IMG/VR virus record: IMGVR_UViG_3300006754_000076
Location: 1 to 31,636 of that record
DNA: 31,636 bases
Reading direction: 5' to 3' (one strand)
Source: a virus
Every line of letters starts with the position of its first letter. Position 1 is the stretch's first letter. The notes under the pieces were generated by a model. The model had not been told where the DNA came from. It was given only the letters and a program-made list of their open reading frames with translations, and searched no databases. The position numbers were made by a program, and so were the translations under genes. Below, in pieces: positions 1 to 31,636 of the stretch.

Positions 1-84
1 CAAGAATACGCTACCTTTTGGTCGGAACAATTAGGTGTTGGTGGTGAATTTGATACAAAAGAAGAAGAAAAAGAAAATGAGTAA
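1..84 (+). CDS. C-terminal fragment of an unidentified protein
   Basis: Frame 1 is open from the window edge to a TAA at 82-84 and gives 27 residues. The end is strongly acidic (EFDTKEEEKENE), a kind of tail often seen at the C-terminus of soluble phage proteins. Too little is present to assign a function. Its stop overlaps the ATG at 77 of a possible mini-ORF, and the exonuclease gene follows at 120, so it is probably the preceding member of the same co-directional cluster. Confidence 0.6.
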   Translation, partial: QEYATFWSEQLGVGGEFDTKEEEKENE

Positions 85-142
85 AGTAAAAAATTGTCTA
101 ACCTGTAATCTAAATAAAAGTGAACAAAACATTAATAGTTGA
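77..142 (+). CDS. possible 21-residue mini-ORF with a CxxC motif
   Basis: ATG at 77 overlaps the upstream stop by 8 bases, and the frame ends with TGA at 140-142, 23 bases inside the exonuclease gene. The peptide is MSKVKNCLTCNLNKSEQNIN plus S, with one CxxC pair. The arrangement (ATG overlapping the previous stop, GTG start of the next gene inside it) would suit translational coupling. It could also be a remnant of a larger zinc-binding protein, or chance. No homologue is recognised and the length alone gives no support. Confidence 0.25.
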   Translation: MSKVKNCLTCNLNKSEQNINS

Positions 143-1124
143 TGGTAATTCTCTACTTAAACTAGGCTTTCACGGTCTAAAAAACTTCCAAAACCAAACT
201 AAACATTTAGGTGGTGTGTTTTTCTTTCTAAACACCATTAGAAAAAGTATTGCAGAAGATTTTTTTTCTAAGATTATAGTTGCTTGGGATGGTGAAAGAA
301 ATTATGAATATAGAAGAAAAATATACGCCCCTTACAAATCTAAACGTAGAGAAAAAAGACTATCGGAAGAACAACAATATTCATTCTCTTCCCAAAAAGT
401 TAGAGTTAAACAATACCTGGAGGAAATTTTTGTACGTCAATGTGAGTTTGAAGGGTTAGAAGCAGATGATGTTGTTGGGTACTATACTCGTCACAGTACA
501 GAAGAAATAACAATCTTAACTAATGATAGAGACCTTACACAACTTATTAGTGAAAATGTAAATTTAAAATTATTAACTAATAACAAAATACATACCTTAA
601 AAGATACTATAAAATATGAAGGATTTGAAATCCCTGTAATGAATATTAAACTTTTAAAAATAATATGTGGAGATTCGTCCGACGATATTAGCGGTATCAA
701 AAATGTAGGAATAAAAACAGTTATAAACATTATGCCAGAAATTTTAGAGAAAAATATTAATTTATTAGACTTTAGAAAGAGATGTTTAGAACTTAACGAA
801 ACTGGCGATAAGAATTATAGATTAAGAAATATTTTAGAAGGTACCACTAAAGAAGGTGTATTGGGAGAAGATTTTTTTATAAGAAATACAAAACTTATAG
901 ACCTATACGAATCAGAGTACCCAACTGAAATGCAAACAGAAATTTATGAATTAATAAACGAAACCCTCGACCCAAGTGGCAGGTCTTATAAAAATCTTCT
1001 TAAAATGATGATGGAAGACGGTTTATTCGATTTTATTGGAAAATCTGATGAATCTTTTTTAAATTTTACAAGACCACTTCTCCTATTGAGCAGAGTGGAA
1101 AAAAACAAATTTAAATCTAATTAA
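120..1124 (+). CDS. 5'-3' exonuclease, FEN family (T4 RNase H-like)
   Basis: A flap/5'-exonuclease that would remove RNA primers and flaps from lagging-strand fragments during phage replication. Metal-binding motifs appear in the family's order: LIVDGN with D8, VAWDG around D57 followed by R65/R66 and Y72K73 of the helical arch, EGLEADDVVG (E111-G120; acidic E114, D116, D117), TNDRD (D136, D138) and GDSSDDISGI (D185, D188, D189) leading into a helix-hairpin-helix (NVGIKT). The length, 334 residues, is near that of T4 RNase H (about 305). The start is GTG: an in-frame TAA lies at 111-113 and no ATG precedes the first motif. No Shine-Dalgarno is visible. The first 23 bases overlap the mini-ORF. 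The family call is strong; equivalence to T4 rnh is inferred from the myovirus context. Confidence 0.9.
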   Translation: MNKTLIVDGNSLLKLGFHGLKNFQNQTKHLGGVFFFLNTIRKSIAEDFFSKIIVAWDGERNYEYRRKIYAPYKSKRREKRLSEEQQYSFSSQKVRVKQYLEEIFVRQCEFEGLEADDVVGYYTRHSTEEITILTNDRDLTQLISENVNLKLLTNNKIHTLKDTIKYEGFEIPVMNIKLLKIICGDSSDDISGIKNVGIKTVINIMPEILEKNINLLDFRKRCLELNETGDKNYRLRNILEGTTKEGVLGEDFFIRNTKLIDLYESEYPTEMQTEIYELINETLDPSGRSYKNLLKMMMEDGLFDFIGKSDESFLNFTRPLLLLSRVEKNKFKSN

Positions 1125-1127
1125 AAA

Positions 1128-1553
1128 ATGGAAAGAAAAGAAAATCAAAAATTTGAATTTTTACTAACACTAAATAATAATATTATTTGTCAAAGATACT
1201 TTAATGTTAGGAATTTTAACCCAAAAAGCGTAAGGTCGTTAGACCTATATGAGACTATTACTGATGTAGTTGATGACATAATAAAGACTTTAAAACAAAA
1301 AACTACAGATATTATTACACAATTTTACACAGATGACGTGTCAAAGTTACAGTCAGGAACAGAACATTTTACGATAACTATAAAAAGAGAAAATACAAAT
1401 ATAATCCAATATATCTTCCCTGCAGATTTGTACCCACCAAGAGTTAAGTTCTCAGTAGATATTAGGCCCCAAATTTCTTACTTTTTAAGAGAGATAACTG
1501 ACACTTTGTCAAGAAGAAAATTAACTACAAAATACCTAAATAAAGAACTTTAA
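1128..1553 (+). CDS. hypothetical protein, 141 aa
   Basis: I do not recognise this protein. ATG at 1128 lies 3 bases after the exonuclease stop, so the two are probably co-transcribed. It looks soluble, mixed alpha/beta and slightly basic, with no signal peptide, membrane segment or cysteine cluster. It opens with a run of beta-prone residues (FEFLLTLNNNIICQRYFNVR) and has a hydrophilic helical middle. Its place between exonuclease and helicase suggests a replication-associated accessory role, but that rests on position only. The last codons form the left arm of an inverted repeat whose right arm lies in the leader of the helicase gene. Confidence 0.75.
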   Translation: MERKENQKFEFLLTLNNNIICQRYFNVRNFNPKSVRSLDLYETITDVVDDIIKTLKQKTTDIITQFYTDDVSKLQSGTEHFTITIKRENTNIIQYIFPADLYPPRVKFSVDIRPQISYFLREITDTLSRRKLTTKYLNKEL

Positions 1554-1572
1554 GAGGCCTTTTTAGGTATTT
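1530..1572 (+). repeat. 11-bp inverted repeat spanning a gene end and the next leader
   Basis: AAATACCTAAA at 1530-1540 is perfectly complementary to TTTAGGTATTT at 1562-1572, leaving a 21-base loop that contains AGGCCT and a short T-run. The right arm overlaps the TATTTATTA element that precedes the helicase start. It could be a weak terminator or attenuator, an RNA-stability hairpin, or an operator-like site. The stem is AT-rich and the U-tract is not placed after the stem as in a classic intrinsic terminator. Confidence 0.4.
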
Positions 1573-1576
1573 ATTA
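1566..1576 (+). promoter_or_regulatory. GGTATTTATTA element, putative phage promoter or leader motif
   Basis: GGTATTTATTA ends 12 bases before the helicase ATG at 1589 and is followed by CTAAAGAAATAT. Nearly the same block (GTATTTATTA, then ATTAAAGAAAT) precedes the gene at 7745/7750, and related TATTTAT strings precede the starts at 5057, 5280 and 30139. TATTTATA is the reverse complement of the T4 late promoter core TATAAATA, so orientation and function are uncertain. Confidence 0.35.
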
Positions 1577-1588
1577 CTAAAGAAATAT

Positions 1589-2962
1589 ATGATGACAGGA
1601 ACAGAAAACTTCGGCTATTTAGGATACAACTTCCAAGTAAAACTAATTAATTTAATTGTTTGTGACAAAAATTTTGCACAATCTATTTTAGATGTTGTAG
1701 AGCCTAAATATATTGACAATCAGTATTTTAAATTAATAGTACAGATAGTCAAAGAATACTATGAAAAATACCAGTCTGTTCCGTCTTTTGAGACTTTAGA
1801 ACAAATAACACACTTAGAAGTTAGTTCTGAAATGGCTAAAAAATGTGTTATTGATATGTTAAAGGAAGTTAAGGATAGTTCATTTGAAGACCATCTATTC
1901 GTCAAAGAAAAATCTATTAAATTTTGTAAACAACAAGAATTGAAAAAAGCTATTCGTAAAGTTGAAAAAATTATGGAGAAGGGAGAGTTTGAAAGTTATG
2001 ATAGATGTGAAGAATTTATAAGACACGCAATTCAAATAGGTGATGTAGACCATGACAGTTTAGAAGTTTTTCATAATCTAGAAGAAGTTTTAAGAGAAGA
2101 TTATAGACACCCAATCCCTACTGGCATAGACGGAATAGACAATTTACTCAATGGAGGGTTAGCAAAAGGGGAGATTGGTGTGATATTAGCTCCAACAGGT
2201 GTTGGAAAGACTACAATACTTACTAAGTTTGCTAATACAGCCTTTAACATGGGGTATAATGTTTTACAAATATTTTTTGAAGATAACCCTAAAATCATAC
2301 AAAGAAAACATTTTACATGTTGGACCGGAATAGTTCCAGATGAGTTAAGTGAAAACAAAGAAAAAGTACTCTCTAAAGCGGATGAAATGAAAAAACAGGG
2401 TGGAAAATTAATTTTAAAAAAGATGGCTTCTGATGAGTTTAATATGACTACCATTAAAAATCAGATTAGAAAAGTAATTTCTGAAGGAAACAATCTTGAT
2501 TTAGTTATTTTGGACTATATAGATTGTGTGTTACCTGATAGAAGTTTTAGTGATGAATGGAAAGGGGAAGGGTCAGTAATGAGAAAGTTTGAATCAATGT
2601 GTAACGAATTAAATTTAGTAGGTTGGACCGCAACACAAGGAAATAGGTCTTCTATTTCTTCTGAAGTGGTAACTACTGACCAAATGGGAGGTTCAATCAA
2701 AAAAGCTCAGGTAGGTCATGTCATTATTTCAGTCGCTAAAACTTTACAGCAAAAAGAATTAGGTCTAGCAACCATTGCAATTACAAAATCAAGATTAGGT
2801 AAAGATGGTATTATATTTGAAAACTGTACATTTAACAATGCAACTCTTGAAGTAAACACAGAATCTACACAAACATTCCTAGGATTTGAAGAAGAAAAAA
2901 CTGAAAGGAATAGACAAAGAGTTTTAGATGCTCTACAAAGAAGACAAAAAGTATTAAAATAA
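1589..2962 (+). CDS. replicative DNA helicase, DnaB/gp41-like
   Basis: A hexameric 5'-3' helicase of the RecA-fold SF4 group, expected to unwind the fork together with the phage primase. The C-terminal motor domain starts near residue 175 with a GIDGIDNLLNGG segment. It has Walker A APTGVGKT (A201-T208), a following FFEDN motif, Walker B LDLVILDY (D309), and later WTATQGNR (motif H3-like) and ITKSRLGKDG near the end. The N-terminal 170 residues are helical, as in the helicase N-domain. At 457 residues it is close to T4 gp41 (475). The start is one of two adjacent ATGs (1589 or 1592) with no Shine-Dalgarno; an element shared with other starts lies 12 bases upstream. Phage RecA/UvsX and RadA are alternatives, but the N-domain and motif order fit DnaB better. 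Confidence 0.9.
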   Translation: MMTGTENFGYLGYNFQVKLINLIVCDKNFAQSILDVVEPKYIDNQYFKLIVQIVKEYYEKYQSVPSFETLEQITHLEVSSEMAKKCVIDMLKEVKDSSFEDHLFVKEKSIKFCKQQELKKAIRKVEKIMEKGEFESYDRCEEFIRHAIQIGDVDHDSLEVFHNLEEVLREDYRHPIPTGIDGIDNLLNGGLAKGEIGVILAPTGVGKTTILTKFANTAFNMGYNVLQIFFEDNPKIIQRKHFTCWTGIVPDELSENKEKVLSKADEMKKQGGKLILKKMASDEFNMTTIKNQIRKVISEGNNLDLVILDYIDCVLPDRSFSDEWKGEGSVMRKFESMCNELNLVGWTATQGNRSSISSEVVTTDQMGGSIKKAQVGHVIISVAKTLQQKELGLATIAITKSRLGKDGIIFENCTFNNATLEVNTESTQTFLGFEEEKTERNRQRVLDALQRRQKVLK

Positions 2963-2971
2963 TAAATAAAT

Positions 2972-2979
2972 TATAAATA
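2972..2979 (+). promoter_or_regulatory. TATAAATA, T4-late-promoter-like octamer
   Basis: This is an exact match to the T4 late promoter core, in the 22-base gap before the reductase. In T4 the octamer sits at about -13 to -6, which here would put transcription start at or next to the ATG (2985) and give an essentially leaderless message. The surrounding gap is almost pure A/T, so a chance match is quite possible. Confidence 0.3.
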
Positions 2980-2984
2980 AAATT

Positions 2985-4886
2985 ATGAACATTTCAAACA
3001 AAATTTTATCGGATATTACTGTTTACATGAAGTATGCAAAATATATTCCAGAATTGAATAGAAGAGAAACATGGGAAGAATTAGTGACTAGGAATAAAAA
3101 TATGCATATAAAAAAATATCCAAACCTTAAAGATGAGATTAGTGAAAAATATAAAATGGTACAGGATAAAAAGATATTACCATCAATGAGGTCCATGCAA
3201 TTTGCAGGTAAACCAATAGAGATATCACCAAACAGAGTTTATAATTGTGCCTACTTACCGATAGACTCTATCGACTCATTTAACGAAACAATGTTTTTAC
3301 TACTAGGTGGTACAGGTGTTGGATACTCTGTTCAAAAACATCATGTTGAAAAATTACCAATAATACAAAAACCATATACAAAGAGAACAAAAAGATTCTT
3401 AATTGGTGACTCTATTGAAGGATGGGCGGATTCAATTAAAGTTTTAATGAAATCATATATGAATGGCGGTGGTAGTACCATAGAATTTGACTTCTCCGAT
3501 ATTAGAGCAAAAGGAGCAAGACTAGTAACATCAGGTGGAAAGGCACCAGGACCACAACCACTAAAAGAATGTTTGGTTAAGATTGAAGGTCTTTTAATGC
3601 AAAAAGAAAATGGGGAACAATTAACTACATTAGAAACACATGACATTATATGTTATATCGCAGACGCTGTATTAGCTGGTGGCATTAGAAGAGCGGCTCT
3701 TATTAGTTTATTTAGTGCAGATGACGAACAAATGATTTCGTGTAAAGCTGGTAATTGGTGGGAATTAAACCCACAACGTGGAAGAGCAAATAATTCTGCA
3801 TGTTTAATGAGACATAAAATTACGAAATCATTTTTCATGGGTTTATGGAAAAGAGTAGAATTATCAGGAGCAGGAGAACCGGGGATTTATCTTAACAATG
3901 ATAAAGATTGGGGAACTAATCCATGTTGTGAGATTGCTTTACGTCCATACCAGTTCTGTAATTTATGTGAAGTGAATGTATCAAATATAGAATCCCAAGA
4001 AGATTTAAATGAAAGAGTTAAAGCGGCAGCATTTATTGGAACACTCCAAGCAGGGTATACTAACTTTCATTATTTAAGAGAAATTTGGCAAGAGACCACT
4101 GAAAAAGACGCTCTTATCGGTGTGTCAATGACAGGTATAGGTTCTGGTAAAGTATTAGACTATGACATGTCAAAGTCCGCAAGTTTAGTAAAAAGAGAAA
4201 ATACCAGAGTATCCAAACTAATCAACATAAACCAGTCAGCAAGATGTACAACTGTAAAACCTGCAGGAACAACATCATTAACACTAGGTACTTCATCAGG
4301 TATTCATGCATGGCATAATAATTATTATATTAGAAGAATTAGAGTTGGTAAGAATGAATCGATATACCAACATTTGGTTATACACCATCCAGAATTAGTT
4401 GAAGATGAATACTTCAGACCACATGATACAGCAGTAATAACTATCCCTCAAAAATCACCAGAAGGTTCTATATTAAGAACTGAATCACCATTCCAACTAC
4501 TAGAGAGAGTTAAGAAGGTTGCAACAGAATGGGTAAAATCTGGCCATAGAAAAGGTTCAAACTCACATAATGTGTCTGCAACAATATCATTAAGAGACCA
4601 TGAATGGGACGCAGCTGGAGAGTGGATGTGGGAAAACAGAAAGCACTATAACGGACTATCAGTATTACCATACAATGGTGGAACATACATTCAAGCACCA
4701 TTTGAAGATATTACAAAGGAAACATATGAAGAAATGTTAGAAACTTTAAAAGAAGTTGACTTAACTAAAGTAGTAGAATTAGATGATAATACTAATTTAT
4801 CAGGTGAATTAGCATGTGCGGGTGGAAGTTGTGAGATTGATGTGGATTTAAAAAAGTTAGAAGAAGTAGGTGAAACACAAATTTAG
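2985..4886 (+). CDS. adenosylcobalamin-dependent (class II) ribonucleotide reductase, monomeric RTPR type
   Basis: Reduces ribonucleotides to deoxyribonucleotides with a cobalamin-generated thiyl radical, supplying dNTPs for phage replication. Visible landmarks are YNCAYLP with redox Cys88, LGGTGVGYSVQ, DFSDIRAKGARL, the class II signature NPCCEI (N312, radical Cys314, E316), FCNLCE with redox partner Cys325, VKPAGTTSL, and a mobile C-terminal pair CAGGSC (Cys611, Cys616) for re-reduction. These map onto C119, C408, C419 and C731/C736 of the Lactobacillus leichmannii enzyme (739 residues). The protein is shorter at 633 residues, mainly between the first Cys and the radical Cys, where that enzyme carries its allosteric insertion. 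No small subunit, activase or cobalamin gene is present, so it depends on host B12. ATG start without Shine-Dalgarno. Its 3' end overlaps the next gene by 17 bases. Confidence 0.92.
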   Translation: MNISNKILSDITVYMKYAKYIPELNRRETWEELVTRNKNMHIKKYPNLKDEISEKYKMVQDKKILPSMRSMQFAGKPIEISPNRVYNCAYLPIDSIDSFNETMFLLLGGTGVGYSVQKHHVEKLPIIQKPYTKRTKRFLIGDSIEGWADSIKVLMKSYMNGGGSTIEFDFSDIRAKGARLVTSGGKAPGPQPLKECLVKIEGLLMQKENGEQLTTLETHDIICYIADAVLAGGIRRAALISLFSADDEQMISCKAGNWWELNPQRGRANNSACLMRHKITKSFFMGLWKRVELSGAGEPGIYLNNDKDWGTNPCCEIALRPYQFCNLCEVNVSNIESQEDLNERVKAAAFIGTLQAGYTNFHYLREIWQETTEKDALIGVSMTGIGSGKVLDYDMSKSASLVKRENTRVSKLININQSARCTTVKPAGTTSLTLGTSSGIHAWHNNYYIRRIRVGKNESIYQHLVIHHPELVEDEYFRPHDTAVITIPQKSPEGSILRTESPFQLLERVKKVATEWVKSGHRKGSNSHNVSATISLRDHEWDAAGEWMWENRKHYNGLSVLPYNGGTYIQAPFEDITKETYEEMLETLKEVDLTKVVELDDNTNLSGELACAGGSCEIDVDLKKLEEVGETQI

Positions 4887-5073
4887 TAAAGAAATTTTAT
4901 ACCACTTTAATTGTGGTAAATGTAATAAATGGTGGTCAATAGCTGACCACCATTTATTGTCTAATAATGTACCAAAAAAAGAAGAAATGGTACCTAATTC
5001 TATAATATGTCCTCATTGTGGACATGAAGAACAAGTTGAATATATTTATAAGAGTAATGAAACATCTAATTAA
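4870..5073 (+). CDS. small zinc-ribbon protein, 67 aa
   Basis: A GTG start at 4870 lies inside the end of the reductase gene (17-base overlap), implying translational coupling. Two CxxC knuckles about 30 residues apart (CGKC at residues 15-18 and CPHC near residue 48) are a classic zinc ribbon. A WWSIADHH segment follows the first knuckle. No enzyme domain is attached. Such minimal ribbons can bind nucleic acid or protein; the role is unknown. The overlap makes a function linked to the reductase possible, but only by context. An ATG start is not available in this frame without losing the first knuckle. Confidence 0.7.
   Translation: MKHKFSKEILYHFNCGKCNKWWSIADHHLLSNNVPKKEEMVPNSIICPHCGHEEQVEYIYKSNETSN
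5043..5050 (+). promoter_or_regulatory. TATTTATA element six bases before a start
   Basis: TATTTATA lies within the end of the zinc-ribbon gene, with AGAGTA between it and the ATG at 5057. It matches the string four bases before the gp25-like start. It is listed because of that recurrence only; here it is also coding sequence (Tyr-Ile-Tyr), so chance is a real alternative. Confidence 0.2.
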
Positions 5074-5266
5074 AAAAATATTAAGAGAACACACTTCGTG
5101 GCAACCATCTGATGACGATAAATGGAATAAATTAGAAAAGGACCTAAGATATGTTGTTGAACGTTTAATAGAACGTCATAAAGATAGTTGGGGTGGTGAC
5201 CAATACGAAGTAATGGGAGCTATAGAACAGGTATTGGAAGGTATGTTCGCAAAAGTAGAACGATAG
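5057..5266 (+). CDS. small charged helical protein, 69 aa
   Basis: I do not recognise this protein. I chose ATG 5057, which overlaps the zinc-ribbon gene by 17 bases, over the in-frame ATG at 5018. The extra 13 residues from 5018 lie over the zinc-ribbon coding region, and the 5057 start gives a clean basic N-terminus (MKHLIKKILREH). The rest is helix-prone and rich in charged residues (DDDKWNKLEKDLRYVVERL). No transmembrane or signal segment is seen. It sits between nucleotide-metabolism genes and the baseplate block, and its stop lies 13 bases before the gp25-like start. Confidence 0.6.
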   Translation: MKHLIKKILREHTSWQPSDDDKWNKLEKDLRYVVERLIERHKDSWGGDQYEVMGAIEQVLEGMFAKVER

Positions 5267-5275
5267 GTATTTATA
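5267..5275 (+). promoter_or_regulatory. GTATTTATA element before the baseplate block
   Basis: GTATTTATA directly follows the preceding stop codon and ends 4 bases before the ATG at 5280. It belongs to the recurrent TATTTAT group. The position is notable because it falls at the switch from DNA-metabolism to structural genes, where a late promoter would be expected. If transcription ran rightward from it, the start point would have to fall at or inside the coding region, so it may be a translation-related element instead. Confidence 0.3.
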
Positions 5276-5279
5276 GTAT

Positions 5280-5747
5280 ATGGAAATTGCAAGAGAACGA
5301 TATGGTGTAACCTTTCCCTTCCAGGACAGTCCTAGTGGTTTTTTTTTAAGAACTACTACAACTCCTAGAGAAGAGATTAGGACTAATTTAATTCATTTAC
5401 TATTAACAAGGAAAGGTAGTAGATACTTTTTACCTGATTTTGGTACTAGACTTTATCAGTTTATCTTTGACCAATTAGACGCTGATACGTTTCAAGCAAT
5501 AGACGCTGAAATAAAAGAAGCGGTAGGAAGGTATCTTCCTAATGTAAAAATTAATGAAGTAAAAGTAGAAAAAATAGACCTAACCCAACCTACCGACCAA
5601 AATAATGTAGTTGCTACTGAATTAAATGACAGCATTTATAGGGTAGCGGGAAACGGCACTGAAGAATACACAGCAAAAATTTCTATAGACTTTAGTATGA
5701 GGGACGATGTGTTTGGTAATAGAGATTTTATAATAATTAATTTATAA
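5280..5747 (+). CDS. baseplate wedge protein, gp25/GPW family
   Basis: Small baseplate protein that in T4 joins wedge to hub and helps nucleate sheath assembly. The family core is visible in the first 70 residues: a hydrophobic helix of the form IRTNLIHLLLTRKGSRY, then LPDFGTRLYQFIFD, then an acidic helix (IDAEIKEAVGRYLPNV) and a beta tail ending in FIIINL. It has 155 residues against 132 in T4 gp25. The extra residues look like a loop (TDQNNVVATELNDSIYRVAG) between the last strands. The following gp6-like gene starts 1 base after its stop, the usual 25-6 neighbourhood of contractile tails. A run of nine T at 5339-5347 lies in frame and does not disturb the reading frame. ATG start without Shine-Dalgarno. 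Confidence 0.88.
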   Translation: MEIARERYGVTFPFQDSPSGFFLRTTTTPREEIRTNLIHLLLTRKGSRYFLPDFGTRLYQFIFDQLDADTFQAIDAEIKEAVGRYLPNVKINEVKVEKIDLTQPTDQNNVVATELNDSIYRVAGNGTEEYTAKISIDFSMRDDVFGNRDFIIINL

Positions 5748-5748
5748 T

Positions 5749-7614
5749 ATGGCGTATACAGAAGAAACAAAACAAATATCTTATACTGAAAGAGATTTTT
5801 TAGGAATAAGAAACGAACTTATCAGATTAACTAATACTTACTACCCTAATTTAATTAAAAATACAAATGACGGGTCAATCTATTCAGTATTCTTAGATTT
5901 AAACGCTGCCGTAGCTGATAACCTAAACTATCAAATAGATAGAAGTTTACAAGAAACCGTATTACAATTTGCTCAAGAAAGAAGTTCTTTGTATAATATA
6001 GCAAGAACTTATGGGTTAAAAATACCAGGTAACAGACCTTCTGTTGCTCTCTGTGACTTTTCAATTATAGTACCCGCATTTGGAGATAAAGAAGATGAAA
6101 CCTATTTAGGGTTTTTAAGGAGAAGTTCACAAGTAAGAGGTGCAGGTCAAGTTTTTGAACTAGCAAACGATTGTGATTTTTCTTCACCATATTCCGTTGA
6201 CGGGGTACCAAACAGAACCAAAATTCCAAATGTAGATGCGAATGGTATTATAAACAATTATACCATAACTAAACGAGAAGTAGTAATCAACGGAGTTACT
6301 AAAATATTTAAAAAAGCTATTACGGACGTTGACTCAAAACCATTTTTTAAAACATACTTACCTGATAGAAATGTGTTAGGGATAACCTCAATTATTGAAA
6401 AATCAGGATTAGGATACACCACTCTACCTTCAGATTTAGAATTTTTAACAACCTCCAACGATAGATACTACGAAGTAGACGCGTTAGCGGAAAAAGAGAT
6501 TTTTGTAAACGACCCTTCAGCTCCTAGTGATAATCCCGGATTAAAACCTGGTAAATATGTTAAAACTGGTAAGAGATTTATTACAGAATTTACTCCAGAA
6601 GGATTTTTCTTTTTAACTTTTGGTGGAGGAAATACAACCTCACAAGACCTTTTAAATAGTTTTTCTAAATATGGTACCACTATTAACGCTTCTAAATATT
6701 TTAATAATATTTCTTTAGGTGCTGCAGTGAGACCCAACACAACCCTGTTTATACAATATAGGGTGGGTGGTGGAAAAGCGTCTAATGTTGGGGCTGGCTC
6801 CATAACCTCTATAGGCCAAGTAGATTTTGTAGTTTCAGGACCTGCTCCCGCTATCAACACTAGGGTAAAAAATAGTTTAAAAGTAACAAATGTTACAGCA
6901 GCTATAGGTGGTGACGATTTAATGCCTACAGAAGAAATAAGAAATTATATCTCCTTTAATTTTGCTGCACAAAACAGAGCAGTAACACTAACGGACTATA
7001 TTTCGAAGGTAAGACTAATGCCTGCTCAATTTGGTGCTGCCGCTAAAGTAGGAGCTATAGAAGTAGAAAACAAAGTAAAGTTAAATGTATTATCTTATAC
7101 ACCTACAGGTGAACTTACATCCGCAGTATCCTCTACATTAAAACAAAATATAGCAGAATACCTATCTAATTATAGGATGTTAAATGATTATGTAGAAATA
7201 GGTTCAGGGGCCGTTATAGATTTAGGTATTGATGTCGATATCTTAATACAAAATATGGTAAACCAAGGAGAAATCATTAATAATGTCATACAACAAATTA
7301 AAGACTTCTTTAAACCTGAAAATAATGAGATGGGAACTAAACTTAATATCAGTGAACTTACTAGTAAGATAGTAAACCAACCTGGAGTGACAAATGTGGT
7401 TGACCTTAGAGTTTATAATAAAGTAGGTGGACAATATTCCAACTCTAAAGTAGCCCAACCTTTCATACCCGACACCCCTAATCAAATATATTTAATTGAT
7501 AGTACTATTATTTTCCAACCAAACGAAATAGCACAAATAAGATTTCCATCCAAAGACATTAAAATTAGAGTAAAACAAACTGAGAATTCCGTTTACTCTA
7601 ATAATGTCATATAA
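5749..7614 (+). CDS. baseplate wedge protein, gp6/gpJ-like
   Basis: Core wedge protein that in T4 forms the inner baseplate ring with gp7 and gp53. Support comes from its position next to gp25, its size (621 residues against 660 in T4 gp6), and the N-terminal pattern typical of J-like proteins: YTERDFLGIRNELIRL, then NDGSIYSVFLDLNAAVADNLNYQID and a helix with QERSSLYNIARTYG. Later comes a beta-rich middle and an AVTLTDYISKVRLMPAQFGAA segment, the conserved region near the C-terminal third of gpJ/gp6 proteins, followed by helical dimerisation-like segments. The last 20 codons are duplicated, in degraded form, just after the stop. ATG start 1 base after the gp25-like stop. Confidence 0.85.
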   Translation: MAYTEETKQISYTERDFLGIRNELIRLTNTYYPNLIKNTNDGSIYSVFLDLNAAVADNLNYQIDRSLQETVLQFAQERSSLYNIARTYGLKIPGNRPSVALCDFSIIVPAFGDKEDETYLGFLRRSSQVRGAGQVFELANDCDFSSPYSVDGVPNRTKIPNVDANGIINNYTITKREVVINGVTKIFKKAITDVDSKPFFKTYLPDRNVLGITSIIEKSGLGYTTLPSDLEFLTTSNDRYYEVDALAEKEIFVNDPSAPSDNPGLKPGKYVKTGKRFITEFTPEGFFFLTFGGGNTTSQDLLNSFSKYGTTINASKYFNNISLGAAVRPNTTLFIQYRVGGGKASNVGAGSITSIGQVDFVVSGPAPAINTRVKNSLKVTNVTAAIGGDDLMPTEEIRNYISFNFAAQNRAVTLTDYISKVRLMPAQFGAAAKVGAIEVENKVKLNVLSYTPTGELTSAVSSTLKQNIAEYLSNYRMLNDYVEIGSGAVIDLGIDVDILIQNMVNQGEIINNVIQQIKDFFKPENNEMGTKLNISELTSKIVNQPGVTNVVDLRVYNKVGGQYSNSKVAQPFIPDTPNQIYLIDSTIIFQPNEIAQIRFPSKDIKIRVKQTENSVYSNNVI

Positions 7615-7670
7615 GATTTCCATCCAAAAATATTAAAATTAGAGTAAAACCAACTTAGAATTCCATTTAC
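7537..7670 (+). repeat. 60-bp near-tandem duplication of the gp6-like 3' end
   Basis: Bases 7537-7596 and 7611-7670 are the same 60-base string with 5 mismatches. The copies are 74 bases apart, so the second is out of phase with the first and lies almost wholly outside the gene. Read in the matching register, the second copy encodes IRFPSKNIKIRVKPT and then a stop, against IRFPSKDIKIRVKQT in the gene. This looks like a local duplication scar or a replaced gene end. Confidence 0.9.
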
Positions 7671-7744
7671 ACTTAAAAGGTTTACATACCCGCCTGCCAA
7701 ACTATCTTTAATTTTATCAGTATAAGTATTTATTAATTAAAGAA
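7615..7744 (+). other. 130-base intergenic gap, largest in the window
   Basis: It holds the decayed second copy of the gp6-like end (to 7670), then a locally GC-rich patch (CATACCCGCCTGCC, about 7684-7697) flanked by GTTT and AAAC that could form only a weak stem, then A/T-rich sequence with the GTATTTATTA element. No RNA gene or intact ORF is seen. Confidence 0.7.
7726..7735 (+). promoter_or_regulatory. GTATTTATTA element before the 1118-aa gene
   Basis: GTATTTATTA is followed by ATTAAAGAAATG. This is the closest partner of the element before the helicase (GTATTTATTA, CTAAAGAAAT): the ten-base block is identical, and so is AAAGAAAT two to three bases later. Sharing both blocks over about 20 bases at two unrelated genes is the best evidence that this is a real signal. 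Confidence 0.45.
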
Positions 7745-7749
7745 ATGGC

Positions 7750-10700
7750 ATGCGAAAGAATATTCGAGTAAGGACAAAAGTTGGTGTCGACGACAGTGTA
7801 ACGGTAAATCTAGAACAAGATTTTGACATGTTAGAGATACTAAGTCTAAGTATACACCAAACAGACGTATATAAAAGAGATTGTAGTGATTTTGGTGTTA
7901 TAGTTGGTAGAGTATTGGCCAATGGTGGTTTTGGGGTCCCTAACGCAAAAGTTTCAATATTTATACCGTTAGATACCAAAGACGCACAAAACCTTATTAT
8001 TAATGAACTTTACCCTTATAGAACTGCAAGTAGTAGAAATGAAGAAGGGTATAGTTATAATCTCCTACCCCAAGACCCAAGTTATAATGGGCACACACCT
8101 ACCGGCAGTTTTCCTAAACTTAATGATGTTTTATTAAACCAAGAAGTAAGTTATGTTTATAAAAAATATTATAAACTAACTGCAAAAACTAATGAAGCTG
8201 GTGACTTCATGATATATGGGGCCCCACTAGGTTCACAAAGAATGGTAATGAATCTCGATTTGTCCGATATGGGATGTTTTTCTATGGTTCCAGAAGACTT
8301 TAAAATACAAGGTTTTTCAGAATCAAAGTTTGAAGGAGCAAGATTTAAATCTAGTCCTGATATTGGAGCTTTACCACAAATTGTGCAAGCACAAAAACAG
8401 GTAGAAGTGCGACCATTTTGGGGTGATGAAAACGCGGGGTGTGGAGCAGCCATTACGAGATTAGACTGGGATTTAAGAGATTTAGGGGTAGAAATAAAAC
8501 CTACCGCTGTTTTTATGGGTTCTTTAGCGTCAGAAAGTGGTAAAGACTCAATTAATAAAAATTGTAGACCTAGGTGGCATCAAGGGGATTTATGTTATGT
8601 AAATCCACAAGCAGGGACTATAGAATCAGTAAGGTTTACTCCATGGTTTAAAGAAGAAGTAGACCCTAATTTAGGAGGTCCCCTACAAGTTATACCAGTA
8701 CTAGAAAGGTTTGATATTAACGGTGGACAAACCATTAATGAAGATGGTTCATTTTTAATAAATGTGCCGATGAATATTGATTTTTTAGTAACTAATGAAT
8801 TTGGAGAACAAGTAATTTCTAAAGACCCCACAAAAGGAGTTCCCACAAAAGGAAAATATAGATTTAGAATAAAACCTTTAAATACTACAAGTAGTGCACG
8901 ATTACGAAGAAGAGCAGCATTTCTTGTTCCTAATATCAGAGAATATAATTCTAATGGTGGAAGTGGTACACATGATAATTGGCCTCCAGGTCAACAATAT
9001 ATTGGAAATGAAAAATTAGCATCTTATGCGTTTTCGGTAAATTATTGGGATTACCCTGAACCAGCAAGAACTGCAGGACTAATACTAACTTGTGAAGATT
9101 ATTTTTATGAGTTTAGTTTTGGAAAAGTCTATACCACTTCACAATTCCATAATTTTTGGAAACATAGACATAGAAAAGCTTTTACAGGTATAAAAGAAAT
9201 ACTACCACGAGAAGAACAATCATGTGAAGGAGAAAGAATACCATTCCCTATTAATACAGCAATAAGGAATGTAAACTTTAATATTATAATGACTCAAATT
9301 ATAACTTCACTAACAAGTACGTTTTGGCAGTTTATATACTTGATAATGTTATTATTATGTCTAATTGTGCCGATTATCATGGTAATCATAAATGTAGTCT
9401 CGGCTATAACAAATGTAATTTTTGGTATCATAAATGCAATTGCATGGTTATTCGGTGCCTCATCACCTGTACTAGACTACATACCACAAATGCCTCTTAC
9501 ATGCTCTGAAATATTTCCGTGTGTTAAATTAAGAGTAACAAAATACCCAGAGTGTGAAAAATGTTCATGTAGTAATACCGCAATCGGATGTATTAATACC
9601 GGATGTTCGGGTGAGGGTGATGATGACCCAAGTAATAATACAGATGGTGATGATTACCTATTATGTAGTGGGCCAGATGATATAGTAGGAACTACCACCT
9701 ACGCGATGGACGGATGCTACCTAATAAACTTCCAATCGATAATCGGGGCATTAGCAAGTGGTACAGTAAATCAGAATTTTAATACACCTAGAAGGTGGAG
9801 AAGAGTAGAAGTTACAATGAGAGCGTTTTGTGATGGGTTATTAAATTATACTTATAAAAATAATTGGTTATCAGGATTTTTATATGCGTTTCAATTTAAA
9901 GCAAAGTTAAAACCGGATGATAGTGAACCATTAGGGTATAAAGCTAAATTTTGCGCGGAAACAATTCATTTTGACCCAGTAATGCAAGAATTTTATTATA
10001 GGTCTTGCCCCACAGACATGTCTGGAAATTTTATAGGTGATACTGATACCGCTTTAATTTCTAATAATACAACAGGTGGGTTTTTGGGTCTTTTTACTTT
10101 AAAAGGTGAAAATAGAAACAATATACATTATCCCACAACTATAATGGACCTAGGTCCAGTGCAAGAATACATATCCGAACTTTGTTCCTTAGAAGGATAT
10201 AGAGAAGGGTGTAGTGTATCTGACGATTTAGGGGTTACTACCCATACTAATCCAGGAGGTCTACTCTTTGATGGAGTATCCCAAAGGATAACACAAATAG
10301 GAAACTGGGGAGCTGGTGGCTGGCATATAGGAAAGATATTTAATGGCCCTGAACCAGAGGTGCATAGAGAAGTGGGTGGTTATTTAGCATCTATTTTTTC
10401 TCAGTTTAATGAAGTTGGGGTTTTAGAATATGAATCAGTAACACCGGATGAAGAAGATGCACTTGGAAATGGTAATGCTGTTATAGGGGAGTCTCCAGGT
10501 GGTGGTGTAGTGGGATTAGGTTTAGCTTACGCTCCTCCAGGATATTGGACTGACCCAGGTGGACAATACCCAGATTTTGGACCTTGTACGGGACAAACAA
10601 CAATTAACTCTGCCTTTATTAATACTCCAGCCCCTACAATAGGAACTTGGGGAGACTATTCTATGAGTGCTCCTAATTCGGACATTATGGTTATTTCTCC

Positions 10701-11106
10701 ACGTATTTTAAATTCATTGGATGTTCCTTTCCCAACTAATCTTGTATCCCCAGGAACTGAAATTAGACAATGTTTAGTTTATTGGATAAACCAATCTTCT
10801 CAACAGGTCCCTATTTATTTATGGGAAACAAATACTATAAGTCCAGGGGGAGGACCTGCATTTATGGGTGAAGATGCACAGTGGAACACAGATATGATTC
10901 AGAGTATAGAATTACAAGATAGTGCCACATGGACCCATCAAACAACCCCTGTTTATGCCAACCCAGACAATGAAATAATTTTAGGTACAGGATTTCACTT
11001 TTATTTTGGAACCATACCATCTGCTACTGCGATGGATATATTTGTTAAGAAATACGTACCATTACCTCAAGACCCACAAGAGGCAGAAGATTTATTTGTA
11101 ATATAA
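7750..11106 (+). CDS. large baseplate/tail structural protein with an internal hydrophobic segment
   Basis: No named family is recognised with certainty. It follows gp25 and gp6 homologues, so it is probably a virion protein. Residues about 45-160 look like a carboxypeptidase-regulatory/transthyretin-like beta fold (VIVGRVLANGGFGVPNAKVS, then AGDFMIYGAPLGS). Residues about 525-568 are an unbroken hydrophobic run (FWQFIYLIMLLLCLIVPIIM and onward to AIAWLF), enough for a two-pass membrane hairpin. A cysteine cluster (CEKCSC, CINTGC) follows directly. The C-terminal half is Gly/Pro/Asn-rich, as in outer baseplate proteins. The start is uncertain: ATG 7745 sits at the expected leader distance but stops after 8 codons (MACERIFE), while ATG 7750 opens the long frame. 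T4 gp7 is similar in size and position, but the protein at 18581 is a better gp7/gpI candidate. Confidence 0.75.
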   Translation: MRKNIRVRTKVGVDDSVTVNLEQDFDMLEILSLSIHQTDVYKRDCSDFGVIVGRVLANGGFGVPNAKVSIFIPLDTKDAQNLIINELYPYRTASSRNEEGYSYNLLPQDPSYNGHTPTGSFPKLNDVLLNQEVSYVYKKYYKLTAKTNEAGDFMIYGAPLGSQRMVMNLDLSDMGCFSMVPEDFKIQGFSESKFEGARFKSSPDIGALPQIVQAQKQVEVRPFWGDENAGCGAAITRLDWDLRDLGVEIKPTAVFMGSLASESGKDSINKNCRPRWHQGDLCYVNPQAGTIESVRFTPWFKEEVDPNLGGPLQVIPVLERFDINGGQTINEDGSFLINVPMNIDFLVTNEFGEQVISKDPTKGVPTKGKYRFRIKPLNTTSSARLRRRAAFLVPNIREYNSNGGSGTHDNWPPGQQYIGNEKLASYAFSVNYWDYPEPARTAGLILTCEDYFYEFSFGKVYTTSQFHNFWKHRHRKAFTGIKEILPREEQSCEGERIPFPINTAIRNVNFNIIMTQIITSLTSTFWQFIYLIMLLLCLIVPIIMVIINVVSAITNVIFGIINAIAWLFGASSPVLDYIPQMPLTCSEIFPCVKLRVTKYPECEKCSCSNTAIGCINTGCSGEGDDDPSNNTDGDDYLLCSGPDDIVGTTTYAMDGCYLINFQSIIGALASGTVNQNFNTPRRWRRVEVTMRAFCDGLLNYTYKNNWLSGFLYAFQFKAKLKPDDSEPLGYKAKFCAETIHFDPVMQEFYYRSCPTDMSGNFIGDTDTALISNNTTGGFLGLFTLKGENRNNIHYPTTIMDLGPVQEYISELCSLEGYREGCSVSDDLGVTTHTNPGGLLFDGVSQRITQIGNWGAGGWHIGKIFNGPEPEVHREVGGYLASIFSQFNEVGVLEYESVTPDEEDALGNGNAVIGESPGGGVVGLGLAYAPPGYWTDPGGQYPDFGPCTGQTTINSAFINTPAPTIGTWGDYSMSAPNSDIMVISPRILNSLDVPFPTNLVSPGTEIRQCLVYWINQSSQQVPIYLWETNTISPGGGPAFMGEDAQWNTDMIQSIELQDSATWTHQTTPVYANPDNEIILGTGFHFYFGTIPSATAMDIFVKKYVPLPQDPQEAEDLFVI

Positions 11107-12809
11107 TGAGTTATACAGAACCTATAAGAATTGTAAGAGGGTCCCAAAAATATCAAGGGGCTTTAGATAAAGATGTGGTAATTTCACAGACTTTAGAAAC
11201 CACCACTAGAGATGTTTTGGAAGGGGAAAGAAATGCAGTCGTAAATCTAAATGAACAATATTTTCTTGAAAAAGAAGAATGTACTTCATATCGACCTTAT
11301 GGTAAAATAAGTCCTCTAGTAGATAACACTATATCAGGAGATGTGAAGGATAGTAAAATGTTGGGATATTGGACCTACTATTACCCCCCAACTCCCCTAG
11401 CTACAGAGACACAAGCTCCTGGGTACCCAGCCATTAGTTTTTTCGATTTTTTCACACCTACTGGCATGACGAATCTCCATGGATACTCAGAACCTACAAG
11501 TTATAAAGGTAACTGGAAAATATATCAATCATATGTTGTATCCGGAAATACGAAAGTTAATATGGAATACTACACCAACCAACCAACAGACGACGGTGTA
11601 GGGTTTAATTCCGGTGACGGAATACCATTCAGTGTTTCTGGTGTTACTATAAATGGTAAAGAGGCCTTACAATTTATCTGTCCTGTAGAACACGGTTTAT
11701 TAAATGGAGAATACATAGTACTACAGAATAGTGTGACTGTATTCCCAATAGGGACTACTAATTTAATAACACAAATTAATGGAAGTTCACAAGTACCTAT
11801 TTTTTCATTTGGCAATGAAGAGTACGGGAACGAAAAAAAGACATTTAACGTATTACTAAGAGAACCAACCGCGGGTTGGACAGATGGTGATGTGGGCGTA
11901 TTTAAAAGACTATCTGACCCAGATAATTCAGGAGAAACCACATCCAGATATTATGTACACACTCACAAACTTTTAACTGATGTGGAAGATTCTGTAATAG
12001 ACAGAGCAGCATTTGAATTGGGTGTGTACACTAAAAGACAACGATATTATAGAGACGACCAATCTCCACCTTTTGGAAGTGGTCACACAGTAGTTAAAAA
12101 TCAAACAGAATCTTATTTATGGAATTTTAATAAAGATTTGGATGTTGGTGGTTATCTTAACAACCTTAATATGCCTTTATCGAACATCTATATTACGGTA
12201 TTAGTAGGAAACGAACCACGAGTATGGAGAACTTCAGACCCATCAAATCCTAATGTTACTACAGCGGGAATTGGATGGTCATGGAATTTTAAACCTGACG
12301 GATATATTGATTTATATCCCGCAAATAATTATGAACAATTATTTACACCTAATACTATCCCGAAAAAAGGCGATAACTTTTTAGGGGCGTTTGTGGAATA
12401 TAATGAATTTGAACTGAAAGAAAGAACAATTTCGGATATTTTCCATAGATTAACTTTTAATTCTAATATGATGGATGATGGTGGTGATGTTATAAGAGAA
12501 GGATACTTTTATCCACCACACCACACAATCCCTATTAGAAAATATTCCCAAAGTATTATGACATACAAAGATTATAGATTTGTACCACCTCACGCTATTT
12601 TTTCTACATACGATAATTTATGGAGATGGAGAACAATATATGAAATAGGATTTTTTGATGAAGAAGATAACGGTGTAGAATACCCTTTTGTAAATGGTTA
12701 TCATTACACTTATAAAAATATAAATTTCTTTATAAAACCAGAATTATTAGATAAATCATTCTTGACGGATGGAATTATAGGACCATTAGAAAGCGATGAC
12801 TGTGAATAA
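11106..12809 (+). CDS. tail/baseplate structural protein, 567 aa
   Basis: I do not recognise a family. ATG overlaps the preceding stop by one base (TAATG), so it is translationally coupled and belongs to the structural operon. The sequence is beta-rich and aromatic-rich with many Tyr, Pro and Gly. It has a proline-rich Tyr stretch near residue 90 (YWTYYYPPTP), a segment that reads like phage beta-barrel linkers in the middle (ICPVEHGLLNGEYIVL, residues about 190-205), and a C-terminal part rich in W and Y (YDNLWRWRTIYEIGFF). Only about three cysteines are present, unlike later genes. No signal or membrane segment. It is probably an outer baseplate component. Its 3' end overlaps the next gene by 14 bases. 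Confidence 0.7.
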   Translation: MSYTEPIRIVRGSQKYQGALDKDVVISQTLETTTRDVLEGERNAVVNLNEQYFLEKEECTSYRPYGKISPLVDNTISGDVKDSKMLGYWTYYYPPTPLATETQAPGYPAISFFDFFTPTGMTNLHGYSEPTSYKGNWKIYQSYVVSGNTKVNMEYYTNQPTDDGVGFNSGDGIPFSVSGVTINGKEALQFICPVEHGLLNGEYIVLQNSVTVFPIGTTNLITQINGSSQVPIFSFGNEEYGNEKKTFNVLLREPTAGWTDGDVGVFKRLSDPDNSGETTSRYYVHTHKLLTDVEDSVIDRAAFELGVYTKRQRYYRDDQSPPFGSGHTVVKNQTESYLWNFNKDLDVGGYLNNLNMPLSNIYITVLVGNEPRVWRTSDPSNPNVTTAGIGWSWNFKPDGYIDLYPANNYEQLFTPNTIPKKGDNFLGAFVEYNEFELKERTISDIFHRLTFNSNMMDDGGDVIREGYFYPPHHTIPIRKYSQSIMTYKDYRFVPPHAIFSTYDNLWRWRTIYEIGFFDEEDNGVEYPFVNGYHYTYKNINFFIKPELLDKSFLTDGIIGPLESDDCE

Positions 12810-13671
12810 AATAAGAATAAGAGCAACTACAGGTGATACAAATATTGTTATCCCTATAGCAACAACATTTGATGAGTCCATGGGTAAAAGTGACGCTTTA
12901 AATTTGTGGGACTTAGACCAGGTACAGAACAACATAAACCCAATCCTAGATTTCGAAACAGAAAGGTTTAGTCCTAGAACGATAGGCCCTAATTTTAAAA
13001 TATTTTATTCCTTACTATTTGCGACTCAACCCCAACCTACTGGCACCCTAAGTGATTATTCCCCGGATTATACCTATGTAGGGATTACTTATCCAGATAT
13101 TAAGGATAGAAAGAACAATTTTATAAAAAGTTTCTTCAAGTTTGATTTTTACGGAAGTCCAGAAACTACGGGAAATAAAGTATTTTTCTCCATCATTCTA
13201 CCAATTAATAATGGTACAGCCATATCACGACAAATCTCTAACGACCCAGCAGACCCTAATTATGACTCTTTAGCTTATCAAAATGCCTACGCAGAAGACC
13301 CATTAGGAGCCCCTTATTTTTATGATGTAGAAAGTTCTAATTTTGAGTTTTCTAGTGTAGGCAAAAGCAAAGAAAACTATTACATCCAGTGGTTAAAAAA
13401 TGACTTTGTAATACCTAATATAGATTTTTATATGAGTTGTAAATTTTTTAATGCTTCTTCAGGAAAAATACATAGATTTATTAATAAACCCCAACAAGTA
13501 ACCCAGTACACTTTAAAAGGAAGAGACTTTTTCTATTACCGAATTCGTTTTGACCGTTCTAACTATACTTACAAATTTTATGAATATAATGATAGTGTAG
13601 GTATGAATGGTGCAGAGGTAGGGGGGACTACTGGTACGCCTATAGAGTTTGTTGAATATATAAACCCATAA
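12796..13671 (+). CDS. tail/baseplate structural protein, 291 aa
   Basis: I do not recognise a family. ATG 12796 lies inside the end of the preceding gene (14-base overlap). The N-terminus (VNKIRIRATTGDTNIVIPI) and the alternation of hydrophobic and polar residues suggest a compact beta structure. Aromatics are frequent (FFKFDFYG, DFFYYRIRF), and there is a single cysteine at MSCKFF. It is shorter than its neighbours and lacks their Cys-rich and adhesin-like modules, so it may be a structural adaptor rather than a receptor-binding part. T4 gp8 (334 residues) has a similar size and a downstream position, but I see no sequence basis for that equation. The stop overlaps the next ATG by one base. 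Confidence 0.7.
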   Translation: MTVNKIRIRATTGDTNIVIPIATTFDESMGKSDALNLWDLDQVQNNINPILDFETERFSPRTIGPNFKIFYSLLFATQPQPTGTLSDYSPDYTYVGITYPDIKDRKNNFIKSFFKFDFYGSPETTGNKVFFSIILPINNGTAISRQISNDPADPNYDSLAYQNAYAEDPLGAPYFYDVESSNFEFSSVGKSKENYYIQWLKNDFVIPNIDFYMSCKFFNASSGKIHRFINKPQQVTQYTLKGRDFFYYRIRFDRSNYTYKFYEYNDSVGMNGAEVGGTTGTPIEFVEYINP

Positions 13672-16004
13672 TGGACATTTATAACTACAAAATATTGACA
13701 GGTTGTATTCCTGGGACCGAACCAACAGATGACTGCCATTCATATACAACAGGACAAGGTGTTGGGGCTGGTGCCCCATGTTACCCAAAGACTAGCAGCT
13801 TAGTGATATTTTTAGACCAGGATTTTAATGATATGGGGTATTATTCTCCTTTTGATGGTGGAGCATTTCATGAAGAAACCTTCTCTAATTTTACATTTAG
13901 TTGTTCTACAACAAACACAAGTGTGGTGACCGTAACTAATAACACAGAATTCGATTATTACCTATCAACCCAACAAACAACATTTACTATAGACTGGGGG
14001 GACAGTCAAGCACTAGACTACTTAATATATCCTAATATAACTCAATCACATAACTACACAACTAATGGTGTATTTACTATAACAATACAAATGGTAGCTC
14101 CATGGGGTATTACCTCTGTATCTCATACAGTTTCTATACCTTGTGAAACTGGTAATAATGTTAATATTGATAATCCAGATATAACTTATAGTTTTATCCC
14201 ACCTAACGGAGGACCACCTGTCACTATGTCAGGTTTCTCTGATTACGGACCTTTAGACAGTGGGTTATCTGCTGACGACTATATTACGTCTAATTTTGTA
14301 CCAACCCCAATTACCGTTACAGGTATCACGCAAAGTCAGTTACTTAGTCTTAAGACCTATGGTACTGGAAGTAATGACCCTAATTTAGGGTCAGGATATT
14401 ATTTAAATCAAGTAGTACCATTAGGAGGTCAAGTAGAACTACCCAATGGAAATATTGAAGCTGCTTTATTTGGAGAAATTATAAATGCAGACCCTACTTT
14501 TACCGCTTATACTATTTCTGACCAACAAACTAATAGTCCTATAACTTTATTTGATTATAGTAATGGAGTTACTCTATTCGAAACTGAAACAGTAGGGTTA
14601 AACGAGTATAATCTTTTTACCCAAAATTGTGGTGAAGAAGAAGACCCAGACCCAATAGACCCACAAACATGTGACTACTGTTTAGGAATTCAAGGAAGCA
14701 CCCAAGTAAGTCAAAATTTAGGAGCATGGGACAATACAACCACATATACTACAGGTGACTTAATTACATTTGGAAATTGTTGTTACTACGCTCAATCACA
14801 ACCGCCACCAGCTATACCACCTAACGATATTAGTGTGTTTGCTATTATATGGATGCCATGCCCCACTCAGAATTGTCAACCATCACAAACACCACCACCA
14901 GGTCAAATCTATGGATGTACTGACCCAGCTGCTATGAACTATAATCCTGTAGCCACTATAGATAATGGTTCATGTTATTTCTTGGGAGGTGGGGTAACAG
15001 TGGGTACCGACCCTGGCGGTTCAAACACAGGTGGTCCGTTCATTGGTGTTCCTTCTACAGCTAGTACCGCAACCGGACCTGAATGTTGTGACGCAGCAGC
15101 TATGAATTATAACTCAACCCTATGCAATGACCCTAACTGGTTGGGGTACAGCTCACCTTCCACATGTGTTTATTCTTCAGGGGCTAATCCGGAAATATGG
15201 GTGTGTGACCCAGATAACGACCTGAGATTGAGAGCAGTCGCAAATTCATCCGGAGACCCATGGGCAGGAGCTACTTCTAATTGTAACACTGCGAATAAAT
15301 ACCACCCTCCACAGGCACAACAAAAAATGCCCGGAAATAATAATAATTATGGATTTCATGAATGTACTCCTGCAGCCACCTCGTATGACCAGACTCCAAA
15401 CCCAGCTGCTAATAGTGTAACAGGTCAAGTCCCTGATACACCACTACAAGTCAATATACAAAACTGTATAGACAATGGTGTAGCCCCTATACCATCTAGT
15501 CCTAGTCTACAAAATGCAGATATATACAACAATGATACTGAGGGAAGCCCAAGAGGTTCGGGATGTGTAAGGATTGATAACGCTTGGTTTAAACCAGCTA
15601 GTGGTGTTTGGAATACGACTACAAACCTGGCTCTAGCACAGTTTGTTAATACAACGTTTGGTAGCCAATTCTATTCTAGGGGGCCTGTAGTAATAAATGG
15701 TATTGCTATGTCTTGGGAAAATGCAACAATACAAACAGGACTATTACTAGCCACATGGCCTCCAATAAACGGACAATCTGCTGCACCTCCAGGACTATAT
15801 CCGTTATGTGTAAACAACACTACCCCATGTAGTTTTGCAAATAATACTGGAAACCCTACAGTTTCTTTATTAGAGCTACAAGCAAATAATAATACTACTG
15901 CTGCACCCCACACATGGAGTTCCTGGTGCGGGTGTATTAATGCCAACTCTAACGCGGGCACTAATGACGGTTGTAAATCAAACGTATCAAACTATACATT
16001 TTAA
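13671..16004 (+). CDS. Cys-rich modular virion protein with PKD-like, CBM-like and GCTDP modules
   Basis: Probably a tail-tip or baseplate-decorating adhesin. Modules seen in order: a PKD-like beta sandwich at about residues 80-160 (FTIDWGD with D108-D111, then SHNYTTNGVFTITIQ); a segment at residues 352-394 with the CBM5/12 chitin-binding pattern (AW, TTYTTGDLITFGNCCYYAQ, closing W394); and a GCTDPAAMNYNP...DNGSC motif (C416-C435), common in Bacteroidota secreted proteins. A degraded second copy of the last follows (CCDAAAMNYNS, C472-C499). The remainder is Asn/Pro/Thr-rich low complexity with scattered cysteines. No catalytic site is seen. PKD and CBM calls are by pattern and need profile searches. 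ATG overlaps the previous stop by one base; the next gene begins 3 bases after the stop. Confidence 0.75.
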   Translation: MDIYNYKILTGCIPGTEPTDDCHSYTTGQGVGAGAPCYPKTSSLVIFLDQDFNDMGYYSPFDGGAFHEETFSNFTFSCSTTNTSVVTVTNNTEFDYYLSTQQTTFTIDWGDSQALDYLIYPNITQSHNYTTNGVFTITIQMVAPWGITSVSHTVSIPCETGNNVNIDNPDITYSFIPPNGGPPVTMSGFSDYGPLDSGLSADDYITSNFVPTPITVTGITQSQLLSLKTYGTGSNDPNLGSGYYLNQVVPLGGQVELPNGNIEAALFGEIINADPTFTAYTISDQQTNSPITLFDYSNGVTLFETETVGLNEYNLFTQNCGEEEDPDPIDPQTCDYCLGIQGSTQVSQNLGAWDNTTTYTTGDLITFGNCCYYAQSQPPPAIPPNDISVFAIIWMPCPTQNCQPSQTPPPGQIYGCTDPAAMNYNPVATIDNGSCYFLGGGVTVGTDPGGSNTGGPFIGVPSTASTATGPECCDAAAMNYNSTLCNDPNWLGYSSPSTCVYSSGANPEIWVCDPDNDLRLRAVANSSGDPWAGATSNCNTANKYHPPQAQQKMPGNNNNYGFHECTPAATSYDQTPNPAANSVTGQVPDTPLQVNIQNCIDNGVAPIPSSPSLQNADIYNNDTEGSPRGSGCVRIDNAWFKPASGVWNTTTNLALAQFVNTTFGSQFYSRGPVVINGIAMSWENATIQTGLLLATWPPINGQSAAPPGLYPLCVNNTTPCSFANNTGNPTVSLLELQANNNTTAAPHTWSSWCGCINANSNAGTNDGCKSNVSNYTF

Positions 16005-16007
16005 ACT

Positions 16008-17648
16008 ATGAGTGCTCAAGATTGTTCAAATAAAATACACATACCGATAACAGGGGATAGTTACGAAGCGGTTGCTTACATTGCTGCAAATTATCCATAT
16101 AGTGATTTTTCAAATTATTATTATGTAGATAACACTCTACAACCAAGCGATTACCCAGACGCTTGCAGTGTTGCAGGCGGACGTTTAAACTCTCTTCTTA
16201 ATTACAGAATGGTACTACCATTAAGTTCGTCATATTATTCCTATAATATAACAGCGTTAAATTGGTATGATTTTGTAACTAATTTCCAAAACCTAGGTTT
16301 AGGTATCACTCTAACCACCCCATTATCCACAGTTAATGGTCTAATAGTATCAACCACCAACCAACCCACATTACCTTATGCAGAATTTACACCTTGCCAA
16401 TGTGTAGCAGTAAACAATATTAATACAGTCGTACCATGTCCAGATGCCTCAACTAACGGAATCAACACAACTACGTTTCAAGGAGGGTACCAACTAAATA
16501 CAGTTTATTATCAAGGGGATATTGTAGAATACCCTATAACGTCTGGAATATACTATTGGTTAACTACATACCCTCACCCAAATGGACAGAGTTGGGGTAA
16601 CCAAACCCAAAACCCTATTAATACTGGTGCTTGGTCAGAATGTATGCAATCTATGTCAACACCACCCCCATTAGTAAATGGTCCATGTCAAGATTATGCG
16701 ACGAATTACACTCAAGCACAACAAGACGCGTGTTGTGGCTTTTGTGGCACTTCACCAATACCAGCATGGTGTGCTCCATATTGTGGATGTTGTCCACCTG
16801 ATTACACATATCCAGCTAGTTGTAACTGTCCTGATATAATAGTAATAATGCCCGGCACAGCCTATGAAGAGGTAATATATGTACAAAACTCACTAGCTAC
16901 TGTATTTGACCCTACAAATTATTATTTTAAAGGTCAAGTATTTGAATTAGACTGGTCAACACAAGGAGCTAATCTAATTACTAACCAACCATGGTTATCC
17001 TTACAAAATCTAGCACCTGTCTCATTAACAAACCCAGTACCTTACATTTATGACCCAACCTGGTCGTCGGGTGGTCTTGAAGGTGCTTGTGCAACAGGTT
17101 GTTTACGTGACCCAGGACCTCATTGTTATGTTTATTTAGAACAATATAGTACTTTTGCTGTAGATACCACTGGTGATGGTATAACTGATACCCCCGCATG
17201 TCTACCTTGGAATAGTATTGCGAGTCTTACACCATTCACGAATATGGTTACATGTATACCTCTGCATTATGAGGACATTACAGATGGATGTCAAGGTTAT
17301 TCCCCACCAGCATCATGGACCAATAATCAATTTTATACAATTAACACAAGTAATGGAAATTGGGAAGAATGGCATGGACAAATGAAACAAGTTGAGAGGA
17401 ACTTTTATTGTTGCCTAGCCCAAACTAACCCACCAGGTCCACCATCTGGGAAATGTATGCCACGATTAACTAAGGAAGAGTTTTTAATGAATGTTTCACA
17501 AAAACCAGAAACTCGTTCAGATGTATTTATTGAAAGAGGGAAAACTTCTCCATTTGAGAGAACACAGAGATTAGCACAAATCCCAACCATCGGAGAATTA
17601 GAACTTCATGGTTATGGGTATTATAAAATTATAGAAGAAAAATATTAA
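16008..17648 (+). CDS. Cys-rich virion protein with CBM5/12-like segments and conserved C-terminal anchor
   Basis: Probably a host-contact protein of the baseplate or fibres. About 25 of 546 residues are cysteine, the densest part being CCGFCGTSPIPAWCAPYCGC (from near residue 245). Residues 159-209 have a CBM5/12-like pattern (YQLNTVYYQGDIVEYP, then YYWL, closing W209), and a second, weaker one begins at W437. DTTGDGITD at residues 386-394 resembles a thrombospondin-type-3 calcium loop. The last about 60 residues (from 486) differ in style: charged, cysteine-free and compact (DVFIERGKTSPFERTQRLAQ, GELELHGYGYYKI). They look like a separate domain that docks the protein to the particle. Family unknown. 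ATG start 3 bases after the previous stop, no Shine-Dalgarno. Confidence 0.75.
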   Translation: MSAQDCSNKIHIPITGDSYEAVAYIAANYPYSDFSNYYYVDNTLQPSDYPDACSVAGGRLNSLLNYRMVLPLSSSYYSYNITALNWYDFVTNFQNLGLGITLTTPLSTVNGLIVSTTNQPTLPYAEFTPCQCVAVNNINTVVPCPDASTNGINTTTFQGGYQLNTVYYQGDIVEYPITSGIYYWLTTYPHPNGQSWGNQTQNPINTGAWSECMQSMSTPPPLVNGPCQDYATNYTQAQQDACCGFCGTSPIPAWCAPYCGCCPPDYTYPASCNCPDIIVIMPGTAYEEVIYVQNSLATVFDPTNYYFKGQVFELDWSTQGANLITNQPWLSLQNLAPVSLTNPVPYIYDPTWSSGGLEGACATGCLRDPGPHCYVYLEQYSTFAVDTTGDGITDTPACLPWNSIASLTPFTNMVTCIPLHYEDITDGCQGYSPPASWTNNQFYTINTSNGNWEEWHGQMKQVERNFYCCLAQTNPPGPPSGKCMPRLTKEEFLMNVSQKPETRSDVFIERGKTSPFERTQRLAQIPTIGELELHGYGYYKIIEEKY

Positions 17649-17651
17649 GAT

Positions 17652-18581
17652 ATGGCATTAGGAGCATACGGAATCAAAAGACCAGCAGACGTTTCACCGA
17701 TAGACGTTGAAATAATATATCAATACCAACCAAATAGAGACAAAACACAATTATTTCAGTTAGGAAGGTTAGACCCTACTGCGGTATTAGCTCCTTATGT
17801 GCACAATGCAAATACCGCATTAGGTACGACTGCTACTCCTGGGGTAGAGATATTAGGAGGGTTCTATAGTTTAACCCTACCTAGCAGTATTTTTGCAACA
17901 AAAGGAATATATACGTTGATGATAAGACCTGTAGAAATTAGAACAAAAATAATTGATTGTGGTATTTTAGCGGCTTTACCTAATGTAAAAGGACTTGTAT
18001 TTGATTTAAATCAGGTAGACCAGAAATTTAGAAATAGATTTACACCTATGAATTTAGTAGGATATAGAATTGAGTATCTAAATAATAACGGTAGTAAAAT
18101 TCCTAATTTTTATAGAATAGTTACGTCTAATTTTTATTGTGAACCAGTTCCAACTAATTTAACACAAACTAACCAAGTCTCACCTCGTTATGTTTATACG
18201 GATAATCCATCCAATTTAATATTTTGTACACTATCACCAACAGCAGCTCCAACTAATCAACCAAACGCGATACCATTTATAGGTCAACCAACACAAGGTA
18301 CTATTATTACTAATACCTTTTTTAACCCTATTTCTCTTGAGATAGAAATGGTAGACCAAGATTTCGATACATTAGCAATCGCATTATATGGTAATCAGAC
18401 CAAATCAATTGATGATGGAATATATACAATTTACGATTTAAGTGGTGCAAATAACATATATAAACAATATAACTTATTTGAAATCAGGGATGAATTTGAT
18501 AAACAATTATTTGAGGTACGACAAGATAGAGGTACCCAGATAGATTTTAGTAAAGATTTTAATACGATAATTAATCAATAA
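17652..18581 (+). CDS. tail/baseplate structural protein, 309 aa
   Basis: I do not recognise a family. It starts 3 bases after the preceding stop, and its own stop shares one base with the next ATG. The sequence is beta-rich with repeated short strands (ILGGFYSLTLPSSIF, KGIYTLMIRPVEIRTKI) and a proline/threonine linker in the middle (LSPTAAPTNQPNAIPF). It ends with a charged segment (EIRDEFDKQLFEVRQDRG). Three cysteines only. Its place just before the gpI/gp7-like gene suggests a wedge-associated structural protein. No adhesin-like module is seen. Confidence 0.7.
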   Translation: MALGAYGIKRPADVSPIDVEIIYQYQPNRDKTQLFQLGRLDPTAVLAPYVHNANTALGTTATPGVEILGGFYSLTLPSSIFATKGIYTLMIRPVEIRTKIIDCGILAALPNVKGLVFDLNQVDQKFRNRFTPMNLVGYRIEYLNNNGSKIPNFYRIVTSNFYCEPVPTNLTQTNQVSPRYVYTDNPSNLIFCTLSPTAAPTNQPNAIPFIGQPTQGTIITNTFFNPISLEIEMVDQDFDTLAIALYGNQTKSIDDGIYTIYDLSGANNIYKQYNLFEIRDEFDKQLFEVRQDRGTQIDFSKDFNTIINQ

Positions 18582-21500
18582 TGGCAAAGTTTTATTATCC
18601 ACCAGCACCAGGAAATGGAGCGGGAACTTTCAGTGATAATTTAGTTGGGTTCCAAATCACAGACGGGTCCTCGCTAGCTACTTTAGGGAATTTTACTATA
18701 ACAGATTCTTCTAGAGAAAAGATTACTTTTGATTATGCAACCGGAGGATTTTCAGAACCTATAACCTTAGAATTACTTGCAGCAGGAAATGAAGACTTAA
18801 TAGAGTTATTTAGTAATAATGCTTTTCTTATTAAGTTTAATCGTGATACCGACGATATAAGTAAATTAGTACAGTATGGTTCTTTAAGCGAAAGATTACG
18901 TGTAGCAACCCAAGAAATTATTAACTTCTTTCCCGCAGCTCTATATATTGACGGTATAAGTCAACTAACAGGAGGCACCGGAAATACCACACAATTAATT
19001 TCTTACGATATTATAAATAAACAGACTACCATTACTTTTTCTAGATTCAATCTTTCTAATCCATTTGGTATTGAATTCACAAGTAACGGTTTGTTGGGTA
19101 TAGAGTCTTCTATGGATATGGACTATGTGGTGGTAGACGAAGATGATACTATTAGCACCGTAACACAACAAGCGTCATTAGGAAAGATTTCTCCACTAAG
19201 AAATTTTTCTCTTAATTATTTTAAATACGCTTTAAGTTTTAGTGGAAGTGGAAATACAGAATATAGGGTAACAGACTATACCCCTATAGATGAGAATACA
19301 ACAAACTTAACTTTAATTGTATCAGGAGCACCATTTGGTACAACACCTACACCTTCGAAAACCCCTTTCTATTTAAAACCACAGAAATTCTACAGTCAGA
19401 AATCTATGGATGATTTGGATAATGTGGAAAAATTTATCTTAAGTCAGAAAAGTACACCACAATACACCTCTACCTTTAAAGTAATGAGTGAAACTGAGGG
19501 AGGACAAAACTATATAAAGAAAATATCTTATACATGGCCTAAAGCAGACCTAGTAAACCTTGATATCACATCTCAAAACTATATAGACTATGTTCAAAAT
19601 CTAGTAGATGTAGGCAAATTATTAGACGAAAATAAAACTAATTTGGTTTCTCGCTTTTTAACTACAGGGGCTTTAAAAGAGTTTGATACTTCTGATAGAA
19701 AAGTAGAAAAAACTTTACAAATTTATGGTAGAAGTTTTGATGATGTTAAGAGGTTTATAGACGGCATAGAATATATGAGCAATATCACCTATGATGGTCT
19801 AGAAAACGTACCTAATAAACTTCTTAGAAATTTTGCTTTAATGTTAGGATGGAAAACACCAAGCATAGTCACCCACGAGAGTTTATTAACTACCCTATTA
19901 GACACAGCTCAACCACAATTTTCAGGAGAATCTATAGGTCTGACTCCCGCAGAATTGGACATAGAAGTATATAGGAGAATATTAATGAATACCGCTTATC
20001 TCTTTAAATCTAAAGGAACTAGAAAAGTGGTAGAATTTATATTGGATTTCATAGGAGCCCCAGTATCCATGATTCAATTCAATGAATATATTATGTTAGC
20101 GGATGCACCTATTCATATGGGTATTTATCCCGCGATGGATTGGCAAATAGAAGATGGTTGTCCTGATAGATGTTGTAAGGATAATTTTTACCAGGATAGA
20201 TGGGTACCAGATATCCCCCCATATATAATACATACCCCATTTACAGACCCAGACACCGGCTTAAGTTATAGATGTGAATGCCCACCCAAATATCATGAAA
20301 TACAATGCCCAGGATTTACTGTAAACAACTTTGACGGCTATTTTGGTAGTATAAGTGGTGGTGTGGTTAATTATCCTACTTACATATACGATTGGGTAAC
20401 CGGCAACTATTCGTTAGGACCCAATGAGACTTTCACACATTCTTTTGTGAGAGGAGATTATCCTATTGATAGAGAGGGATACCCAACAAAACCAAACTAC
20501 AATAGCAGTTACTATTTCCAACGAGGGTCAGGATGGTACGAAGAAACGTTAGAACATAGAGGAGATGTTATTATTGATTTAGAAAACTCTACATTTACAG
20601 GATGTTCCCCTACAGTAAAAACAAAACTAAACCAATTTTCATGGGGTGGGTTTTTTGGTAACGTACCTCATGGTGTAACATCTAACGACCCGGGAGCACC
20701 TTATTTAGAAAGATTTAGAAGATTCCCCTATCTTCATTTTGGTTTTGGATTAGACCCTAAAATAGACGATAAAAAATCATGGGTAGAAACAGTAAAATAT
20801 ACAAATTTAATAGGTCGTTTAGATTTAGGTATCCCAGTATGGAGAGATAGAGAAACTGCAAGTGCACAAGCACAAGAGGCTGGTTGTAAAGGTGTACATA
20901 CTCATGAATTGAATGGGGAAGTTGGTTATGTAGCTTGTAACTCTCACGCTATGACCCAATTAAATGCTGGTGTATTAAATCTTTTTGCATCAATACCAGG
21001 AGAAGAGATAGAAAGAGATTATAATTTAGAAAATTATAGATATGCAGATTATTATAGCCGTGACGAAAGATTAGTAATAAATGTTAAAAATACAGATATA
21101 TTTTTAAATCCTTCCCAGGCTTTCATTTATGAAGTTTGGAATCAATCGGTATTAAGTGGTTGTCCATTTGACGGTACCCCACTTAACGGGTCTAGATACG
21201 GGTGGAATAATACTTTAGTAAATTACCCCAATATAGGGCAAAATGATAGCACTTTAACATTATTAAACGCTAAAGACTTTTCATTTAAAAAATTTATTAA
21301 CGAGTTTATATCTACATTTATAAATGTTAAAAATAGGTTAACTATAGATGATGGTAAGACAGGGGGTTATCCTACTCTACAAATGTTATTCTTAGATTAT
21401 ATAAAACAAAAATGTGGGGAGAATAACGAATATAGGTACAATAAATTATTCGATTATGCAAACGCTTTAGGTACTACATGGATTAAGATATTAGAACAAT

Positions 21501-22111
21501 TTATCCCTGCAACAACTTTATGGCAAGGAGGTGTAAGAGTAGAAAATTCTTTATTTCATCGAGATAAGTTTGTTTATAATTGGCAGGCTATGTATTCGGC
21601 AACAACACAAGCTTCTGCTATCACCGATTCTCGTTCTGGTGAAACAACCAGTCCATGTTGTTGGGTAGAGACTACAGGGTATACAAACACAAGCCATCCT
21701 GCTTCTTTTAAGCTTGCTTTTCCTGGTTCTTTTATCCCTACAGGTGCTACATCTAATTACCCCGCCTGCACAGTCCCAGAATCGGGCATTACATTGAGCG
21801 CAAGAAGTCAATATGAATCAGAGTGGGTAACATGTAAGTCCACCTATCCTTCCCTATATAATTACCTAGGTTTAGACCCGGATGAATTAACCAACGTACC
21901 CTCAACAGGCGTTATAACAGCTATTAATTTAACAACTAATGGATTTAATAGTAACGCCTCTCCAGTACAACCCTCTAATATGCCCGCGCCACCAATTGGA
22001 GGGTATAACATACAACCTCTATTCTATGCTTCACAAATTGTGGTGGAACCGGCAAAATTATTAGAGGATGAAAACGCTTTACCACCATGGGGGTACCAGT
22101 TTAAATTATAA
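18581..22111 (+). CDS. baseplate wedge protein with P2 gpI/T4 gp7-like core and Cys-rich insert
   Basis: The middle carries a pattern typical of tail protein I: VPNKLLRNFALMLGW (residues about 410-424), then IEVYRRILMNTAYLFKSKGT (from 461) and RKVVEFILDFIGAP (to about 494). This is the helical core that packs against gp6/gpJ in contractile baseplates. The C-terminal part returns to a helical segment (LQMLFLDYIKQKCG, WIKILEQFIPATTLWQGG), as in tail-tip proteins that end by anchoring to the particle. Between these lies a Cys-rich, aromatic insert (CPDRCCKDN, YRCECPPKYHEIQCPGF; about residues 525-590). The N-terminal 300 residues are beta-rich. Its 1176 residues compare with 1032 for T4 gp7. The gpI/gp7 assignment is a motif-level inference. 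ATG overlaps the previous stop by one base. Confidence 0.7.
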   Translation: MAKFYYPPAPGNGAGTFSDNLVGFQITDGSSLATLGNFTITDSSREKITFDYATGGFSEPITLELLAAGNEDLIELFSNNAFLIKFNRDTDDISKLVQYGSLSERLRVATQEIINFFPAALYIDGISQLTGGTGNTTQLISYDIINKQTTITFSRFNLSNPFGIEFTSNGLLGIESSMDMDYVVVDEDDTISTVTQQASLGKISPLRNFSLNYFKYALSFSGSGNTEYRVTDYTPIDENTTNLTLIVSGAPFGTTPTPSKTPFYLKPQKFYSQKSMDDLDNVEKFILSQKSTPQYTSTFKVMSETEGGQNYIKKISYTWPKADLVNLDITSQNYIDYVQNLVDVGKLLDENKTNLVSRFLTTGALKEFDTSDRKVEKTLQIYGRSFDDVKRFIDGIEYMSNITYDGLENVPNKLLRNFALMLGWKTPSIVTHESLLTTLLDTAQPQFSGESIGLTPAELDIEVYRRILMNTAYLFKSKGTRKVVEFILDFIGAPVSMIQFNEYIMLADAPIHMGIYPAMDWQIEDGCPDRCCKDNFYQDRWVPDIPPYIIHTPFTDPDTGLSYRCECPPKYHEIQCPGFTVNNFDGYFGSISGGVVNYPTYIYDWVTGNYSLGPNETFTHSFVRGDYPIDREGYPTKPNYNSSYYFQRGSGWYEETLEHRGDVIIDLENSTFTGCSPTVKTKLNQFSWGGFFGNVPHGVTSNDPGAPYLERFRRFPYLHFGFGLDPKIDDKKSWVETVKYTNLIGRLDLGIPVWRDRETASAQAQEAGCKGVHTHELNGEVGYVACNSHAMTQLNAGVLNLFASIPGEEIERDYNLENYRYADYYSRDERLVINVKNTDIFLNPSQAFIYEVWNQSVLSGCPFDGTPLNGSRYGWNNTLVNYPNIGQNDSTLTLLNAKDFSFKKFINEFISTFINVKNRLTIDDGKTGGYPTLQMLFLDYIKQKCGENNEYRYNKLFDYANALGTTWIKILEQFIPATTLWQGGVRVENSLFHRDKFVYNWQAMYSATTQASAITDSRSGETTSPCCWVETTGYTNTSHPASFKLAFPGSFIPTGATSNYPACTVPESGITLSARSQYESEWVTCKSTYPSLYNYLGLDPDELTNVPSTGVITAINLTTNGFNSNASPVQPSNMPAPPIGGYNIQPLFYASQIVVEPAKLLEDENALPPWGYQFKL

Positions 22112-22115
22112 TATT

Positions 22116-25100
22116 ATGGGATTAGAAAATTACATACAAAAAATAGATTTAAGAGAAACTTTTACAGATTTAACAATTAAAGTCTCAATGTTTGGTAACC
22201 ATAAGAATACCCCTTACCAGAATTACCCTATATTAACTATGAGATATGATGTAGCCAATCCGGTGGATTTATATGTTATGTATGATAAAAATGGAGATAT
22301 TAATGATGGGTATTTATATTTTGAGGAACAAAATTTTGTAGATAATGAGGTGTCATTTAAAAGAAATAATAAGGTTATACAGTCTTCATCTAACCCTACA
22401 GCATCAACTAATAAATCTTTTAATAAGTCCATACAACCAACCACGGAATGTTTTTGTAAAGTTTATGTTGGTAAATCTAATTTTTTTTATTGGAAAGTAG
22501 CTCAATATCCAGGTAAATCTCCTTATGAAACATGTGCTGAGACTGCTCATGTGGCACCTGGTGTCCCAGCAGATAGAAACTATGTACTTTCATCCCCTTC
22601 ATTAAGTGACCCATATCTAGATGTCACACCCACTATTACTACTAAGTTTAAAACAGATGTAGTATTACCTTTATTTGATAATAAAAGATTATCCTTATTT
22701 AGTATAACATCACAAAATAGAACTTCTCTTTTAACTAACAGAAGATTATGGGCACCCACTGCAGGAAAATTAAACCCATTTCCTAGTACAGTAAACGGCA
22801 AGAACAACCAAATAGAGATGGTGTTACCTTCTTTAAATAAGTTATTAGATTTAAGTAATACTTCTTTGAATTTTAATGTGGAACTAGCAGCATTTAATAC
22901 TAATAAACCAATAACTAATTTTATAATTAATCCACAAGGAAAAAGGATAAATACTAAAAAAATAAGAAAAAATGTAACTAACCTTTATACTTCAGGTAAT
23001 GAATATGTAAGTGAAAACGGAGAAGGTTATGTAGGATGGTATCATATACATTCAGAAAAAGGAGCTATGGAAGGTAAAACCCATACAAATAGGCCACACG
23101 GAAGACTAACATCTATTAAATTTATTCCGTCAATAGAAACAGTAAAACCAAAAAACATTAAAGAAGTAGACATCATCTCTTCACAAACTTTTTATGTTCC
23201 TTTAACACAGAGTGAAATAGAAACAGGGATAGCAAAATTTAACTTTAATAGTAGGATTCCGGAATTTAAAAATTATAACATTATTAGTTCTAATATGTTT
23301 ATAATTGAAAATGAGGAGAATTATAAGATGTCTCTATGTAATTTTCTAAAAGATGACATAAGAGAATTACCTTATAACACCTCTAGAGTGGTATATGACG
23401 GCAACATAACCCAATCCTCCCCTTACTATACTAATAGTATTAAAAAATACCCTTTATCATGGCCTGTGGACCTAAGTAATAATGAGATTTTTGCAGACTG
23501 TAGCCAATGTATTTCTTTTTCTTTTTATTCTCCTGAACATAACGATAATTTCAGTCAAATACTAAAACAAAATCAGATTGCTAATCTAGAAACAGATTAT
23601 TACCTTAATACTAATAAACAAATTAAATTTAAACCTAGGTTTTTTACAGGAATAGACCAATGGGTTGAGAGGTCTACTTCAGATATATTTAGTGATTTAC
23701 AAATAACTAGGGTTAATGATAAGGTAGAAACATTTAAAATGTGCCCCTCTAAAGATACTTTATTAAACGCGTATGGGGGTATTTATGACCCAGCGTATAA
23801 AAACTGTAAGTGCCAATTCTCCAACAGTACTGACGAAGAAATTGTAGAAGTAGATGTTTACTGTGAGGATACTGATTGTTCAAAGTGTTGTTCAGATTAC
23901 CAAACCCTACACAAATGGGAAGATTGTTGGACTTGTGAAAAAACTTATTCTGCCCCTATAGGAAATTTTTATACCGATTTGTTAGCTACTACTTATGCAG
24001 GTTTTAAAGATACCTTTACAGGAGGAACAGTTTATTCCGGATACTCCGATACTGGTACTAGTTACACCAATACTTATGACATATATATAGAAAAAAATAT
24101 ATTTTCAGGTAGTTCAGCTATACCAATATCTAGTATTAATAGAGTAAAACACCATCCACTGGTTAATGTCAAGGACCCTAGATATGTTCCATATTATTCC
24201 CAACAAATTTTTTCAGGAAATGGAGGCAATCTAGTTATTAACACAGCGGATAGCCAAAACTACATGTCCTACATTAGTAAAGAAAATGGGATATATAGGT
24301 TACAATACAACGCGTATCTAGATGTTACCTATGAAGATAGTAAATGGGGTGAGTATGTTATGGATAACTACCAAACAGGCTCTACTATATTCTCAGCACA
24401 AAGTTACCCAACAACAGATTATGAGTTAAAAAGATTAATAGGAGCCTCAATTTTAAGATGTGGAATTGATGAAGCGTCCATTGTGGTAGAAGATACTGAC
24501 GGCTCTTGTTTACCACCCAGTGGTGGTTACGGTCCAAATTCTGGGTTAACTTATTTTAATTTCGCAATTCACCTACAACGTACCACTACAGGTGGTACTG
24601 CTTCATATTTAGATAGTTTTAATGTTAGTAATGATTCGGTAATTGGAAGTCCCGCAGATGCATATCTTACACAACACACCAATAAAGTGCAAAATACCTT
24701 TAGTGGGTATAGCACAGTTTTTGGAAGTGGAGCTACAGGAAATACAGTATTTAAATCCTCTATACCAGTTAGTTTAGACAGTGGTCTTGTTTCTTTAAGT
24801 GGTGGAGATGTGATGAAGTTAATATATGACGCTGAGTGGTCTGGAACCTCTAAAATTATTGATGGTACTGTAAAAGTTAAAGTAAATTTAGGACATAGAC
24901 TTGACATAAGTGGAAACTCAATCTACGGACCCTCATACCGTATTAGTAAATTTGACGAATTATATGTTAAAAAGAATTTATATTTTAATGCTCATAAAAA
25001 GTCCAGTCCAGAAAAATATATAGACGAAGAAGGTAACACTCAACAAAAAAGTTCCCAAGGAGCACTTTTTACAATTGATACTGATTATTCACCTATAAGT

Positions 25101-26186
25101 GTGCCTCAAGTTAACGACATTACTTTTAATAACTTAAACTTCATAGATAATTCTCAGGAAGCGAAAAAACTAGAATTAAATCTTACAATTAATAAACCAA
25201 CCAATCAGTGGGCCAAACAATTATTAAATAAAAATCTAGAAGATTACTATCTCCCAACAGGAAATCTTATAAACCTTAACAATGGTAATCTAACTTTTAA
25301 TTTACCTAGATATGACCAAAATTTAGCGGTTAAATGTAGTTATAAATTTCCACAAATTAACCATAGTTATGTGGTAAGAGCACGTGCGGCAGACAATGAT
25401 AATAAGATAAGCAACTTCTATGTTGTATTCACTCCTTCGGAAAATTTATACGTACCATGTTTTACACCACCAATAGATGAACAGTTCGCGTTAATAGAAG
25501 GAGAAACCTTTTCAGCTTCGACTGTTCAACAATTTAATAATAATATTCAAATAGATGGTACAGATATTGTTATCAAACCCGCGGGAACAGGACCTTTAAC
25601 TACCGTAAAAGCCCCTAACGAATTTAAATGTCAATTCTATTGTACTTGTAAAAACGTAAAATTAGATGGGGTTGACCCTTATTTTGGCACAACCTCTGTA
25701 ATAACAGATAATACTGTATTTGATTGTAATGAATGTAGAAGTTTAGCAGAAGCATACTGTAATAATTTTAATAAAGACTGTAGTCCTAATGTCTTTAGTA
25801 CATCCTGTCAACCAGAGAGTATTACTAATCCACAACAAACTAATTTTTACAACTGGACTTGTGCACAACCTGGTACAAATTGTATACCATGTACTGCAGA
25901 GTATTTGGAAGCTAATCCAGGCGTAGAGTGTCCTTATAGTTCGTGTACTCATTGTGAATACCAATCATCCTACGACACCTCATCGAAGTGTTATTGTGAA
26001 CAAGCAAACCAACATAGATATAATTGTGGCCCAAGTGGTGATTGTTTTATTGACAATCAAGGGCCTTATTTTACTTTAGATGAATGTGAGGATAGATGTA
26101 GTTACATATTAGAATCAGATGGAAATATAAATAATATAAATGTAGGTAATTATGCAACACAGACATTCACCCAAAGAGGGTATTAA
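22116..26186 (+). CDS. giant Cys-rich virion protein, 1356 aa
   Basis: No family recognised. I chose ATG 22116, 4 bases after the previous stop, over the in-frame ATG at 22068, which lies inside the preceding gene and would add 16 residues encoded over its end. Residues 307-331 hold GWYHIH (H310, H312), then KTH and PHG, a histidine-rich patch that could bind metal as HxH motifs do in T4 fibre tips. Two Cys-rich regions are seen: residues about 565-605 (CKCQF, CEDTDCSKCCSDY, CWTCEK) and the last 185 residues from C1172. The latter end in YNCGPSGDCFIDNQGPYFTL and DECEDRC, a short disulfide-like module I associate with Bacteroidota and marine phage proteins. The rest is beta-rich and Asn/Thr/Ser-rich. 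Probably an outer tail, fibre or host-contact protein. Confidence 0.7.
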   Translation: MGLENYIQKIDLRETFTDLTIKVSMFGNHKNTPYQNYPILTMRYDVANPVDLYVMYDKNGDINDGYLYFEEQNFVDNEVSFKRNNKVIQSSSNPTASTNKSFNKSIQPTTECFCKVYVGKSNFFYWKVAQYPGKSPYETCAETAHVAPGVPADRNYVLSSPSLSDPYLDVTPTITTKFKTDVVLPLFDNKRLSLFSITSQNRTSLLTNRRLWAPTAGKLNPFPSTVNGKNNQIEMVLPSLNKLLDLSNTSLNFNVELAAFNTNKPITNFIINPQGKRINTKKIRKNVTNLYTSGNEYVSENGEGYVGWYHIHSEKGAMEGKTHTNRPHGRLTSIKFIPSIETVKPKNIKEVDIISSQTFYVPLTQSEIETGIAKFNFNSRIPEFKNYNIISSNMFIIENEENYKMSLCNFLKDDIRELPYNTSRVVYDGNITQSSPYYTNSIKKYPLSWPVDLSNNEIFADCSQCISFSFYSPEHNDNFSQILKQNQIANLETDYYLNTNKQIKFKPRFFTGIDQWVERSTSDIFSDLQITRVNDKVETFKMCPSKDTLLNAYGGIYDPAYKNCKCQFSNSTDEEIVEVDVYCEDTDCSKCCSDYQTLHKWEDCWTCEKTYSAPIGNFYTDLLATTYAGFKDTFTGGTVYSGYSDTGTSYTNTYDIYIEKNIFSGSSAIPISSINRVKHHPLVNVKDPRYVPYYSQQIFSGNGGNLVINTADSQNYMSYISKENGIYRLQYNAYLDVTYEDSKWGEYVMDNYQTGSTIFSAQSYPTTDYELKRLIGASILRCGIDEASIVVEDTDGSCLPPSGGYGPNSGLTYFNFAIHLQRTTTGGTASYLDSFNVSNDSVIGSPADAYLTQHTNKVQNTFSGYSTVFGSGATGNTVFKSSIPVSLDSGLVSLSGGDVMKLIYDAEWSGTSKIIDGTVKVKVNLGHRLDISGNSIYGPSYRISKFDELYVKKNLYFNAHKKSSPEKYIDEEGNTQQKSSQGALFTIDTDYSPISVPQVNDITFNNLNFIDNSQEAKKLELNLTINKPTNQWAKQLLNKNLEDYYLPTGNLINLNNGNLTFNLPRYDQNLAVKCSYKFPQINHSYVVRARAADNDNKISNFYVVFTPSENLYVPCFTPPIDEQFALIEGETFSASTVQQFNNNIQIDGTDIVIKPAGTGPLTTVKAPNEFKCQFYCTCKNVKLDGVDPYFGTTSVITDNTVFDCNECRSLAEAYCNNFNKDCSPNVFSTSCQPESITNPQQTNFYNWTCAQPGTNCIPCTAEYLEANPGVECPYSSCTHCEYQSSYDTSSKCYCEQANQHRYNCGPSGDCFIDNQGPYFTLDECEDRCSYILESDGNINNINVGNYATQTFTQRGY

Positions 26187-26187
26187 T

Positions 26188-26195
26188 AATAAATA
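26188..26195 (+). promoter_or_regulatory. AATAAATA octamer before the SprB-repeat gene
   Basis: AATAAATA lies in the 12-base gap before ATG 26199 and resembles the relaxed late-promoter core NATAAATA reported for T4-like cyanophages. At only 3 bases from the ATG, the expected transcription start would fall inside the gene, so this may be just an A/T leader. The next gene shares the downstream ATAAGATATGGC context (here ATAGATATGGC). Confidence 0.2.
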
Positions 26196-26198
26196 GAT

Positions 26199-29100
26199 AT
26201 GGCAACTGGAGATATTTTTATAAATGATTACATAGTGACTCCCACAATTTCAGGGGAAAGTTCAGGAACTATTAGTGTTAGTAGTATAAGTGGTGGAACA
26301 GCCCCATATACTATACAATGGTATGGACCTTCACCGTACCCTTATAATTTAGATTCTGGGTCTACCCTTAATATTTCTAATTTATCTGGAGGTACTTACA
26401 CAGGAAGATGTATAGACTCCGAAGGGTTAAGTGCAGATACGGAAATAGGTGTTTCAGCATACACTGCTCCTACTTTTTCCGCTACTATAACAGACGATAG
26501 TTGTATAGTTAACCCTAATAAGTCATGTGAATTTACAGTATGGTCTGCAGGTACTGACACCGCTTATTTAAGTGCGTCTAGTTTTAACTATCTTCTATAT
26601 AGAAATGGTAGCTTGTTTGACCAAGCAACTGTAAGTAGTGGTACCACATCACCAAACCAAGGAGACCCCGCAAGAGGAGGGTACCATGTATTTTCAGGAC
26701 TAACTAACGGACAATATAGTTTTGTAATAGAAAGAAGTTCTAGTTTTACTTTATTCGAAAGTGTGCCTACTTCATATTGTACAGGTGTAACATCTGACGG
26801 AAGAACAACATCAGGAGCAGACGTATATCAGAGTTTTTCTGGAGGAACTTCGGGATATGGAACAAATTGGAATTATTCACTTGCAACTCACGAAATTAAT
26901 ACCACTGGATTTACTACAGGTCTTTTTAGTGGTGGAATAGTTACAGATGCCACAAACCATTGGTTTTTTACTGGGAATTCACAAACTGGGGCGTTAAATG
27001 AAGAGGACTATACTCTATCTAACCCTAATAGTGCAAGAACTACTTCTAATGAATTTAATTACTATCTAGGCGTTACCGGTGCCACTGATATGGCTGAAGG
27101 GTATAATTGGGGGCCCAATGGAGGTGGAAAACCAGATACAGATGGTGATAGTGCGGATTTGGAAGGAAATGTAATAGCTGGCGCAGCGTTTAGGGGATAT
27201 TTCTATTATAATAATAATATTAATAGATTTGTAATGTGGGATAATATTTCAGGAGATACAGCGGTTGTAACGGGTCTGGAATATGGATGGAAAACCATAA
27301 GCCCATTATTACGTAATGGGACCCCAAAATTTACACGTCAAACACACGTTAGTTCAGGTTCACCATGCCCATCGATATGGATGGCTGAAGGACTGATGCT
27401 ATTTTCACAATATAATAAACCCACCAGCTTTTTTACTTCTTATAAGCATCCAGGTAACGACGACACAATTAAAATGGTAGATGCAAATAACCTAGTAGCG
27501 GATTTAAATAAAACTGTACCAGCACTTGGGTCAGCGGACATATATACAAGTAATGCGGTTGCACAAAGTGGAACCCCACTTAACTATATGAGTTCATGTC
27601 AATTTGGAAATTATACCCATGATATTACACTGTTTGTGAGCGGTGATACAGCAAGTTTAGAACTTACAAGCCTGGTGTTAGCTTCGATTAGGGACCCCGA
27701 GGGAATATACGGCATTAGTGGTACCACACACCAATTAACACTCGACATTAATCACTTAAGTGGAGTAACAATAAATTATAATGGTGGAGGAAATACATCA
27801 AATTCTTTTCAGAGAGATTTATATGGTTCACCCATAAGTTCAAATTCTTCTGCTGAACGTTCTAATGAACATGTGACGTTAAATACTGTAAGAACAAAGA
27901 GCGACGTAAAAACCATCAATCGTAAGACAAGACGGGAGGAAAAAATTATTTTTGACTACATTAAAGAAGAAAACTTAAAAACCTATGGGGGTAACACATC
28001 TCCTCTTCGACAGAGCAGTAACTTAGGACTTCAAACCAAAGAATTCTCAAGTGTCGTATTACGTAATCCAGGTAGAGAATTCGTTGCACTAGGTTCGTCT
28101 AGTCCTTACTTATCAGGAGGTAGTATGAGTTTACAAGGTTCTATAAGGGTAAGAATTGAAAGAAGGGGAGAACAAGGAGAATTATTTAAAATTAAAATGA
28201 CAGATACTTTTGGTGACACAACCTACGCTACTGAAGCTGTATTAGACTATGGTGACACATGCGTTTTTGATTCTGACTACGAGATTAATTTTAATTTACT
28301 AGATTCTAATACATGGTCAGGAGCGGTAGAATCTGCACCTAGCTGGGTTTTGGGTACAGAACTAGAGAAATTTTGTGGTGGTGTTAGTGTTGGGTATGGA
28401 ACCACACACTATGACGCAAATTTGTACTATAGAGGTTTCACCGGAGACCCAGCTAATAATACCATAATACAACGTTCGGATGTGAAACCTATTTTCCGAA
28501 AAACTGCCTTTACTTTAACAAGTAGTGCTACAACTAATGTAATTAAAACTAAAGATTGTGATTACTACCCCAATTGTGAGGTTACAGTACCACAATCAAG
28601 ACCACTACCTTCTGCCAGCTTCCAAACTCTAAGTGAACCTTCTTTTATTTTATCTGGTGCAGCTTCAGGAACATCCGGAGAGTTATCAGCACAAACTATT
28701 TATAACCTTTCATCTTATACAGGAACTAATTTAACTATATTTTTAACTGGAGATACTTCAGATATTCTAACTAATCAGGCCTATTTAAAATTGTACGTGT
28801 ACCCATACGAGTATCAAAAAGAGAGATTTTCCACAAACCCAGATTATAGATATCTCTTCAACACCACAAACCAAATACCCGATACAATATTAAGTAATCC
28901 TTCACCAGGATTTTCTGCGTCTACATTTTTTCCGTTTTCAGCTTTCTCAACAGGGTCATCATGGCAATTCCTAGTTAAACCTTCTTATCTATTTAGAGAT
29001 AAAAGTAGTACTAAAGGAATTTATATTGACACTTCTGAAATAACAGATACGGTAACTTATAACAGTAATCTGGACTATATCCTAACATTAGTAAACCCAC

Positions 29101-30101
29101 CAGAACAAATAAGTTTAATAAATGCAAATATAAATTTCCAACCTAACGCTACCGCAAGATTAGAGACACAAACGGTGACAGCCACCAACATACCGGCCTT
29201 TAGTGCAAATAGTGCATACACTTTTTCAGGTGTTACACTACTTTCCAACCCAACCTCTAATTTATTAGTCACCCTTAATGGTGTAGTTCTAAAAGAAGAC
29301 CCAGGAAATGTAATATCAGGAGGAACCCCAGTTAGTGCGTTCACAAATATAGATTATAGAAGAACCGCCTCTAACCCTACTAGAATAACCTTTGCACCAG
29401 AAACAGTAAAAGATGGTGACGTAATCCAAGTGATTTACCCAACTGACAATAAACGAAGTTATTATAAACAAGCAGTAACCGTGGGTACTCCAGGAACCTC
29501 AACAGGGGCCACTATCTATCATGACACTTATTATTACTATATTAATTTAGATTATGCACCATTAGGGGCAATTGCACTAGCATATAATGGACAAATCTTA
29601 GCAGAAAATAGTGATTTCCAAAGAGTAACCCCTACCCGAATTCAACTACTTAGTTTAACTTATGACGCTACAGCGTTAGGTAGTAGTGATGTTTTTACAT
29701 TCTATTATTTAACTCAATATACTGTGGTGGGACAAACTACAACTAGTGAACCAGTAACTTCCATAGAGTATTACAAAACATTAGGATTTAAAGAATCTTT
29801 AAAACAAATTACTTATGTAGCTGGTACAGGAGAAATGGTACAAGAATTAGCACAATTTTATACAGCAGCAGATTACGGGACAAAAAATCATACTTTTACT
29901 ATTTCCGTACCTAGTGCGGGAACTTACAATTATAGAGTTATAGCAACCCGTTACTACCCATTACTAGGGGATAAAGAAATAACAACTAGTAGAGTGACAG
30001 AAGACGTTGTCTTTGAAATGACTAGACAAAGTTTCTTTTCACCATATAAACTTCCCCGTAACGTAAGAGAAATAAATCCTCGCGGCGGAGGAACGTATTA
30101 A
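26199..30101 (+). CDS. giant virion protein with N-terminal SprB-like repeat, 1300 aa
   Basis: Residues 19-76 match the SprB repeat pattern of Bacteroidota gliding adhesins: GTISVSSISGGTAPYTIQW, then LNISNLSGGTYTGRCIDSEG (consensus G.ISV...GGT.PYTY.W...L.NL..G.YT..V.D..GC). The middle is Gly/Ser/Thr/Asn-rich beta sequence with a short acidic loop (KPDTDGDSADLEG). Around residues 560-620 a basic, helical patch (RTKSDVKTINRKTRREEKII) separates N- and C-terminal halves. The C-terminal half contains repeated strand patterns such as LLVTLNGVVLKEDPG and AIALAYNGQILAENSDFQRV, similar to short beta motifs in phage fibre proteins. It is probably a fibre or baseplate protein for surface binding; whether it mimics or binds host gliding adhesins is unknown. 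ATG start 12 bases after the previous stop. Confidence 0.75.
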   Translation: MATGDIFINDYIVTPTISGESSGTISVSSISGGTAPYTIQWYGPSPYPYNLDSGSTLNISNLSGGTYTGRCIDSEGLSADTEIGVSAYTAPTFSATITDDSCIVNPNKSCEFTVWSAGTDTAYLSASSFNYLLYRNGSLFDQATVSSGTTSPNQGDPARGGYHVFSGLTNGQYSFVIERSSSFTLFESVPTSYCTGVTSDGRTTSGADVYQSFSGGTSGYGTNWNYSLATHEINTTGFTTGLFSGGIVTDATNHWFFTGNSQTGALNEEDYTLSNPNSARTTSNEFNYYLGVTGATDMAEGYNWGPNGGGKPDTDGDSADLEGNVIAGAAFRGYFYYNNNINRFVMWDNISGDTAVVTGLEYGWKTISPLLRNGTPKFTRQTHVSSGSPCPSIWMAEGLMLFSQYNKPTSFFTSYKHPGNDDTIKMVDANNLVADLNKTVPALGSADIYTSNAVAQSGTPLNYMSSCQFGNYTHDITLFVSGDTASLELTSLVLASIRDPEGIYGISGTTHQLTLDINHLSGVTINYNGGGNTSNSFQRDLYGSPISSNSSAERSNEHVTLNTVRTKSDVKTINRKTRREEKIIFDYIKEENLKTYGGNTSPLRQSSNLGLQTKEFSSVVLRNPGREFVALGSSSPYLSGGSMSLQGSIRVRIERRGEQGELFKIKMTDTFGDTTYATEAVLDYGDTCVFDSDYEINFNLLDSNTWSGAVESAPSWVLGTELEKFCGGVSVGYGTTHYDANLYYRGFTGDPANNTIIQRSDVKPIFRKTAFTLTSSATTNVIKTKDCDYYPNCEVTVPQSRPLPSASFQTLSEPSFILSGAASGTSGELSAQTIYNLSSYTGTNLTIFLTGDTSDILTNQAYLKLYVYPYEYQKERFSTNPDYRYLFNTTNQIPDTILSNPSPGFSASTFFPFSAFSTGSSWQFLVKPSYLFRDKSSTKGIYIDTSEITDTVTYNSNLDYILTLVNPPEQISLINANINFQPNATARLETQTVTATNIPAFSANSAYTFSGVTLLSNPTSNLLVTLNGVVLKEDPGNVISGGTPVSAFTNIDYRRTASNPTRITFAPETVKDGDVIQVIYPTDNKRSYYKQAVTVGTPGTSTGATIYHDTYYYYINLDYAPLGAIALAYNGQILAENSDFQRVTPTRIQLLSLTYDATALGSSDVFTFYYLTQYTVVGQTTTSEPVTSIEYYKTLGFKESLKQITYVAGTGEMVQELAQFYTAADYGTKNHTFTISVPSAGTYNYRVIATRYYPLLGDKEITTSRVTEDVVFEMTRQSFFSPYKLPRNVREINPRGGGTY

Positions 30102-30116
30102 AAGTTTAAAAGATAA

Positions 30117-30125
30117 TATTTATAA
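30117..30125 (+). promoter_or_regulatory. TATTTATAA element before the last gene
   Basis: TATTTATAA lies in the 37-base gap and ends 13 bases before ATG 30139, a spacing close to that at the helicase (12) and the 1118-residue gene (9-14 depending on start). It is the third case in this window where a gap longer than 30 bases contains the element at that distance. Confidence 0.35.
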
Positions 30126-30138
30126 TAAAAAATAAGAT

Positions 30139-31636
30139 ATGGCCTATATACTAAAAGACTCAACCCAAGGACAAGTAGCGGTAAAGCTTACTGACGCTGG
30201 AAGAAAAAAATTATCAGAAGGAAATTTGAACATAGAATTATTCCAATTAGGGGATAGTGAATATTGTTATGATTGTTATAGTACGTTACCAACTCAGTAT
30301 GCTGGTATACACATACAACAAGCAAATTTCAATGCACAAAATTTAAATCCTATTCCGGAAAAAAATAAAGCACACATAAAATACCCAGTTCCGAGTAACC
30401 CAACTGTAAGCGCAACCACATTTGGACCAGTACAAGCTGCTCATACTTATGAAGAGGTATTCAATAGAGCAACACCGAGAGGTTTTTATACTGGAAACAC
30501 TGGCAGTTGTTGTAGTTTTTCTGCTTTTACAGGTTCTGCTTATACCCTTAATGCTAATTTCTTTTTCCCAGTTTCCGCCATGACAGGAGGAAGTGTGGTA
30601 GAGTTATTGTCAGCAGACACTTTTGTAAATCAAGCATTTTCTTCTGATACTATACCAGGATATACTCCTGTTGTGGGAGATTTATTAAGTATGCGTTATA
30701 TATTTGCTAGTGGTGGCACCGGTGATGGTGTAGCAACTGGTGTTACAAATTGTTATAATCTACCCTGTACCGCATCTTCCGCACATCTTTTCTATCAAAT
30801 CCAAGGAGGAAATAGTAGTTCAGGCGTATCAGCGTCTAATTGGTCAGGTAGTACTGTTAAACCTTTATATTATACTGTAGATAGAAAATTACCAGATTTT
30901 GGTAGATTTTCTGGAGATGGAATATTCGACTTTGGTCAATATACTGGAGCCACAGGGATGGCAATAGGAGCCTGTGTTAGAGTATATCCGTCCGTAAGTG
31001 GAGGAACCTATTCCGCACAATCTACTAATCCTATGTTAACATGGTATGGAGCAGATACACCTATCCCATATTGGTCACCTGGTTCATTATCTTTTGAAAA
31101 CAATTGTGATGTTTCTGTTAAAGATGTTAAAGTGTGGAACATGAATATAAATTGGTCGGAAAGTGTAGCAGGGGTAAATAATGTAACTGAAGGTTATGAA
31201 CCTTATACTTACTATGGCTCCACAGGATATTGTGGAACCAAAGAATATCTAGGATATATGTCTACAGGACAAACAGATACAGGTATGGTTAGTGATTACT
31301 ATATGCCTAATAGTAAAAGTTCTTCATGGTATATAGACTCTTATTTAAATACTCGAGTAGTTAGACCTACAAAACAAAAAGCAATTGCAGCCTGCAGAGA
31401 GTGCGGATGCGGCTCCATGGGCTGCGGCATACGCGTGGATGGCTGGTGGTCCGTATTTTGGAACTCGCCAGCAGTAGATCGCCCGACAGTTTGCGACATG
31501 CTTTGCAACGGCAACCGAGCCTTAAGGATCAAACTCCCCGTTAATCACCCATTCGGAAAATGGATCTTTGCATTAAAGAAGGATGCGTTTACAAATGACT
31601 GCTCCGAAAGGATAGGCGGAACAGTTTGCCCTGGCA
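30139..31636 (+). CDS. structural protein, open at the window edge; last 85 codons compositionally foreign
   Basis: ATG 30139 opens a frame that is uninterrupted to the window end (499 codons). The N-terminus (STQGQVAVKLTDAGRKKLSE, then LFQLGDSEYCYDCY) is a charged helix followed by a cysteine pair and looks like the docking end of a virion protein. The following about 370 residues are Ser/Gly/Thr/Tyr-rich beta sequence like the neighbouring genes. From about base 31381 (residue 415) G+C rises from about 30% to over 50%, cysteine becomes TGC rather than TGT, and the protein turns into GCGSMGCGIRVDGWW and similar. The first 414 residues are confidently phage; the remainder may be an assembly join or a recombined C-terminus. 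Family unknown. Confidence 0.7.
   Translation, partial: MAYILKDSTQGQVAVKLTDAGRKKLSEGNLNIELFQLGDSEYCYDCYSTLPTQYAGIHIQQANFNAQNLNPIPEKNKAHIKYPVPSNPTVSATTFGPVQAAHTYEEVFNRATPRGFYTGNTGSCCSFSAFTGSAYTLNANFFFPVSAMTGGSVVELLSADTFVNQAFSSDTIPGYTPVVGDLLSMRYIFASGGTGDGVATGVTNCYNLPCTASSAHLFYQIQGGNSSSGVSASNWSGSTVKPLYYTVDRKLPDFGRFSGDGIFDFGQYTGATGMAIGACVRVYPSVSGGTYSAQSTNPMLTWYGADTPIPYWSPGSLSFENNCDVSVKDVKVWNMNINWSESVAGVNNVTEGYEPYTYYGSTGYCGTKEYLGYMSTGQTDTGMVSDYYMPNSKSSSWYIDSYLNTRVVRPTKQKAIAACRECGCGSMGCGIRVDGWWSVFWNSPAVDRPTVCDMLCNGNRALRIKLPVNHPFGKWIFALKKDAFTNDCSERIGGTVCPG
31381..31636. other. GC-rich terminal segment, possible chimeric join
   Basis: By direct count, bases 31381-31620 have about 53% G+C (63% in the first 60), against 28% and 33% in the two preceding 60-base lines. 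The frame of the upstream gene stays open, but a second frame (from 31382) also reads plausibly as a protein end (ADAAPWAAAYAWMAGGPYFG, shortly followed by a stop at about 31475), so the true reading frame, if any, is unclear. No mobile-element end or repeat marks the boundary. Confidence 0.6.

Follow-up and report, generated by a model that had tools for sequence, protein, structure and literature searches.

The locus studied here raises the question of how a protein of a phage tail comes to begin with a repeat of the type named after SprB, which is described as a 6497-aa filamentous adhesin (PMC9870892), and what this repeat does on a virion. The window, that is, the whole stretch of DNA analysed (31,636 nucleotides), corresponds to a 31.6-kb record in IMG/VR and comes from an uncultured marine phage. 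It encodes a 5'-3' exonuclease, a DnaB-like helicase, a ribonucleotide reductase, a gp25-like protein and baseplate J, beyond which lie genes for large uncharacterised proteins. The genes from gp25 and baseplate J onward constitute a contractile-tail module, and the presence of these two genes upstream supports well the designation "phage virion protein" that the repeat-bearing gene had received in a preliminary description. The relevant genes are:

5280 to 5747, plus strand: gp25-like baseplate wedge protein
5749 to 7614, plus strand: baseplate J / wedge protein
18581 to 22111, plus strand: neighbour of 1176 aa
22068 to 26186, plus strand: upstream neighbour of 1372 aa with a Cys-rich C-terminus, conserved in the contigs of the family
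26199 to 30101, plus strand: ORF of 1300 aa, the tail-module virion protein bearing the SprB-type module, with full-length homologues
30139 to 31635, plus strand: downstream neighbour, open at the window end, conserved in the family and in related contigs L253, L258, L267 and L268

The gene for the 1372-aa neighbour shares 44 bases with the one before it; its product has a long Cys-rich end and gave no Pfam match. In the phage-record search for named relatives, the downstream gene at 30139 had no match, and the 1300-aa protein had none among 50,697 phage records.

No close cultured relative of the phage was found, and megablast of the first 20 kb was empty. Baseplate J shared 27% identity with the homologues of Flavobacterium phage immuto and Microcystis phage Mel-JY01. 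The ribonucleotide reductase (2985 to 4886) was nearest to that of Mel-JY01 (67% identity), followed by those of Vibrio (62%) and Oceanospirillum phages, and the tail genes were far more distant from their homologues, suggesting gene exchange. As some genes best match those of Microcystis or Vibrio phages, gene similarity does not identify the host. Shine-Dalgarno motifs are typically lacking in Bacteroidota. They preceded 7% of gene starts in the window (120 to 31635), compared with 7% in shuffles; the values were 5% and 1% in related loci, and 3%, 32% and 75% in immuto, Mel-JY01 and enterophages, respectively. This lack of a signal points, indirectly, to a host that probably belongs to Bacteroidota.

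The ORF starts with an ATG at 26199, in register with the starts of its homologues. Its product comprises the following parts:

26199 to 26474, plus strand: SprB-type Ig-like domain, residues 1–92
26253 to 26330, plus strand: core match to Pfam family PF13573, residues 19–44, profile positions 11–35 of 37, with the motif SGGTAPYTIQW
26475 to 26753, plus strand: second beta-sandwich in the predicted structure, residues 93–185, degenerate
27249 to 27548, plus strand: most variable stretch, residues 351–450, a candidate specificity region
28032 to 30098, plus strand: C-terminal chain of beta-sandwiches in the predicted structure, residues 612–1300

The N-terminal domain is a SprB-type unit. PF13573 scored 28.9 bits (E 8.7e-7) on the isolated 93-aa N-terminus, just passing the gathering cut-off of 28, and 28.7 bits on residues 1–101. 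A six-frame search of the window gave 30.5 bits, and the whole 1300-aa protein gave 22.8 bits, which is below the cut-off. The preliminary description had located the repeat correctly at the N-terminus but had ended it too early, at residue 76 (26426); the unit covers residues 15–91 approximately and extends to about 26474. Generic Ig families scored lower on the domain. No Ig, PKD or BACON family reached its own cut-off, the best rival was Ig_3 (E 0.14; 13.1 bits against a cut-off of 30), and BACON gave no Pfam match up to E 1. Likewise, Ig families had no match in the 15 phage-family members scanned. A PDB sequence search with the domain returned GhpA of Aureispira (E 0.0014) and the phage decoration protein 5lxk (E 0.1).

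The window protein contained one significant unit and no tandem SprB array, and no T9SS C-terminal sorting domain was found, the last 433 aa matching no Pfam family up to E 1. The second sandwich (residues 93–185) had no Pfam match, and the SprB model gave hints of 11–13 bits in this region only in some homologues (L145, L150 and L160). For the body of the protein, neither Pfam nor PHROGs gave a match, and the PDB gave none that was convincing. Two contigs of about 116 kb (L163:3-6857 and L164:3-6857) encode a virion structural protein of 2285 aa (PHROG 37948 and 15100), a stretch of which matched positions 272–697 of the family profile (E ~1e-50); the body is thus related to a protein of another lineage of phages.

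We scanned 84,980 species genomes using five members of the phage family as the query. In total, 134 stretches were confirmed and 79 loci were kept, of which 78 are Bacteroidota by title and one is an Eisenbacteria bin. The phage profile detected 516 full units in 76 of the kept loci, with a best score of 52.9 bits, and cellular units without the search pattern reached 46.5 bits. In the opposite direction, a model of Bacteroidota units only gave 47.9 bits on the window protein (residues 15–91, E 4.6e-12 at Z=100,000), 35–60 bits per protein in the phage family and 28–43 bits per unit on enterophage control domains; reversed proteins gave no score. Because the loci used to build the cellular-unit model had been found with a phage query, the test was repeated in five genomes on arrays that PF13573 itself had located; these genomes were still picked via the earlier phage-query scan. 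The phage profile recognised tandem units in these arrays, mostly at a spacing of 70–90 aa, and profile A2 scored up to 36 bits per unit against a shuffled maximum of −1.1. The negative shuffled and reversed controls ruled out a chance match. The proposed kinship with Bacteroidota surface repeats is thus upheld, both by the 78 of 79 cellular loci and by the arrays located with PF13573. The outcome named in the preliminary description as refuting this link, a better fit to generic Ig folds, did not arise.

Related viral contigs were reached using the helicase. A homologue of the 1300-aa protein was encoded by 14 of 45 related viral records, with six PF13573 matches, all under the cut-off; among 15 members of the phage family, PF13573 matched seven. 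The search with profile A1, composed of 12 full-length proteins, yielded 32 loci. Pattern scans of viral contigs from a single protein, either the 1300-aa protein or its upstream neighbour, found nothing, whereas alignment-based scans were successful. The module opens every homologue whose N-terminus is present (28 distinct copies), indicating that a PF13573 scan, with its few matches, under-reports it. The window copy is the member nearest to the Pfam consensus.

Capture of a host surface module had been proposed for this protein, with a tree suggested to see whether the phage copy nests inside a host clade. The unrooted domain tree (69 rows, 87 columns), which included the 28 distinct phage copies, did not show such nesting, as its backbone among the cellular units was without resolution. 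The phage family formed one clade (support 100/98), and the enterophage Ig domains formed another (98/98). Distances between modules followed those between the C-terminal bodies (Mantel r 0.92, 0 of 2000 permutations), and the nearest neighbours mostly agreed. The mean identity was 0.41 in the module versus 0.34–0.36 elsewhere in the protein, and the identity to the sister copy was 66–70% in the module versus 22–25% in residues 351–450. A recent capture specific to this phage is ruled out by the module in every homologue and by its co-divergence with the body, and capture is not visible here as an event. Because the copies also form one clade, any capture must be ancient. The module is thus a long-standing component of this phage protein family, passed down vertically with it. 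Its ultimate source was probably the Bacteroidota unit pool, long ago.

We used AlphaFold to predict the structure of residues 1–556. Residues 1–90 and 92–185 are each predicted to adopt an Ig-like beta-sandwich, with pLDDT of about 60–87 for most positions (mostly 62–82 in the first), and residues 186–556 were of low confidence. In structure comparison, the N-terminal sandwiches resembled generic tandem Fn3/Ig folds (Z 7–8). The match to GhpA had Z 7.2 and rmsd 4.2 over 143 residues at 18% identity, and that to a phage N4 capsid chain had Z 7.2 and rmsd 3.0 over 83 residues at 25% identity; Z at this level indicates a shared fold only. For residues 612–1300, the prediction was a series of consecutive sandwiches (mean pLDDT 71.5); their structural matches were all weak and included some phage tail fibres.

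We consider it moderately probable that the module is an inherited SprB-type unit serving as a structural spacer or docking module in the tail protein of a probable Bacteroidota phage. The ORF product would be a long baseplate or fibre protein of the contractile tail, rich in beta structure and built of several domains. By analogy with other phage fibres, its N-terminus may be virion-proximal. The two N-terminal sandwiches would then serve as a rigid spacer or as a docking element, anchoring the protein to the virion or to its neighbours, and the variable middle (about residues 350–450) would make variable contacts. The conserved module and the variable residues 351–450 are the reverse of what is expected of a specificity-determining tip, which favours a spacer or docking role. 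A conserved surface could also be a glycan site.

Related contigs (L253, L256, L257, L259, L260 and L262–L266) encode proteins of about 700–1170 aa with six to eight SprB-type units, including the tail-module proteins at L253:1120-3234, L256:3203-6088 and L266:3398-5569. L251 and L261 were left out of the slot comparison because they may be host or prophage sequence. In L253, L256 and L266, the gene immediately preceding that of the six-to-eight-unit protein is a homologue of the gene at 18581 to 22111, and in L253 a homologue of the gene at 30139 lies downstream of the array protein. With homologues of the neighbours flanking the array proteins, the slot is conserved and the unit number changes, so that one genomic slot holds either a single unit or six to eight, depending on the phage. 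This would be as expected of a stalk whose length is set by the number of units.

The six-to-eight-unit arrays also fit a role in host adhesion, in which a unit derived from a Bacteroidota adhesin would bind the same polysaccharides or adhesin partners and help reversible adsorption. Bacteroidota surface repeats are the nearest cellular kin of the module, and the BACON arrays carried by phage tail proteins are considered to take part in host binding (PMC6949934). However, the module of the window protein is N-terminal, present in a single copy and more conserved than the rest, which speaks mildly against glycan binding or competition with adhesin contacts. In addition, the accounts of SprB on which we drew describe a filamentous adhesin and assign no ligand to its repeats. 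We regard an adhesive role, with glycan binding, as the leading alternative, though a rather doubtful one.

SprB-type units themselves form one branch of the broader set of Ig-like domains, and the module might instead be a generic Ig-like domain from the old Hoc/pb10/Wac pool of phages, its resemblance to SprB merely reflecting how short and permissive the PF13573 profile is. Indeed, PF13573 matched the Wac fibritins of RB16 (42 bits), SemperBestia (39 bits) and GuL6 (54 bits), T5-type pb10 (25–27 bits) and the tail protein gp58 of coliphage Skarpretter (29 bits). The latter protein (L276:1267-2004 of the Escherichia phage) carries the depositors' label SprB superfamily and scores as Ig_3 too. 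Since PF13573 matches virion proteins of coliphages and enterophages, the family name alone proves no host link, and these controls rule out a PF13573 match as proof of host origin. A generic domain would also agree with the structure matches to generic Ig/Fn3 folds and the N4 capsid chain, with the weak Hoc-like PHROGs matches, which were obtained for the 93-aa domain (E 0.0065 and 0.011) but not for the whole protein, whose gene lies in the tail module, and with a clade joining the phage family and phage Ig domains, which was not rejected (p-AU 0.48). Nevertheless, the Wac, pb10 and gp58 controls were also near or above the cut-offs of Ig_2, Ig_3 or I-set, and the phage family was not. The phage-family profile gave about 16–25 bits per enterophage control domain, with a maximum of 24.6, far from the best score on Bacteroidota units. 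In hhalign, the match of the phage domain to the PF13573-located Bacteroidota arrays was scored at 98.8% (E 4.8e-17, 58 columns) and that to the phage Ig controls at E 3.1e-10; on this profile–profile comparison, the phage domain is nearer to the Bacteroidota repeats than to phage Ig domains. A Cys pair, one near the start and one in L-C-x-G-x-Y, occurs in 18 of 28 phage-family members, although the window copy has neither Cys. The N-terminal Cys is usual in Bacteroidota units (84 of 92, with the full pair in seven of 92) and absent from the six controls. A generic origin is therefore unlikely.

It is very improbable that widespread marine Bacteroidota phages build tail fibres from mobile adhesin modules of their hosts and engage the gliding or adhesin apparatus, for example by riding or docking on SprB-type filaments, with the unit number tuned between lineages. 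Least probable of all is a gain of the Bacteroidota units from phages, which the unrooted tree with its poorly resolved backbone would allow, as cellular units are very numerous and diverse (516 in 76 loci) and the phage-family copies form one clade.

Phages are well known to carry Ig-like modules. Hoc, T5-type pb10 and Wac likewise place an Ig-like sandwich on virion proteins, and Wac and pb10 match PF13573 as well. They differ from the spacer or docking module proposed here in having generic Ig scores too, in scoring 16–25 bits per domain with the phage-family profile and in being, in the records examined, head or neck proteins. For a phage protein, matching PF13573 is thus not enough to signal either a Bacteroidota host or a recent capture.

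Compared with the SprB repeat (PF13573) of Flavobacterium johnsoniae SprB, the unit of the window protein is the same domain at about full length, with the motif GGT-PY-x-x-W ... L-x-x-G-x-Y-x-x-x-x-x-D. Unlike the SprB-type adhesins of F. johnsoniae, which carry a tandem array, the window protein has one clear unit, sits on a phage tail, lacks the paired Cys and contains no T9SS sorting domain that we could find. GhpA, the grappling hook protein of Aureispira (9flp, 9flw), is a Bacteroidota surface protein whose units match by both sequence and fold, but it is a cellular adhesin of 5898 aa with many units. Our literature search found no paper treating the SprB repeat and phage virions together. 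The closest published analogue is the BACON repeats on the tail proteins of crAss-like phages (PMC6949934), which are likewise a Bacteroidota-associated module with a lineage-dependent copy number. BACON is a different domain family and occurs as arrays in gut phages, whereas the family of the window protein is marine and has one unit. SprB-type units thus join BACON on the short list of Bacteroidota surface modules that have become fixed in phage tail proteins.
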